From assembly GCA_030386295.1 (NCBI GenBank), contig JANQAO010000001.1:62001-126000 (forward strand): a stretch of 64,000 nucleotides of DNA. Reading direction: 5' to 3'. This stretch comes from Candidatus Persebacteraceae bacterium Df01. Lineage in GTDB: Bacteria; Pseudomonadota; Gammaproteobacteria; Tethybacterales; Persebacteraceae. The position numbers were made by a program, and so were the translations under genes. Shown one piece after another: positions 1-64,000 of the stretch; position 1 is the stretch's first letter, and each line of letters begins with the position of its first letter. Under the pieces are notes generated by a model, which was not told the origin of the DNA, ran no database searches, and was given only the letters and a program-made list of their open reading frames with translations.

Positions 1-615
1 TCACGTCTAGGAGAAGAATCTCGCCAAGTGCTTGGCGCGGGCGCCGATTGGCTACACTTTGATGTAATGGATAACCATTACGTACCCAATCTAACTTTTG
101 GTGCACCTGTTTGTGCAGCATTGCGTCACCACTTACCAACAGCAGTACTGGATACGCACTTAATGACCTCGCCGGTAGATAATTTAATTGAGCCTTTTGC
201 CGAAGCTGGCGCCAATATTTTAACGTTTCATCCAGAAGCAACGACACACCCGCACCGGACTGCCACCCGCATCACCGCTACTGGCATGCAATGCGGCATA
301 GCGCTCAATCCGGCAACTCCATTGACTCAGCTAGATTATCTGCTGGATGTCGCAGACCTTGTATTGCTTATGACAGTTAATCCCGGTTTTGGCGGGCAAA
401 AATTTATCTGCCAGATGCTAAATAAAATTTCCTCCTTGCGCCGGCAACTAGACGACAGTGGACGATCGATTCGCCTGCAAGTAGACGGTGGCGTCAATGC
501 GGAAACGGCCTCCCAGTGTCTAGCCGCTGGTGCCGACACACTGGTAGCAGGCAATGCCATCTTTAGCACTGACGATTATGCGCTTGCTGTGGCAGGATTA
601 CGAAAATCGGCATGA
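1..615 (+). CDS. rpe: Ribulose-phosphate 3-epimerase, 5' end cut by the window
   Basis: This enzyme interconverts ribulose 5-phosphate and xylulose 5-phosphate in the pentose phosphate or Calvin cycle. The frame is open from base 1, and the residues before the first internal GTG (base 28) already match the family, so the real start lies upstream of the window. About 204 codons remain of a usual 220-225. Family motifs seen are LHFDVMDNHYVPNLTFG, which holds metal ligands, VNPGFGGQKF, which contacts phosphate, and VDGGVN. The stop overlaps the gph start by four bases (ATGA), so the two are probably translationally coupled. Rpe next to Gph is a common proteobacterial pair. Confidence 0.96.
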   Translation, partial: SRLGEESRQVLGAGADWLHFDVMDNHYVPNLTFGAPVCAALRHHLPTAVLDTHLMTSPVDNLIEPFAEAGANILTFHPEATTHPHRTATRITATGMQCGIALNPATPLTQLDYLLDVADLVLLMTVNPGFGGQKFICQMLNKISSLRRQLDDSGRSIRLQVDGGVNAETASQCLAAGADTLVAGNAIFSTDDYALAVAGLRKSA

Positions 616-1307
616 CAAAAGCGCTTTTGTTTGACTTAGACGGCACTTTGATTGATTCAGCACCAGACATTCACGCCGCTGCTATTGGTACATTAAACGA
701 CTTACAACTGCCACCAGTGCCTTTGTCGGAAGCCAAACAGTATATCGGCGACGGCATGGAACGGTTTGTAAAGCGTATTCTCACCCGCCAGTGGTGGGGA
801 GAACCAGCAACTGACCTGTTAACACACGCTAAAGTCCGTATGAATATTCATTACGAACGGGAATGCACAGTACGCCGCTTAATATATGATGGCGTAAAAG
901 AAACACTAACGACACTGCAAGCGGCGGGAATAGCGCTGGGATGCGTAACGAATAAACCGTTACGTTTTACTCAACCAGTACTAGCTGCGTGTGGGCTGGA
1001 CGTTTTCTTTAGTGCCGTTGTGGCAGGAGACTCGTTACCTGTCAAAAAACCCGCTCCCGAACCGTTACAAGAAGCATGTCACTTACTCAACGTAGATTGC
1101 CACGATACGTGGATGGTAGGCGATTCTGTTGCCGATGCTCGCGCCGCCACCGCCGCCGGCTGCCACTTTGCTGTCGTGTCATACGGCTACCACCGCAACG
1201 GTCATTTACCAGACGCTGACACTGTGATAAAATTTTTTCCTGAAGTAATAAACTTAATTAATTTTCAATATTCTACTGAAAAGAAAACCTCTCATGCTGG
1301 CTGTTGA
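612..1307 (+). CDS. gph: Phosphoglycolate phosphatase (HAD superfamily)
   Basis: This hydrolase removes phosphate from 2-phosphoglycolate, made by Rubisco oxygenation or DNA 3'-end repair. The 231-residue protein has all the HAD motifs: FDLDGTLIDSAPD near residues 7-19 with the nucleophile and acid/base aspartates, VTNKP (motif II), KPAPEPL with the motif III lysine, and VGDSVADARAA (motif IV). Length and N-terminus fit the Gph family. It overlaps rpe by four bases at its start and the ABC ATPase gene by fourteen at its end. A general HAD sugar phosphatase is the main alternative, but the rpe neighbour favours Gph. Confidence 0.93.
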   Translation: MTKALLFDLDGTLIDSAPDIHAAAIGTLNDLQLPPVPLSEAKQYIGDGMERFVKRILTRQWWGEPATDLLTHAKVRMNIHYERECTVRRLIYDGVKETLTTLQAAGIALGCVTNKPLRFTQPVLAACGLDVFFSAVVAGDSLPVKKPAPEPLQEACHLLNVDCHDTWMVGDSVADARAATAAGCHFAVVSYGYHRNGHLPDADTVIKFFPEVINLINFQYSTEKKTSHAGC

Positions 1308-2013
1308 AGTTCACAATTTAACTAAATCTTACTATGGCACTCCCGTATTGCGGGGCATTAATTTTTCTGTTGAGGCTGGTCAATCTTTTGGCTTTGCTGG
1401 AATTAATGGCGCGGGTAAGAGTACATTTTTGAAATGTCTGCTGGATTTTTGCCATTACGAAAGCGGTGATATTCGTCTGTTCGATGTATCTAGTAAAAAC
1501 CGACATGCTCGAGCGCGTATGGCATTTTTACCGGAGCGCTTTATTCCACCCTATTATTTAACTGGCGAACAGTTTTTGCGCTTTATGATGAAACTACAAG
1601 ATACACCTTTTTCACATAAGCAGGCACTGGAAATGCTAGCCGATTTGGATTTAGATGATTCAGCACTCCGAAAGCCGGTGCGCTCATTTTCCAAGGGAAT
1701 GACCCAAAAATTGGGATTGGCATCTTGTTTTTTAGCCGAGCGTGACATCTATTTTTTAGATGAGCCCATGAGTGGACTAGACCCCAAAGCGCGAGTGCTA
1801 GTTAAACGTCAATTTAGCAAACTCGCAGAACGCGGTGCAACACTTTTTTTTACTTCCCACATGCTAGCCGATATCGAAGAAGTCTGCTCACGCATGGGAG
1901 TGTTGCATGACGGCCGCATTTGCTACCTCGGAACACCGGCAATGATGCGAGAGCAGTTTGGCGGCAATACACTAGAAGAAGCTTACTTAGCAGCGATTAA
2001 TACCAATGCTTGA
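1294..2013 (+). CDS. ABC-2 type exporter, ATP-binding subunit
   Basis: This is the ATP-hydrolysing subunit of an ABC exporter. The 239-residue protein has a Walker A motif GINGAGKST at residues 36-44, the signature FSKGMTQKLGLA, a Walker B ending YFLDEP, and the switch histidine in FFTSHMLADIEE. It resembles the NatA/NosF class that pairs with ABC-2 permeases. Its likely membrane partner is the permease at 3318-4106, but serS lies between them. It overlaps gph by 14 bases and serS by 8. The substrate cannot be read from the sequence. Confidence 0.88.
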   Translation: MLAVEVHNLTKSYYGTPVLRGINFSVEAGQSFGFAGINGAGKSTFLKCLLDFCHYESGDIRLFDVSSKNRHARARMAFLPERFIPPYYLTGEQFLRFMMKLQDTPFSHKQALEMLADLDLDDSALRKPVRSFSKGMTQKLGLASCFLAERDIYFLDEPMSGLDPKARVLVKRQFSKLAERGATLFFTSHMLADIEEVCSRMGVLHDGRICYLGTPAMMREQFGGNTLEEAYLAAINTNA

Positions 2014-3274
2014 CGTAGCCTTGTTGCGGCGAGATTTTGGCGTAGTCGCCGACAACCTTCAACGACGCGGCATAACGCTAAATGAGGCGGCTTTTTCTGC
2101 CTTGGATCAGCAACGACGACAAACGCAAGAATACACAGAAACGTTGCGTGCTAAACGAAACGCACAAACTAAACAAATTAGTGCCGATAAAGCATCGGGC
2201 AAAATAACAACACCGGAAGATTTTAAGACGCCACTTCAGCAAGCACAACAAGAAATGAATCAATCACAAGCAGCGTTGGACAAATATTTATATGATATTC
2301 CCAATTTACTTCATAAGTCAGTTCCCGACGGTCTCGGAGAACAAGACAACGTAAAAGTTCGGTGCTGGGGCAAGCCGCCATCGTTTGATTTTGTCGCTAA
2401 AGACCATACGGCGCTGGGCGAAGCACTACAGTTAATAAATTTTGACGATGCCGTCAAATTAGCCGCAGCACGATTTGTAATACTCGCCGGACCACTCGCG
2501 CGGCTACACCGAGTGCTTGCACAATTTATGCTTAATTTGCATGTTGACGAACACGGTTGTCGCGAAATGTATGTGCCTTATCTGGCTAATCCAGCCACAC
2601 TGACAGGCACCGGACAGCTACCCAAGTTTGAAGAAGATTTGTTTTTCATGGAACGAGACGCGCTGTATTTAATACCCACTGCAGAAGTGGCACTCACTAA
2701 TTTAGTGCGCGATCGTCTTATTTCACCAGCCGAGTTACCCTTGCGGCTGGTGTCACACACGCCGTGCTTTCGGCGCGAAGCTGGATCTTATGGCAAAGAC
2801 ACACGCGGCATGTTGCGTCAGCATCAATTTGACAAAGTGGAGTTGGTATCTGTTTGTACGCCAGAAGAGTCTTATCGCATGCTAGAAGAAATGACAACTC
2901 ACGCTTGTCGGGTTTTGGAATTGTTGGAGCTACCCTATCGCGTAGTATCCCTATGTGGTGGCGACATTGGCTTTGCCGCTGCCAAAACATATGACATAGA
3001 AGTGTGGTTGCCAGGTCAACAATGTTATCGTGAAATTTCTTCGTGCAGCAACTGCGAAGATTTTCAAGCACGGCGCATGAAAGCGCGCTACCGACAAGCA
3101 AATGGCAAACCTGCCTTGTTACACACACTTAACGGCTCCGGCGTGGCGGTAGGACGAGCACTCATTGCCGTGATGGAAAATTATCAACAAGCGGACGGTA
3201 GCATTAATATCCCCGATGTTTTACGCCCTTTGATGGGGAACATGACCCGTATCACCAGAGAAAATAACGGATGA
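2006..3274 (+). CDS. serS: Serine-tRNA ligase
   Basis: This cytoplasmic class II synthetase charges tRNA-Ser (and tRNA-Sec where present). The 422-residue product has the N-terminal helical hairpin that grips the long tRNA arm (about residues 30-105, rich in Q, K and A), motif 2 around residues 251-290 containing CFRREAGSYGKDTRG, and motif 3 at about 377-395, GSGVAVGRALIAVMENYQ. Length is normal. The start overlaps the ABC ATPase gene by 8 bases. Its position between an ABC ATPase and an ABC-2 permease is unusual. Identification is firm. Confidence 0.97.
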   Translation: MLDVALLRRDFGVVADNLQRRGITLNEAAFSALDQQRRQTQEYTETLRAKRNAQTKQISADKASGKITTPEDFKTPLQQAQQEMNQSQAALDKYLYDIPNLLHKSVPDGLGEQDNVKVRCWGKPPSFDFVAKDHTALGEALQLINFDDAVKLAAARFVILAGPLARLHRVLAQFMLNLHVDEHGCREMYVPYLANPATLTGTGQLPKFEEDLFFMERDALYLIPTAEVALTNLVRDRLISPAELPLRLVSHTPCFRREAGSYGKDTRGMLRQHQFDKVELVSVCTPEESYRMLEEMTTHACRVLELLELPYRVVSLCGGDIGFAAAKTYDIEVWLPGQQCYREISSCSNCEDFQARRMKARYRQANGKPALLHTLNGSGVAVGRALIAVMENYQQADGSINIPDVLRPLMGNMTRITRENNG

Positions 3275-3317
3275 AAAAACGAATTTGGCACATAACTTTC
3301 TTACACAGGGTGACTGT

Positions 3318-4106
3318 ATGAAAAAAACATCCGATTGGAAAATTGTATCGGTTATCGCACTGTATGCATTGCGTGAAGCATTGCAAAATCGTATTTTTTG
3401 GATTGCTTTATTTTTTGCCGTTATCGGCATTGGCGTATCCGCCTTTATTGGCGACATTGCAATTATTGAAAACAAAATTGTGGAAGCAACCTTTCTTGCA
3501 GCCGCCTATCGTTTTTGTGCGGTGCTGGTACTAATGGTGTTGGTAATTTCCACATTAGTACGCGAATTTAACGACAAGTGTTTAGAATTATATTTATCAC
3601 TAACCATCTCACGACCAATTTATTTTATCGGCAAAATGGCCGGCTTTTTTGCAGTAAGCACTTTATTGGCGGCAATATTTGCAGCGGTGTTGTTGTTATA
3701 TGCCGAACCCGCACCAGTTCTTTTATGGTTTTTATCTCTCGCTTGTGAGCTAACAATTGTTGCGTCAGTAAGCGTATTTTGTGTAATAACATTTAATCAG
3801 CAAATTCCGGCATCTTTTGCCGCCGCCTTTTTCTTTTATTTGATGAGTCGCTCAGCAGATAGCATAGTGCTCATCAGCAAAAGTGAAATTTTGCTGCACA
3901 CCACTGGCAACGCGGTAATCTCTTTTGTAGTAGATAATCTAGCAGTAGCGTTGCCGAGTTTGGCGCGTTTTACCCAAACCGATTGGGTGGCATACGGCAA
4001 TGCCCCGTTTGCTGATGCACTGCCGTTAATTGCACTGCAAACGGTAATTTACGTGATGTTAATCGGCGGCGTCACACTAGTTGATTTTTCCCGAAAAAAT
4101 CTTTGA
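3318..4106 (+). CDS. ABC-2 type exporter, permease subunit
   Basis: This 262-residue membrane protein has about six hydrophobic segments, for example FWIALFFAVIGIGVSAFIG, FCAVLVLMVLVISTLV and ALQTVIYVMLIGGVTLV, the layout of ABC-2 permeases. I chose the ATG at 3318, which is preceded by CAGGGTGA, over an in-frame TTG at 3285. The conserved-looking segment LVREFNDKCLELYLSLTISR lies on the cytoplasmic side, as in ABC-2 permeases where it contacts the ATPase. It probably works with the ATPase at 1294-2013. Its stop overlaps or abuts the next gene, suggesting one transcript. Confidence 0.82.
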   Translation: MKKTSDWKIVSVIALYALREALQNRIFWIALFFAVIGIGVSAFIGDIAIIENKIVEATFLAAAYRFCAVLVLMVLVISTLVREFNDKCLELYLSLTISRPIYFIGKMAGFFAVSTLLAAIFAAVLLLYAEPAPVLLWFLSLACELTIVASVSVFCVITFNQQIPASFAAAFFFYLMSRSADSIVLISKSEILLHTTGNAVISFVVDNLAVALPSLARFTQTDWVAYGNAPFADALPLIALQTVIYVMLIGGVTLVDFSRKNL

Positions 4107-4108
4107 CT

Positions 4109-4981
4109 ATGCCCGTCGCCCGTCTCAAATTTCGTTTCCGGCTAATTGTCAAAGAAGAGTATCAACCTCTGCGTAATGTGCCACGCTGGCTGTGGTTGCT
4201 GATGGCAACCGCCATAGCGGCACAAATCGCTTTTTCGGTGTTACTGTTACCACAGCCAAAACCGAAAATTAGCGCATTGCATCAACCACCGTCGGCACTG
4301 TTTTTACAAGCTGTCTCTTTAGGCGACCCACTGGCATTAGGGCGAATACTGATGATGAACTTACAAGCCCATGACAATCAACAAGGTCTTAGCATTCCCT
4401 TTAGAGAACTGGATTATGATGTGCTGGGACAATGGCTTGACCGGATTGTGTCATTAGATGAAAAAGCCGAATACCCACATTTTTCCGCCGCTAAAATATA
4501 TTCTTTCGTATCAAATGAAGAACGGCAGAACAAAATGATTGAATGGGTACGTCGTCACTTTGCTCGTTCTCCAGACACTCGTTGGGAGTGGATGGCGCAC
4601 ATGACTAATCTAGCGCGACACACTTTAAAAAACAACGCACTCGCATTAGAAATGGCAAAAGAAATGCGCGACCTAACCACGCCAGGAAAAGTACCGGGCT
4701 GGGTGCGGCAAACGGAAGCATTTATTTTGGAAGAAGAGGAGGAGTATGAAGCTTCTGCTTCTTTACTGGCTGGATTACTAGAAGCAGGTGAAGTAACCGA
4801 TCCGACAGAGTTTGAATTTTTATTGAGACGACTAGAAGATATTATTGACAAGCAAGTCAAAAGTGGAGAAATTCGAACTCAAGCGCAGATAAAAGAAAAA
4901 ACCAGAACACTAGAAAGCTTGCAGGCCAGATTTTTATCGCAGTATCAAGAACCCACAAAAGAAGTAAATAAACCCCAATAA
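4109..4981 (+). CDS. Membrane-anchored protein of unknown function beside an ABC exporter
   Basis: I do not recognise a named family. The roughly 290-residue product has one transmembrane segment near residues 28-48 (WLWLLMATAIAAQIAFSVLLL) after a basic N-terminus, then a soluble, alpha-helical, acidic region with TPR-like helix pairs. This predicts an anchor with most of the protein outside the cytoplasm. The ATG at 4109 is used here; a TTG at 4103 overlaps the permease stop and is also possible. Its tight coupling to the permease gene suggests it is an accessory part of that ABC system. Only the topology is directly supported. Confidence 0.7.
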   Translation: MPVARLKFRFRLIVKEEYQPLRNVPRWLWLLMATAIAAQIAFSVLLLPQPKPKISALHQPPSALFLQAVSLGDPLALGRILMMNLQAHDNQQGLSIPFRELDYDVLGQWLDRIVSLDEKAEYPHFSAAKIYSFVSNEERQNKMIEWVRRHFARSPDTRWEWMAHMTNLARHTLKNNALALEMAKEMRDLTTPGKVPGWVRQTEAFILEEEEEYEASASLLAGLLEAGEVTDPTEFEFLLRRLEDIIDKQVKSGEIRTQAQIKEKTRTLESLQARFLSQYQEPTKEVNKPQ

Positions 4982-5047
4982 ATCCGCTAGATAATAGATT
5001 AGTATTATTTTTCCACGAGGCGGAACAAGCGACTCTGCCGTAGAATT

Positions 5048-5293
5048 TTAATCGTCTTTATTTTTTTTTGAGAAAAGTGCTTTGACCTTGTGATAGTACT
5101 TACGGCATGTGTATGTCACCGCACCAAATGCGCCCAAAATAGCGGTAACAATTGCCGCACCCGAACCTGGATCGATATAAGCGTGCGCATCCACGTGAAA
5201 AATAATTGTCCACAACGTAATAACCCCCAAGCGAGAAAACCGCTTGTCGGTTACGCGGGGACGCGAAGAATCATTCGTACAAATAGTCTGCAT
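5048..5293 (-). CDS. Small exported or membrane protein with YIDPGSG motif
   Basis: This 81-residue protein is read from an ATG at 5293 with GGAG just upstream. Residues about 22-38 (LGVITLWTIIFHVDAHA) look like a signal peptide ending in AHA. The mature end would begin with YIDPGSG, followed by a hydrophobic stretch (AAIVTAILGAFGAVTYTC) and a strongly basic tail (KALFSKKNK). Small proteins with this motif recur near sulfatase/alkaline-phosphatase-fold membrane enzymes, from general knowledge. Its gene overlaps the 3' end of the sulfatase-like gene by 23 bases, so they are co-transcribed. Function is unknown; ORF reality is supported by the motif and coupling. Confidence 0.72.
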   Translation of the reverse strand: MQTICTNDSSRPRVTDKRFSRLGVITLWTIIFHVDAHAYIDPGSGAAIVTAILGAFGAVTYTCRKYYHKVKALFSKKNKDD

Positions 5294-6917
5294 AATCTCC
5301 ATCCTTTTCGTCTTCATCACCCTCCCCATATCCATACCTACCAGCATATATTAAATCATACTCCATCGCATTAATTGCGGGGTCACCGCCATCAGCCAAG
5401 CAACGAACAATATTGTAGGCAACTTGTGAATTTACCGAATAACTAGAGTTCTGCTGAATATAAGAGGCACAAGCATCCGGCGGATAAAAACCGGCAATAA
5501 CACCATAATGGTCAAGTATATAAAAATCTTTTTCGTCCTCTTGCAGCGTCTCCCATTCCATCCCTCTAGAAAGGCTAGCACCATGATCACCGAACAAATA
5601 AACTAAAGCATCCGGATCATTTTTTTTAATAAAAGACATAATTTTGTCAATAGACTGCGCGGCAAGTTGACTACCTTCTATATATTCTTTCTGGTAAGCA
5701 GAAAATTGCCCCGGCAAACCAGCATAGTGAAGAGGAGTGTGGGTAGGTGCAATAATATAAGACATAATCACTTGAGGACCTTTGGGCAAGAGACGAGAAA
5801 CTTCCTCAAGGAAATAATCGGTATACATCACTGGGTCAAGTATGGTGTTGACGACTTTATCCTTTAATCCTCCCCAATTATTATCAATTGCTATTCGCAA
5901 TAAAAAACAATAACCAAAAAGCCCGTAATGAAATTGCCAATTGTTGACAAATGAACAAGCGGCAGAATACTTATTAGCGGTGTTGTAGCTATCTATATGA
6001 GGCCCTTTGGCGGAACCAAAATAATTATCTCTATGATATATATTTGTAGAATAACCATTAGCCTTGAAAATTTCTAATAGCGGCCCTGCGACCTTACCGA
6101 TAATTATTTCGTGCTGTTGTTTTTCTGGCATAGCACGATAGTATTCTCTATCCATCGCCAAAAACATGTTAAGAGCAGATTTTGTTGATGCGCCATCACT
6201 AAATGCATTTTTAAACAGTATAAAGCCATGTTTTTTCAGCATCTGCGCATAAGGTAGCGATTTAATATTCATAAGCTTTTGAGCTAGCGATTCCGGTATC
6301 ATCGCGTCATAAGAAAGAAAATAAACATTTGGCCTACGCACAAAATTCACAATTTTAATATTAGAAGAGGAGGTCATACCAGAAAGAGGAACAGCCGGAG
6401 AAGACACATATTGTTGAGAACTTAGAGAATTCACGGTCGTTATTGTCAGCGCAAAAGCTAGCAACAAAACCGTTGATGCAGTAGCAATTTTCAGCCAGCG
6501 GACTCCATCAGACAGCGATTGAAAAAAAACAGTGGCTATCAAAAAAGCCACGAACGCTATCAGCCATTGCCAAATAGAAGACAACGTGAGAATGTCTTGA
6601 TTATAAAAAAGATACAGCGAGCAGATATTGACAGCGGCGAAAGCCCCAAGTGCTGTATTAATAAAACGAAATCTCAACCACGCTAAACTTCCAATAATTA
6701 TAGATTGAACACAAAGCACTACAATCGTTAGAGAAGCCGCAAAGAGCGCGTCATCGTAGGAAAATTCTCCAGCAGCACTGTTGTAGGTACTGACAAACCA
6801 AAAACCACTTAACGACGCCAAACAGCAGATTTTTGCAGCAACGTTTTTAAAATCTGCTAAAGAAATGCTTATTCGTCTCCGATTTTTTCTGCTTTTTTTA
6901 GTGGTTTTATTGGCCAT
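5271..6917 (-). CDS. Membrane-bound sulfatase-like hydrolase or transferase (alkaline phosphatase fold)
   Basis: The 548-residue protein has a basic N-terminus, about five transmembrane segments (residues 25-165), then a large extracytoplasmic domain. That domain shows sulfatase/LTA-synthase-like metal-site features: NVYFLSYDAM (197-206) at its start, a likely nucleophile in DGASTKSALN (241-250, T245 or a neighbouring S), PTHTPLHY (391-398) and FGDHGASL (442-449). The arrangement matches enzymes that move phosphoglycerol, phosphoethanolamine or similar groups at the cell surface. The C-terminus is very acidic (GEGDEDEKDGDYAD). The true substrate is unknown. The YIDPGSG gene follows with overlap. 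The 193 AT-rich bases upstream probably hold its promoter. Confidence 0.8.
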   Translation of the reverse strand: MANKTTKKSRKNRRRISISLADFKNVAAKICCLASLSGFWFVSTYNSAAGEFSYDDALFAASLTIVVLCVQSIIIGSLAWLRFRFINTALGAFAAVNICSLYLFYNQDILTLSSIWQWLIAFVAFLIATVFFQSLSDGVRWLKIATASTVLLLAFALTITTVNSLSSQQYVSSPAVPLSGMTSSSNIKIVNFVRRPNVYFLSYDAMIPESLAQKLMNIKSLPYAQMLKKHGFILFKNAFSDGASTKSALNMFLAMDREYYRAMPEKQQHEIIIGKVAGPLLEIFKANGYSTNIYHRDNYFGSAKGPHIDSYNTANKYSAACSFVNNWQFHYGLFGYCFLLRIAIDNNWGGLKDKVVNTILDPVMYTDYFLEEVSRLLPKGPQVIMSYIIAPTHTPLHYAGLPGQFSAYQKEYIEGSQLAAQSIDKIMSFIKKNDPDALVYLFGDHGASLSRGMEWETLQEDEKDFYILDHYGVIAGFYPPDACASYIQQNSSYSVNSQVAYNIVRCLADGGDPAINAMEYDLIYAGRYGYGEGDEDEKDGDYADYLYE

Positions 6918-7110
6918 AAAATTTAATTATGCTTTCTGATAGTTAATTATTAATGAAACATATCGTGCCATATATAATTATATCCTCGCGAAAGGCATAA
7001 AGTCGCTGAGTAAAATTTACCGTCAAACAACTTGCCGTTATTCATTACTTTTCCGAAATCTACATTAACTTACCGACGGACTAGCATCGTCATAATTTAC
7101 CAAAACAAAA

Positions 7111-7623
7111 TTAATCGCTTGCGTTATCGTTTTGTTGTCGCAATTTTCTCAAAAAACCCGGTACTTTTTCCGCCGTAATGCCGCTGTGTATTTTTTCGTT
7201 GTTAACGATAATTGCTGGCGCATCGCCACAAGCACCAAAACACTCACCTTCGCGCAAAGTCCATTCGTCATCCGCCGTTGTTTCGCCAAAATCAACACCC
7301 AACGCCTCCTTCAAGGCGGCGGCCGTTTCTGTCGCTCCCATCAACATACATGGAAGATTAGTACACAAACACAATTTGTTTCGTCCCACTGGTTTTAGGT
7401 CGTACATGTTATAAAACGTAGCCACTTCATAAGCGCGAATTGCTGGAATTTTTAAGTACTCGGCAACAAAAGCGATAGTGTCATCAGCCAGCCAGCCCTT
7501 TTCTTTTTGCGCGATGCGCAAGGCACTCATTACTGCCGACGCTTGTTTGCCGGGCGGATATTTTTCCATTTCACGATCAATCGCCGCCAGTGACTCGGCA
7601 GATAAGTTTTTTTCGGCACTCAT
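7111..7623 (-). CDS. nuoE: NADH-quinone oxidoreductase subunit E
   Basis: NuoE is a peripheral-arm subunit of respiratory complex I and carries the 2Fe-2S cluster N1a in a thioredoxin-like fold. The 170-residue product has the four expected cysteines: C87 and C92 in CTNLPC, and C128 and C132 in CFGAC. The N-terminal helical part ([18 protein letters not shown]) also matches. Its start overlaps the nuoD stop by four bases (ATGA). nuoF would normally follow, but the next gene downstream is the unrelated sulfatase-like gene after 193 bases. Confidence 0.96.
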
Positions 7624-8873
7624 CGATCAATCTCACCAAACACAATGTCCATTGTGCCAATGATAGACACCACATCGGACAACATGTGTCCACGTGCCAT
7701 TTCATCCATCGCTGCCAGATGAACAAACCCCGGCGCACGAATTTTTAGACGGTACGGCTTGTTGGCACCGTCCGACACCAAATAAATACCAAACTCCCCT
7801 TTAGGATGCTCCACCGCACAATAAGCCTCGCCAGAAGGCACGTGCATTCCTTCAGTAAACAGCTTAAAGTGGTGGATGAGTTCTTCCATGTTGTCTTTCA
7901 TGTTGACGCGAGACGGCGGTGCGATTTTGTGATCTTCCACAATAACTGGACCGGGGTTTGCTCTCAACCATTCTACGCACTGTTTAATAATACGATTGGA
8001 CTGGCGCATTTCTTCCATACGCACCAAATAACGGTCATAACAATCCCCGTTAACGCCTACCGGAATATCAAAATCCAGCTGTTCATAAACTTCATAAGGT
8101 TGTTTTTTGCGCAAATCCCATTCCACGCCACTGCCACGCAACATGGGTCCGGTAAAGCCCAGTGCCAGCGCCCGCTCCGGCGTTACCACACCAATATCCA
8201 CGGTACGCTGTTTCCAGATACGGTTATCGGTAAGCAGGGTTTCGTATTCGTCTACTTTAGCCGGAAACCGTTCAATAAAATCGGCAATAAACTCCAATAA
8301 ACCACCCTGCCTATTAGCGTTAAGTTCCTTCACATGGGATTCGCTTTTGAATCGGGAAACGCTGTATTGCGGCATCGTATCAGGCAAATCCCGATACACT
8401 CCACCAGGACGATAATACGCGGCATGCATGCGAGCACCAGAAACGGCCTCATAACAATCCATCAAATCTTCGCGCTCGCGAAAGGCATACAAAAACATGC
8501 TCATCGCACCGATATCCAGCGCGTGCGCGCCCAGCCACAGCAGGTGATTGAGAATACGTGTGATTTCATCAAACATCACACGGATGTACTGCGCACGTAT
8601 GGGCGGCGTCAGCCCGCAAAGTTTTTCAATCGCCATCACATAGGCGTGTTCATTGACCATCATGGAAACATAATCCAACCGATCCATATAGGGCAGTGCT
8701 TGAATAAATGTTTTTTGTTCGGCTAATTTTTCGGTAGCACGGTGGAGTAAACCGATATGCGGGTCAGCGCGCTCAATGACTTCGCCGTCCAACTCCAGTA
8801 CCAACCGCAACACTCCATGTGCCGCCGGGTGTTGGGGACCCAAATTCATTGTGTAATTACGAATCTCAGCCAT
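7620..8873 (-). CDS. nuoD: NADH-quinone oxidoreductase subunit D
   Basis: NuoD is the 49-kDa-type subunit that forms much of the quinone-binding pocket of complex I. I start it at the ATG at 8873, giving [20 protein letters not shown] and 417 residues, the usual length; a longer frame upstream overlaps nuoC and does not match the family. Motifs include [32 protein letters not shown] and the C-terminal [21 protein letters not shown] region. It overlaps nuoC by eight bases and nuoE by four, so the three are one translationally coupled unit. Confidence 0.97.
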
Positions 8874-9459
8874 GATCGTCGCGCTCTCTGCCAAAATCGT
8901 CTTCACGCACAATACGCGGTGTTACCTCGCGCGGTTCTATGCTCACGGGGACGTACACCACCCGCTTTTTTTCTGGGTCATAACGCATTTCCACGTGGCC
9001 AGAAACGGGGAAATCTTTGCGAAATGGATGACCGATAAAACCGTAATCGGTAAGAATTCGCCGTAAATCTTGATGTCCATGAAAAACGATACCGTACAAA
9101 TCAAATGCTTCACGCTCAAACCAGCCAGCGGCGGCCCAGATGTCGGTAACCGAAGACATTTGCGGAAAACTCTCATCCTCACAAAAAGCGCGCACTCGCA
9201 ATCGGCGGTTGTGGGTGAGGGAGAGTAAATGATAAACCACGGCAAATTTTTTGTTTGGATACGCCGCGTGTTCAGAATAATCAATTCCTGCTAAATCAAT
9301 GAGTTGCTCAAAACAGAAGTCTTTTTCGTCACGCAACGCCCGCATTGTTTCAGAAATTCGGTTTTCTGGCACCAGTAGCATAATTTCATCCAATTTGTCG
9401 TTTACGACAAAATCACCGCTATCAAACCGTGCTTTTAATAAATCCGCCAAGAGGCTCAT
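8866..9459 (-). CDS. nuoC: NADH-quinone oxidoreductase subunit C
   Basis: NuoC is the 30-kDa-type subunit of the complex I connecting arm. The product of about 197 residues has the family core: [55 protein letters not shown] and [20 protein letters not shown], with the C-terminal [15 protein letters not shown]. The start is uncertain: ATG at 9459 (MSLLADLL) is used, with ATGs at 9477 and 9501 possible, and no strong ribosome site at any of them. nuoA and nuoB, normally upstream, are absent; a divergent glycosylase gene begins 183 bases away. Confidence 0.93.
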
Positions 9460-9641
9460 AACCGTTAATTTTATCATCGCCGCCGCCGTGTGCATTTTCA
9501 TCGCTCGCGCTCAACCAATCCTCCACCGTTCTCATCCCCGCCATCGCCGCGTCCGAGCGTCATCAATTACCTGCCGTGAGAAACAATCCTCTGAAGAAAA
9601 CACATACAATGGCGGACACAAACTGCCTGTTTTAATATTTT

Positions 9642-10385
9642 ATGACTGCCACCCGCCTCATTGCCGCCACCGACAAGCTCACCGCCACTTGTGAACAGCT
9701 GACTTTTGGCGCACCAATAACGCACACATATCATCCGCTGCGATATGCCCGCCGGGCGCACAATAAATATTTACGGCAGTTTGGCGACGGCACTAAACGA
9801 ACGCTTTTTTGGGGGATGAATCCCGGTCCGTGGGGAATGACACAAACCGGCGTCCCTTTTGGCGAAGTGGCAGCAGTACGCGACTGGATGAAGATTTGCG
9901 AAGCACCACAGCAGCAGCCCGACACCCATCCGGCGCGCCCTATACTGGGTTTTGATTGTCCTCGCTCCGAAGTCAGCGGGCGGCGGCTGTGGGATTTATT
10001 TGCGCAGGAATATAAAACGGCAGCGGCGTTTTTTTCCGACCACCTGGTGTTAAATTATTGTCCGTTACTTTTTTTGAGTGCTGAGGGCAAACGGTGTACT
10101 AACATCACACCCGACAAATTGTCGCCAGCAGAAAAAACACCGCTGTTTGAAGCGTGTGATATTTTTTTACGCCGTGTTGTTGACATATTACAGCCACAAT
10201 ATTTAATTGGCGTTGGCGGTTTTGCCGAAACCCGATTATTAACACTATTTTCCGACAGCGATATAACAATCGGAAAAATTTTACATCCCAGCCCTGCCAA
10301 CCCTGCTGCCAATCGAGGATTCGCCACCACCGCCACCGCACAATTGCAAACACTCGGCGTGTGGCAGACGCCCACTCAATATTAA
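9642..10385 (+). CDS. SMUG1-like uracil-DNA glycosylase
   Basis: This base-excision enzyme removes uracil or oxidised uracil from DNA. The 247-residue protein has the SMUG1 active-site motif GMNPGPWGM at residues 58-66, with N60 in the place of the water-activating residue, followed by TGVPFGEV, and the second motif HPSPANPAANRGF near residues 217-229 with the catalytic histidine and the helix that enters DNA. SMUG1-type enzymes occur in a minority of bacteria. It stands alone, divergent from nuoC and close to no repair operon. Confidence 0.86.
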   Translation: MTATRLIAATDKLTATCEQLTFGAPITHTYHPLRYARRAHNKYLRQFGDGTKRTLFWGMNPGPWGMTQTGVPFGEVAAVRDWMKICEAPQQQPDTHPARPILGFDCPRSEVSGRRLWDLFAQEYKTAAAFFSDHLVLNYCPLLFLSAEGKRCTNITPDKLSPAEKTPLFEACDIFLRRVVDILQPQYLIGVGGFAETRLLTLFSDSDITIGKILHPSPANPAANRGFATTATAQLQTLGVWQTPTQY

Positions 10386-10461
10386 TTTGATAATGGTGCG
10401 CTAGTTATTTTTGTTATCACTTCGGCTGACAAAATTTCTGATTTGATTGACAACTCCATCA

Positions 10462-10677
10462 TCATTTTTTTTCATCTAAACTGCGCAATACCAAATTTGC
10501 GCTGCTGTTTTTATCAAGATGCTCAAATAATTTAATAATCATCGCTTCTCGCATTTCCTCTTTTACAAAGAGAACCATCATTGTGAGTATTTTTTTGCTT
10601 CTTGCATCTTCACCCAATACCCATAGCATATTCTTTTCTTTTTTTACTTTATACAGTAAGTACGCATTCGCCAACAA
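10462..10677 (-). CDS. Possible small hypothetical protein
   Basis: A 71-codon open frame between the glycosylase gene and the tRNA. It codes for a charged, helical-looking peptide (FVKEEMREAMIIKLFEHLDK) with no recognised motif. Inner starts such as ATG at 10629 are preceded by the purine-rich AAAGAAAAG. Base composition is AT-rich like other gaps. It may be a real small gene or chance; only the open frame and amino-acid make-up support it. Confidence 0.28.
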   Translation of the reverse strand: MLANAYLLYKVKKEKNMLWVLGEDARSKKILTMMVLFVKEEMREAMIIKLFEHLDKNSSANLVLRSLDEKK

Positions 10678-10708
10678 TGGGCAATAGGGCGATTACAATA
10701 TAATCTGC

Positions 10709-10784
10709 TGGCGCGCCTTAGAGGATTCGAACCTCTGACCTTTGGCTTCGGAGGCCAACACTCTATCCGCTGAGCTAAAGGCGC
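10709..10784 (-). tRNA. tRNA-Arg, anticodon CCG
   Basis: Read on the minus strand, 76 bases fold as a full cloverleaf: acceptor GCGCCTT pairs with AAGGCGC, D arm GCTC..GAGT, anticodon stem TTGGC/GCCAA enclosing the loop CTCCGAA (anticodon CCG), and T arm AGAGG-TTCGAAT-CCTCT. The discriminator base is G and the 3' CCA is encoded (TGG at 10709-10711 on the plus strand). It reads CGG arginine codons. It lies 45 bases before the divergent prlC gene. No integration signature such as a repeated 3' end was seen nearby. Confidence 0.97.
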
Positions 10785-10829
10785 GGCAAAATCTCATTAT
10801 ACAAGCGACCTTAAAACAGGAAAGATACT

Positions 10830-12838
10830 ATGCCAGACAATACTTTATTAAATTTTAAAAAACTACCGAGATTTGCCGAGATTTGCCCCGATGACGTCGG
10901 TGCTGCCGTTGACTCGGTGTTAACCGCCGCCGAACAAACTGCCGATGCCGTCGCCGATGAATCATCGCCGTCGTGGGAGACGGTTTGCGCACCGCTAGAA
11001 GCCGCCGATGAAGCCATTGCCCGCGTTTGGAATCAGGTAGAACACATGCATGCCGTTATGAGTACTCCGTCGTGGCGCGCCGCTTATCGCGATAATCTAG
11101 AAAAAATTTCGGCACACTCCGCCCGCATGGGACAGCATGAAGGCGTATACCAACAGCTGCAAACACTCACCCAATCGGAAACGCTTTCTCCTACACAAAA
11201 AAAAATCGTCGCTGACGCTTTACAGGATTTTCAATTATCCGGCATCGCTCTGGCAGATGAACAAAAAACAATATTTCGCCGGCACAGCGAAAAACTGTCG
11301 GCTTTGTCGGCAGCGTTTGTAGAACACCTGCTAGATGCCACCAACGATTATGCGTTGGATATAGCAAGCGAAGAAGACTTGGGCGACATGCCACCCGACC
11401 TCAAACAAGCGGCAGCACTGGCAGCAGGAGATAACAACAGCTTTCGCTTTACCTTACAACAGCCATCTTATGTGGCATTTATGCAGTATTCTCCCGCCCG
11501 TAAACAACGGCGCGAACTGTATTACGCCTACAATACCCGCGCCAGCGAATTTGGCAATGCCGCCCGCGACAATACACCGCTTGTCACCGAAATTTTAGAA
11601 TTGCGTGCCAAACAAGCATCTTTACTGGGGTTTGATGATTACGCCCACATGGCACTACAAACGCGAATGGCTGGTACTCCACATGAAGCGCTGGACTTTT
11701 TATATGATCTGGCGGCACGAGCGTATCCTGCTGCTGTTAAAGAATTAGAAGCCATGCGCGCCTTTGCCGCCACCGAGCTAGGCATTGATGATTTGCAGCC
11801 GTGGGACGTGGGTTTTGTTTCCGAACACATGTGCCGCCGCCAGTTTGATTTTTCAGATGCCGAGTTGCGCCCCTATTTGCGCGTCGACAAAGTATTAGAT
11901 GGATTATTTTCCTGTGCCGAAAAACTTTTTGGCGTTTGTGCGACAGCAGTGCCAACATCGCTGTGGCTACCAGAAGCACAATACTTCAAGCTGCACACCC
12001 GCAACGGTGAAGAAATCGGCGGTCTGTATCTTGATTTGTACGCGCGTGATACCAAACGTGGCGGTGCGTGGATGGCAGATGCCCTATCGCGTTGTCGTCG
12101 CTCGGGAACGCTGCAATTGCCAGTAGCACATGTTACGTGTAACTTCGCCCCACCAAAAGCCGGCTCACAAGCCTTACTCAACTGGGATGAAGCAGTAACG
12201 TTGTTTCACGAATTCGGTCACGCTCTGCATCATTTGTTAACTGAGGTAGAAGAATTTTCTGCCTCCGGCATTAGCGGTGTGGAATGGGATGCGGTAGAGC
12301 TACCAAGCCAATTTATGGAAAACTTCATTTGGGATTGGCGAGTGCTAGAACCGATGACAGCACACATAAAAAAACCGGTGAGCCAATGCCCAAAGCACTG
12401 TTTGACAAAGCACTGGCAGCACGCCAGTTTCAATCTGGCTTACGCTTGGTGCGACAATTAGAATTTGCGCTGTTTGATTTAAAACTACACAGCGGTACAC
12501 CACGCCCTTTTATGGCAGTGCTAAAAGAAGCACGCCAACAAACTGCCGTGTTGCCTGCGCCAGAATGGAATCGGTTTCCCTGTTGTTTTTCGCATATTTT
12601 TGCCGGCGGTTATGCGGCAGGCTATTATAGTTATCTGTGGGCGGAAGTGCTGGCAGCAGACGCTTTTGCTTTGTTTACAGAAAGTGGTGATGTATTAAAT
12701 GCCGAATTGGGTTCACGTTTTCGTCAAGAAGTGCTGGCGGTAGGCGGTTCTCGCCCGGCAATGCAGTCATTCACCGCCTTTCGCGGGCGAGTGCCAAAAC
12801 CGGCAGCCTTGTTGAAACATTATGGTTTGGTTGATTAA
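10830..12838 (+). pseudogene. prlC: Oligopeptidase A (M3 family), interrupted by a frameshift
   Basis: The M3 zinc oligopeptidase degrades short peptides, including cleaved signal peptides, in the cytoplasm. The first frame (10830-12461) holds the N-terminal helical part and the zinc site HEFGHALHH near residue 460. Homology then continues, without loss, in the frame one base back, starting at about 12371 with TGEPMPKALFDKALAARQFQ and running through FSHIFAGGYAAGYYSYLWA to the stop at 12838. The switch falls at a run of seven A (12368-12374); one extra A would restore a single product of normal length (about 669 residues). This may be a mutation, a sequence error, or slippage that still yields enzyme. 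A good ribosome site (AGGAAAG) precedes the start. Confidence 0.9.
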
Positions 12839-12919
12839 ATGACTACGGCTGCTTGGTTACTACAAGATAACGTCATTCGGCAAACAAAATTTGCAATTCG
12901 GCGGCGTTAAATAAAAACA

Positions 12920-14110
12920 ATGTCTTGGCACATTATCGCCTTCGGTTTTTTATTTACGCTATCATCAGCATTTGGCCAAACACATTTTTTATCGCTATTC
13001 AATGCACCATTACGCGAAGCTTTTTCGCTAAGTCACAGCGGCATTGGCACGTTATATTCTGTTGCGACACTGGGTAGTGCCATGTTGCTACCTTGGCTAG
13101 GACGTTTAATTGATGACATTGACTTGCGCTATTACGCCGGTATCGTCATTAGCGGCTTGGCGGTGGCAGCGGCAGTCATGTCTTATGCAACAACATGGTG
13201 GCAATTGCTTGCAGCATTTTTCTTGTTGCGGTTATTTGGTCAAGGGTTATCCTCGCACACTGGCTTTGCCGCCACCGCCCGGTTGTCCGCACAAGGACGA
13301 GGCAAATCTATAAGCCTGGCAGGCTTGGGCATGCCCGTTGGTGAAGCAATTTCACCGCCGTTAATTGCCGTTTTGTTACTGGCTCTTTCATGGCGGGAAA
13401 TCTGGCGATTGTCGGCACTAGTAGAACTGTTTGCGGTTATGCTGTTGGCGCAGTGGCTGTTGCGCGGCATATCAACCGCACCGCCGCGAAAAATGTCAAA
13501 TACAGCGTCAACGACGGATACGGATTCTTGGACACGCCGGCAAGTTTTAGCAGATTCGCGTTTTTGGCGGGCGGCGCCAGCGTTATTTTCACCAGCGTTT
13601 ATTGTCACCGCATTATTGTTTCACCAACACAGTTTAGCTGCTTTCAAAGGGGTGGATTTTCGCCTTTGGTCAGCGGCAATTATTGCCTATTCGCTATCAT
13701 CCGTATGCACATCGCTAATTGCCGGCGTGCTGGTAGACAAATGGAGTGGCGCCCGAGTAGTGAGATTTTCGTTACTGCCAATTATTTGTGCTTGCCTCGT
13801 ACCAATTAACTTGGATTTTGTCGCATTGCCGGCAGTGTATTACGCTTTAATGGGTATGACGGTTGGTATCGGAGTGCCATCAGTCAATGCGTTGTGGCTG
13901 GAGATGTACGGAGCAGCAAATTTAGGTGCAGTACGTGCCTTGGCACAAGCAACGATGGTATTGTTCAGTGCCGCTGGACCGATAATTTACGGTTTATTGT
14001 TAGATGCAAATATCGGCTGGTCAATGATATTGTTACTGAGTGCGGCTTGGTTGGGCGGCTCGTCTGTCTTGCTGTGGCTAACACCGCTAACCTTTCGCAA
14101 GCCAGCCTAA
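12920..14110 (+). CDS. Major facilitator superfamily transporter
   Basis: This 396-residue membrane protein has about twelve hydrophobic segments in two halves joined by a polar loop near residues 190-205 (PPRKMSNTASTTDTDSWTRR), the MFS layout. It starts with a membrane segment (WHIIAFGFLFTLSSAFGQTHF), and WLGRLIDDIDLRYYAG resembles the loop 2-3 motif of the family. The substrate cannot be told. It is 81 bases after prlC and ends 8 bases before the convergent gene at 14119. Oxalate/formate-like or monocarboxylate-type carriers are possible relatives. Confidence 0.85.
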   Translation: MSWHIIAFGFLFTLSSAFGQTHFLSLFNAPLREAFSLSHSGIGTLYSVATLGSAMLLPWLGRLIDDIDLRYYAGIVISGLAVAAAVMSYATTWWQLLAAFFLLRLFGQGLSSHTGFAATARLSAQGRGKSISLAGLGMPVGEAISPPLIAVLLLALSWREIWRLSALVELFAVMLLAQWLLRGISTAPPRKMSNTASTTDTDSWTRRQVLADSRFWRAAPALFSPAFIVTALLFHQHSLAAFKGVDFRLWSAAIIAYSLSSVCTSLIAGVLVDKWSGARVVRFSLLPIICACLVPINLDFVALPAVYYALMGMTVGIGVPSVNALWLEMYGAANLGAVRALAQATMVLFSAAGPIIYGLLLDANIGWSMILLLSAAWLGGSSVLLWLTPLTFRKPA

Positions 14111-14118
14111 CATTGCGG

Positions 14119-14715
14119 TTATCTACTAATTCGCCGGCGCCCTTTAGATATTTTGAGCAGTTTGGCCATGTCTTTACGAATCTCATAAATATCTAACGTC
14201 GGTGCAAAACGCATAAACAGTAACCCCGCCGGATCCACTAAATATAGATAGTCACTACGCTGAAGTCCCGGTGCCGCAACAGGCAAATCGGTAATGTTAC
14301 CGCGCAAAATCAGCACATTGTCGCTCACGCTCACTTCTGCAGCTCGCTCAGAAAATGCAGCGGCGAGAGTTTCGCCACAATCACTGGTTGTCATTTGCGA
14401 CGTTGGTTCATCAGCATCCGGCATTAACCATGCTCGCTGTAACCGCAAATAGTGTCCGGGCAACATCAGTCGCAACTGCCGCATTCGGCACAATCTCCGC
14501 TGGCAATCATCACCACACTCTCCGGGAGCAGCTTGCAACAAAGCCCACTTGCCTTTTTCAACACTACTTCCCCACGCCGGTAATGACGTCGGCGAAAGCA
14601 AATCACCATTTTCTGTGTGAGCGGTCGGTGGCGAAAAATAAAATAACAGCGTGGACGCAACGGGCGTAAGCACACTAATAAGAATAATTAATACAAGTGG
14701 CCAACGTTTTTTCAT
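14119..14715 (-). CDS. Small membrane-anchored partner of SURF1, cytochrome oxidase locus type
   Basis: I place the start at the ATG at 14715 (MKKRWPLVLIIL), overlapping the SURF1 stop by four bases. The 198-residue product has one N-terminal transmembrane segment and a periplasmic part with CGDDC, in the context LLQAAPGECGDDC, then LMLPGHYLRLQRAWL. Small proteins of this kind, with a CxxxC resembling the copper-binding motif of Sco proteins, often follow SURF1 in proteobacterial aa3 oxidase clusters. A role in cytochrome c oxidase assembly is inferred. The C-terminus is arginine-rich. Confidence 0.72.
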   Translation of the reverse strand: MKKRWPLVLIILISVLTPVASTLLFYFSPPTAHTENGDLLSPTSLPAWGSSVEKGKWALLQAAPGECGDDCQRRLCRMRQLRLMLPGHYLRLQRAWLMPDADEPTSQMTTSDCGETLAAAFSERAAEVSVSDNVLILRGNITDLPVAAPGLQRSDYLYLVDPAGLLFMRFAPTLDIYEIRKDMAKLLKISKGRRRISR

Positions 14716-15434
14716 GATTCTTTTCGTTTCAATCCCAACAAAATATAAAACAATAGCGTAAGTGCGCAAAATGTAAGCCACTGCCAAGCATAAGCAGTAC
14801 TTTGTGCCGATTTAAAGTTAATACGTACGGCAGCAGGCGCAAGCACTCCATCACCGTCTTGCGCAAACAACACCAGCGTGAGCAACGGCAATCCCGTGGT
14901 AGCAGCGTACTTGGGTAATTGTAGATTTTGCCAGACGTTACCGTTTTCTGTTTGCTCTGACAAAGTAAACGCATCAGACCGGTCTTTTTGTAGCACACCA
15001 CGCACAGTAACTTTTCCAGTTGGCGGCGGCAGTGGCACAGCGGTACGGCTAGAAACATCGCCGGCAACCCAACCACGATTGATGGCGATAACATCACCGC
15101 CAGCAAGGCGAAGCGGCGTAATAACATGAAATCCCGCCCGCCGTTGATGAACTTGATTGTCCAGCAAAATTTCGTGCGATGGCAGATATTGTCCGCTGAC
15201 AACAGCACTGCGGTGTGGCGCAATACCAACGGTAGTGGTAACGGTAAGCGGTTCAGCACGCAACCCGGCTTGTGCGTGTTGTTCCAACACACGCTTTTCG
15301 TTGGCGCGATCAAACTGCCACCATGCCAATCGAAACGTGATAATCATTAACAAAATTGCGGCAACAGTCAATATTGGATGGGGTCGAAAACATCTTTTAG
15401 AAGACACAGCAGTAACGGTTGAGGAATGAGGCAT
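14712..15434 (-). CDS. SURF1 family cytochrome oxidase assembly protein
   Basis: SURF1 helps insert heme a during assembly of cytochrome c oxidase. The 240-residue protein has two transmembrane helices, one near the start (ILTVAAILLMIITFRLAWWQ) and one near the end (WLTFCALTLLFYILLG), enclosing a periplasmic domain with the family motifs ILLDNQVHQRRAGFHVITPL, VAINRGWV-like INRGWVAG, and VRGVLQ. Its stop overlaps the next gene by four bases. No oxidase structural genes lie nearby, although they normally do. The 212-base AT-rich divergent gap to mnmA probably holds both promoters. Confidence 0.93.
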   Translation of the reverse strand: MPHSSTVTAVSSKRCFRPHPILTVAAILLMIITFRLAWWQFDRANEKRVLEQHAQAGLRAEPLTVTTTVGIAPHRSAVVSGQYLPSHEILLDNQVHQRRAGFHVITPLRLAGGDVIAINRGWVAGDVSSRTAVPLPPPTGKVTVRGVLQKDRSDAFTLSEQTENGNVWQNLQLPKYAATTGLPLLTLVLFAQDGDGVLAPAAVRINFKSAQSTAYAWQWLTFCALTLLFYILLGLKRKES

Positions 15435-15616
15435 TTATACTTAATATTTTATGCTTAATTTACAAAATGTGCTGAGTGTTTAGGCAATTTTTACCGTTTT
15501 TTCTAATTTTTCCTGTTGCCGTTAACGTTTTCTACCCTTGTCTTAATTTCTAAAAAAATTAATTCGTTCAAAATCATTAGAATATTTATCTTCCCTTATT
15601 TTTATAAATTTGGAAG

Positions 15617-15636
15617 CTTTTTCAAACATTCTTTAA
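15617..15636 (+). promoter_or_regulatory. 20-base motif shared with the slt upstream region
   Basis: The stretch here, just before mnmA, matches the stretch at 50477-50496 before slt at 18 of 20 bases. Both have a T-run, then ACATTCTTTAA. It lies 10 bases from the mnmA ATG and 18 from the slt ATG. It may be a promoter element; this is inference from similarity of two sites only. Confidence 0.3.
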
Positions 15637-15646
15637 AATTCGCCAC

Positions 15647-16726
15647 ATGACAGCAAATTCTTCAACCCGAATCGCCGTGGCTTTATCTGGCGGCGTCGAC
15701 TCAGCGGTAGCCGCCATGCTGCTTAAACGCAGTGGCGCTGATGTTTTTGCTGTATTTATGAAAAATTGGGAAGACGATGACACCGACGCCGGCTGCCACG
15801 ACAAAGCCGACTTAATGGCTGCCGCTGCCGCTGCCGACGTGCTAGGCATTGAATTGGAAGTAGTAAACTTTGCTGCAGAGTACAAACAAAAAGTATTTGC
15901 TCCTTTTTTGCAATCTTTGCGGCATGGGCTTACGCCTAACCCCGATGTATTGTGCAATTCAGAAATTAAATTTGAGGCTTTTCGCAACAAGGTAGCAACC
16001 ATGGGCGCCAACACCGTCGCCACGGGTCATTATGCCCAAGTTCGGCAACTCAATGGTGAATGGCAATTACTAAAAGGCGAAGATGCGGCAAAAGATCAAA
16101 GCTACTTTCTGCATCGGTTAAACGCCGAACAACTGACCGCTGTAAATTTCCCCTTGGGCGACTGGCACAAAGCTGATGTCCGTGTCGCAGCTCGTGAAGC
16201 TGGGCTGGATAATTGGGCGCGCAAAGACAGCACCGGCATTTGCTTTGTCGGTGAACGACGTTTTAATGATTTTCTAGCGCGTTACCTACCACCCGCCCCC
16301 GGTCCCATGCAAACGCCAGCAGGTGAGATTATCGGCGAACACCGCGGGCTGGCGTTTTATACCATCGGGCAGCGACAAGGGCTTGGTATCGGTGGTGAAG
16401 GCTCACCGTGGTTTGTCATTGCCAAACGCCCACACCAAAACGCGCTGGTAGTAGCACAAGGCGAATCACACTCACTCCTTTACAACAAGCGAGTGACTAT
16501 TGCAAATGCTCACTGGATTGCCGGTAATCCACCGCCGCCTAATTGGGTATTTGCTGCTCGCTTACGACATCGGCAAGATCCTGCCAGCTGCACGTTGTTG
16601 CAAGTAGATGATAACGGCGCAGAAATTGCTTTTGCCGAACCGCAACGCGCCGTTGCACCAGGACAATACGCCGTACTGTATGACGGCAATGTTTGTTTAG
16701 GTGGTGGAGAAATTCAACCGCAGTAA
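15647..16726 (+). CDS. mnmA: tRNA 2-thiouridine(34) synthase
   Basis: MnmA uses ATP and relayed sulfur to make 2-thiouridine at position 34 of tRNAs for Lys, Glu and Gln. The 359-residue protein has the PP-loop VALSGGVDSAVAA at residues 11-23, the first catalytic cysteine in NPDVLCNSEIKF near residue 102, and the second in STGICFVGER near residue 199, followed by GQRQGLGIGG. Length is normal. With mnmG at 46921 it is the second wobble-uridine modification gene in the window. It is preceded by an AT-rich gap. Confidence 0.97.
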   Translation: MTANSSTRIAVALSGGVDSAVAAMLLKRSGADVFAVFMKNWEDDDTDAGCHDKADLMAAAAAADVLGIELEVVNFAAEYKQKVFAPFLQSLRHGLTPNPDVLCNSEIKFEAFRNKVATMGANTVATGHYAQVRQLNGEWQLLKGEDAAKDQSYFLHRLNAEQLTAVNFPLGDWHKADVRVAAREAGLDNWARKDSTGICFVGERRFNDFLARYLPPAPGPMQTPAGEIIGEHRGLAFYTIGQRQGLGIGGEGSPWFVIAKRPHQNALVVAQGESHSLLYNKRVTIANAHWIAGNPPPPNWVFAARLRHRQDPASCTLLQVDDNGAEIAFAEPQRAVAPGQYAVLYDGNVCLGGGEIQPQ

Positions 16727-16851
16727 TAAATTATTTTTTCTGTTAAAGCAAAATTCTGACTGCTTATTCTGCACATTTTAAAAAATCAAGAACATGTGGT
16801 CAATGACATTTCTTTGGTAAGCGCCGCGGTTAATTGTTTAATCCCAAGATA

Positions 16852-17925
16852 ATGGAAACGTTAGCGGACATTCGTCTGCGCATAGACGCGCTGGACGAGA
16901 AATTTATTGCTTTGTTGCGAGAACGCGCCAACTTGGCAAAATGCGCTGGCGCCATCAAGAACAAACAAAAAAGCAATTGCTACGCCCGTCTGGAACGAGA
17001 AGCAGAAATTTTACGTCGCTTGTCATCTCAAGGAGGCATACTGCCGGCAGAAGCAGTTACAGCAATTTATCGTGAGATTATCGCCGCCTGTCTGGCATGT
17101 GAAAAACCACAGCAAATCGCCTATCTCGGCCCGCCGGGCACCTATACATACGATGCAGCGCGCAAGCACTTTGGTCACACCGCACAACTACAGCCAGCTA
17201 AAAACATTTATGCTGCCGTGCGCGAAGTAGAAAAAAAACACTGCGATTATGCCGTAGTTCCTTTTGAAAATTCCACTGCCGGTACCGTTGGCACCACTAT
17301 GGATGTACTGTTAGAAACGCCGCTTGTCATTTGTGGTGAAACCATGTTACGCATTCGTCACAACCTACTGGCACACACCGAAGACATCAAGAAAATTGAT
17401 ACGATTTATGCCCACCCGCAGTCACTGGATCAGTGCCGCCGCTGGCTAGAAGATAACATGCCCGGCGTCGCCAAAGTACCGTGCGAAAGCAATGCCGCCG
17501 CCGCCGAAAAAGCCACTAACCACACCAACGCTGCCGCTATCGCCTCTGAGTCAGCAGCAACTATTTTTAACTTGTCCGTTGTAGCGGCGGATATTGAAGA
17601 TTCGGCCGCCAATACCACACGATTTTTGATCCTCGGACACCACCAACCGGGTCCATCAGGACAAGACAAAACTACCTTTGTAATGACATCGCACCACGAA
17701 GCAGGCTCTATGCTTCGCCTGTTGGAGCCAATGGCACAGCGAGGGGTGAACATGTGCAAACTAGAATCCCGTCCGTCTTCTGGCAATTTGTGGGCTTATG
17801 CATTTTATGTAGATGTGGACGGCCATGTGCAAGAAAACACCGAGTTGCAACATTGCTTAGAAGAAATCCGCGAGCGGGCTACTTTCTTAAAAATGTTGGG
17901 CTCTTATCCCAAGGCAGTAGCCTGA
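16852..17925 (+). CDS. pheA: Chorismate mutase / prephenate dehydratase (P-protein)
   Basis: This bifunctional enzyme turns chorismate into prephenate and then phenylpyruvate for phenylalanine. The 357-residue product, from the ATG at 16852 (a TTG at 16834 is also in frame), has an AroQ chorismate mutase domain at residues 1-90 ([19 protein letters not shown]), a prephenate dehydratase domain beginning [19 protein letters not shown] with ENSTAGTV and TTRFLILG, and a C-terminal ACT domain with [17 protein letters not shown], the phenylalanine-binding site. Its stop overlaps the hisF start by one base (TGATG). Its usual downstream partner hisC is instead at 36501-37610 on the other strand. Confidence 0.96.
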
Positions 17926-18692
17926 TGGGATTAGCGTGCCGCATCATTCCCTGTTTAGACATTCGCGACGGGCGTGTAGTCAAAGGGGTGAAATTTGTCA
18001 ATTTGCGTGACGCCGGCGATCCAGTAGAAGCAGCACAGCGGTATGATGAAGGTGGTGCCGATGAATTGGTTTTTTTGGACATCACCGCCACCAGCGACGG
18101 GCGCAACATTTTGCTGGAAACAGTCCGCGCCGTGGCGGAAACAATTACTATCCCATTTACCGTGGGCGGCGGAGTACGCTCACTGCAAGATTTTGAAACG
18201 CTGTTGCGCGCTGGTGCCGACAAAGTCAGCATTAATTCCGCTGCGGTACAGCGACCAGCTTTACTTAGCGAATGCGCACAACACTTTGGCGCCCAGTGCG
18301 TAGTACTAGCGGTGGATGCACGCCGCACCGCTCAAGACAGTTGGGAAGTCGTCACCCACGGTGGCCGGAACAGCACGGGACTGGACGTTCTCACTTGGGC
18401 ACGACAAGCAACTGATGCCGGCGCCGGTGAAATTTTACTTACTAGTATGGACGCTGACGGCACATTAAATGGTTATGATTTATCCCTTACACGAGCGGTC
18501 GCCGATGCAGTGCCAGTACCGCTCATTGCCAGCGGTGGCGGGGGGACGCCAGCACATTTGGCCGCCGCGTTACAAACCGGAGCTGCCAATGCCGCTTTGG
18601 CCGCTAGTATTTTTCACGATGGCACTTACAGCATTGCCGAGGTTAAACAATATTTGGCCGATTGCGACCTGGAGGTACGAGAAGCAGCATGA
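17925..18692 (+). CDS. hisF: Imidazole glycerol phosphate synthase, cyclase subunit
   Basis: HisF joins with HisH to make imidazole glycerol phosphate and AICAR in histidine synthesis. The ATG at 17925 gives 255 residues, the normal length, starting [20 protein letters not shown]; longer frames run into pheA. The beta-barrel motifs [20 protein letters not shown], and [12 protein letters not shown] are present, including both catalytic aspartates (D12 in the CLDI motif, and VLAVDARR). It overlaps pheA by one base and hisE by four. hisI, often next, is missing here. Confidence 0.97.
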
Positions 18693-19021
18693 GTAACAAC
18701 ACCGACATATTAGAAGAATTAGCGACATGCATTCGCCAGCGACGACAAACGAACGCACCTCAATCTTATACTGCTAAATTACTTACTGGTAGTGAAGATT
18801 CTCTGCTCAAAAAATTAGCGGAAGAGGCTTGTGAAGCGGCATTAGCTGCCAAAGCCGGCGATACGGCTCGGCTAACCGAAGAAATGGCCGATTTGTGGTT
18901 TCATTGCTTAGTGGTAATGGAGCGTTATAATTTATCGTGGCATGAGGTGGCGGCGGCTTTATCATCTCGCCGCGGCACATCCGGAATTACAGAAAAAGCC
19001 GCACGCAAGGAGAAACAATAA
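18689..19021 (+). CDS. hisE: Phosphoribosyl-ATP pyrophosphatase
   Basis: HisE hydrolyses phosphoribosyl-ATP to phosphoribosyl-AMP, the second step of histidine synthesis. The 110-residue protein has the MazG-like helical metal site: [17 protein letters not shown] and [15 protein letters not shown]. Its start overlaps the hisF stop (ATGA). It is unfused to HisI, as in many proteobacteria. tatA follows after two bases, giving the hisE-tatABC order known from many beta- and gammaproteobacteria. Confidence 0.95.
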
Positions 19022-19023
19022 TT

Positions 19024-19245
19024 ATGGGAGCATTTAGCATTTGGCACTGGCTTATTGTATTACTGGTCGTAGTACTGTTGTTTGGCACAAAAAAATTGCG
19101 CAATCTGGGCAGTGATTTAGGCGGTGCTGTGCGCGGCTTTAAGCAAGGCATGAAAGAATCCGACGACCCGGAAAAAGCGGCCCTAGAAGCGACGGCAGAA
19201 GACTTTTCTGCCGAAAAAGAAAACCCCGAACAAAAAAACGCCTGA
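19024..19245 (+). CDS. tatA: Twin-arginine translocase subunit TatA
   Basis: TatA forms the variable pore of the Tat pathway, which exports folded proteins. The 73-residue protein has the short N-terminal membrane helix ([15 protein letters not shown]), the hinge [11 protein letters not shown], the amphipathic helix [13 protein letters not shown], and an acidic tail. A clear Shine-Dalgarno (AAGGAG) lies in the hisE 3' end. Likely clients in this window are SoxY and the Tat-signalled hydrolase at 45312. Confidence 0.95.
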
Positions 19246-19255
19246 GCGCTGTGAT

Positions 19256-19654
19256 ATGTTCAATATCAGCTTCGGCGAAATTTTTATTATCGCAACTATC
19301 GGCCTAATTATTATCGGGCCGGAACGGCTTCCCGAAACCGCCCGTTTTATTGGTCATCTCTTGTCGCGGTTGCAACGACAGGCTGCTACTGTCAAAGCCG
19401 ATGTGCGCCGCGAAATGGAACTGGAAGACATGAAAAGCATTCAGCGCGAATATCAGGATGCCACCAAAGAATTGAAAAAAAGCTTTGAGTCACCCGCGCA
19501 GGAATTAAACCAAGTTGCCGCGGATGCGACAAAAGCTATTACACCGTCCTCCTCAACCAGCGAAAAAACTGCCAAGTCTTCGGATGTCGGCACGGCTTCC
19601 TCTGAAAACACTGACACTGCGCAATCTGCAGACACCAAACTTCCCCGTGAGTAA
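19256..19654 (+). CDS. tatB: Twin-arginine translocase subunit TatB
   Basis: TatB forms the signal-peptide receptor complex with TatC. The 132-residue protein begins MFNISFGEIFIIATIGLIII, with the TatB-type GPERLPETAR after the membrane helix, an amphipathic region (residues 22-60), and a low-complexity S/T/A/E tail. Its last bases overlap the start of tatC by eight. The order tatA-tatB-tatC is standard. Confidence 0.95.
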   Translation: MFNISFGEIFIIATIGLIIIGPERLPETARFIGHLLSRLQRQAATVKADVRREMELEDMKSIQREYQDATKELKKSFESPAQELNQVAADATKAITPSSSTSEKTAKSSDVGTASSENTDTAQSADTKLPRE

Positions 19655-20393
19655 TGATTTGGTCAAAGATGGTTTGCTCAGCCATCTAATAGACTTACGC
19701 AGTTGCTTGTTGCGCTGCATTTTTGCAGTATTGGCACTGATGGTTGTGCTATTTCCCATCGCCGGCTATATATACACAACATTGTCGGCACCGCTCCTGA
19801 CAGCGCTACCAAGTCAAGAAATGGTGGCTATTGGCGTACTGACTCCTTTTACCGTGCGAATCGTTACTGCGGCACTCGCTGCCATACTTGTAGCATTGCC
19901 TTATTTATGGTACGAAATTTGGAAATTCGTCGCGCCCGGCCTGTATATACACGAAAAAAAACTTGTTCTACCGCTAATCGTTAGCAGCACATTATTGTTT
20001 TACATCGGTATGGCTTTTGCCTACTTGATGGTATTCAAGGTGGTATTTAACTTTATCGCATCTATGGGTTTTGACGGCGTGGTATGGATGCCCGACATTG
20101 AGAATTTTTTCAGTTTTGCCATCACGTTGTTTATTGCTTTTGGCGTCGCCTTTGAAACACCGGTAGTAGTCTATTTGCTGGTGCGAACCGGTTTAGTAGA
20201 AATTGACACACTACGCCGAGGACGGCGCTATTTTATCGTTGGTGCTTTTGTCGTGGCAGCCATTTTTACACCACCAGACATTATTTCACAATTATTGCTG
20301 GCAATCCCGTGCTGGCTATTATTTGAGCTGGGGTTATTGCTCGCACCCAAAAAAAAATCCGACACGACGCAAAAAAAGAGTGATTCGACATGA
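19647..20393 (+). CDS. tatC: Twin-arginine translocase subunit TatC
   Basis: TatC is the polytopic Tat subunit that binds twin-arginine signal peptides. I choose the GTG at 19647, overlapping tatB by eight bases, which gives 248 residues starting with SNDLVKDGLLSHLIDLRSCL; the longer frame is tatB read out of phase. About six membrane helices are visible, and FAFGVAFETPVVVYLLVRTG and the periplasmic-loop region PFTVRI match the family. The C-terminal tail is lysine-rich. It ends the his-tat run; the regulator gene follows after 61 bases. Confidence 0.95.
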   Translation: MSNDLVKDGLLSHLIDLRSCLLRCIFAVLALMVVLFPIAGYIYTTLSAPLLTALPSQEMVAIGVLTPFTVRIVTAALAAILVALPYLWYEIWKFVAPGLYIHEKKLVLPLIVSSTLLFYIGMAFAYLMVFKVVFNFIASMGFDGVVWMPDIENFFSFAITLFIAFGVAFETPVVVYLLVRTGLVEIDTLRRGRRYFIVGAFVVAAIFTPPDIISQLLLAIPCWLLFELGLLLAPKKKSDTTQKKSDST

Positions 20394-20454
20394 TTTTGTG
20401 CAAAAATTCACCTCTTACTAGTTGTCAATACTAAAAATTAACAAGGAAAGTTTT

Positions 20455-21714
20455 ATGCCTACCGGCACGCGCCCTAAAGTACTAATTGTTGATGATGAAC
20501 CGGGGATCCGGGAATTGCTCATGGAGATTCTCACCGATGAAGGCTATGCCGTAGTCATGGCTGAGAATGCTGCCGAAGCTTGGCAAATTCGCCTGGAACA
20601 ACAGTTGTCTCTGGTATTGCTGGATATTTGGATGCCAGGAAAAGACGGTTTAACCTTGCTCAAGCAGTGGAAAGATGCGGGACTTGCCGACATGCCGATT
20701 ATTGTCATGTCCGGTCACGCTACTATTGACACCGCCGTAGAAGCGGTCAAACTCGGAGCACTGGAAGTTTTAGAAAAACCTATTGCCACTAATCGCCTGC
20801 TAGTAGCAATGCAAAATGCTCTTGATGCCAGCAATAATGAGCGCGGCAATCCCAACATCATTCGCACCAATTTTGGCAAATCGGCAATCATCCAAAAATT
20901 CAAACAACAATTGCTGGATGCTTCGGCTGGCTCACAGCCGGCACTGCTTGTTGGCACGCCCAGTTCTGGTGCCTCATTTTTTGCGCAGTTGCTAGCCAAG
21001 CCAAAAATGCCCGTCGTATTTTTGGATAATTCCACACAACTGGAAGGCGCTATAGAAAATATTTTACGCGAAGCCAACGGCGGCATTCTTGTAATCCGTT
21101 TGATAGACATGCTCAATTCAATTCAGCAAAGTGGGCTGCTGGCACTGGTACGTGAATCTGGACGTATGAACGTTCGACTCATCGCAGCCGCTGTGAATCC
21201 GCCAGAAAAGTTAAAAACCGATAGAGGTTACAATAAAGCACTGCTTAACTCTTTTTCCAATCACGTTATTACCATGCCGTCTTTGACGCAATATATTGAG
21301 GACATTCCTTATATTGTTGACATTATCACCCGGCAATTGACTGAGCAAACTGACATGGTAGGACGCAGACTTTCACCGCAAGCAGTAAATCTACTCACTC
21401 AACACGACTATGAAAATGATTTCATGGAATTATTGTCTTTGGTACGCAGCGCCCTGATGTACGCTTCGGGTGATAAAGTAGACGCTGCCACCATGCAGGT
21501 TATTATTGAACAATTTTCGCTCAATTCCTCACTCAAAGGCGTGCGCAGCGAGATTTTTTCTATGTCCATGCGGGAAGCACGAATGTGCTTTGAGCGCGAA
21601 TACCTACGCCGCATCATGCACGCAACACGAGGTAATATCCAACAAGCAGCAGAAATTGCCGGCATAGAACGCACCTATCTGTATCGCAAGCTCAAACAAC
21701 ATAAGGAAGTTTAA
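20455..21714 (+). CDS. NtrC/NtrX-type response regulator with degenerate AAA+ domain
   Basis: This 419-residue protein has a receiver domain at 1-120 with the acidic pair D13-D14, the phospho-acceptor D57 in LLDIWMPGKDG and K108, so phosphorylation is likely. The middle region aligns with a sigma-54 AAA+ domain, but the Walker A site is replaced by LLVGTPSSGASFFAQ (164-178) without the GK[ST] core, and no GAFTGA loop is seen. The C-terminus is a Fis-type helix-turn-helix (RGNIQQAAEIAGIERTYLYR). It is therefore probably a DNA-binding regulator that does not work as a sigma-54 ATPase, much like divergent NtrX proteins. ATG at 20455 has AAGGAAAG upstream. No kinase gene is adjacent. Confidence 0.85.
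   Translation: MPTGTRPKVLIVDDEPGIRELLMEILTDEGYAVVMAENAAEAWQIRLEQQLSLVLLDIWMPGKDGLTLLKQWKDAGLADMPIIVMSGHATIDTAVEAVKLGALEVLEKPIATNRLLVAMQNALDASNNERGNPNIIRTNFGKSAIIQKFKQQLLDASAGSQPALLVGTPSSGASFFAQLLAKPKMPVVFLDNSTQLEGAIENILREANGGILVIRLIDMLNSIQQSGLLALVRESGRMNVRLIAAAVNPPEKLKTDRGYNKALLNSFSNHVITMPSLTQYIEDIPYIVDIITRQLTEQTDMVGRRLSPQAVNLLTQHDYENDFMELLSLVRSALMYASGDKVDAATMQVIIEQFSLNSSLKGVRSEIFSMSMREARMCFEREYLRRIMHATRGNIQQAAEIAGIERTYLYRKLKQHKEV
21703..21709 (+). promoter_or_regulatory. Shine-Dalgarno placing the mfd start at an ATC codon
   Basis: AAGGAAG lies within the last codons of the regulator gene and ends five bases before the ATC at 21715. No other start codon in the mfd frame is within reach. It is the main evidence for translation starting at that ATC or at an ATG since altered. 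Confidence 0.6.
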
Positions 21715-24700
21715 ATCCTCAACCAACGCGCACTTTCATCCGCCGCCTCATTACCGTCGTTTCCAGCCACCGGCAAACGCCACCGCATTAACGGCTTACG
21801 CGGTGCCGGAGAATCCCTAGCGCTAGCGGAATTAGCGACACACAACAATCGCCAAATATTGTTGCTGACACGCGATTCCATCAGCGCCGCACACACAGTA
21901 GAAGAATTAGCTTTTTTTGCGCCAACGCTACCAGCGCGCCTGCTTCCTGACTGGGGATGTCTGCCTTATGACCGAGTATCACCGACAGCGGACACGGCTG
22001 GTGCCCGCCTAGCCGCATTAGCGGCGCTGCATGAAAGTCCACGCGGCATCATCGTGGCGGCGGCAACAACCATGCTGCTGCCCTGCCCACCGCCAGCATT
22101 TGTTCTTGCCCGCACTTTTAATCTGCAAGTAGGCGCTCGTCTGGATATATCATCCTTAATTCGGAATCTGACGCAAAATGGTTATGCCCGTGCAGATCGA
22201 GTGCTGGCAGCAGGAGAGTTTGCTGTGTACGGTGGTCAGTTAGATATTTTCCCTCCCGACTCAGAAACCCCATTTCGTTTGGTTTTGTTGGATGACGAAA
22301 TTGAACAAATTCGCTTGTTTGACCCGCAAACACAACGTTCCACCGGAAAAACCGACACTATCCGAATATTACCTTCCGGTGAATGCGATTTGTCGGCGGC
22401 AGGCGTATCGCGCTTTCGCGAGGCTTATGTCAAACACTTTGGTGCCACAAAAAGCCCAATATATGAACACGTCAGCAACGGTGAACGAGCGCCAGGAATA
22501 GAATTCATGCTGCCGCTTTTTTTTGACAATACCGCCACTGCTTTAGATTATCCCTCTGCCAACACCGGTATCGTATTACACCACGACTGTCACACAGCGA
22601 TAGAACGTTTTATGCATCAAGCAAGGCGGCGGCAAAAATTGGCTAGCGTATATGAAAACCGTACGGTGTTACCAGTTAAAGAAGTTTTTGTGAGTCCAGA
22701 AGATTTCTATGCCGCCTTGCGCTGCTTTTCCGTACTGGAAATTAATAACGACAGTGAAAATTTACAAGCACCGCCGCCAGTAGCGATCAATCACCGTCGT
22801 GCCGATTCGCACACACCGCTAATTAATTTCCTCCGCGAAAGCAAGCAACAAGTCATTATTGCCACTGACAGCGAAGGACGGCGACAGACGTTACAGGCAG
22901 CACTCACCGACAGCGATTTGCGTCTGCGAGTGGCAGATTCTTTTTCCGACTGCCGCCCCGAAGACATTTCGCTAGTCACGGCGCCACTGCGCGGTGGTTT
23001 TATGGATACCGATCGTCTATGTGTGCTTACCGAAGCGGAAGTGTTTGATGTACGTCCACCACCTCGTGCCATTCGTCAACAAGCACGCGACGTCATTCAC
23101 GTCGGCGAGCTGACCGTCAATGGCATGGTTGTCCATCGTGATTACGGCGTTGGTCGCTATCTGGGGTTAACGCAAAAAACCATCGGCAACGTAACAGAAG
23201 AATTTTTAGAAATTGAATATGCCGACAGTCAGCGATTGTGGCTACCAGTACCGCAATTAAATTTGTTATCGCCACACCACGGCGAAATAACTGCATTGTC
23301 CAAACTCGGTAGCAATGGCTGGAAACGCGCCCGCGCCAAAGCAGAAAAAAATGCCCGCGATACGGCAGCACGATTATTAGAAATTCACGCCCGCCGTGCC
23401 GCCAAAGACGGTAATGTTCATGCTCCTGATGAACAAGCGTTAGCACGCTTTGCCGATGGTTTTAATTACGAAGAAACGCCTGATCAAGCAAAAGCCGTAC
23501 GCGAAGTGCTGGAAGATATGCGAGCAGAAAAAACCATGGACCGGCTCGTCGCTGCCGATGTGGGCTTCGGCAAAACCGAAGTCGCCATGCGTGCCGCTTG
23601 TGCCTGCGCTCTTTCGGGAGGACAAACGGCAGTATTAGCACCTACCACTTTGCTCGCCGAGCAACATGCTCGCACTTTCACTGACCGGTTTTCTGGCTTT
23701 CCTGTACGCATCGCCTCGCTCACACGACTTGCTGGTAGCTCCGAAAAAAAAACACTGCTGCATGACATTGCCGATGGTAGCATCAATATTGTCATCGGCA
23801 CCCACGCATTGTTATCGCCGGCAGTAAATTTTCACCAGCTCAATCTGGTGGTCATTGATGAAGAGCACCGTTTTGGCGTGCGGCAAAAGGAGCATTTCAA
23901 AGCGCTACGCGCTGATGTAGATATTTTGTCGCTGTCGGCAACGCCGATACCACGCACTATGGCGATGGCGATGGATGGGTTGCGGGATATTTCCATTATT
24001 ACCACACCGCCACCATCGCGACTAACGGTGCACACCACAGTGGCACCTTTTTCACACGGGCTTATTGTAGACGCCTGCGAACGCGAATTATTTCGTGGCG
24101 GGCAAATTTATTTCGTCCACAACGAAATTCGTACCTTGTCCGGTATTGCTGACCAACTACGGGAATGGTTACCCGAAGCGCGGCTGGTGATAGCACACGG
24201 CAGCATGGGCGGACTCGCAATGGAACAGGCAATGCGGCGTTTTTTGCGACACGAATCCGATATTTTGCTATGTACTACTATTGTAGAAAGTGGTTTGGAC
24301 ATTGCCAACGCTAACACTATCATCATCAACCGTGCCGACCGTATGGGTTTGTCTCGGCTGCACCAATTGCGCGGGCGCGTGGGACGCGGTGGCGCGCAGG
24401 CTTATGCACTGCTGCTGACTCCACCCGAAGGTGCCGCCACAAAGCAAGGAGATGCACGACTGGAAGCTTTGACGCAATATGAGTCATTAGGCGGCGGATT
24501 TTTTATCGCCATGCGCGATTTGGAAATTCGTGGTGCCGGTGAAATATTGGGTGAGCGGCAGAGTGGAGACATTAACGCCGTAGGCTGCTCTATGTATCAA
24601 AAAATGGTTAACGACGCCGTACGTCAACTACGCGGTGATGAAATCGCTGTTCATATTGATTCCGTTATTGACCTCAATACGTCGGCATTGTTGCCACCAG

Positions 24701-25110
24701 ATTATGTCCGCTCACCGCATGAGCGCTTGCGTTACTATCACCGGCTGTCTAATTGCGAAAACCTAGCGGCAATTAATGATGTGCAGCTGGAATGGGAAGA
24801 CCGTTTTGGCATCGCCCCACCACCAGCACGGCGGCTTATTACCTGTCACCGTCTGCGCCTATTGGCGGGAGCAGTAGAAATCACGCGTCTGCAAGTAATG
24901 CGCGAGAAAACAGCACGATTGGAATTTGCTGACAATCCACGCTGCCTTAATCAATTAATGGCCAAAATCGCTGCTAAAGAATGCCGCCTAGCAACAGATA
25001 GTAAATCCGTTATTATTGAAAATTTAAATGTTGAACCCGATGAACGGGCAATACAACTGGCGGATTTTTTGCGTGATTTATCAACCACTCACACAATAAA
25101 AAATAAATAA
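21715..25110 (+). CDS. mfd: Transcription-repair coupling factor, with ATC in the start position
   Basis: Mfd removes RNA polymerase stalled at DNA damage and recruits UvrA. The product (1,131 residues if read from 21715) has the UvrB-like N-terminus, the RNA-polymerase-interacting domain with VHRDYGVGRYLGLTQKT, a RecG-like helicase with Walker A ADVGFGKTE near residue 613 and DEEHRFG near 714, LSATPIPRTM and HQLRGRVGRGG. The first ordinary start in frame is a TTG at 21859, but family-like sequence (INGLRGAGESLALAELA) extends upstream to the stop of the preceding gene, with no ATG, GTG or TTG. AAGGAAG at 21703-21709 sits five bases before an ATC at 21715, so ATC is the likely or mutated start. 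Confidence 0.93.
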   Translation: MLNQRALSSAASLPSFPATGKRHRINGLRGAGESLALAELATHNNRQILLLTRDSISAAHTVEELAFFAPTLPARLLPDWGCLPYDRVSPTADTAGARLAALAALHESPRGIIVAAATTMLLPCPPPAFVLARTFNLQVGARLDISSLIRNLTQNGYARADRVLAAGEFAVYGGQLDIFPPDSETPFRLVLLDDEIEQIRLFDPQTQRSTGKTDTIRILPSGECDLSAAGVSRFREAYVKHFGATKSPIYEHVSNGERAPGIEFMLPLFFDNTATALDYPSANTGIVLHHDCHTAIERFMHQARRRQKLASVYENRTVLPVKEVFVSPEDFYAALRCFSVLEINNDSENLQAPPPVAINHRRADSHTPLINFLRESKQQVIIATDSEGRRQTLQAALTDSDLRLRVADSFSDCRPEDISLVTAPLRGGFMDTDRLCVLTEAEVFDVRPPPRAIRQQARDVIHVGELTVNGMVVHRDYGVGRYLGLTQKTIGNVTEEFLEIEYADSQRLWLPVPQLNLLSPHHGEITALSKLGSNGWKRARAKAEKNARDTAARLLEIHARRAAKDGNVHAPDEQALARFADGFNYEETPDQAKAVREVLEDMRAEKTMDRLVAADVGFGKTEVAMRAACACALSGGQTAVLAPTTLLAEQHARTFTDRFSGFPVRIASLTRLAGSSEKKTLLHDIADGSINIVIGTHALLSPAVNFHQLNLVVIDEEHRFGVRQKEHFKALRADVDILSLSATPIPRTMAMAMDGLRDISIITTPPPSRLTVHTTVAPFSHGLIVDACERELFRGGQIYFVHNEIRTLSGIADQLREWLPEARLVIAHGSMGGLAMEQAMRRFLRHESDILLCTTIVESGLDIANANTIIINRADRMGLSRLHQLRGRVGRGGAQAYALLLTPPEGAATKQGDARLEALTQYESLGGGFFIAMRDLEIRGAGEILGERQSGDINAVGCSMYQKMVNDAVRQLRGDEIAVHIDSVIDLNTSALLPPDYVRSPHERLRYYHRLSNCENLAAINDVQLEWEDRFGIAPPPARRLITCHRLRLLAGAVEITRLQVMREKTARLEFADNPRCLNQLMAKIAAKECRLATDSKSVIIENLNVEPDERAIQLADFLRDLSTTHTIKNK

Positions 25111-25190
25111 CAAGACTGTCGAGTGCTTTGTTTAACTAAACTAACACGCATTTCCGCAATACCGTTACAAACGCACTTACAATACAGATA

Positions 25191-26699
25191 ATGGCGTTAG
25201 CAATTTTACATAGTAGAGCGCTCACCGGAGTATACGCGGCGGCAGTAACGGTAGAAGTGCACCTGTCCGGCGGTCTTCCTCAGTTTAATATTGTCGGACT
25301 ACCCGACACCGAAGTACGTGAAGCTCGAGACCGCGTACGTGCTGCTATTTTGAACTCTCGTTTTCAATTCCCCGCCCGCCGAATTACCATTAATCTTGCA
25401 CCCGCCGATATGCCCAAGGAGGGTGGCCGCTATGACCTTCCCATTGCATTGGGAATTCTCTCCGCCGCCGAACAAATACCCACCGACTTACTAGAACAAT
25501 TTGAATTTGCAGGCGAGTTGGCACTAGATGGCAAGTTGCGCTCTTGCGGCAGCGCCTTGCCCATCACGCTGGCGACCAAGCGTGCTGACCGCGCTATTAT
25601 TATGCCACCCGAAGATGCCGCCATCGGCGCCTTAGCTACTGGCGCCGTGGTGCTTCAAGCGCATACCTTACTAGAGGTTTGCGCCCACCTGGCAGAACGA
25701 CAGCGGCTACCCCAAGCGACACCACTAGAATTACCAGAAATTGGAAACAGCTCCTGCTTTAGCGATGTCAAAGGGCAAGTCAAAGCGAAACGTGCCTTAG
25801 AAATTGCCGCCGCCGGCGGTCACAGTCTGCTGATGATGGGACCACCCGGTTGCGGTAAATCCATGCTAGCGGCACGATTGTCAAACTTAATGCCTCCACT
25901 GACCGATGATGAAGCACTAGAATCAGCAGCGGTGCGCTCGCTTGTTGGTGGCGATTTTCAGCCCAATAAATGGCGGCAACGCCCTTTTCGCTCACCACAC
26001 CATTCAGCTTCGGCGGCAGCACTTATCGGCGGCGGCAGCAAGCCGCGTCCGGGAGAAATATCGCTCTCACACCACGGCGTATTATTTTTGGATGAGTTAC
26101 CTGAATTTGACCGACAGGTGTTAGAAGTCTTACGTGAGCCACTGGAATCGGGAATGATTACCGTTTCTCGCGCCGCTCGCAAATCCGATTTTCCAGCTGC
26201 TTTTCAACTTGTCACGGCGATGAACCCTTGTCCTTGCGGCTACCTCTCACATCCACAAAAAGAATGCAACTGTACGCCCAATCAAATTAGTCGCTACCGC
26301 GCTAAAATTTCTGGTCCCTTACTAGACCGTATTGACATGCACATTGAAGTGGAATCACTATCACAGGACGAAATCACCGGTGCGGCTGATGGCGAGACCA
26401 GCGCGACCGTACGCGCTCGCGTGACGGAAGCACGCGCCTTTCAAACCATGCGCCAAAATGCGCTCAATGCCCGCTTGCCGCCATCCGGCGTTGATGTATA
26501 CTGCATTCCCAACGAAAGCGCCCAAGTTTTTGCTCGCCAAGCACTAAAAAAACTTGGATTGTCAGCACGCAGTTATCACCGGGTGCTCAAAATGGCGCGC
26601 ACTATTGCCGATTTGGCACAAGAAGAAGACATTAGCACCGGTCATTTATCCGAGGCGATTCAATACCGCCGTTTGGCTTTTGACAACCCATTACAGTAA
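25191..26699 (+). CDS. comM: ComM/YifB family AAA+ helicase (Mg-chelatase-like)
   Basis: ComM is a hexameric helicase that drives branch migration when incoming DNA is integrated during natural transformation. The 502-residue protein has an N-terminal Lon-protease-like fold (residues 1-165, FNIVGLPDTEVREARDRVRA), Walker A GPPGCGKS at about 218-225, the HHSASAAALIGGG loop, Walker B LFLDELPEF, and the C-terminal cysteine-bearing region MNPCPCGYLSHP...CNCTP. Length is normal. It starts 80 bases after mfd and is followed by a hairpin with a T-run. Confidence 0.94.
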   Translation: MALAILHSRALTGVYAAAVTVEVHLSGGLPQFNIVGLPDTEVREARDRVRAAILNSRFQFPARRITINLAPADMPKEGGRYDLPIALGILSAAEQIPTDLLEQFEFAGELALDGKLRSCGSALPITLATKRADRAIIMPPEDAAIGALATGAVVLQAHTLLEVCAHLAERQRLPQATPLELPEIGNSSCFSDVKGQVKAKRALEIAAAGGHSLLMMGPPGCGKSMLAARLSNLMPPLTDDEALESAAVRSLVGGDFQPNKWRQRPFRSPHHSASAAALIGGGSKPRPGEISLSHHGVLFLDELPEFDRQVLEVLREPLESGMITVSRAARKSDFPAAFQLVTAMNPCPCGYLSHPQKECNCTPNQISRYRAKISGPLLDRIDMHIEVESLSQDEITGAADGETSATVRARVTEARAFQTMRQNALNARLPPSGVDVYCIPNESAQVFARQALKKLGLSARSYHRVLKMARTIADLAQEEDISTGHLSEAIQYRRLAFDNPLQ

Positions 26700-26701
26700 A
26701 A

Positions 26702-26731
26702 ATCAACTACACAGCACCGTTGATGTTTTTT
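26702..26731 (+). terminator. Probable rho-independent terminator after comM
   Basis: ATCAAC at 26702-26707 pairs with GTTGAT at 26719-26724, with an 11-base loop, and is followed by a run of six T at 26726-26731. It starts three bases after the comM stop. The stem is short, so confidence is moderate. Confidence 0.45.
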
Positions 26732-26801
26732 ATGTTTTATAAGTAAATACGATTTATTGCATTAAATATTAACGATGATAAGATAAGGCAAAGGAGTTGT
26801 C

Positions 26802-27128
26802 ATGCTTTACGAAATGACTCGTCACGTATGGGTACGGATGCAACAACGAGGAAAAACTAAGGAAGGCGTTAAAATGCTGATTCGTTACGGACGCAAGCAA
26901 CCCAAATCCCGTTACCTTTTGCACAGTAAAGACGCTGAACAAGAAATTGCTCGCCGCCAAGTGTGGTTACAACGGTTACAAAAACGACAACCCAATAATC
27001 GCACTATGCACAAAAAACTAAAAAAGCGCATTGACGCCATAGAAACCATGCGTAATTGCGTTGCCGTGTTTGATAACGGTAAAGTGGTAACGGTGTACAA
27101 CCAAACTCGGCGCCCTAGGCACCAGTAA
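26802..27128 (+). CDS. Small DUF4258-like protein of unknown function
   Basis: The 108-residue, very basic product starts MLYEMTRHVWVRMQQRGKTK and continues to VKMLIRYGRKQPKSR, a pattern like DUF4258 proteins (histidine, then RxxQRG, then a V/I-xx-LIxYG segment). The middle is a lysine/arginine-rich helical stretch (KLKKRIDAIETMRN) and the end (AVFDNGKVVTVYNQ) suggests a beta strand pair. DUF4258 folds are related to some toxin RNases, but no antitoxin gene is adjacent. It has a strong ribosome site (AAAGGAG). The family assignment is tentative. Confidence 0.62.
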   Translation: MLYEMTRHVWVRMQQRGKTKEGVKMLIRYGRKQPKSRYLLHSKDAEQEIARRQVWLQRLQKRQPNNRTMHKKLKKRIDAIETMRNCVAVFDNGKVVTVYNQTRRPRHQ

Positions 27129-27158
27129 TTACCGTCGCTCTGCGGCTATAATGCAACT

Positions 27159-27932
27159 GTGACCACGCAACATTTTGCTGCTGAACTCGCCCGCGAAGCT
27201 GGTGCGCTGGCTCGACGACGGTTCTATGGCAATCGCACTATTGCAGTAAATCACAAACTCAACGGTGAGTTGGTTACCGATGTAGATCGTGAAGTAGAAA
27301 ACCTGATTATCAGCTTAGTGCGTGAAAAATTCCCCAAGCACGGTATCTTAGGCGAGGAAAGCGGTCTTTCCGGCAATCAAAACGAATGCTGGGTGATTGA
27401 CCCCATTGACGGCACCACCAATTTTGTCTGTCGCTATCTGTCATGCTCGGTGTCGGTGGCATTTTGTCGTAAGGGACGTCCAGTAGTGGCAGCAATACAC
27501 GACATTGCCGCTAACGAAACATTTTTTGCAGCCAGCGGTGAAGGTGCATATCTCAACAATCAACGATTGCGGGTGACAACGACAACGACCGTAGGAAAAT
27601 CACTGTTTTTAGCAAGCGGCGTTATTAACGGCAAGGGCATGTGGCCATTGATAGAAAGCATGGCGCGACGGAGCATGGGCATGCGGCGCACTGGTTCCAC
27701 GGCCTTAGATATGGCAACGGTAGCTGCCGGACGGGCCGATGCGATGTTGTGCGGGCCAGTAAAATTTTGGGATGTGGCGGCAGGTGCATTACTCATCCGC
27801 GAAGCTGGTGGTCTTATTTCCGACACTGAAGATCACACCTCTTTCGCCTTTGGCGAACCCACGCTCCCTTTTGTTGCCGGCACGCCCGGTGTGTTTACCG
27901 CTTATCTGCACGAAATGAAAAAACATCAATAA
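27159..27932 (+). CDS. suhB: Inositol monophosphatase family protein
   Basis: The protein of 257 residues belongs to the Mg-dependent, Li-sensitive phosphatase family that includes SuhB, which also works in rRNA antitermination. Motifs are GEESG (metal-binding glutamate), [14 protein letters not shown] (metal and phosphate site) and [16 protein letters not shown]. The start is GTG at 27159. It is 11 bases from mutS and may share a transcript with it. SuhB is the most likely ortholog, but other members of the family (CysQ-, HisN-like) are possible, and hisN would fit an organism lacking other histidinol phosphatases. Confidence 0.85.
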
Positions 27933-27942
27933 TGGGCACCCG

Positions 27943-30477
27943 ATGAGTGCGCCCACACCGTTGATGCAACAATATTTAGGGATAAAAAAAAAATATCCCG
28001 ACATGTTGCTGCTTTTTCGTATGGGCGATTTTTATGAATTATTTTATGAAGATGCCGAACGCGCCGCCGAATTACTCAACATCACGCTAACACGACGCGG
28101 CTCTTCCGCCGGCAATTCCATTCCGATGGCTGGAGTGCCATTTCATGCCATAGGTCAGTATTTAGCGCGGTTGATTAAGTTAGGTGAGTCGGCCGCTATT
28201 TGCGAACAAATTGGAGCATCGGACGGCAAAGGTCCGATGCGCCGTGAGGTTACACGAGTAGTGACACCGGGCACTTTGGTGGAAGAGTCCATGCTTTCCG
28301 CACAACAATCATGCGTGCTGATGGCAATTTCCGGCGATAAAGAAAGACGCGGCTATGCGCAACTAGATTTGTCTACCGCCCGCCTTTGTGCCGGAGAATG
28401 CTCTACCGCAGAAATGGCGAGCGTTATCGCCCGCATTCGCCCAGCAGAAATTTTGTTACCCGAATCGATGCCCGCACTGGCTGCTAACGGAGCAATCAAA
28501 CGACTACCGAACTGGCGTTTTGCTACTGAAGATTGTGAACGGTTGCTCGTTACGCATTTTGGCGTACGCGACTTGAGTGGTTTTGGTCTCAACAATCAGC
28601 CATTACCGATAGCCGCAGCCGGCGCCTTACTACGTTACGCAAAAGATGTAACTAAACGTCCACTAGCTGACGTGGAAGGACTGGTACGCGAAAATGAGAC
28701 AGATTTTATCGGCATGACCGTTGCCACCCGCAACAGTTTAGAGCTGACCGCCACCTTATCAGGCGAGCGGGCTCCCACTTTACTATCAGTTGTGAACCGC
28801 TGTCAAACAGCAATGGGCTCACGTTTGTTATCCACACTACTGCACCAACCACCGCGGCAGCGTACTACAATTTTGGCACGCCACGACGCCATTGCTACTT
28901 TGCTAGAAGGCGGTATAACCACTGCATTACAAGAAACGTTGTCATCGATAGCGGATATTGAACGTATTGCCGCCGGCATTGCGTTATTTTCGTCACGTCC
29001 ACGCGATTTAGCAGCACTACGTGCAACATTTGTAGCGCTGCCGGCGACGGCAATGCAATTGCGGCGAGGCGCAGAGGCAAGTGTGCTACTAAAAAAATTA
29101 TCCGATTCTCTGTCGCCGCCCGAGGCCGCTCTCAATTTGCTCAACACGGCCATTACCCTAGAGCCAGCGGCAACCACACGCGATGGCGGCGTTATTGCCG
29201 ACGGCTACAGCAGCGAGTTAGACGAGTTACGTCGATTGCAAAACGGCGCCCGGGGTGATTTAGACACCATGGCGGAAGCCGCTCGGGAGGAAAGCGGTAT
29301 TGCTGGGTTACGAGTTGAATTCAACAAAGTACATGGGTTTTTTATTGAAATTCCCAAGTCACAATCAGCACGAGCACCGATGGCTTGGCAACGACGGCAA
29401 ACGATTAAAAATGCCGAACGCTTCATCACACCGCAGCTGAAAAAACATGAAGAAAAAGTGTTAGCCGCTGATGAGCGTGCCCGCGCTTTGGAAAAAAGAC
29501 TGTACGATGACGTGCTAATTGCCCTGCAACCACATGTGCCGGCTATACGAACTCTAGCAGCAGCAACGGCAGAAGCCGATGTTGTTGCCGGATTTGCCAA
29601 TATCGCTGCACAAAAAAAGTGGCATCGTCCAATGATGACTGACAAAACAGCTTTGTGCATTGTTGAAGGACGGCATCCTGTGGTGGAAGCGCAGACATCG
29701 CACTTTGTCGGCAACGATTTGCGACTGGGTGATGAAACGCGGCTAGGCATAGTGACCGGTCCCAACATGGGCGGCAAGTCCACCTATTTACGACAAACTG
29801 CGCTTATAGTCATTCTTTCCCATTGTGGCGCTTTTGTGCCAGCGGCAAGCGCCGAAATAGGCAGCATAAACCATATTTTCACCCGCATCGGTGCGGCAGA
29901 CGACCTCGCCGGAGGACGTTCTACCTTCATGGTTGAAATGACAGAAGCCGCGGAAATTACTCACAACGCCGACACCCATAGTCTAGTACTTTTGGATGAA
30001 ATCGGTCGCGGCACATCTACTTATGACGGTCTGGCACTGGCGTGGGCGTTGGCCGAACGGCTGTTGTTACACAACCGTGCGCTAACCTTGTTTGCCACAC
30101 ACTATTTTGAGCTTACACAACTGCCTGATGAATGTGCCGGCGCAATTAATCGCCACTTGTCAGCGCGTGAGCACGGCGAAGAAATAGTATTCTTACACCG
30201 CGTGGAAGACGGTGCAGCAAGTCGCAGTTATGGTTTACAGGTAGCTCGCTTGGCGGGCGTTCCACAAGCAGTGTTGGCGCGAGCGCAGGCATTGCTCGCA
30301 CGTTTTGAAAACACAAAACCGGAAATGCCTTTATTTTCGTCAGCTTCCTCTATATCCGAACCACCTACCACGCCGCCCCATCCGGTATTAGAAAAACTGG
30401 CGAGAATAGACCCAGACACTTTATCACCGCGCGAATCGCAGGAATTATTGTACGCGCTCAAACAATTGCTTAATTGA
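27943..30477 (+). CDS. mutS: DNA mismatch repair protein MutS
   Basis: MutS binds mismatched base pairs and starts methyl-directed or nick-directed repair with MutL. The 844-residue protein is near full length. The N-terminal mismatch-binding motif is [10 protein letters not shown], with the phenylalanine wedge and glutamate of the F-x-E motif. The ABC ATPase domain has Walker [10 protein letters not shown] near residues 606-614, and Walker [14 protein letters not shown]. The C-terminal region is the usual helical tail. A hairpin about 100 bases downstream may end transcription. Confidence 0.97.
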
Positions 30478-30575
30478 AAATCAAGCTTTCCATTATCAAC
30501 AGAATGAAACATGACTGACCGCTGTCTATTGGAACGACATATTCGCATTAATACCACCACATCTGGTGGCAATAC

Positions 30576-30600
30576 TTCCTTGTTTACAGGGAATATCTGA
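30576..30600 (+). terminator. Possible terminator in the mutS-corB gap
   Basis: TTCCTTG at 30576-30582 pairs with CAGGGAA at 30587-30593 (one G-T pair) around a four-base loop, followed at a short distance by ATTTTT. A second weak hairpin (CCACC...GGTGG) lies just upstream. This 225-base gap holds no convincing gene. Confidence 0.35.
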
Positions 30601-30702
30601 TTTTTAAGTTAAAAACGCATAATTTTTTGTCTCCTCTGCTACAAACCAACGCATCCTCTTGCAAAAAACTGAAAATACTATTATATTGTTACTGAGTTAT
30701 TC

Positions 30703-31965
30703 GTGAGCTTGACTATTCCACAACTGTTGCTTGTTTTCGCCGTAGGGCTGGTATTTTCCGCCATCTTTTCCATGGTGGAAGCTGCCGTTATTTCACAAGA
30801 CCGTCATCGGCTCGAACATCTCGCCATGTCCGGCAAACGCTCGGCTCAGATCATGCAAACTATGCTGGGCGGTATTGACCGATTACTAGCGGCCATTTTA
30901 TTATTTAACAATATTGCCAATGTCCTGTGCGCGACTACCGCTACTGTCATTGTCACCCGATTATCAGGCGGTGGCGAAACGGCGGCTTTTGTCGCTTCGC
31001 TAGGTGTAGCCTTTTTGATTTTGGTAGTTAGTGAAATATCACCCAAAGTTATTGGCGTTCGGCACGCCCAAACTATTTCGCTGGTATGTGCCGTGCCACT
31101 ACACTTTTTGCTCGCTGTGTTTCATCCGGTTATCGTTGTTGCCAATTTTTTCGCCCGGGGAATTTTATTGTTAGCCGGAGTACGTCATGCCAACGTCCTC
31201 AATACTGCCATGAACACACGCGAATTGCATAGCGCTGTGCGCGCCTCTCGGGCGCAGGCCGCACAAGACTCGCAACATGGCAAACATTACAAAATGGTAG
31301 AACAAGCGTTACATCTAGGAAACATCCCAGTGGAAAAAATAATGACACCGCGGCGCCATATAAAAGGAATTAATTTACAAAATGGCGACAACGACGCATA
31401 TGATGCCATTTTGTCCGCCGATTACGCCAAACTGTTGATTTACGAAAGTAATCCAGACAATGCTGCCGGTTTTGTGGACACCATTCAGGCACTCAAAATT
31501 GCCACACGGCAAGGGCGTGTCACCGCTGCCGATTTGCGGCGTATAGTAGTCAAACCGTTGTTTATGCCTGCCGCCGCCAACGCCGTGCAGCAATTACAAA
31601 ATATGCGCACTCAAAATTCCCGCGCTGCACTGGTAGTGGACGGCGCCGGACGAGTAACAGGCATGGTCACGTTAGCTAATTTTGCCGCCGCCATTATCGG
31701 CGGCAGTACCGCACCGCCAACACCAACGACAGAAGGCGATTTCATATTGCCGGGAGATTTTTCGTTATTGCAATTAAGCGAGTTATTACCTGATATTCAA
31801 CTGCCCGACACGTCCGCGACAAATTTAAATGGATTAATTATGGAAGTATTAGGCGACATTCCCGACACGTCAGTGTGTGTGGAAATTGCCGGCATGCGCT
31901 TTGAAATCATAGAAACCGGCAACAAGTCGGTACGCCGCGCACGATTGCTCAAGCCGGCACACTAA
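30703..31965 (+). CDS. CNNM/CorB-like membrane protein with CBS domains
   Basis: The 420-residue protein has an N-terminal DUF21/CNNM membrane domain with about four helices (LLLVFAVGLVFSAIFSMVEA, AAILLFNNIANVLCAT, FLILVVSEISPKVIG), a pair of CBS domains (from about residue 205, VEKIMTPRRHIKGI), and a C-terminal CorC_HlyC-type domain (EGDFILPGDFSLLQLSELLP). Family members (CorB, MpfA) act in magnesium export or resistance. The start is GTG at 30703. The ATP- and Mg-binding details cannot be settled from sequence by eye. Confidence 0.87.
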   Translation: MSLTIPQLLLVFAVGLVFSAIFSMVEAAVISQDRHRLEHLAMSGKRSAQIMQTMLGGIDRLLAAILLFNNIANVLCATTATVIVTRLSGGGETAAFVASLGVAFLILVVSEISPKVIGVRHAQTISLVCAVPLHFLLAVFHPVIVVANFFARGILLLAGVRHANVLNTAMNTRELHSAVRASRAQAAQDSQHGKHYKMVEQALHLGNIPVEKIMTPRRHIKGINLQNGDNDAYDAILSADYAKLLIYESNPDNAAGFVDTIQALKIATRQGRVTAADLRRIVVKPLFMPAAANAVQQLQNMRTQNSRAALVVDGAGRVTGMVTLANFAAAIIGGSTAPPTPTTEGDFILPGDFSLLQLSELLPDIQLPDTSATNLNGLIMEVLGDIPDTSVCVEIAGMRFEIIETGNKSVRRARLLKPAH

Positions 31966-32009
31966 AAATAGCATTTTCTGCACAAAAAAAGCAAAAAAGA
32001 ACTCGGAAA

Positions 32010-33443
32010 CTACCCTCGATTTCGCCGATTAAGCCATTCGCTAATACTCAACATTAACGACGACGGGTGCGCTTTGTACCACTCACTGGCGGCAAAGCGA
32101 TTGGATTCAGCCAACGTTGGGTAAATGTGAATCATCCCCAAAATGTCGGTAACTTTAAGTCCCTTTTTCATAGCTAGAATATATTCGTGGATTAAATCAC
32201 CGGCGTGGTCACCCACGATAGTGACACCTAAAAGTTTTTTGCTTCCCGGCTCGGTAAGTAATTTAACAAATCCTTCTGCCTCTTCGTCAGCAATGGCGCG
32301 ATCCAAATCATCAATGCCATATTTAGCCACTTCATGGGGAATATTTTGGTCTTTTGCCTCTTGTTCGTTAAGTCCCACTCGCGCTACTTCAGGATGCGTG
32401 AATGTACACCATGGCACCACCGACCAGTCAACTTTGCGCTTGATTGGTAACAGAGCATTTGTTGCCGCATAAACGGCGGCATGTGCAGCTGTGTGGGTAA
32501 ACTGATAAGAGCCAATAATGTCGCCACAAGCATAGATGTTGGGCACCGATGTTTGCAATTTTTCATTCACTTCGACTACGCCCCGCTTGCTAATTTTCAC
32601 GCCCACCTCGGCAAGCCCCGGCACTTTGTCACCGTTAGGCTGACGTCCGGTAGCCAACAACAACAAATCAAAAGGAACTTTTTCCTCCTTGCCATCACAT
32701 TCCACCAGCATTATTTTTTGACCGTCTTCTACCACCACTTCACGGGCACGAGTTTTAGTCATAATGTTCACTCCCGCTTCACGGAAATGCTCCATGACAA
32801 TGGCTGAGGCATCGGCATCTTCACGTGCCATAATGCGTTCTCCGTCTTCAATTTGCGTAACTTCGGTACCAAGATAAGCAAAAGCTTGCGCCAATTCCGA
32901 ACCAATAGGGCCACCACCGACCACCATCAGACGGCGCGGTTGCTCGCGAATCTCCCATATAGTATCGGAAGTACGATAGTCGGATAATTCTATTCCCTTA
33001 ATCGGCGGCACAAACGGCCGCGCGCCAGCGGCAACAACGATAGTGCGCGTAGTCAACACCCGTCCTTCTACTTCCACTTCGTGCGGCGATTTAATAGACG
33101 CATTGCCGACAACACAGTCCACACCCAAATTAGTATAACGTTCCACCGAATCGTGCGGTTCAATAGCGCCAATTACACGTTGCACGCGCTCCATAATTTC
33201 GGCAAAATCAAATTCCACTTCCACTTTTTTAATGCCCAGCTTTTGCGCACGCTTGGCATCGCGTAAAAATGACGCCGAACGAATCAGCGCTTTAGATGGC
33301 ACACAACCAGTGTTAAGGCAGTCACCGCCCATTTTGTGCCGCTCCACCAAGGCAACTTTTGCCTTAGCAGCCGCCGCCACATAAGATGTCACCAATCCGG
33401 CTGAGCCGGCACCAATGACCACCATATTATATTCATATGCCAT
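32010..33443 (-). CDS. Pyridine nucleotide-disulfide oxidoreductase (dihydrolipoamide dehydrogenase/MerA-like)
   Basis: The 477-residue flavoprotein has the FAD Rossmann motif VIGAGSAGLV (9-18), the redox-active pair in CLNTGCVPSKALIRSA, the NAD-binding VGGGPIGSELAQAF, and the FAD-binding ACGDIIGSYQFTHTAAH. The C-terminal HPEVARVGLNEQEA and IHIYPTLAES match the dimerisation domain, whose His (in the IHIYPTLAE motif) acts at the active site. It is 30 bases downstream of the TVP38 gene. Lipoamide dehydrogenases of the E3 type lie with 2-oxoacid complexes; this one does not, and it resembles the TVP38-linked MerA-like group of unknown substrate. Confidence 0.85.
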   Translation of the reverse strand: MAYEYNMVVIGAGSAGLVTSYVAAAAKAKVALVERHKMGGDCLNTGCVPSKALIRSASFLRDAKRAQKLGIKKVEVEFDFAEIMERVQRVIGAIEPHDSVERYTNLGVDCVVGNASIKSPHEVEVEGRVLTTRTIVVAAGARPFVPPIKGIELSDYRTSDTIWEIREQPRRLMVVGGGPIGSELAQAFAYLGTEVTQIEDGERIMAREDADASAIVMEHFREAGVNIMTKTRAREVVVEDGQKIMLVECDGKEEKVPFDLLLLATGRQPNGDKVPGLAEVGVKISKRGVVEVNEKLQTSVPNIYACGDIIGSYQFTHTAAHAAVYAATNALLPIKRKVDWSVVPWCTFTHPEVARVGLNEQEAKDQNIPHEVAKYGIDDLDRAIADEEAEGFVKLLTEPGSKKLLGVTIVGDHAGDLIHEYILAMKKGLKVTDILGMIHIYPTLAESNRFAASEWYKAHPSSLMLSISEWLNRRNRG

Positions 33444-33473
33444 TGTTTTTTCTTTCTGTGTTCCCTAATAAAT

Positions 33474-34157
33474 TTAAGCGCGATTGCGAAAATACACTAC
33501 GGCTTTTTTAGCAATCAATGGAAATAGCCCTAGCGCAGCAAAAGCAATGATAATTTCTACAGATAAAATATCGCTTACGCTTTCTACCTGTGCCAACGCC
33601 GTGCCCGCGTAAACAAAAACAACCGTCCCCGCCAACATACCCAATTGGCTCACCCAATAAAAAGATAGCACCGGTAATCGTGTAAGCCCCATTAAAATGT
33701 TAACGAGAAAAAACGGAAAAACCGGAATTAACCGCATAGTGAACAAATAAAATTTGCCCTCGCTTTCTACACCTGCATTAATTTTTTCCAATTTGTCACC
33801 GTATTTTTTTTGCAACGACTCCCCAAGGATAAAACGCGCCACCAAAAACGCCAATGTCGCGCCAAGACTACTGGCAAAAGAAACAACAATTACACCCGTC
33901 AACAAGCCGAACAACGCGCCCGCCAAAAGTGTCATTAATACCGCCCCCGGCAATGACAATGCAGTCACTGCCACATAACCGATAAAAAACATCGCTAATA
34001 CAAAGGCTTTATTACCTTCATAATAGGACTGAAATTTGTCTTTTTTTTGTTTGATGTAATCTAGGCTGGCATATTCACTAAACTGCGTATATAAAATAAC
34101 GGCAACGACCAGTAAGCTAATAACTATACCGATTTTAATAATCGTTTCTTTTTTCAT
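33474..34157 (-). CDS. TVP38/TMEM64 (DedA-superfamily) membrane protein
   Basis: The 227-residue protein has six or so hydrophobic segments, with the family core AFVLAMFFIGYVAVTALSLPGA, the re-entrant-like LAGALFGLLTGVIVVSF, FPFFLVNILMGLTRLPVLSF and a basic end. This fold is linked to lipid or phospholipid-carrier scrambling. The gene is 30 bases upstream of the flavoprotein and shares its strand. In many proteobacteria the two are adjacent or fused, so a shared task is likely, though unknown. Confidence 0.85.
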   Translation of the reverse strand: MKKETIIKIGIVISLLVVAVILYTQFSEYASLDYIKQKKDKFQSYYEGNKAFVLAMFFIGYVAVTALSLPGAVLMTLLAGALFGLLTGVIVVSFASSLGATLAFLVARFILGESLQKKYGDKLEKINAGVESEGKFYLFTMRLIPVFPFFLVNILMGLTRLPVLSFYWVSQLGMLAGTVVFVYAGTALAQVESVSDILSVEIIIAFAALGLFPLIAKKAVVYFRNRA

Positions 34158-34347
34158 ATATTAATGTTCACTCCAAAAATCATTACACGTTATGATAGGA
34201 AGAATATCGGCTTGTCACCGTAACAGTTTGTTACGACAGCAAGTCAACTCCGCATCCCACATCGCTTGAATCAAACTCACTTTCCTTTGATGGAATTTTT
34301 CATATTCGTTTTTCAGACAGTTTTTTCACCTTCCGAAAGCCGTCATG

Positions 34348-35655
34348 CTAGTCTTTACTAACAGCGATGCGAATACCAGCAGCGGTGGCCATTTTTCCGA
34401 AGCCAGGAAATGAAGTGCTTACGTTGTCACAATCATTCACTACAACACTGTCTTTGGCGCGTAGTGCCGCCATGGTAAAAGCCATGGCGATACGGTGATC
34501 ACCACACGAATCCACTTCACCACCAGAAAAAACCGATTTTTTGTCGCCTCGCCCTTCAATTACTATACCGTCTTCCGTCGTCTCACAACCTACGCCGAGT
34601 CTCTGCAAGCCATCCGCCATAGCCGCAATACGATCACTTTCTTTGTGACGCAATTCACTAGCACCGGTAAGTCTTGTTTTCCCGTGAGCGGTGGCGGCGG
34701 CAACAAACAGCGCTGGTAAATCATCAATTGCCGCTGGCACTTCGGCACCGACAATGTCAATGCCGCGCAAGCTACCACCCACAACGCGAATGTCCGCTAC
34801 CGGCTCAGATCCCATTTTTCGTGGGTTGAGCATTTCAATGTGTGCACCCATCCGCCTTAGTAATTCAATAACTCCATTGCGAGTAGGATTTACACACACC
34901 TCCTTGAGTAATAAATCACTGTTTGGCGCTATCACTGAACCAACCATAAAAAAAGCCGCTGATGAAGGATCAGCCGGAATTTTAATGCGTGTTGGCGACA
35001 AAACCGCTTTCCCCGATACCGCACAACATAATCCTTCTCGCCGCACCGGCACACCAAACATTTGCAACATTCGCTCGGTGTGGTCACGACTGGCAAACGG
35101 TTCAATAACCGCTGTTTCGCCTTCGGCACGCAGCCCTGCCAAAAGTAACGCCGATTTAATTTGTGCGCTGGCCACCGGTAATTTGTGCGACATACCAAAA
35201 AGCCTTTTGCCGGCAGTAATTTGTACTGGTGGACAACCGTTTTTGTCGGTAATGTCAGCACCCATACATTCTAAGGGTTCGGTTATCCGCCGCATAGGAC
35301 GCTTCATTAATGAAGAATCTCCCACCAACCGCGTATTCACATTCCAACCTGCCGCCACACCACAAAACAACCGCATCAGAGTGCCCGAATTACCACAATC
35401 GATATCGCCCACAGGCGATGCCAGCCCACCTTTACCTTTAACTATCAACCGCTTGCCGTCTTCGTTTACTTCCACACCACATGCTTGCACCGCTGCGATA
35501 GTGGCACGTACATCCTCTCCCATGAGCACATTAGATATTTCACTTTTTCCATCAGCCAGCGCTGCCAGCAACACGGCGCGATGAGAAATAGATTTATCGG
35601 AAGCAACGCGTAATTCGCCGCGTAATTCGCCGCCGGGAGAAATTACATATCGCAT
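34348..35655 (-). CDS. aroA: 3-phosphoshikimate 1-carboxyvinyltransferase (EPSP synthase)
   Basis: AroA joins phosphoenolpyruvate to shikimate 3-phosphate in the pathway to chorismate. The 435-residue protein has SDKSISHRAVLLAALADG with catalytic K21, the DCGNSGTLMRLFCG loop, a SSAAFFMVG stretch, the catalytic region EVPAAIDDLPALFVAAA and LRHKESDRI. Length is normal. It follows tyrA by three bases in the run hisA-hisC-tyrA-aroA. The glyphosate-sensitivity class was not assessed. Confidence 0.97.
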   Translation of the reverse strand: MRYVISPGGELRGELRVASDKSISHRAVLLAALADGKSEISNVLMGEDVRATIAAVQACGVEVNEDGKRLIVKGKGGLASPVGDIDCGNSGTLMRLFCGVAAGWNVNTRLVGDSSLMKRPMRRITEPLECMGADITDKNGCPPVQITAGKRLFGMSHKLPVASAQIKSALLLAGLRAEGETAVIEPFASRDHTERMLQMFGVPVRREGLCCAVSGKAVLSPTRIKIPADPSSAAFFMVGSVIAPNSDLLLKEVCVNPTRNGVIELLRRMGAHIEMLNPRKMGSEPVADIRVVGGSLRGIDIVGAEVPAAIDDLPALFVAAATAHGKTRLTGASELRHKESDRIAAMADGLQRLGVGCETTEDGIVIEGRGDKKSVFSGGEVDSCGDHRIAMAFTMAALRAKDSVVVNDCDNVSTSFPGFGKMATAAGIRIAVSKD

Positions 35656-35658
35656 AAA

Positions 35659-36513
35659 TTAATCTTCCAACGTAGCCGCCCAATCACGCCGCAACTGGCG
35701 AGCTGAGGCAAATCGCTCATACAACAAAACACTATTACCGTCTTTAATAGCACCTTCCAATGTATCCAATTCTTCTCTAAACCGCACCAAAGAAGCCAGC
35801 AAATTATCAGCGTTAGCCAAACAAATATCCCGCCACATGATGGGGTGCGATGATGCCACGCGGGTAAAATCGCGAAAGCCGCTCGCCGCATAATGCAAAT
35901 AGCGCGCACTGTCAGGGCGCGTTCGAATTGATTCCACCAAAGCATAAGATAACAGATGAGGTAAATGGCTAACCACAGCAAAAATATCATCGTGTTCAGC
36001 AGCTGACATATTCACCGTGTTAGCTCCGACTTGCTGCCACGCTAAAGAAACAACTTGGACGGCCTCTTCATCAACACCGTCCGTACACAGCACCGCCCAG
36101 CAATTTTTAAACAAATCAACGTTGGACGCCGAAAATCCACTATTTTCATTGCCCGCAATAGGGTGTGACGGAACAAACCGACGGCGATTGTCACCCAACT
36201 GTTCCGCCGCTTTTGAAATAACACTCCGCTTACAACTTCCACCGTCAAAAATCACCGACGTTGGCGATAAAGCATCAGCAATATCAGCAAAAATGCTTTC
36301 CACTGAACCCACCGGTACAGCGATAAAAATATCGTCGGCTCCGCAAACCGCGGATGGAGAATCATAAGCCGCCCGAACCACTCCCGCTTCCAGTGCCGCT
36401 CGTCTTGTTTGCGCACAAGAATCTGCGCCAACAACGGTCGCGCCAGCAGCGGTGGCAGCGCGCGCAAAAGATCCACCGATTAACCCCAACCCAATGACGC
36501 CTACTGAGCGCAT
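35659..36513 (-). CDS. tyrA: Prephenate dehydrogenase
   Basis: TyrA oxidises prephenate to 4-hydroxyphenylpyruvate for tyrosine. The 284-residue protein has an N-terminal dinucleotide fold (GVIGLGLIGGSFARAA, 4-19), the catalytic-histidine region FVPSHPIAGNENSGF, and the helical C-terminal part with HDDIFAVVSHLPHLLSYALV. It is a stand-alone enzyme, not fused to chorismate mutase. It overlaps the end of hisC by 13 bases and lies three bases before aroA. Confidence 0.96.
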   Translation of the reverse strand: MRSVGVIGLGLIGGSFARAATAAGATVVGADSCAQTRRAALEAGVVRAAYDSPSAVCGADDIFIAVPVGSVESIFADIADALSPTSVIFDGGSCKRSVISKAAEQLGDNRRRFVPSHPIAGNENSGFSASNVDLFKNCWAVLCTDGVDEEAVQVVSLAWQQVGANTVNMSAAEHDDIFAVVSHLPHLLSYALVESIRTRPDSARYLHYAASGFRDFTRVASSHPIMWRDICLANADNLLASLVRFREELDTLEGAIKDGNSVLLYERFASARQLRRDWAATLED

Positions 36514-37610
36514 TTATTTAGTGCTTCCCGCAACGCTTGTAAAAAGCGCGCATTTTCTGTCTCGGTGCCAATTGTCACCCGTAGCCACTCTGGCAAATCA
36601 TAACCAGCCAGAGGTCGTACGATAACACCGGCAGCAAGTAATTGTTGATAAACAACGTCAGCATTAGATACGGAAAAAGTCAAAAAATTTCCCCGCGACG
36701 GCATAACCGGCAGCTCCAATTTTTTTAGCTCATCGTTAATTTGCCTCATGCCAGCATCATTAAGACGGCGACTGCGTTCTACATGGGCAGTGTCGCGCAA
36801 AGCTGCCAGTGCCGCCACTTGCGCCGGCATGCTAACGTTAAAAGGCTGTCGCACACGATTAAACATCTGGATAAGTTCTGCATCGCCAATGCCATACCCC
36901 ACCCGCAAACTGGCCAACCCGTGAATTTTTGAAAAAGTCCGCGTTATTAATAAATTTGGGTATTCCGTCAGCAGAGGCAATACGCCCTCCTCATCAGCGT
37001 ATTCGCAATAAGCCTCATCAACAACTACCAACACATGCTTTGGCACCTGCCGCAGCAGGTCAGCAATGCGCGCCTGCGAATGCCAGTTACCAGTAGGATT
37101 ATTGGGATTGTCCACAAATATTAGTCGCACATCATCAGATTGCGCTGCCTCGGCAATGGCATTTAAATCGTGACCATAATCCGTTGCCGCCGGTGTCACT
37201 CGTGCTCGCGCGCGACGAGCGGCAACCGCTAACTTATACACCACAAAAGCGTGTTGCGAATATACTGCCGCTGTTGTTTCAGTTAATAATAATTGTGCTG
37301 CCAATTCTAATATTTCGTTAGACCCGTTGCCAAAAATCAAACACTCCGGCGTCACTTGCAATTTTTCGGCCAGCGCCACCCGCAAGGTACTGCTGCCAGA
37401 ATCGGGATAACGCGCCACTGCTGCTGCCGGTAGCTCGCGCAATGCCTGCAATACGACATTACCAGGTCCCAGTGGATTTTCGTTGGAAGCCAACTTAATA
37501 ATATCGGTAATACCGTGCTCGCGCGACACCTCCTCTATGGGACGACCGGGTTGATACGGTGCCAACGTTTGCACGCTTTCAGCAATATGGCACAATACTG
37601 AATTAGGCAT
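36501..37610 (-). CDS. hisC: Histidinol-phosphate aminotransferase
   Basis: HisC is a PLP enzyme that transaminates imidazole acetol phosphate; hisC next to tyrA and aroA often also accepts aromatic keto acids. I start at the ATG at 37610 (MPNSVLCHIAESVQTLAPYQ), which gives 369 residues. Motifs: LASNENPLGPG, GNGSNEIL, DNPNNPTGN and the PLP lysine in TRTFSKIHGLASLRVGYG. It overlaps hisA by eight bases and tyrA by 13. Its expected upstream neighbour pheA is missing here and found beside hisF instead. Confidence 0.95.
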   Translation of the reverse strand: MPNSVLCHIAESVQTLAPYQPGRPIEEVSREHGITDIIKLASNENPLGPGNVVLQALRELPAAAVARYPDSGSSTLRVALAEKLQVTPECLIFGNGSNEILELAAQLLLTETTAAVYSQHAFVVYKLAVAARRARARVTPAATDYGHDLNAIAEAAQSDDVRLIFVDNPNNPTGNWHSQARIADLLRQVPKHVLVVVDEAYCEYADEEGVLPLLTEYPNLLITRTFSKIHGLASLRVGYGIGDAELIQMFNRVRQPFNVSMPAQVAALAALRDTAHVERSRRLNDAGMRQINDELKKLELPVMPSRGNFLTFSVSNADVVYQQLLAAGVIVRPLAGYDLPEWLRVTIGTETENARFLQALREALNKCAQ

Positions 37611-38331
37611 AATTTTCGAGCAATTTTTCAAGCACGCTAAAATTTTCGTACACCGCACGACCGATAATTGCACCAACAATATTGGAATCCGCCGCCGTCA
37701 GCGCCTGCAAATCTTCCACGCCACATACACCACCGCTAGCAATAACCCCACAAGGCGCTTTAGCCGCTACTTGTCCTGTTTTTTTCGCATTCACACCACG
37801 CATCATGCCATCCCTTCCAATATCAGTGAAAACAACGGCTGCCGGCGGCGCATCCCGCACACTGTCAAATAAATCATCAACAGTAAATGGAGATTCTTCC
37901 AGCCATCCCGCAACCGCTACCTTATCATCACGAACATCCAAACCAAGAATTACCTGCTGCGGAAAAGCGGCGATAACTTCCGCACGAAAAACAGCATCCC
38001 GCACTGCGGCAGTACCCACAATCACATACGATGCACCAATGTTTAATAATTGCCGCGCGCTTTCTAAGCTGCGCACACCACCACCCACCTGCACGACCGC
38101 ATCATAATCAGCAGCAACGTGCAATATAGCGGCAATAGCGTCACTATTGTCAGAAGCACCCGCTTTAGCAGCATCTAAATCCACGACATGCAAACGGCGC
38201 ACCCCGGCATCAAAAAAATGACGCGCCATAATGCCCGGATCATCACCAAAAATGCTGGCGGAATTATAATCACCGCGCCGCAAACGCACGCATTGACCGT
38301 TTAAAATATCAATTGCCGGTATTATCTGCAT
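37603..38331 (-). CDS. hisA: ProFAR isomerase (1-(5-phosphoribosyl)-5-aminoimidazole-4-carboxamide)
   Basis: HisA performs the Amadori isomerisation before HisHF in histidine synthesis. The 242-residue beta-barrel protein has IPAIDILNGQCVRLRRGDY (catalytic D8), [12 protein letters not shown], and VFTDIGRDGMMRG with the second catalytic aspartate. Its normal successor is hisF, but hisC follows here with an eight-base overlap. The start overlaps the end of the DUF4124 gene by 23 bases. Confidence 0.97.
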   Translation of the reverse strand: MQIIPAIDILNGQCVRLRRGDYNSASIFGDDPGIMARHFFDAGVRRLHVVDLDAAKAGASDNSDAIAAILHVAADYDAVVQVGGGVRSLESARQLLNIGASYVIVGTAAVRDAVFRAEVIAAFPQQVILGLDVRDDKVAVAGWLEESPFTVDDLFDSVRDAPPAAVVFTDIGRDGMMRGVNAKKTGQVAAKAPCGVIASGGVCGVEDLQALTAADSNIVGAIIGRAVYENFSVLEKLLENYA

Positions 38332-38833
38332 ACACCCCCAGCCGCGCCAATTCTTGTTTTATTGCCGCAATATTAAGCGTATGCGTTTGCCGTTGCTCCC
38401 TCAGCACCTGTAATCGCTCTTCATCTCCCGCCGCCGCGCCGTTAATCGCCTTCTGCATCAACCCTTGCATTTTTATTTCTTGTTGCAACTCATATAACAA
38501 TACCTGACTACGCTTGCTGTCTGCGGCACTCAAATTGAAATTATATTTTTTTGGTGGCGATGACGACGGTACTAGGGTTGAAACCGGCGCAGATTTTTTG
38601 GGTTTTTCAATAGGCTTAACGGGCACTGCTTCTACTTGAGTTTCCTGCTTTGGTTCATAAGATGGGACTTTTTCCGCGCCGACCGTCGTATCGCAATCCT
38701 CAAGAGAGTTGACATACGACATGCCGCCATCCGGCTTTTCACATTTATAAAATGCGAAAGCGCTACTCGCCTCCCCAAGCGACAGTAACAGTACCGCCCA
38801 AACAATCCAATCCCAATGTTTAACTGATAGCAT
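38309..38833 (-). CDS. DUF4124-containing exported protein
   Basis: From the ATG at 38833 the product has 174 residues: a signal peptide or anchor (WIVWAVLLLSLGEASSAFA), then the DUF4124 core FYKCEKPDGGMSYVNSLEDC with two cysteines likely to form a disulfide, then a proline/lysine linker (KPIEKPKKSAPVSTL) and a C-terminal helical coiled-coil-like part (RLQVLREQRQTHTLNIAAI). DUF4124 proteins are periplasmic and of unknown function. It overlaps hisA by 23 bases and may be the first gene of that operon. Confidence 0.78.
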   Translation of the reverse strand: MLSVKHWDWIVWAVLLLSLGEASSAFAFYKCEKPDGGMSYVNSLEDCDTTVGAEKVPSYEPKQETQVEAVPVKPIEKPKKSAPVSTLVPSSSPPKKYNFNLSAADSKRSQVLLYELQQEIKMQGLMQKAINGAAAGDEERLQVLREQRQTHTLNIAAIKQELARLGVYADNTGN

Positions 38834-39101
38834 CCGGCAAAAATTCCATTTTACACCCGCCGACAAATACGCCGATGTATTTCGGTGTAATAAACCAGCG
38901 AAATATAAAAACCCTCCTCGCTAGCTAATTTCAAAAAATAATTAATCAACCCTAATAAAAGCAAATTTTTGCCGCTTGCCGGTGCCTATTGTGATATTGT
39001 GCTAACATTTTTTCAATTTTTGCAATGAAAATTGACAAATTCTTAGTTTCTGTGGCTTTTTGCCCTCTTTGTGATGAATATGCTTTTGATAAAATATCCT
39101 A

Positions 39102-41777
39102 ATGAAAAGCCTTGATATTCGTGAGAAATTTTTGCGGTTTTTTGCTGAAAAAGAACATACCCGCATTGACTCTTCACCGTTAGTGCCAGCCAATGACCCA
39201 ACGTTGCTGTTTACCAATTCGGGCATGGTACAGTTCAAAGACGTGTTTTTGGGTTTTGACAAACCCCACCACCACACCGCCACCACTGCTCAGCGCTGTC
39301 TGCGGGCGGGAGGCAAACACAACGACTTAGAAAATGTCGGCTACACGGCGCGGCACCATACTTTCTTTGAGATGCTAGGCAACTTTTCTTTTGGTGCATA
39401 TTTCAAAGAAAAAGCCATTCCCTACGCGTGGGAATTTTTAACTTCCCCACAGTGGTTGGGATTAAAAAAAGAACATTTATGGGTGACGGTGTTTGGCGGC
39501 GGCCATTTGTTTGGCGATGATTCACCTCCAGTACCAGCGGATGATGACGCCTATGCACTATGGCTGAAAACACTTGTCGCCGCCGGTTTTAATGAGGCTG
39601 AGGCGGCACAACGCATTACCCGCATTCCCACTACAGACAATTTTTGGATGATGGGTGAGACGGGGCCTTGCGGGCCTTGCTCTGAAATTTTTTACGATCG
39701 CGACAAAAATTCCGAATATTTTCGCGGCACGGACGAATCTCACGCCGATGACTGTGTAGAGGTCTGGAATTTGGTGTTTATGGAATTTAACCGTGATGAC
39801 ACAGGATTATTAAACAAGCTACCTAAACCTTGTGTGGATACCGGCATGGGACTAGAACGCATTAGTGCCGTAATGCAAAAAGTCCACAGCAATTATGAAA
39901 TTGACCTATTTGCCGATTTGCTAAAGAAAGTCAATGACAAAGTGACAACCGCGGGCGGAAAAGACAGCGGCAACGATTACACGCCTTCACACAAGGTTAT
40001 CGCCGACCACATTCGAGCCGCCGCATTTCTCATTGCCGACGGTGTGATGCCGACCAACGAAGGGCGCGGCTATGTGTTGCGACGCATTATCCGCCGAGCA
40101 TTGCGCCACGGCCACAAATTGGGTGCTCAACAAGCATTTTTTTATCAATTAATCCGATACTTGCCCGCCTTGATGGGTGGTGCACATCCAATATTACAAA
40201 CTCGCTTGTCTCTGATAGAAAAAATATTACAAACTGAAGAAGAAAATTTTTCCACGCTTTTACGCCACGGTATGACAATGTTGCGGCGTGAATTGGGGAC
40301 ACTAGGGACACAACGCAAATTAACCGGAGATACCGTATTTAAGTTGTACGATACTTACGGCTTTCCCGCTGACATGACTGCTGACGTTGCCCGTGAAGAG
40401 GGAATCGCCGTAGATATGGCGGGCTTTGAAGCGCACATGAGCACACAGCGCAAACGCTCACGGGCGGCAATGACTTTCAACATCGGCCAGAAGACCATCG
40501 CTTATGACGGAGTAGCGACTGAATTTGTCGGCTATGATGATACTGAAACCGAAGTTGAGGTACTAGCGCTGTTTGTTAACGGCGAAGCGGTAAAAGAAGC
40601 GCGCGCTGGTCAAGAAGCACTGGTGGTACTCAACCGGACCCCGTTTTACGCCCAATCCGGCGGTCAAGTAGGCGACATTGGATTAATGTGCAGCAAAGAA
40701 ACAAAAATTCGCGTCACCGACACTCACAAAATTCGCACTGATGTGTGGGGGCACATGGCTACCATTGATGCCGGCGCCGTTCATACGGGAATGATAGTGC
40801 GTGGTGAGGTTGACGCGACACGACGCGATGCTATTCGTTGCAATCATTCAGCGACTCATCTGATGCATGCCGCCTTGCGACAAGTACTTGGGCAACACGT
40901 TGAACAAAAAGGCTCTCTAGTATCACCTGATTATTTGCGTTTTGATTTTTCCCACCATACCGCAGTAAGTAATGATGAGTTACGTGCAGTAGAAACAATC
41001 GTCAACGAACAAATCCGACACAATCACTCTGTGGAGACACAGTCACTGCCTTATGATGATGCGCTCAACCTTGGTGCGATGGCATTGTTTGGTGAGAAAT
41101 ACGGCGACATCGTGCGTACGGTCATCATTGACCGTGATTTTTCGGTGGAATTATGCGGAGGCTCTCACGTAACACGAACCGGTAATATCGGCTTTTTTCA
41201 ATTTCGCAGTGAGGGTGCTATTGCTGCCGGAGTGCGGCGAGTAGAGGCGGTAACCGCTCGCAGTGCAGTGGCGCACGCGCAGCATTTACACACTCGCTTA
41301 CAACATATTTCCAATCTGATGAAATCGTCTACTGATAAGGTAGAAGAAAAAATCATTCAATTGCGCGAATCGTTAAAAGAAACCAATAAACGTTTGGAAG
41401 CACTACAAGCAGCACAGGCAGACCAGTTAGCAATACAGTTAGCGCAACTGGCGGTAGCGCATAATGGCGCGCAAATTTTGGTAGCGACCGACGCCGACAC
41501 CGACATCAAAGCGTTGCGTGAGCTGGCGGTGCAGCTTCGCGAGCGTTTATCACCGGCAGCGGTATTGTTGGCCGGAAGCAACGGCGACACCGCAGCATTT
41601 GTCGCAGCAACAGACAAGTCGCTCAACATTAGCGCCCGTGAATGGATTGACGTGGTAGCTACAGTAGCCAATGCCAAAGGTGGTGGCAAGATTGATTTTG
41701 CCCAAGCCGGCGGCGGCGACTGTACGCAAATCGATGCGGCATTGACAGCAGCACGAGCCTTTGTTGGCATTAAATAA
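39102..41777 (+). CDS. alaS: Alanine-tRNA ligase
   Basis: AlaRS charges tRNA-Ala and clears mischarged serine and glycine. The 891-residue protein has the class II core (TNSGMVQFKDVFLG, RHHTFFEMLGNFSFG, DTGMGLERISAVMQ), the editing domain with CNHSATHLMHAALRQVLG and the metal-binding CGGSHVTRTGNIGFF, and a C-terminal C-Ala domain. Length is normal. The ATG at 39102 has no Shine-Dalgarno, being preceded by AAAATATCCTA. A poor hairpin with a T-run follows at 41792-41821. Confidence 0.97.
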   Translation: MKSLDIREKFLRFFAEKEHTRIDSSPLVPANDPTLLFTNSGMVQFKDVFLGFDKPHHHTATTAQRCLRAGGKHNDLENVGYTARHHTFFEMLGNFSFGAYFKEKAIPYAWEFLTSPQWLGLKKEHLWVTVFGGGHLFGDDSPPVPADDDAYALWLKTLVAAGFNEAEAAQRITRIPTTDNFWMMGETGPCGPCSEIFYDRDKNSEYFRGTDESHADDCVEVWNLVFMEFNRDDTGLLNKLPKPCVDTGMGLERISAVMQKVHSNYEIDLFADLLKKVNDKVTTAGGKDSGNDYTPSHKVIADHIRAAAFLIADGVMPTNEGRGYVLRRIIRRALRHGHKLGAQQAFFYQLIRYLPALMGGAHPILQTRLSLIEKILQTEEENFSTLLRHGMTMLRRELGTLGTQRKLTGDTVFKLYDTYGFPADMTADVAREEGIAVDMAGFEAHMSTQRKRSRAAMTFNIGQKTIAYDGVATEFVGYDDTETEVEVLALFVNGEAVKEARAGQEALVVLNRTPFYAQSGGQVGDIGLMCSKETKIRVTDTHKIRTDVWGHMATIDAGAVHTGMIVRGEVDATRRDAIRCNHSATHLMHAALRQVLGQHVEQKGSLVSPDYLRFDFSHHTAVSNDELRAVETIVNEQIRHNHSVETQSLPYDDALNLGAMALFGEKYGDIVRTVIIDRDFSVELCGGSHVTRTGNIGFFQFRSEGAIAAGVRRVEAVTARSAVAHAQHLHTRLQHISNLMKSSTDKVEEKIIQLRESLKETNKRLEALQAAQADQLAIQLAQLAVAHNGAQILVATDADTDIKALRELAVQLRERLSPAAVLLAGSNGDTAAFVAATDKSLNISAREWIDVVATVANAKGGGKIDFAQAGGGDCTQIDAALTAARAFVGIK

Positions 41778-42117
41778 AACAATATTTTCATTCAGCTCCC
41801 GCTGATGAGAGTGTTTTTTTTATATTAACGCGTGTATCGCGCCGAGTTTCTCATTTTTTTTCTTTGGGAACCAATATACACCAGCCAAATGGACGAGTCG
41901 TCAACTCAAAATATCGTAAGAAATGCTCATGAGATGATTGTCTGTCTTTTTGATTAAAGTATGACTATAACCAAAGCACTCTATTTATTAAAAATAAAAA
42001 AGGAGGTTAGCGCAATTCAAATAAGCGTTGAATGGTCTTAAAAAATCTGAAAAGTGAACAAGGGTTCAAAAGACGAACACCCCGCATAAATAATCTGGAC
42101 AAATAAGAGGAACCGCT
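41778..42117. other. 340-base gap between alaS and the decayed monooxygenase gene
   Basis: No recognisable gene. There is a possible terminator near its start, an orphan AAAGGAGG at about 41999-42006, and two tiny frames (26 codons from 41959, 24 codons ending just before 42118) that match nothing I know. It probably holds the former promoter of the monooxygenase gene. Confidence 0.5.
41792..41821 (+). terminator. Possible terminator after alaS
   Basis: TCAGC at 41792-41796 pairs with GCTGA at 41801-41805 around a four-base loop, and a run of eight T begins at 41814. The stem is only five base pairs and the T-run is eight bases away, so this is weak. Confidence 0.33.
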
Positions 42118-43306
42118 ATGACAACGAACAAAGAAATTGGAAATACGGCAACCGCACGCGTAACACAATGGCTTGGCGAATTTGAAAAAGCACTCAAACA
42201 GGCGGATGCCGACGAAGTGGCTTCCTTGTTTGCAGAGGAATGTTTTTGGCGAGATTTAATTGCTTTCACTTGGAATATCAAAACGATGGAAGGCAAAGGG
42301 GCAATTCACACCATGGTTGCTGCCTGCGCTACTGACGTTAAACCAACACACTGGCGGATAGAGAGAGAAGCCACAGAAACTGACGGTATTACGGAAGCGT
42401 GGTTTACTTTTGAAACAACGGTTAGCCGGGGCAAAGGGCATCTGCGACTGAAAAATGAGTTGTGCTGGACGCTGCTAACCACTATGGTGGAAATTAAAGG
42501 TCATGAGGAGAAAAAAGGTGAGCAGCGCATCAAGGGCGTTGAGCATAATGCCTCTAAAAACCGCTTGACGTGCCGCGAGGGAAAAACACGTGAGGAAAAA
42601 TTGCTAGGCTATGACAAACAACCGTATTGTTTGATTATCGGCGGTGGACAAGGCGGCATCGTCTTGGCCCCGATTGAAACAATTAGGCGTTCCCACTATC
42701 ATTATTGAAAAAAACGTCCGCCCGGAAGATTCGTGGCAAAAGCGTTATAAATCACTGTGCCTACACGACCCGGTATGGCATGACCACCTGCCTTACATTC
42801 CTTTTCCTCAACACTGGCCGGTATTTTCACCCAAAGATAAGTTGGGCGATTAGTTGGAAATGTACGCCAAAGTCCTGGAATTAAATTACTGGAACTCAAC
42901 CGTTTGTGAAAGTGCCTACTACGATGAATCCAGTAAAAAATGGACGGTTACAATCAAACGGGAGGGTGAAACGGTTGTGTTGCACCCAAAACAATTGGTA
43001 TTAGCAACCGGAATGTCAGGATGATCTAACATTTCCGATATTTCGGGCGCCGATACGTTTAAGGGAGAGCAACACCACTACAGTTCCCATCTCGGCGGCG
43101 AACAGTACCGCGGCAAAAAGTGCGTAGTGCTGGGCGGCGGAGCTTATTTCCCAAGAAATTGCGGACAAAGCGGGCAAATGCTGGGCTGGCTCCAATACCA
43201 TCAAAGATCCAGACCCGTGGGAAGGTGAATTGCGCAACATGTGGAAGCCAAACCATCAGGAGGCGTTCCCCCACCTGTATACGGCATGGGAGGGGACATC
43301 ATCTGA
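42118..43306 (+). pseudogene. Decayed flavin-containing monooxygenase with SnoaL-like N-terminus
   Basis: An intact first part (42118-42665) gives an NTF2/SnoaL-like domain and the FAD motif PYCLIIGGGQGGIVLA. A small indel near 42668 shifts the frame, then RLKQLGVPTIIIEKNVRPED and LCLHDPVWHDHLPYIPFP follow in another phase. A TAG in place of a tryptophan occurs after KDKLGD (42851-42853) and a TGA after ATGMSG (43021-43023). After KKCVVLGGG (near 43140) the text jumps to ISQEIADKAGKCWAGSNT and DPWEGELRNMWKPN, and then to VPPPVYGMGGDII, showing two internal deletions. The usual family length is about 600 residues. The gene cannot make an active enzyme. Confidence 0.88.
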
Positions 43307-43342
43307 GTTAACCCGCACAATATTACAACTATAATCCTTGAT

Positions 43343-44482
43343 ATGCTTGAAAAACAATTACATTTTTCCCAAGAAGAATTTTCTGCGCGACAAGGGCGTA
43401 CTTTGCAGATGATGCAAAAATACGGGCTAGACGGTTTGCTTATTTTTAGCCAAGAAAGCATGTTTTATCTTACCGGCTACGACACGTTTGGTTATGTGTT
43501 TTTTCAGTGTTTATATTTGCGCGGTGATGGTCGCATGACATTACTAACCAGAGCACCTGATTTGCGACAAGCGCAAATGACTTCGGTGATTGAGGACATT
43601 CGCATCTGGAAAGACGGACCAAACGCCAATCCTGCCGACGAATTACGCGCCATTGTGGATGAACAAGGTGGCGCCAACCGGCTGGGTGTGGAATGGGAAA
43701 CTTATGGATTAACCGCCGGCAACGGTCAAAGAGTCGCCGCCGCTTTTGCTAGGATAACGCTGGAAGATGCATCTCAACTCATCAGTAAGCTACGCGTCAT
43801 CAAAAGTGATAGTGAATTAAAATATGTGTTTCGTGCCGCCGAATTAGCCGACGCAGGACTTGCTGCAGCAGTTAATCTAGCCAAGCCGGCAGCTTTTGAA
43901 GGCGATATTTTAGCGGCTATGCAGGGAGCGATTTTTCGTGGCGGTGGCGATTACTCCGGCAACGAATTTATTATCGGTTCTGGTCAGCGAGCATTATTGT
44001 GTCGTTCTTTTTCTGGTCGCCGCCATTTGGCTGAAAACGACCAGCTAACGCTGGAATTTGCCGGCGCTTACCGTCACTATCACGCCGCATTGATGCGCAC
44101 ACTTATTATTGGCAAGCCCGAACCGCAACATACGGCAATGTACGCCGTGTGCAAAGAAGCGCGGGCGCGTGGCATTGAAGCGTTACATCCGGGCGAACCG
44201 ATTGGCAAAGTATTTGACGCTTATGCAGAGGTAGTAGACAAAGCTGGTATGAAACGCCATCGGTTCAATGCCACCGGTTATTCGCTGGGAGCAAAATTCG
44301 CCCCCAGCTGGATGGATTGGCCAATGTTTTATCATGGTAATCCGGTTATAGCACAGCCTAATATGGTATTCTTTTTACACATTATTCTTATGGACAGCGA
44401 CGTCGGCGTTGCCATGAGTACGGGAGAAACATTGCTAGTAACCGACTCCGGCGCCCGCTCATTGTCCTCTGCCCCTAGGTGA
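43343..44482 (+). CDS. M24 (creatinase/ectoine hydrolase-like) family protein without the usual metal ligands
   Basis: The 379-residue product has a creatinase-type N-terminal domain (about residues 15-140) and a C-terminal pita-bread domain. It is M24-like but the metal ligands of peptidases are altered: the two-aspartate region reads LEFAGAYRHYHAALMRTLI, and the last glutamates are missing in DSDVGVAMSTGETLLVTDSG, while a histidine remains in KRHRFNATGYSLG. This resembles metal-free M24 members such as creatinase and the ectoine hydrolase DoeA. It probably cleaves a C-N bond in a small molecule; which one is unknown. It overlaps the DUF3047 gene by four bases and follows the decayed monooxygenase. 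Confidence 0.8.
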   Translation: MLEKQLHFSQEEFSARQGRTLQMMQKYGLDGLLIFSQESMFYLTGYDTFGYVFFQCLYLRGDGRMTLLTRAPDLRQAQMTSVIEDIRIWKDGPNANPADELRAIVDEQGGANRLGVEWETYGLTAGNGQRVAAAFARITLEDASQLISKLRVIKSDSELKYVFRAAELADAGLAAAVNLAKPAAFEGDILAAMQGAIFRGGGDYSGNEFIIGSGQRALLCRSFSGRRHLAENDQLTLEFAGAYRHYHAALMRTLIIGKPEPQHTAMYAVCKEARARGIEALHPGEPIGKVFDAYAEVVDKAGMKRHRFNATGYSLGAKFAPSWMDWPMFYHGNPVIAQPNMVFFLHIILMDSDVGVAMSTGETLLVTDSGARSLSSAPR

Positions 44483-45222
44483 GACAACCAACACAAATCA
44501 TTATTAAATGGAAACTGTGGATGTTGGCATTACTTGCGCCGGTTGCCTTAGCACAAACAGCATCACTTAATACAGCACCCGCAGCATACGATGAGCGCCC
44601 CCAACCATCGGGACAGACAGTAACATTACTGACTAATGGCAATGTGTCGGCGTGGGAATATCAAACATTTAACAATATCCCGACCACACAATACCAAACG
44701 GCATACGACGACGAATTAGGCAGCAAAGCCTTGTTTGCCCACAGCCAGAAAGGCGCATCAGGATACGTTTTACAAACATCTATTGATTTACAAAAAACCC
44801 CCTGGTTGCATTTTCAGTGGCGAATTGACCAAATGGAAACGGGCTTTGACGAACGCAGCAAGGCTGGCGACGACTTTGCCTTACGCTTGTATTTCATCAC
44901 CCGTAGCGGCTTAAGATACAAAAGTTTATCCGTGGTGGGCTCACAAGCGGCAATGCACACCACGTGGCAGAGCCCCTACAGCGGGCTACTTTATGACTTG
45001 CACATTTATTCACTTGGCAACAAAAAAACACGTGGCAAATGGGGGAAAACCACCATTAATTTAGCGCAGCTTTGGCAGGATATTTTTGACGAGTCAGCGC
45101 CAATATTGAATGCGGCGGGATTGATGACCGACGGTGATTCGGCCGGCGCAGAAATGCGGGCACGCTACGGTAACATTATTTTTAGCAATTCTTCAGCGCC
45201 ACCTTTTGCGATCGTTGAGTAA
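44479..45222 (+). CDS. DUF3047 exported protein
   Basis: The 247-residue protein starts with GTG overlapping the M24 stop (GTGA). A signal peptide is seen (KLWMLALLAPVALAQTA). The mature part matches DUF3047: LHFQWRIDQMETGFDERSKAGDD, FALRLYFITRSGL and ARYGNIIF, a beta-rich jelly-roll-like domain. Its task is unknown; DUF3047 genes are often lone periplasmic proteins. Here it is coupled to the M24 gene. Confidence 0.78.
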   Translation: MRQPTQIIIKWKLWMLALLAPVALAQTASLNTAPAAYDERPQPSGQTVTLLTNGNVSAWEYQTFNNIPTTQYQTAYDDELGSKALFAHSQKGASGYVLQTSIDLQKTPWLHFQWRIDQMETGFDERSKAGDDFALRLYFITRSGLRYKSLSVVGSQAAMHTTWQSPYSGLLYDLHIYSLGNKKTRGKWGKTTINLAQLWQDIFDESAPILNAAGLMTDGDSAGAEMRARYGNIIFSNSSAPPFAIVE

Positions 45223-45231
45223 CTTTTTGTG

Positions 45232-45274
45232 TTGTCAATCAAAATTTTTTCTTGACTAATATAGAGTAATATAG
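45232..45274 (+). promoter_or_regulatory. Candidate promoter and short direct repeat before the Tat-exported hydrolase gene
   Basis: TTGTCA at 45232-45237, a 17-base gap, then ACTAAT is a passable promoter. A perfect 8-base repeat, TAATATAG, at 45257-45264 and 45267-45274, ten bases apart (one helical turn), overlaps the -10 region and could be an operator. Support is sequence pattern only. Confidence 0.3.
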
Positions 45275-45311
45275 CGAACATGTTTTTTATTTTAATTGTT
45301 TAGGAGAACGC

Positions 45312-46301
45312 ATGAAAAAAAATAACATTAACAAACTAGCAACATCTGATCCGACACGTCGCGATTTTTTGGGGCGCGTTATTTTGGCGGGTGGTGTAGG
45401 AAGCGCTAGCACACTACTTCCGGTAACTACCGTAGCGGCGCAGCAATCTTGTCCACTAACCGGTTCGGTCGCCTGGACACAACCTGACAATAATAATCAT
45501 GTCATTGCACTACAGGAACAGGATGCGGGCGGCGACGGCAGCGTTCTGTTAGAATATTTCGGTCATTGCGCGTTTAAGCTAACCTCCCCACAAGGCGTAA
45601 CCATGATGTTTGATCCTTGGCGCAATGACCCTTCCGGCGCGTGGGGGCTGTGGTTTCCCAACGATTTCCCCAAAAGCAAGGTGGACATAGGCTTATCCAC
45701 TCACGCACATTTCGATCACGATGCCATTGATCGGTTGGATGCGGTAATGTTACTGGATCGGATGGTAGGCGAGTACCGTTTCGCCGACATAAGTATCACA
45801 GGGATAGCGGACAAACATGCCTGCAGCGCGCCCGGGTGGTATCAATGGACAAACGCCATTAAAGAATTTGGTGCCGACCCGTGTCCGCCAAATAACCCCG
45901 GACACATGGATATGTCCATGTATGTAGTGGAAACCGGCGGCTTACGCATTTTGATGTGGGGAGACAACCGTCATAATCCATCACCGCACGTTTTACGTCA
46001 GCTAGGCAATATAGATGTGCTGACTTTACCGGTTGACGGCTCCCAACACATCCTCAGCTATGAACAGGGAAATGAAATTGTCGCCATGCTCAATCCGAAA
46101 ATCATCATTCCGACACATTATCTATGCGAAGGCGTGTCTATTACACTGACCACACTTGAATCCGCTGACACTTGGATAAAATCACAAAAAAATCACAATA
46201 TGCTGTCTTCCGGCGAAATTTTGCTACACAAAAACGAAGTGGCGGCAATGAACCAAGAATTCATGTATTTCGGCGCCAATACAAAAGTGCCTGTGGCATG
46301 A
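45312..46301 (+). CDS. Tat-exported metallo-beta-lactamase-fold hydrolase
   Basis: The 329-residue protein has a Tat signal (TRRDFLGR, residues 15-22, with an adjacent hydrophobic stretch ILAGGVGSASTLL and the cleavage-like end VAAQQ). The hydrolase domain has the metal motif THAHFDHD (H-x-H-x-D-H), FDPWRNDP and IPTHYLCEG, as in UlaG-like MBL proteins. It should act in the periplasm with two metal ions. Its substrate is unknown. It has a good ribosome site (TAGGAG). The window also codes for TatABC, the likely exporter. Confidence 0.87.
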   Translation: MKKNNINKLATSDPTRRDFLGRVILAGGVGSASTLLPVTTVAAQQSCPLTGSVAWTQPDNNNHVIALQEQDAGGDGSVLLEYFGHCAFKLTSPQGVTMMFDPWRNDPSGAWGLWFPNDFPKSKVDIGLSTHAHFDHDAIDRLDAVMLLDRMVGEYRFADISITGIADKHACSAPGWYQWTNAIKEFGADPCPPNNPGHMDMSMYVVETGGLRILMWGDNRHNPSPHVLRQLGNIDVLTLPVDGSQHILSYEQGNEIVAMLNPKIIIPTHYLCEGVSITLTTLESADTWIKSQKNHNMLSSGEILLHKNEVAAMNQEFMYFGANTKVPVA

Positions 46302-46381
46302 TGTCGCATCTAGCTCGGCGCCATAAAATTTAGCAAATCGCTCACAACACCCATTTACGGCTATTAATAATATAAATCGAT

Positions 46382-46822
46382 TTACCAAATGCCGGTGTTA
46401 GCCATAGATCGCCACGGCTCTGCCGACGGCAACGCATCACCGGATTGCAATAATTCTATGGAAATACCGTCTGGTGAGCGCACAAAAGCCATACGTCCAT
46501 CACGTGGCGGTCGATTAATAGCTACGCCAGAATCCATCAGTTGCTGACAAATATCATAAATGTTGTCCACACGATAAGCGAGGTGGCCAAAATTGCGCCC
46601 CTCATCGTACTGTTCCGGTTCCCAATTGTAAGTCAATTCTAACAATGGCGCCTTGCCTACCGTAGCACGCTCCACATCGGCGGGCGCGGCAAGAAAAATC
46701 AGCGTAAAGCGCCCAGCATCATTTTCTATTCGGCGCACTTCGCACAGTCCGAGTTTGTTGCAATAAAACGCCAACGACTCGTCAATGTCGCGAATTCTAA
46801 CCATAGTGTGAAGATACTGCAT
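46382..46822 (-). CDS. gloA: Lactoylglutathione lyase (glyoxalase I)
   Basis: GloA isomerises the methylglyoxal-glutathione adduct to S-lactoylglutathione. The 146-residue protein has the family motifs [40 protein letters not shown] with the metal-binding H and E, and a C-terminal [14 protein letters not shown] with the second glutamate. It is a single-gene unit. A related vicinal-oxygen-chelate lyase is less likely, since the [10 protein letters not shown] stretch is typical of GloA. Confidence 0.93.
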
Positions 46823-46920
46823 TATTTCCTCTTTCTAACTACCCAATAACTATAACAGTTTTTACCTAACAACGATTTTTCTTGCCGCTATCATTGCGGT
46901 AGCGTATGATTCTATGTTCA

Positions 46921-48777
46921 ATGGATAACCGTTTTGATGTCATTGTGATTGGTGGTGGGCACGCTGGTACCGAAGCCGCTCTAGCAGCGGCACGTAGCGG
47001 TGTGCAAACGCTACTGCTCACACAAAACAAAAACACCTTGGGGCAAATGTCTTGTAATCCAGCTATTGGCGGCGTTGGCAAAGGGCATTTAGTGAAAGAA
47101 ATTGATGCGCTGGGCGGCATGATGGCACTTGCCGCCGATGATGCTGGCATTCAATTCCGGCGCCTCAATAGTAGCCGCGGAGCGGCTGTACGTGCTACTC
47201 GTGCCCAAAGCGATCGCGAATTATACAAAGCGACAGTACAATTGCGGTTAGAAATCGCTCCCAACCTATGTGTACTGCAATGCACGGTAGACGACATCAT
47301 TGTACAAAACGGCCACGCGACGGGCGTGCTAACCAATACGACAGACAACGGCAATAAATTTTTTGCTCCAGCTATCGTACTCACGGCGGGGACTTTCTTA
47401 GCTGGCATCATACACATCGGCAAACAGCAAATCGCCGGCGGCCGCGCGGGTTGCAAACCCGCAACGACTCTAGCCGCCCGATTGCGGGAGTTAAATTTGC
47501 CGGTGGGGCGGCTCAAAACCGGTACGCCACCACGGTTAGATGGGCGAAGCATTGATTTTTCCCAACTGACAGAACAGCCCGGTGACACACCGCGCCCCGT
47601 GTTTTCTTTTATTGGAGCCGCCCATCGCCATCCACCACAGCGCGTCTGTCACATCACTAATACCACGCCGTCCACACACGATATTATTCGCGCCGCGTTA
47701 TCCGACTCACCTCTGTTTTCGGGCGCGATTGAAGGTGCAGGACCGCGCTATTGCCCTTCTATTGAAGATAAAGTCACCCGCTTTGCTGAGCGCGAATCGC
47801 ATCGCATTTTTTTAGAGCCAGAAAGTTTGCGGGAAGATTGTGAATATTATCCCAACGGTATTTCCACGAGTTTGCCAAAAGAAGCGCAGGCAAATTTTGT
47901 GCGCACCATTCCCGGACTTGCACATGCTCGCATCACACGTTTAGGTTACGCGATTGAATATGATTTCTTTGATCCCCGAGCACTACTTCCGTCTTTGCAA
48001 ACACGTACATTGCCTGGGCTTTTCTTCGCCGGCCAAATTAACGGCACCACCGGCTATGAGGAAGCCGCCGCACAAGGACTAATCGCCGGACTCAATGCAG
48101 CACGGCTGGCAACGGACAAGCCACCGTGGACGCCGACACGCGAAGAATCATACATCGGCGTGATGATTGACGATTTAACGGCACGTGGTGTGATAGAACC
48201 TTACCGCATGTTCACTAGCCGCGCTGAATGTCGGTTATCCTTGCGAGAAGATAATGCAGACTTACGGTTAACAGAAACAGGTCGTCGCTTGAATTTGGTA
48301 GATGATGAGCGGTGGCGATTGTTTTGTGCCCGCAGAGAACGATTGGAGAAAGAAGAATTACGGTTAAACACCCTCAAAATGCGTGATACCTCCGTTACCG
48401 CGGCACCTGCACAATCAGTTGCACGTTGGCTGCGGGGACCGGAAGCGCATTATGTAGATTTATGCCTACCCGATGCGCTCAGCGACACTGCTGACATTGC
48501 TGAAATGGAAGCGCGTTGCAAATACGCCGGCTACATTCAACATCAACAAGCACAATTAGCTCGCGCGGGTGAAGAAGACGCCATGCGTATTCCCAATAAT
48601 TTTGACATTAGCGCCATTGCCGGCTTATCACACGAAGTACAGGAGCTATTTCACCGTCACCATCCGGTAAGCATTCGGCAAGCACGGCGCATCAGCGGTA
48701 TCACGCCGGCGGCGCTGGCCATCGTAGCTGCTCATCTCAAAACACGGGAAATTACGGATAAAATGAGGTCAGTGTGA
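46921..48777 (+). CDS. mnmG: tRNA uridine 5-carboxymethylaminomethyl modification enzyme MnmG (GidA)
   Basis: MnmG (with MnmE) installs the cmnm5 group on wobble uridine. The 618-residue product, from the ATG at 46921, starts with the FAD motif [20 protein letters not shown], followed by [20 protein letters not shown], the cysteine motif region [24 protein letters not shown] and the C-terminal [13 protein letters not shown]. An in-frame ATG at 46906 is an alternative. It overlaps parA by four bases. rsmG, which usually follows mnmG, is not here. Confidence 0.97.
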
Positions 48778-49532
48778 AAACTTTCGCCGTTATTAATCAA
48801 AAAGGAGGTACCGGCAAGACTACGGTAAGTATTAACTTATCGGCACGGTTGGCCGAGTTGGGTAAAAAAACGTTGCTAGTAGACATTGATCCGCAAGGCA
48901 ATGCCACTTCGGGCAGCGGTGTAGAAAAATGGCACATTGGCGGCGGCACCTATGACGTGCTTTTTGATCGGGAAGTAGCAAATTGCCTAATTTATTCACT
49001 GGTCGGTGGCTATTGGGTACTGAGTGCCAACATGGAATTAGCCGGAGCGGAAATTGAGCTGGCTGGCGAGCAATTATGGCAGTGCCGGCTACGTGATGCA
49101 CTGGCAACAGTGCGGGATGATTTTGATTTTATTTTAATTGACTGCCCGCCATCTCTAGGGGTTCTCACCGTCAACGCGCTAGTTGCCGCCGACAGTGTAC
49201 TTATTCCCATGCAGTGTGAATATTTTGCCATGGAAGGTTTATCTGACCTCGCAGAAACCGTGCGCCGACTTCGCACCGGCTGGAATCCATCATTACACGT
49301 AGCTGGCATTGTGCGCTCCATGTTAGATAGGCGCAATTTACTGTCACGCTCTATTTCCGATGAGTTACAGCGGCATTTTGGCGAAAAATTGTTTTCTGCC
49401 GCTGTTCACCGTAATGTGCGCGTGGCGGAAGCCCCTAGCCATAGCTTACCTGTACTTACTTATGCGCCGCGTTCATCCGGCGCAAAAGGCTACAGACAAT
49501 TAGGAGATGAATTTTTGGAGCGCTTCGCATGA
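48774..49532 (+). CDS. parA: Chromosome partitioning ATPase ParA (Soj-like)
   Basis: ParA is a deviant Walker ATPase that moves ParB-bound origins. The 252-residue product starts with GTG and contains [17 protein letters not shown] (deviant Walker A), [25 protein letters not shown] and [15 protein letters not shown]. It overlaps both mnmG and parB by four bases. In proteobacteria parAB beside mnmG marks the origin region. No gap between mnmG and parA means rsmG is lost or elsewhere. Confidence 0.95.
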
Positions 49533-50371
49533 AACGGCGCGGTCTGGGACGCGGTTTAGAAACCTTGTTGAGCGGTGCGTCAGAAGCCGGCGCAGCGGAA
49601 GGTATTGTCAATATTACAATAAGTAAATTGCAACCCGGTGGCGCCCAACCACGTCGGCATTTTGACAAAAGTGAACTACAGTCGCTCGCCTCTTCTATCA
49701 AAACCCGCGGCGTGATTCAACCACTGGTAGCACGTCCGCTTGCTGCCGGTGAATACGAAATTGTCGCCGGCGAACGGCGGTGGCGGGCAGCGCAGCTAGC
49801 GGGGCTAAAAACAGTACCAGTAGTGGTAAGACAACTATCCGACAAGGAAGCATTGCTGGTAGCGTTAGTGGAAAACATCCAGCGCGCCGACCTCAACTCG
49901 GTGGAACAGTCGCGAGGTATCGCTCACCTCATAAAAGACTTAGATATTACGCATGCGGAGGCGGCGGACAGCCTCGGCATGTCGCGTCCAGCGGTCAGTA
50001 ACGCATTGCGCTTGTTATCATTATCGACGCCCGTATTAACGTTGCTCGCCGAGAAAAAATTGGAGGCCGGTCATGCTCGAGCACTGTTGCCTTTGCCTCC
50101 GAGTCAGCAAAAAGAAGTAGCCGTGCGTGTCATAACTACTAATTTATCGGTACGACAAACCGAAAATCTAGCACGGAGCATGCTCGCCAATAAAACCGAT
50201 AAAATCCCCTCGGCTAAAGATCCCGACACTCGCAGACTACAAGAAGAATTATCATCACGATTATCGGCACAGGTGGACATTCAGCATCACAAAAACGGTA
50301 GCGGAAAATTAACCATTTACTATGGTTCTTTAAACTCATTGGACAGATTACTAGAAAAATTACGCCAATAA
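49529..50371 (+). CDS. parB: Chromosome partitioning protein ParB (Spo0J-like)
   Basis: ParB binds parS sites and loads partition complexes. The 280-residue protein has the N-terminal CTPase-type ParB/Srx domain (LQPGGAQPRRHFDKSELQSL, VAGERRWRAAQLAG, and NIQRADLNSVEQSRG), a central helix-turn-helix (ADSLGMSRPAVSNALRLL), and a C-terminal dimer domain. The start overlaps parA by four bases. I saw no perfect parS (TGTTTCACGTGAAACA) in this window. Confidence 0.95.
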   Translation: MKRRGLGRGLETLLSGASEAGAAEGIVNITISKLQPGGAQPRRHFDKSELQSLASSIKTRGVIQPLVARPLAAGEYEIVAGERRWRAAQLAGLKTVPVVVRQLSDKEALLVALVENIQRADLNSVEQSRGIAHLIKDLDITHAEAADSLGMSRPAVSNALRLLSLSTPVLTLLAEKKLEAGHARALLPLPPSQQKEVAVRVITTNLSVRQTENLARSMLANKTDKIPSAKDPDTRRLQEELSSRLSAQVDIQHHKNGSGKLTIYYGSLNSLDRLLEKLRQ

Positions 50372-50476
50372 CCAGCACAGCAAGAAAATTATTGTCTTGC
50401 ACAATAAAAATTATGTTTTTCTATAACCTTAATTTTTTACTGTTCCTCCGTCTGAAATAGAGATTTTATTTAGCCG

Positions 50477-50496
50477 CTTTTTTAGACATTCTTTAA
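50477..50496 (+). promoter_or_regulatory. Second copy of the mnmA-upstream 20-base motif
   Basis: This matches 15617-15636 at 18 of 20 positions. Downstream, TGTAAAAT at 50500-50507 resembles an extended -10 box, and the slt ATG is at 50515. Confidence 0.3.
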
Positions 50497-50514
50497 GCCT
50501 GTAAAATCACTGTT

Positions 50515-52380
50515 ATGAGGGGGCTTAACTTTGTCTTTATCTTTCTAATTAGTGCCGCTAATATCGGCGCGCTAGCCGCTGAAAGCAAAGAATTAAGTAC
50601 AGCCCGCCAATTTTTTTTGCGTGACCACGCTAAATCATTTACCAATCAGGTTAAAAAAATCCCATCCAATAGCGTGTACACTCCTTTATTGGAATATTGG
50701 CAAGGTGTAATCAACTTACGCAGGAAGAAACCGGCAGAACTGGAGACCGTCGCACAAAAAACACCTTCCGCCTTTTTGCGTGACAATGCCATACAACAGC
50801 TAGCAACGCATTATGCCGAAAAGAACTTGTGGAAGAAACTTGCTAAATTGGACGGCATTTTGCCACCATGTGGACAATTGTTATTGCAACTTCGCAACGG
50901 CAACGGCAAACAGCAAGCGCGTGATATTTGGCACAACGATTCGCGCATGAACGATGCCTTGTGTATTGCCGCCTATCGGCAGTCCATAAAAAACGGCGTG
51001 TTGAACAAGCAAGACGTATGGATGAAGGTGCGCGATCTTGCTGGCAGTAAAAAATTATCCGCAACGAAACGGCTATTGCGTCATTTTCCTATTAATCTCT
51101 CTTATCAGCAGGTGCGCAAAGTTGCCAATAGCGCACAACGACATATTCTCGGCAAACACGGTCTTAACACGCCAGCAAAACAATCTCTGGTAATGATAGC
51201 AGCAATGGCCGCCGCCCGCAGCCGCCCGTCCATTGCCATTAGCCGATGGAAAGCTTTTTCACAATATTTTAACCAAGAAGAAAACGCCCAAGTGTGGTTG
51301 GCTATTGCTGAATGGGCAGCCCGCTGGCACCGACAAGACGCATTAGCATTGTATCGCCTTGCATCACCAGCGGCTATCTATGATACTAATGCGCGGGCGT
51401 GGCGAGTGAGAGCTGCCTTACGCGCCGGCGATTACACCGATATAGCGGCAACTATTGATACCATGCCTTCCGACGAAGCACAATTGTCAACGTGGCGCTA
51501 TTGGCGGGCCGTAGCCGCGCTAGAAACTGGCAACACAAAACAAGGGCTCTCGCTCATGCGCTCGCTCGCTGCTGATGAAGATGATTATTACGGTTTACTA
51601 GCGCGCGAGGCATCGGACATGCCACTAGTAATGATTCAAAATGCGCCAACCGAGTTGTCTGCACAACCGCAAGGAGATTTTGCTTTGGCGATGGCAGTAC
51701 GTAAAGCGGGCGAAAATTCTCTAGCACGGAAAATTTGGCGCCATGCTGTTCGTGACGAAACAGATAACGCCATTTTGCTAGCGGCATCACAAGCAGCAGC
51801 AGTAGCGGAATGGCATTTGGCGTCCATTGATGCTGCCAATTATCTGCCGCAGGCACACAATTTGCGCTTTCCTCTGCCTTATCACGACACCATTAGCGGC
51901 AACAGTGATACATTCAATCTTGACCATGCCTTTGTCTATGGACTAATCCGACAAGAAAGTCATTTTATGTCAACTATTGTTTCACCCGCCAAAGCTCACG
52001 GTCTAATGCAAGTATTGCCGTCCACGGCGCAGCTAGTGGCTCGCAAACATGGTTACCATCGCTATAACCATTCCCGACTCACGCGCGTAAGCACCAATGT
52101 CATTATCGGCACTACTTACCTTGCCGATTTAGCTGGTAGATTCAAAGCACATCCGGTACAAGTTGCGGCCGCTTACAACGCCGGTCCAGCGCGGGCAGTA
52201 CGTTGGGACAAACGCAACCGCGGCCGAGATTTACTTATTTATATAGAAAACATTCCCATTTTAGAAACACGTTTATATGTTAAGCATGTACTAGCCAACC
52301 GTGCTCATTATGAAGCACGACTGGGTACTACTCGCGCTTCCATGCGTGAACTGATTATCCTGCCGATACGAAAAGTGTAG
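50515..52380 (+). CDS. slt: Soluble lytic murein transglycosylase
   Basis: Slt cleaves glycan strands of peptidoglycan in the periplasm, leaving 1,6-anhydro ends. The 621-residue protein has a signal peptide (FVFIFLISAANIGALAAE), a long superhelical domain of about 430 residues, and a C-terminal SLT domain with the catalytic glutamate in RQESHFMS, followed by GLMQVLPSTAQLVA and AAYNAGPARAVRW. The fold matches Slt70. It is 143 bases after parB, so it has its own promoter. Confidence 0.93.
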   Translation: MRGLNFVFIFLISAANIGALAAESKELSTARQFFLRDHAKSFTNQVKKIPSNSVYTPLLEYWQGVINLRRKKPAELETVAQKTPSAFLRDNAIQQLATHYAEKNLWKKLAKLDGILPPCGQLLLQLRNGNGKQQARDIWHNDSRMNDALCIAAYRQSIKNGVLNKQDVWMKVRDLAGSKKLSATKRLLRHFPINLSYQQVRKVANSAQRHILGKHGLNTPAKQSLVMIAAMAAARSRPSIAISRWKAFSQYFNQEENAQVWLAIAEWAARWHRQDALALYRLASPAAIYDTNARAWRVRAALRAGDYTDIAATIDTMPSDEAQLSTWRYWRAVAALETGNTKQGLSLMRSLAADEDDYYGLLAREASDMPLVMIQNAPTELSAQPQGDFALAMAVRKAGENSLARKIWRHAVRDETDNAILLAASQAAAVAEWHLASIDAANYLPQAHNLRFPLPYHDTISGNSDTFNLDHAFVYGLIRQESHFMSTIVSPAKAHGLMQVLPSTAQLVARKHGYHRYNHSRLTRVSTNVIIGTTYLADLAGRFKAHPVQVAAAYNAGPARAVRWDKRNRGRDLLIYIENIPILETRLYVKHVLANRAHYEARLGTTRASMRELIILPIRKV

Positions 52381-52441
52381 TGCCGCTTGCATTGTCAAAA
52401 AAACCGCACCTTTTTTGCCAATAATTAATCACTATCTTTTG

Positions 52442-52732
52442 TTATTGAATGCCGACGCCAACAACCTCTAGCAATAAATTAGATAGTGTCCCACCAGAAC
52501 GGGTGTCGTGCCAGCCGCCGTCACGCCAGACAAAATGGTGACCGCCGCTTCGCGCCGCAACCCACACTTCCTGCAATGCCGGCTGACGATTGATAACAAC
52601 TTTACCATCGTCATCTAACAACACTTCAATCATACCGCCATTGGATTCATAATCCACGCCAGCATCGTCCAACACACTTTCAATACGCATAAATAGTTCA
52701 TCACAAATATTATGATATTCGGTTTCGTCCAT
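52442..52732 (-). CDS. cyaY: Iron-sulfur cluster assembly protein CyaY (bacterial frataxin)
   Basis: CyaY binds iron and regulates cysteine desulfurase activity in Fe-S assembly. The 96-residue acidic protein has the frataxin features: an acidic first helix (MDETEYHNICDELFMRIESV), GMIEVLLDDDGKVVINRQPA and a beta-sheet with VWVAARSGGHHF. It is divergent from lptM, 38 bases away, the order seen in Pseudomonas-like genomes. Confidence 0.9.
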   Translation of the reverse strand: MDETEYHNICDELFMRIESVLDDAGVDYESNGGMIEVLLDDDGKVVINRQPALQEVWVAARSGGHHFVWRDGGWHDTRSGGTLSNLLLEVVGVGIQ

Positions 52733-52770
52733 CGCTTTTCCCAGTCAGTTTATAATGCTTTCATCATACC

Positions 52771-52881
52771 ATGAGATTGTTATTGCTTAGTGCCTTTTGC
52801 GTGTTTTTAATCCTGTCCGGGTGTGGCAAAACGGGGCCGTTACGGCTACCGAAAGAAGCCCAATCCACTATGCCACAATGA
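52771..52881 (+). CDS. lptM: LptM-type small lipoprotein
   Basis: This 36-residue product has a lipoprotein signal with the lipobox LSGC (cysteine 18), then GKTGPLRLPK, the highly conserved end of the LptM/YifL family. LptM helps fold the LPS translocon LptD. Family knowledge places it between cyaY and lysA or dapF, as here. Its stop overlaps the lysA start (ATGA), which strongly supports translation although the frame is short. Confidence 0.9.
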   Translation: MRLLLLSAFCVFLILSGCGKTGPLRLPKEAQSTMPQ

Positions 52882-54128
52882 GTGGTTTTTCTCGGCACGA
52901 CGAACACTTGTTTGTGGAAAACTTGCCGCTGGTGGAGGTGGCAAAACGTTTTGGCACGCCATGCTATGTGTATTCCAAACAAGTTCTATTGGACAATTTA
53001 GCGCAATTAAAAGCCGCTTTTCCAAAAAGCACGCCGCGCTTCTTTTATGCCGTCAAAGCCAATAGCAATCTGGCCATTATCCGAGTGTTATGCGATGCCG
53101 GTTGCGGTTTTGATATTGTGTCAGCGGGAGAGCTAGCGAGAGTGCTGGCCGCGGGAGGTGACGCAAGCAAAACGGTTTTTTCCGGCGTCGGAAAAAGTGC
53201 AGACGATATTAAGGCAGCGCTTCAAGCTGGTATCGGCTGCTTTAATGTGGAGTCGGCGCAAGAAATGACGCGGATTGAAAGCATCGCCGAAGCCGACCAA
53301 AAGATGGCTCCAATCGCCGTTCGCGTGACGCCAGATGTGGATGGCGACACTCACCGTTTCTTAACCACCGGCGTCAAGGAAAGTAAATTTGGTGTACCGC
53401 CGGCAACTGCACTGGCTATGGCACAACAAGCAGCCTCCTCCGCACACATTAACTTTTTGGGATTTGCCTGCCATTTAGGCTCTCAAATCTGCCGCGAAGC
53501 AGTATACATAAGTGCTGCACAAGCAATGGTTGAATTAGTCAAACAGGCACGAATAGCAGGCATCACCGTGCAACACATGGACATGGGAGGTGGCTTTGCT
53601 GTGGATTATGACAACGGTTCCACACTTGATATATCACTTGCCGCTTATGATGCGACCCTTGCCGATTTTTTTTCTGACACTCCAGTCTGGATGGAGCCGG
53701 GGCGCTCAATTACGGCAACAGCCGGCGTATTGCTAACTACGGTAGAATATATGAAACCGGCTGGCGATAAATATTTCTGGCTTGTGGATGCGGGTATGAA
53801 CGACTTTTTGCGACCGATGTTGTATGATGCCATGCACCGTATTGAAATGGTCAAAAATACTACAACTCCACCACTAACCGGTGATGTAGCCGGCCCAATT
53901 TGCGAAAGCGCCGACATACTCGGTCGCAATTGCACTTTGACCGCGGTGACAGGAGACGTGCTAGCGGTACGCGATGTCGGTGCTTACGGAGCGGCGATGA
54001 TGTCAAATTACAATAGCCATCCACGCCCCTGTGAAGTGCTGGTAAGCGGTGATAAAGTTGAACTTGTGCGAAAACGCGAACTTATCAACGACTTGTTTCG
54101 CGATGAATGTATCGCTTTCGTAGATTAA
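52878..54128 (+). CDS. lysA: Diaminopimelate decarboxylase
   Basis: LysA makes lysine from meso-diaminopimelate, using PLP. From the ATG at 52878 the product has 416 residues and starts MSGFSRHDEHLFVENLPLVE; the longer frame upstream is lptM read out of phase. It has the PLP lysine in FFYAVKANSN, VSAGELARVLAAG, GFACHLGSQI, HMDMGGGFAVDYD, MEPGRSI, the C-terminal ICESADILGRNC with the cross-subunit cysteine, and YGAAMMSNYN. dapF does not follow. Confidence 0.96.
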   Translation: MSGFSRHDEHLFVENLPLVEVAKRFGTPCYVYSKQVLLDNLAQLKAAFPKSTPRFFYAVKANSNLAIIRVLCDAGCGFDIVSAGELARVLAAGGDASKTVFSGVGKSADDIKAALQAGIGCFNVESAQEMTRIESIAEADQKMAPIAVRVTPDVDGDTHRFLTTGVKESKFGVPPATALAMAQQAASSAHINFLGFACHLGSQICREAVYISAAQAMVELVKQARIAGITVQHMDMGGGFAVDYDNGSTLDISLAAYDATLADFFSDTPVWMEPGRSITATAGVLLTTVEYMKPAGDKYFWLVDAGMNDFLRPMLYDAMHRIEMVKNTTTPPLTGDVAGPICESADILGRNCTLTAVTGDVLAVRDVGAYGAAMMSNYNSHPRPCEVLVSGDKVELVRKRELINDLFRDECIAFVD

Positions 54129-54132
54129 ACAA

Positions 54133-54390
<258 letters not shown>

Positions 54391-54395
54391 TTATT

Positions 54396-54871
54396 TTAGG
54401 AAATTTTTTTGAGCAATGCCTCAGCCACATGAGGCGACACAAATTTACGCACATCCCCACCCAACTGGGCAACTTCACGCACTATTGTTGAAGAAAGATG
54501 AATATATTCATGGCTGGGCGGCAAAAACAACGTCTCTAAATTGCCATCCAACATCTTGTTGATATGCGACAACTGCGATTCAAATTCAAAGTCAGAAATT
54601 GCACGCAATCCACGCAAGATAATGCGACTGTTTTGTCGGCGCAAAAAATCAGCGAGTAACCCGTCAAATGATAGCGTTTGAATGTTATCAACGGAAGCAA
54701 ATGATTGTCGCGCCATTTGTAACCGCTCTTCCAACGAAAAAATTGTTTTTTGTGCACCCCCGCGGCGACGGCAACAATAACCTCATCAAACACCCCCGAT
54801 GAACGCCAAACTAACGCTTCATGCCCCAACGTAATGGGATCAAAAGAGCCTGGGAAAACCGCGCGAATCAT
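54396..54871 (-). pseudogene. coaD: Phosphopantetheine adenylyltransferase, interrupted by a one-base deletion
   Basis: CoaD makes dephospho-CoA and is normally essential. The first frame begins [20 protein letters not shown] at the ATG at 54871, with the family nucleotide motif HxGH as LGHE. It runs to KKQFF, after which homology continues in the other phase as [36 protein letters not shown] and FLPPSHEYIHLSSTIVREVA up to the stop at 54396. The switch is at about 54737-54751, at two six-base runs of one nucleotide. One extra base in either run would give the normal length of 158 residues. Start overlaps rsmD by four bases. Confidence 0.9.
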
Positions 54872-55434
54872 ACCTGAGAAAGCAGTTGCCAGCATACAGC
54901 GCCGGCTTGTTTCCGCGTTTTCACAGCCCAACCGGCTTGTGGTACGATATGCCGGTCACTCTCACAGTACACAGTGCCGCCGGCGTTGAGTCGTGGTGCC
55001 ACTTTTTCTAACAAATGTTGCCATTGTTTATCATCAACATAATCAGAAAATGGCGGGTCCAAAAAAATGACATCAAAAAATTCCTTTGCCTCCGACAAAA
55101 AAGTAAAAGCGTCAGCTCGGCGCACTTGCACATTGCCCGCATTTAATAAATTTACCGTGCACCGAATTGCATTTGCTGTAGTAATATTTTTTTCCACAAA
55201 AGTAATCGTCTGTGCGCCTCGGGAAGCCGCTTCCAACCCCAGCGCGCCACCACCGGCAAACAAGTCTAGACAATTAAGATTGTCCAACCGCTGACCCAAG
55301 CAGTTGAATAGTGATTCACGAACGCGGCTGCCGCTGGAACGTAAGGAAGATGAGGAATGAAAATGAATTTTTCTTCCGCGCCATTTGCCGCCGATAATAC
55401 GAAAAACGGCAGGTGAGCGAAATGCAGCAGACAT
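54868..55434 (-). CDS. rsmD: 16S rRNA m2G966 methyltransferase
   Basis: RsmD methylates G966 of 16S rRNA. The 188-residue protein has a SAM-binding region ([20 protein letters not shown]), the catalytic DPPF motif in [11 protein letters not shown], and an N-terminal [13 protein letters not shown]. Its stop overlaps the coaD start by four bases. Upstream lies cpoB, whose stop is two bases away, on the same strand. Confidence 0.95.
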
Positions 55435-55436
55435 GG

Positions 55437-56285
55437 CTACTGCACCAGCAATTGCCGTGCCTTATCCGCTGCCAACGTAGTAGGGTGACTGTCAATCAAT
55501 TGTTCCAATACCTGCACACTTTGCTCTTTTTCACTCAAATTACGCAAGGCGCGAGCTAAAGTCAACATTGCATCCGGCACCTTGTCACTGTCTCCGTGCA
55601 ACGCAATTGTATCGCGTGCCGTATTGACGGCTTCTTGGTATTTCCCTAACGACATAAATGCCTGCCCCATCCAATAACCGGCATTGGCGTTGAATTGACC
55701 GTCAGGATAGTATTGCAACATCCGCTGAAAACCTCTAACAGCTTTTTCGTAGTTTTCTTCCTGAAAAGCGTTAAATGCAGCAGCATATAACTCTTTTTCT
55801 TCAGGAATGTCTACATACTGACTGATTTCTTGAAACTGTTGCGTTATTTTTGCTAACTGCGCTTCCAATGCATTAGTACGCCCCGAAAGCTGTTCTTGGT
55901 CAACCGATAACTGTTGAGATCGAATTTTCAATGTATTAACCGACTCACCGTCATTGGTGGCGCGCAACTCTTCTATTTCTCCGGAAAGACTGCGTAGCCG
56001 CTGTTCCGTGTCTTGCTGTTTTTTTGATATAGACACCAGCTGGGTGCGAATATTTTTAACTTGTGTATCCAAAGATCGGACCACACCGAGCAAGCTCTCT
56101 ATTTGTTTGCCGTTTTCAACTGCCTGCTTACGCGCGACATTATCGTTAAAAATTTGTGCTTGAGCCGGCGATGACAAAAACGTTGCCGCCAACAAAGTGG
56201 CGGCAACGTTAAAAAAGAAAAAGTGGTGTTTATTCGTCGTTGTAACGAATGCTAACACGTCTGTTTTTGGCCCACGCTTCTTCAT
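55437..56285 (-). CDS. cpoB: Cell division coordinator CpoB (YbgF)
   Basis: CpoB links the Tol machine with peptidoglycan synthesis during division. The product has a signal peptide (FFFFNVAATLLAATFLSSPAQAQ), an N-terminal coiled coil (VVRSLDTQVKNIRTQLVSI), and C-terminal TPR repeats (AFNAFQEENYEKAVRGFQRM, YWMGQAFMSLGKYQEA). I start at ATG 56285, preceded by AAGGCGAAA, giving 282 residues; a GTG at 56258 and the ATG at 56318 are other choices. The gene overlaps the end of pal in another frame. Confidence 0.88.
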   Translation of the reverse strand: MKKRGPKTDVLAFVTTTNKHHFFFFNVAATLLAATFLSSPAQAQIFNDNVARKQAVENGKQIESLLGVVRSLDTQVKNIRTQLVSISKKQQDTEQRLRSLSGEIEELRATNDGESVNTLKIRSQQLSVDQEQLSGRTNALEAQLAKITQQFQEISQYVDIPEEKELYAAAFNAFQEENYEKAVRGFQRMLQYYPDGQFNANAGYWMGQAFMSLGKYQEAVNTARDTIALHGDSDKVPDAMLTLARALRNLSEKEQSVQVLEQLIDSHPTTLAADKARQLLVQ

Positions 56286-56781
56286 TTTCGCCTTGTGCGC
56301 GCGGCTCTTCTTCGCCAAAACTTAGTGTTTCTATTTGGGAGGGAGAGACTCCGCTTGAAAGCATAATATCCCGCGTCGCGTCGGCTCGCCGCTGGCCAAG
56401 CGCAAGGTTGTACTCGTTGCTACCACGGTTATCGGTGTTACCCTCTAAAATAATTCCCATGGAAGGATTACGAACCAAAAAATCAGCATGCGCGCTAATA
56501 ATGTGCAAGTAATGCTCTTTGATTGCAGACTTATCATAATCAAAAAAGATCAGCCGTTCTTTGAGCAGGCCGTCACCTTTGCGCTCATCATCAATGGCGT
56601 CAGGTTGAGAGGTAAATCCCGGTGTCTTATCATCGCTCACGCCACTCGTTGAGGTAATATCTACCACGTCAACCTCAGCCTGTTCGTCTTTGATGTCACC
56701 CGAATAATTTGCTTTTTGCGCACAGCCGGAAATGGCTAAAAAAGCCATCAAAATAGTGCTTGCTAACACCCGCCCTTTCAT
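56230..56781 (-). CDS. pal: Peptidoglycan-associated lipoprotein
   Basis: Pal anchors the outer membrane to peptidoglycan and binds TolB. From the ATG at 56781 (with GGA seven bases upstream) the product has 183 residues: a lipoprotein signal ending ISGC, a linker, and an OmpA-like domain with YDKSAIKE, LEGNTDNRGSNEYNLALGQR and VSIRYNDE. A slightly longer start at 56796 is also in frame. It follows tolB by 30 bases and overlaps the start of cpoB by 56 bases. Confidence 0.94.
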   Translation of the reverse strand: MKGRVLASTILMAFLAISGCAQKANYSGDIKDEQAEVDVVDITSTSGVSDDKTPGFTSQPDAIDDERKGDGLLKERLIFFDYDKSAIKEHYLHIISAHADFLVRNPSMGIILEGNTDNRGSNEYNLALGQRRADATRDIMLSSGVSPSQIETLSFGEEEPRAQGENEEAWAKNRRVSIRYNDE

Positions 56782-56811
56782 GTTAAATCCTTTCAATTTT
56801 CTAATATTGAA

Positions 56812-58107
56812 TCAATACCATTTGGACTTTATAGGCCCCCAAACAGGATTAATTATTTTTCCTGTTTCTTTAACGCCCCATCCAGACAATACTTTACCAT
56901 TAACCGACACAATAGATAAACTACCTCTTTTCTTTTCGTCATTAAACAGTACCATCACGTCATTGGGAGAAAATGTAGGTGCCGCCGCCTGTTGAATGTC
57001 GGTCAACACTACCGTATTTCCCGATGACAAATCCAGCAGCGCAATATTGTTGGCACCTTTTTGTCGCTGCACATAAACCATTCGTGCACCAGCAGAGTCA
57101 TAATCAGGTGAAACCGCCTCTCGACCACCAAAAGTTAGTCGTCGCGTTAGGCCGCTATCCAGACTGTATTCGTATATTTGCGGGCTTCCTCCCTCATCCG
57201 AAGTGAATGCGATGCGCTTGCCATCGGGCGAAAAAGTAGGTTCAGTATTGATAATACCGGATTCTAATTCGGGACGCATTTGTTGCTTGCTATTACCACC
57301 CAGCAAATAAATCTGTTGCAATCCACCATGTTCGGTGAGCGCAGCAGCAATTCGTCTGCCATCAGGCGACATCGCCGGAGCACTGTTGCTACCACGAAAA
57401 TTGGCTACCACTCGCCGTTCGCCGTTCAGCAAAGACTGACGGTAAACCACCGGCTTGCGCCGCTCAAATGACACATACAGTAATTCGTTACCGTCCGGCG
57501 TCCACGTGGGAGAAATAATATTGTTGTCGCTGGTCAGTATGGTCTGCGCATTATGACCGTCATAGTCAGCGACGCGCAAAGCGTTGCTGCCGTCAGCGGC
57601 TCTCCGAACATAAGCCACTTTGGTATGAAAAATACCGGGCTTGCGGGTAATGGATTCAAATACCCAATTACCAACTTGATGTGCTGCCGTGCGCTGCGTT
57701 TGTGCGTCAAAATTGATACTGAATGCGCCTAGGCTTTTTTCGGTGAGTGCATCATGCAGCTCAAAGAAAAGCAGCTCTGCCGCACCGTCTTTGCGTACCT
57801 GTCCAGTTAGCAAATATTCCCCACCGCGGTTGCGAACATCAACCAAGCGGGCAGTATCCACACCACCGTAACTACTGACTGTCCGCGAATAACTGCGAAA
57901 CAGTCCTGTGTGGGAGAGATCATCATGAATTACGCCGGACAGCGGCTGTCCCGCTAGCGTTTCTTCTCCGGCAAATTTTTCCACAAAAATATTGATGGGA
58001 CGCCAGTCACCGCTGGTCAGCCGCAAATCTAAAGCACGAGCAGGTGATGATAAAACAAATAAAGCAACCAACAGCCAAAAATGGCGAGCACACGGCAACA
58101 AAGTCAT
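56812..58107 (-). CDS. tolB: Tol-Pal system translocation protein TolB
   Basis: TolB is a periplasmic beta-propeller that moves between Pal and the TolA machine. The 431-residue protein has a signal peptide (FWLLVALFVLSSPARAL), an N-terminal alpha/beta domain, and repeated propeller strands such as SPTWTPDGNELLYVSFERR, PAMSPDGRRIAA and TFSPDGKRIAFTSDEGG. Length is normal. It lies 18 bases downstream of tolA. Confidence 0.95.
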   Translation of the reverse strand: MTLLPCARHFWLLVALFVLSSPARALDLRLTSGDWRPINIFVEKFAGEETLAGQPLSGVIHDDLSHTGLFRSYSRTVSSYGGVDTARLVDVRNRGGEYLLTGQVRKDGAAELLFFELHDALTEKSLGAFSINFDAQTQRTAAHQVGNWVFESITRKPGIFHTKVAYVRRAADGSNALRVADYDGHNAQTILTSDNNIISPTWTPDGNELLYVSFERRKPVVYRQSLLNGERRVVANFRGSNSAPAMSPDGRRIAAALTEHGGLQQIYLLGGNSKQQMRPELESGIINTEPTFSPDGKRIAFTSDEGGSPQIYEYSLDSGLTRRLTFGGREAVSPDYDSAGARMVYVQRQKGANNIALLDLSSGNTVVLTDIQQAAAPTFSPNDVMVLFNDEKKRGSLSIVSVNGKVLSGWGVKETGKIINPVWGPIKSKWY

Positions 58108-58125
58108 GCCATTATTATAACCGTC

Positions 58126-58938
58126 TCATTCAGGGCTAATATGCAGGCGCAATTTTTTAAACTCTTCCAACAACTCTCGCTCTTTGGGGAGTGGGAGCGG
58201 TGCAGCTTTCATAACTGCTCGCACAGCTTCTTCATCATACTGTGGCAGACCACTACTTTCCACCACCATCGGAATCCCCAATAATTCTCCGCCAGAATCT
58301 AAAAGCACTTCCACCACCACCACCAAATTATCAACATCTTGTGCCGACGCCGGCGTGATGAGGTACGGCTCTATACTGCTGATAATGCGACCTACATATA
58401 TATTGCTAAGATTTTCCAATTCTTCCCTACGTGCTGACAACTCAGCTTTTTTTTGCGTTGCTTCAGCCTGCCGCTTTCTCTCTTCTTCCTTCCGTTGCTC
58501 TTCTTCCTTTTTACGCCGATCTTTCTCCTCTTCTTTCTTTTTGCGCTTTAATTCTTCTTCCCGCTTTTTTTCCTTTCGTTGCTGCTCTTCTTCTTTCTTT
58601 CGCCGATCTTTCTCCTCTTCTTCTTTACGCTTTAATTCTTCTTCCCGCTTTTTTTCTAAGGCAATATCGGCTTCTGTAGGTTTCTGTGGCTGCGGTTCAA
58701 TTTTGGGTTCCGGCTCGGGCTGTGGCTCCGCTTCAATCGTAGGTTTCTGCCGAAGCGGTTGTGCTATCGGCGTTGGCACCAGAGAAACCTGTATCACCGA
58801 TTGTGGCAACGAAAAATGCCAGCTGAACTGAACAAAAAACAGAAAAAAAAACAATCCGATGAGCACCAACGACTGAACGGCCGTTGTAATTTTGCCTTCT
58901 TCCTCCCGGTCGGCAGCTACGTCCCGCCAGAGTTGCAT
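58126..58938 (-). CDS. tolA: Tol-Pal system inner-membrane protein TolA
   Basis: TolA spans the periplasm from its inner-membrane anchor to TolB and Pal. The 270-residue protein has one transmembrane helix (LVLIGLFFFLFFVQFSWHF), a proline-rich linker (PQPEPEPKIEPQPQKP), a K/E/R-rich helical stretch (residues 96-165) made of two near-identical repeats of about 28 residues, and a C-terminal domain with VVVVEVLLDSGGELLGIPMV and YDEEAVRAVMKAAPLPLP, a TonB-like fold. It lies four bases after tolR. Confidence 0.92.
   Translation of the reverse strand: MQLWRDVAADREEEGKITTAVQSLVLIGLFFFLFFVQFSWHFSLPQSVIQVSLVPTPIAQPLRQKPTIEAEPQPEPEPKIEPQPQKPTEADIALEKKREEELKRKEEEEKDRRKKEEEQQRKEKKREEELKRKKKEEEKDRRKKEEEQRKEEERKRQAEATQKKAELSARREELENLSNIYVGRIISSIEPYLITPASAQDVDNLVVVVEVLLDSGGELLGIPMVVESSGLPQYDEEAVRAVMKAAPLPLPKERELLEEFKKLRLHISPE
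58493..58656 (-). repeat. Two-copy tandem repeat in tolA
   Basis: Two imperfect copies of about 80 bases lie at about 58493-58571 and 58577-58656. Each encodes KKREEELKRK followed by KDRRKKEEEQ (residues 96-123 and 124-152). Such repeats can expand or shrink and change the length of the TolA rod. Confidence 0.7.
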
Positions 58939-58941
58939 TGC

Positions 58942-59370
58942 CTAATTGCCGTCGCTGTTTTTAGCCACCAGCCCCACTTGGTTAAAGCCCTCGTGCTGCA
59001 ACTTACCCAAAAGCGCCATTACATTTTTATATTCCAATTTTTCTGCCGCTGATATGATAATTGGTTTGTCGGGATGCAATAATTTTTTTTGGTTCAATAA
59101 ATCTAATAATTCGGTGATGTTAAGCTGAGCCGTTTCTTCGTCGTTGGCGCGGTCAATAATGCGATACGGATTAACTGTCGCTTCTGAATAAATAATTTCA
59201 ACCGCTTCCGGCTTTTGCTCACTCAATGGCGCATCACCCACCGACGGCAATTCCACTACGCCTTGATTGAATAGCGGCGTCGTAATCATAAAAATCACCA
59301 GCAACACCAGCATGACGTCCAAATACGGAACGACATTGATATTGCTGATGGGGGCGAGGCGTTTGCTCAC
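58942..59370 (-). CDS. tolR: Tol-Pal system protein TolR
   Basis: TolR is an ExbD-like energising subunit. The 142-residue protein has one N-terminal membrane helix (YLDVMLVLLVIFMITTPLF) that holds the proton-path aspartate, and a periplasmic domain (KPIIISAAEKLEYKNVMALL). It overlaps tolQ by four bases. It is part of the complete tolQRAB-pal-cpoB block. Confidence 0.95.
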   Translation of the reverse strand: MSKRLAPISNINVVPYLDVMLVLLVIFMITTPLFNQGVVELPSVGDAPLSEQKPEAVEIIYSEATVNPYRIIDRANDEETAQLNITELLDLLNQKKLLHPDKPIIISAAEKLEYKNVMALLGKLQHEGFNQVGLVAKNSDGN

Positions 59371-60032
59371 AGGGTGCGCTGCAAAATGTTGAGATATTGA
59401 TTGGAAAAATTTTCAAATCGCGCTTCCATTTGTTCCAGTCGCTGAGCAAAATAATTGTAAGCGATGAGTGCCGGAATAGCCGCCAAAAGCCCCATCGCCG
59501 TTGCTACTAGCGCTTCGGCAATGCCCGGTGCCACCAACGCTATCGTAGCTTGTGACGTTTGAGTCAGGGAATGAAAAGCGTTGATAATCCCCCACACCGT
59601 TCCCAGTAGACCGATATACGGCGATACGCCAGCAACTGTAGCAAGAAATTGCATGTGCCGTCCTAAGTAAACATTTTCGTGTTGGATGGATGTGAGCATT
59701 GCTCTCCGTACTCCTTCCAATATTAATTCAACATTTTCACCACTGGTTTCACAGGCTTTTTTGAATTCTTCCTGACCGGCAATGAAAACTTTTGACAGTC
59801 CCTGCTTGCCGTAATCGCCAGCTCTGGCACGATTTTCAATAGTGTCCAAATCACCATCGTGCCAGAAATCGTCTTCAAACAAATCACTATCTTCCTCGTA
59901 ATGACGCAAACCCAATCGCTTGCGTAAAATTTTCCAAACCGTCAAATACAGCAGCACAAATAGAATAAGCAGCACAAACTGTGCCACCGGACTAGCTTTG
60001 AGAATAAGCGATAAAAACCCAACATCATTCAT
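59367..60032 (-). CDS. tolQ: Tol-Pal system protein TolQ
   Basis: TolQ is the MotA/ExbB-like proton channel of the Tol machine. The 221-residue protein has three membrane helices, the first FVLLILFVLLYLTVWKILR, and the second and third near FLATVAGVSPYIGLLGTVWG and APGIAEALVATAMGLLAAIP. The conserved Thr/Ala pattern TVWGIINAFHS is present. It overlaps ybgC and tolR by four bases each. Confidence 0.95.
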   Translation of the reverse strand: MNDVGFLSLILKASPVAQFVLLILFVLLYLTVWKILRKRLGLRHYEEDSDLFEDDFWHDGDLDTIENRARAGDYGKQGLSKVFIAGQEEFKKACETSGENVELILEGVRRAMLTSIQHENVYLGRHMQFLATVAGVSPYIGLLGTVWGIINAFHSLTQTSQATIALVAPGIAEALVATAMGLLAAIPALIAYNYFAQRLEQMEARFENFSNQYLNILQRTL

Positions 60033-60430
60033 AATAATTTAATTTTATCAGCAAGCGTTACTGGTAGGGGAGTCGCTCTGCCATTTTTTACGCACACCAC
60101 GCGCACAGCTGCCGAAGCAACCGTTTCGCCATCGGCAGCGCGGACAGCAGTTTGCGTAAAATCCACAGAAGCTCCGCCACAGGTAGAAATGGTCGCACTT
60201 ACTTGCAACATATCATCCAAAAATGCTGGCCGACAAAAATCCAGTGTCATTGTCCGCACCACAAACAAAACGCTTTCCTCTGCCGCTAGGCGACGCAATT
60301 CAAAACCCAGTTGACGTAAATATTCGGTTCGGGCGCGCTCAAAAAAGCGCACATAGGCGGCATGATATACCACTCCGCCGGCGTCAGTATCCTCATAATA
60401 GACACGCACCGGCAGGATAAACAAATCCAT
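60029..60430 (-). CDS. ybgC: Acyl-CoA thioesterase YbgC
   Basis: YbgC is a hot-dog thioesterase found at the head of tol-pal operons, thought to act in phospholipid metabolism. I start at ATG 60430, which follows the ruvB stop by two bases, giving 133 residues; an ATG at 60451 is possible. The active-site motif is EDTDAGGVVYHAAYVRFFER. It overlaps tolQ by four bases. Confidence 0.94.
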   Translation of the reverse strand: MDLFILPVRVYYEDTDAGGVVYHAAYVRFFERARTEYLRQLGFELRRLAAEESVLFVVRTMTLDFCRPAFLDDMLQVSATISTCGGASVDFTQTAVRAADGETVASAAVRVVCVKNGRATPLPVTLADKIKLL

Positions 60431-60432
60431 CG

Positions 60433-61485
60433 TTACTCTGGTTTTTCCCATAATTTCGGGATATTTGCTACCGGCAATCCAAAATGTTTTGCTGCTGCCG
60501 GTAGTGCCACGCGCCCACGCGGTGAACGCGCCAAAAACCCTTCTTTGATTAAATAAGGCTCAATAAATGATTCCAGCGTGTCCGCCGTCTCGCCGATAGC
60601 CATTGCCAAAGTGTCCACACCAACGGGACCACCACCAAATTTGTTAAGCAACGCATCCAAATAACGCTTATCCATGCTGTCCAACCCAGCGTTATCCACG
60701 TCTAGCATAGTCAGAGCCGCCGCTGCCGTTTTGCCGTCAATAATACCGTCACCTTCCACTTCAGCAAAATCTCGGGTACGGCGCAACAGACGGTTAGCAA
60801 TGCGCGGGGTACGGCGGGCACGACGAGCTATTTCATCAACACCGTCATCTTTAAATTTGATATTAAGAAGGCTAGCGCTACGGTGAACAATGGCACGCAT
60901 ATCGTCATCATTGTAATATTCCAAACCACAAACGATGCCAAAACGATCACGTAGAGGTGCCGTCAACCGCCCTGGACGGGTGGTAGCACCAATTAACGTA
61001 AACCGCGGCAAATCCAGTCGCACAGAACGCGCCGTAGGACCTTCACCGATAATAATGTCCAAACGAAAATCTTCCAGTGCCGAATACATGGTTTCCTCAA
61101 TAGCTGGATGCATGCGGTGAATTTCATCAATAAACAGCGTGTCGCCGGCGGTAAGAGAAGTCATCAAAGCAGCTATGTCACCGGCACGCTCTAACGCTGG
61201 GCCGGTAGTAGAATGCAACGTACCACCCGATTCGGCGGCAATAATCATTGCCAACGTTGTTTTGCCAAGCCCCGGCGGCCCAAACAACAACACATGGTCT
61301 AATGCTTCGTCGCGTTTTTTGGCCGCCGCAATAAAAACTTCCAGTTGCCGTTTAGTTGACGGTTGACCGACATATTCGTTAAGCGAGGTCGGACGTAGGG
61401 CAGCGTCGGGGAAAGATTCGGGCGGAACGAAGGACGGAGAGGTAGCAGCGGGCGGCTTGGCGGACACATTAGTATTTTCCCACAT
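60433..61485 (-). CDS. ruvB: Holliday junction branch migration helicase RuvB
   Basis: RuvB drives branch migration with RuvA. From the ATG at 61485 the product has 350 residues, with the AAA+ motifs [15 protein letters not shown] (Walker A), [15 protein letters not shown] (Walker B), [19 protein letters not shown] (sensor and arginine finger) and a C-terminal winged helix ([19 protein letters not shown]). ruvA and ruvC, often upstream, are absent. It is followed by ybgC, the common gammaproteobacterial order. Confidence 0.96.
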
Positions 61486-61561
61486 TGCGCCAGCGGTTTT
61501 ATGACACTTTATTGATGATATGATATTCTTATCCAAATTTGACAACAATCAGGAGTAGTTC

Positions 61562-62026
61562 ATGCAAGTCAAAGACATTATAAAAACAAAAAAACGAGCA
61601 GGGCAGATATTGTCGGTTTCTGTCGAAGATCTCGTCACTAAAGCCGTTGATATCATGGTAACAAACGACACTGGCTCGGTAGTGGTGTACGACGGAGATC
61701 AATTTGTCGGCATGGTAACTTTTCGCGAAGTGCTCAACACGCTGCACGAAAAAGGTTACGAATCTGGTTCCTGCACATTGTGCGGCGACATCATAGACAA
61801 AGAACATTCTTCCTGTGCCACACCCGATGATAGTGTGGAGCAACTACGCAGCTTGATGATTGATAATCACATTCGCTATCTACCAGTGGTACAAGACGGC
61901 AGTTTGACCGACATTGTGTCGTTTTACGATGTAGCCCGTAGCCTTGCCAAACAAATTAATTATGAAAATCGCCTGCTCAAAGAGTACATCCGCAATTGGC
62001 CAGAACAAGAAAACGATAACGAGTGA
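61562..62026 (+). CDS. CBS domain-pair protein
   Basis: The 154-residue cytoplasmic protein has two CBS motifs (about residues 10-70 and 82-145). The first contains VEDLVTKAVDIMVTNDTGSV and the second VEQLRSLMIDNHIRYLPVVQ, with VSFYDVARSL after it. Between them is a cysteine-bearing linker (CTLCGDIIDKEHSSC) that could bind a metal. CBS pairs sense adenosine nucleotides or other ligands. It has a ribosome site (AGGAG) and overlaps the next gene by four bases. Confidence 0.88.
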   Translation: MQVKDIIKTKKRAGQILSVSVEDLVTKAVDIMVTNDTGSVVVYDGDQFVGMVTFREVLNTLHEKGYESGSCTLCGDIIDKEHSSCATPDDSVEQLRSLMIDNHIRYLPVVQDGSLTDIVSFYDVARSLAKQINYENRLLKEYIRNWPEQENDNE

Positions 62027-62508
62027 CAACACCGCGCGCTGAGCGCATAGAGCGTGTGCGCAAAGCTCTGCTTAATGCTGGGTTACACACCCAGATACGA
62101 GCATTGCAAGACAATACGGCCACTGCGGCACAGGCAGCAGAAGCACTGGAATGTACTGTCGGTGAAATCGCCAAATCCTTGATGTTTCGTCGTGTAACCG
62201 ATGACAGCCCGGTACTAGCGGTATTGTCGGGCGTAAATCGCGTAGCGCCAGATAAATTGGCAAAAACAGTAGGCGGCACGGTTACTAAAGCTGACGCTGC
62301 ATTTGTTAAACAACACTCCGGTTTTGAAATTGGCGGCGTGCCGCCGCTGGGACATCTAACAGCGTTTCCAGTAGTGTTTGATGAAAAATTACGCCGTTAC
62401 GCCGTTGTGTGGGCAGCGGCGGGGTCAGCATATGCCGTATTTCCGGCGGCAGCCGATGAATTAGCAAAAGCTGCCGGCGCTGTTGTGGCGGATATTGCGG
62501 AAGATTAA
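62023..62508 (+). CDS. YbaK/EbsC-like aminoacyl-tRNA deacylase
   Basis: The 161-residue product starts with GTG (overlapping the CBS gene) and has the YbaK/ProX fold: TVGEIAKSLMFR with the catalytic lysine, VLSGVNRVAPDKLAKTVGG, and FEIGGVPPLGHLTAFPVVFD. Such enzymes clear mischarged tRNA, for example Cys-tRNA-Pro. The exact specificity cannot be told. It is 186 bases from soxX. Confidence 0.87.
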   Translation: MTTPRAERIERVRKALLNAGLHTQIRALQDNTATAAQAAEALECTVGEIAKSLMFRRVTDDSPVLAVLSGVNRVAPDKLAKTVGGTVTKADAAFVKQHSGFEIGGVPPLGHLTAFPVVFDEKLRRYAVVWAAAGSAYAVFPAAADELAKAAGAVVADIAED

Positions 62509-62694
62509 GCCAACGACCTGACCACTGATGTCAAGTGCCTGTGCCACCGTTGTCTTCACACTCTGAATAATTCTTGAAACTAAAATTACTCAGACACGGC
62601 ATTCCTTGATATTCTTGGTGTTATGCAAACATTTCCTCCAAAAACTTCGGCTTGTGATAAGATAAATGTGGAAAGAGATTAGAGGAAATATCCT

Positions 62695-63051
62695 ATGAAA
62701 AAAACACTCGCGGTAATGTTTACATTGCCGATGCTCTTGTCTTCACTAGCAATACCTGTGCTGGCAGATAACGTTGCCGAAGGCAAAAAAATTGCTTTTC
62801 AACGACGCGGTACTAGTGGCGTCGGCAATTGCCTCGCCTGTCATGCCATCGCTGACGGCGAATCACCAGGCAACATGGGACCACCGCTCGTTGCCATAAA
62901 AGCGCGTTTCCCCAATCGCAATGATTTGCGAGCGCGACTATACGACCCCACCGTAGCCAATCCCATTTCGGCAATGCCTCCATTTGGCAAGCATGGCATC
63001 TTAACTGATGAAGAAATTGAAAAAGTTATTGACTATCTCTACACCCTGTGA
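62695..63051 (+). CDS. soxX: Sulfur oxidation c-type cytochrome SoxX
   Basis: SoxX is the heme subunit that pairs with SoxA to join thiosulfate to SoxY. The 118-residue protein has a signal peptide (MKKTLAVMFTLPMLLSSLAI), one heme motif CLACH, and the axial methionine in SAMPPFGKHGIL. It has a good ribosome site (AGAGGA). It begins the soxXYZA order at the window end. TGATAAGATAA at 62655-62665 may be a promoter element. Confidence 0.92.
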   Translation: MKKTLAVMFTLPMLLSSLAIPVLADNVAEGKKIAFQRRGTSGVGNCLACHAIADGESPGNMGPPLVAIKARFPNRNDLRARLYDPTVANPISAMPPFGKHGILTDEEIEKVIDYLYTL

Positions 63052-63064
63052 CAGGAGAATAATT

Positions 63065-63511
63065 ATGCAACGACGATTATTTTTACAAGCCGGCGCATGG
63101 ATGGCTGGAGTTTTGGCTGTGTTGCCACAAAAAGCTTTGGCGGCGTGGCCAACACAAGCTTTCAAGAGCACAAAAATGCAAGAAAGCATCAAAGCTCTCT
63201 ACGGCACTGAAGATTATGCCGTTAGTGATGCGGTGCTTTTTAAAGCTCCCGAAATTGCCGAAAACGGCGCCGTAGTGCCCATATCAGTCAAATACGACGG
63301 CCCAGTCAAAAATATCGCTATTTTTGTAGAGGAAAATCCGGCACCCTTAGTTAGTTCCTTTGATATGAGTACCAAGTCTGTCGCTAACATTTCTACCCGA
63401 ATCAAAATGGGCAAAGGTTCCAAAGTGCACGCTATTGTGCAAACAGCAGACGGCAAGCTTATCGGCGCAGTTAAAGAAGTCAAAGTAACCATCGGCGGTT
63501 GCGGCGGTTAA
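63065..63511 (+). CDS. soxY: Thiosulfate carrier protein SoxY
   Basis: SoxY carries the sulfur substrate on a C-terminal cysteine. I start at the ATG at 63065, as the longer frame overlaps soxX. The 148-residue product has a twin-arginine-like signal (MQRRLFLQAGAWMAGVLAV), an SoxY beta-fold (AVVPISVKYDGPVKNIAIFV), and the canonical swinging arm VTIGGCGG at the end, with the carrier cysteine third from last. Its strand and spacing put it in one operon with soxX and soxZ. Confidence 0.94.
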   Translation: MQRRLFLQAGAWMAGVLAVLPQKALAAWPTQAFKSTKMQESIKALYGTEDYAVSDAVLFKAPEIAENGAVVPISVKYDGPVKNIAIFVEENPAPLVSSFDMSTKSVANISTRIKMGKGSKVHAIVQTADGKLIGAVKEVKVTIGGCGG

Positions 63512-63539
63512 TGATTGCGCACTAAACGAGGAGAATATA

Positions 63540-63836
63540 ATGAAAGTCAAAGCAAAAATAAAAGATAATGCGGTGGAAGTCAAACTCATCGCCAAACACC
63601 CAATGGCATCAGGACAGGTAAAAGACAAAGAAGGCAAAATTATTCCCGCCCACTATATTGAACAGCTAACGGCGACAGTTGACGATGAAATTATTTTTAC
63701 TGCTAATTTGGGACCTGCGGTTTCCAAAAACCCTTACTTGAAGTTTTATTATCAGGGTAGTAGCGGTGATGAAATTATATTGCACTGGAAAGACAACAAA
63801 GGCGAGGAAGTTAGCACTAAGGCGACAGTTAAATGA
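63540..63836 (+). CDS. soxZ: Thiosulfate oxidation carrier complex protein SoxZ
   Basis: SoxZ forms a heterodimer with SoxY. The 98-residue protein starts MKVKAKIKDNAVEVKLIAKH with the family motif HPMASGQVKDKEGKIIPAHY, and FLKFYYQGSSGD-like content near its end. It has no signal peptide, so it is exported with SoxY. It overlaps soxA by four bases (ATGA). Confidence 0.95.
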   Translation: MKVKAKIKDNAVEVKLIAKHPMASGQVKDKEGKIIPAHYIEQLTATVDDEIIFTANLGPAVSKNPYLKFYYQGSSGDEIILHWKDNKGEEVSTKATVK

Positions 63837-64000
63837 CCGCTATTAATAGACTAAAAGCGGCAGTGTTGGCGGTGGCATTAGCAACAGGGATGCCGGTGGC
63901 ATCTGCCGCACCACAAGATCAACCAGAAAAAGACCGCGCGGCTTTTGTTAAATATTTCCAAACACATTTTCCCGACGTGCCGCTTGATGATTTTGTCAAT
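63833..64000 (+). CDS. soxA: Sulfur oxidation c-type cytochrome SoxA, 3' end outside the window
   Basis: SoxA and SoxX form the enzyme that binds thiosulfate to SoxY. The first 56 codons are here: a signal peptide (LKAAVLAVALATGMPVASAA) and the start of the mature protein, DRAAFVKYFQTHFPDVPLDD, which matches SoxA. The heme and active-site cysteine parts are beyond the window. The ATG overlaps the soxZ stop. Confidence 0.85.
   Translation, partial: MTAINRLKAAVLAVALATGMPVASAAPQDQPEKDRAAFVKYFQTHFPDVPLDDFVN

Follow-up and report, generated by a model that had tools for sequence, protein, structure and literature searches.

The mfd gene in the 64,000-nucleotide stretch of DNA analysed here (the window) has an intact reading frame and no canonical start codon ahead of its conserved N-terminus. 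On balance, its translation appears to begin at the near-cognate codon AUC at position 21715, behind an AAGGAA element in the end of an ntrX-like gene, and mfd is a probable new case of a known but rare type of start. The frame spans 21715–25110 on the forward strand and is stop-free throughout its 1131 codons, which are followed by TAA. It opens with ATC at 21715–21717, and a frame listed with the full set of starts in NCBI table 11, which includes ATC, begins at this same codon. No in-frame ATG, GTG or TTG is found between 21715 and 21858, and the first canonical start is the TTG at 21859–21861 (codon 49), followed by a second TTG at 21862. The sequence-only reading had placed an AAGGAAG at 21703–21709, the upstream stop at 21714, ATC at 21715 and the first TTG at 21859, with no canonical start between the last two, and all of this is confirmed. 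The product, the transcription-repair coupling factor, exceeds the TIGR00580 equivalog cut-off (898.2 vs 800 bits), while a second model, NF007966, scores 861.9 bits and stays under its own cut-off of 1329. Its Pfam domains (UvrB_inter, MFD_D3, CarD_TRCF_RID, DEAD, Helicase_C and TRCF) follow the order expected for Mfd, namely UvrB-like D1/D2, D3, RID, the helicase domains and TRCF. The N-terminus of domain 1 is complete in the frame, and would be complete in the protein only if translation starts before residue 19.

Residues 19–48 of the 48-codon leader (21769–21858, forward strand), which a TTG start would remove, are clearly coding and conserved. In phmmer searches at E<0.01, residues 1–48 pick up the N-termini of 15 of the 73 orthologues; neither of the other two frames picks up any, and none of 50 shuffled controls picks up more than one. 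The leader has a codon score of 6.3, where 48-codon pieces within genes have a median of 7.5; only 0.4% of wrong-frame pieces attain the score of the leader, which is located in codons 19–48 (6.31) and not in codons 1–18 (−0.01). Residues 19–256 align with residues 13–251 of E. coli Mfd, the segment 25–41 reads INGLRGAGESLALAELA, and near-invariant alignment columns ahead of the TTG include L28, G30, S31, L35 and A38. An AlphaFold model of residues 1–230, built from 43 sequences (that of the window and 42 of 51 eligible sequences), predicts a helix at 32–42 and a strand at 47–52, with block pLDDT values of 84–91 over residues 21–50 and below 50 for residues 1–9, and its best structural matches are the E. 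coli Mfd structures 2b2n and 2eyq. Initiation at the TTG, residue 49, would remove exactly 48 codons and, according to the model, delete this helix together with the first part of the strand.

The first 18 residues behave differently, matching none of the 73 orthologue N-termini at E<0.01. As they carry neither homology nor coding signal, the earlier estimate that a TTG start would cost about 48 conserved residues is correct for the number of codons and comes down to about 30 for the conserved part. The combination of absent homology, a codon score near zero and low model confidence in residues 1–18 also weakens the case for 21715 as the exact start. A frameshift in place of a missing start is ruled out by the stops and starts of the other frames between 21600 and 21862: in frame +1, the TTG at 21656 and the GTG at 21803 run into TAG codons at 21665 and 21818, respectively, within 15 bases, and no start codon is found in frame +2.

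Comparison with orthologues places the canonical start well upstream of the TTG position in 72 of 73 sequences, including the two from the same family, which both use ATG; the alignment proposed in the sequence-only reading as a check on an upstream start thus supports one. Measured from an anchor glycine, residue 30 in the window, these 72 have a canonical start 18–42 residues ahead, 61 of them at 21–29; start-like codons are common and some are expected by chance, such that the tight 21–29 cluster is the informative part. The remaining orthologue (L081) has no canonical start in range, and the ATC at 21715 sits 30 residues ahead of the anchor. The 73 sequences were kept from loci L001–L098, leaving out the copies from the same genome (L001, L002 and L098), duplicates (L003 and L004), L066, whose available sequence contains no upstream stop, loci stored in the minus orientation and loci that did not match the first 260 residues. 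The same-family orthologues, with roughly 45–53% identity to the mfd product over the N-terminal part, begin at ATG 28 (G002) and 21 (G001) residues before the anchor. The near-cognate start is therefore not conserved in these two orthologues, which counts against AUC initiation; conservation in relatives supports a near-cognate start and is not a requirement for one.

The gene immediately upstream encodes an ntrX-like response regulator (20455–21714, forward strand) whose TAA at 21712–21714 is the codon right before the ATC, such that the two genes share a reading frame with only this stop between them. Its product matches Pfam Response_reg, Sigma54_activ_2 and HTH_8, the matches reaching residue 415 of 419, and NtrX is its best NCBIfam match at 205.8 bits. 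This is far under the cut-off of 600, the central match is to Sigma54_activ_2 instead of the standard sigma-54 domain, and the nucleotide-binding loop reads GTPSSGASF; a regulator with such a loop may have lost its ATPase function.

The last codons of the ntrX-like gene contain the Shine-Dalgarno-like AAGGAAG (21703–21709, forward strand), which pairs with the 3′ end of the genome's own 16S rRNA (GGATCACCTCCTTT) in a predicted duplex of −4.9 kcal/mol. A gap of six bases separates AAGGAA from the ATC, identical to the spacing at the start of the ntrX-like gene itself, where AAGGAA, six bases and ATG occupy 20443–20457 (forward strand, also −4.9 kcal/mol). Codons one base off ATG occur in the leader at positions 1 (ATC), 25 (ATT, 21787) and 48 (ATA), which makes the ATC the only one among the first 24 codons and, as the sole near-cognate codon ahead of the conserved part, the best start candidate. 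In about half of 257 scored genes, the Shine-Dalgarno at the best start equals or exceeds that of mfd in strength. Equally strong matches occur at 16% of 3884 random in-gene positions (9% at gaps of 4–9), and 1304 of 15713 random 12-codon stretches (8.3%) contain an ATH codon paired with a Shine-Dalgarno of this strength, so that chance is exceeded only weakly at the ATC. The Shine-Dalgarno argument of the sequence-only reading consequently holds with respect to the start-like spacing of AAGGAA and is weaker than it looks, at a chance level of 8–16%. The lack of a closer replacement start is slightly unusual and not striking, with 334 of 14548 draws of 48 in-gene codons (2.3%) lacking ATG, GTG and TTG. 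No Shine-Dalgarno is found at the TTG at 21859, and the mRNA structure around the mfd start is unremarkable (−4.3 kcal/mol, z-score 1.23).

A screen of 384 kb of contig C1 (25% of the genome) ranked 323 predicted genes by codon score, taken over the open sequence that precedes the first canonical start, a measure that overlooks genes whose true start is closely followed by a canonical codon. The mfd gene ranks first of the 323 for coding-like sequence without a start, a signal exceeding chance; among the 22 genes with at least 25 such codons, mfd is followed by scores of 5.1 and 2.9, the rest do not exceed 0.3, and no second case as strong was found among the 323 genes in these 384 kb. The runner-up, an H+-pyrophosphatase (score 5.1, 27 codons), was rejected, as its Pfam match starts at residue 45 and lies wholly after the canonical start.

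As a positive control, the infC gene of the same genome (L101, contig C2) begins ATA GAA AAC behind AAGGAGG; six open upstream codons contain no canonical start and the first downstream one lies at residue 16. The infC gene of the same-family G002 (L100) has the same ATA behind AAGGAGG, with a canonical start absent within reach. Judged from infC, near-cognate initiation is very likely used in this genome. In the infC region of G003 (L102), ATC ATC is found near GGAG just ahead of the conserved IF3 N-terminus, suggesting a possible ATC start.

Elsewhere in the window, an M3-family oligopeptidase (PrlC-like) is split over overlapping forward-strand frames at 10830–12461 and 12284–12838, with Pfam Peptidase_M3 matches at 1–324 and 295–457 and a frame change near an A7 run at 12368–12374. 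The gene is unbroken in a single frame in relatives (681 codons in G002, 677 in G004 and 704 in G003), and the break could represent a consensus error, a pseudogene or slippage at the A7 run. Decay, slippage or consensus errors thus occur in the window, and this is counted against the AUC start.

The sequence-only reading had left open whether mfd starts at ATC or has lost its ATG. The absence of a canonical start and the standing of the ATC as best candidate are upheld, and an ATC start, a consensus error and a recent loss of ATG are inseparable by comparison because the closest relative has only about 50% protein identity. An error in the consensus or assembly, in which the ATC at 21715 would be confined to the stored sequence and the living organism would carry ATG there, is the most serious competitor, although still unlikely. 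The rest of the mfd site resembles an ordinary start, and the broken oligopeptidase, whole in G002, G003 and G004, could itself be a consensus error. Changes from AUG to AUC are also reported to be very rare in evolution, with switches from 61,358 ancestral AUGs given as 363 to GUG, 113 to UUG, two to CUG and one to AUU, and none listed to AUC (PMC5622118). The missing AUC switches may reflect annotation, which seldom calls AUC. Against an error, the assembly is contiguous (five contigs for a genome of 1.53 Mb) with no N within 384 kb, the oligopeptidase break is of the homopolymer type whereas the mfd case would be a substitution, and infC points to true near-cognate starts in this genome.

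A real loss of the ATG, leaving Mfd function lost or strongly reduced and a decaying or truncated product made from the TTG at 21859, is improbable. The small genome and the second broken gene in the window would fit such decay, and the TTG is the next canonical start. The frame nevertheless remains open and unbroken for another 1083 codons and yields a match above the equivalog cut-off. The TTG, apart from its missing Shine-Dalgarno, lies inside the first predicted strand and after the first helix, and the upstream position of the canonical start in nearly all orthologues argues against its use. Initiation elsewhere in the leader, for example at the ATT of residue 25 (21787) or at an unlisted codon, is more doubtful still: it would account for the lack of coding signal in residues 1–18, and the ATT is the next in-frame near-cognate codon, but it has no Shine-Dalgarno (−1.7 kcal/mol at a gap of 12) and would cut residues 19–24, which align with E. 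coli Mfd. Readthrough of the UAA at 21712 into an NtrX-Mfd fusion, suggested by the direct adjoining of the two genes in a common frame, is very hard to credit, as a common frame has a one in three chance of arising, the upstream protein has a normal end, its helix-turn-helix stopping four residues short of the C-terminus, ntrX is not found upstream of mfd at either same-family locus, and a UAA stop with a following A is not known to be leaky.

Under the favored AUC start, the AAGGAA Shine-Dalgarno within the end of the ntrX-like gene would place the ribosome at the AUC right after the UAA. Mfd synthesis would then be started either by ribosomes that have completed ntrX or by 30S subunits recruited to the same Shine-Dalgarno, with formyl-methionine delivered by formyl-methionyl initiator tRNA at the AUC; coupling to ntrX is suggested since the AUC directly follows the ntrX stop. 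Initiation at AUC would be inefficient and open to rejection by IF3, resulting in a low level of Mfd. For mfd, we infer AUC use, low yield and control through IF3 and ntrX coupling alike from the arrangement of the site and from other systems. With one reporter leader in E. coli, AUC, AUU, AUA and CUG are reported to give 0.1–0.3% of AUG activity, whereas values of 5–20% are given for near-cognate AUU, AUA, CUG and AUC in Clostridium butyricum and C. sporogenes (PMC9680021). IF3 is described as a repressor of non-canonical starts (PMC5472188), and raised IF3 in E. coli is reported to inhibit non-canonical initiation as well as re-initiation without a Shine-Dalgarno (PMC2268962).

The closest parallel is infC, a protein-coding gene in which, as proposed for mfd, a Shine-Dalgarno precedes a non-AUG start codon of the AUN type. 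It differs in being self-regulated via IF3, with no feedback known for mfd, and in a near-cognate start that recurs in many bacteria, whereas the same-family mfd orthologues use ATG. In E. coli, mfd starts at ATG, and the Mfd protein has the same domains as the product described here, with the aligned N-terminal residues and predicted fold noted above. The rarity of AUC and AUU starts and the status of infC as a known case, as put forward in the sequence-only reading, agree with reports that infC begins at ATT in E. coli, at ATC in Streptomyces (both PMC5472188) and, from peptides, at ATT in Xanthomonas (PMC5559785). The sigR gene of Streptomyces provides an example of a non-canonical start outside infC, with an IF3-repressed GTC (PMC5472188). 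It differs from mfd in its codon and in being experimentally proven in Streptomyces, while the mfd case is known from a single genome sequence. A title-level search of the literature on Mfd and start codons found no paper titled on the subject.

Genes with near-cognate starts get skipped or shortened by gene finders, and one restricted to ATG, GTG and TTG would yield an Mfd without the first helix of domain 1. A throttled mfd start, at which the AUC is read mainly by ribosomes ending ntrX and an IF3 veto keeps Mfd, the motor that removes RNA polymerase, scarce, is a speculative and rather unlikely extension drawn by analogy; if true, it would link transcription-coupled repair to the condition of the translation machinery, a role that GTC initiation plays for sigR in Streptomyces. 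Use of the AUC would place mfd beside infC and sigR among genes with potentially IF3-dependent levels.
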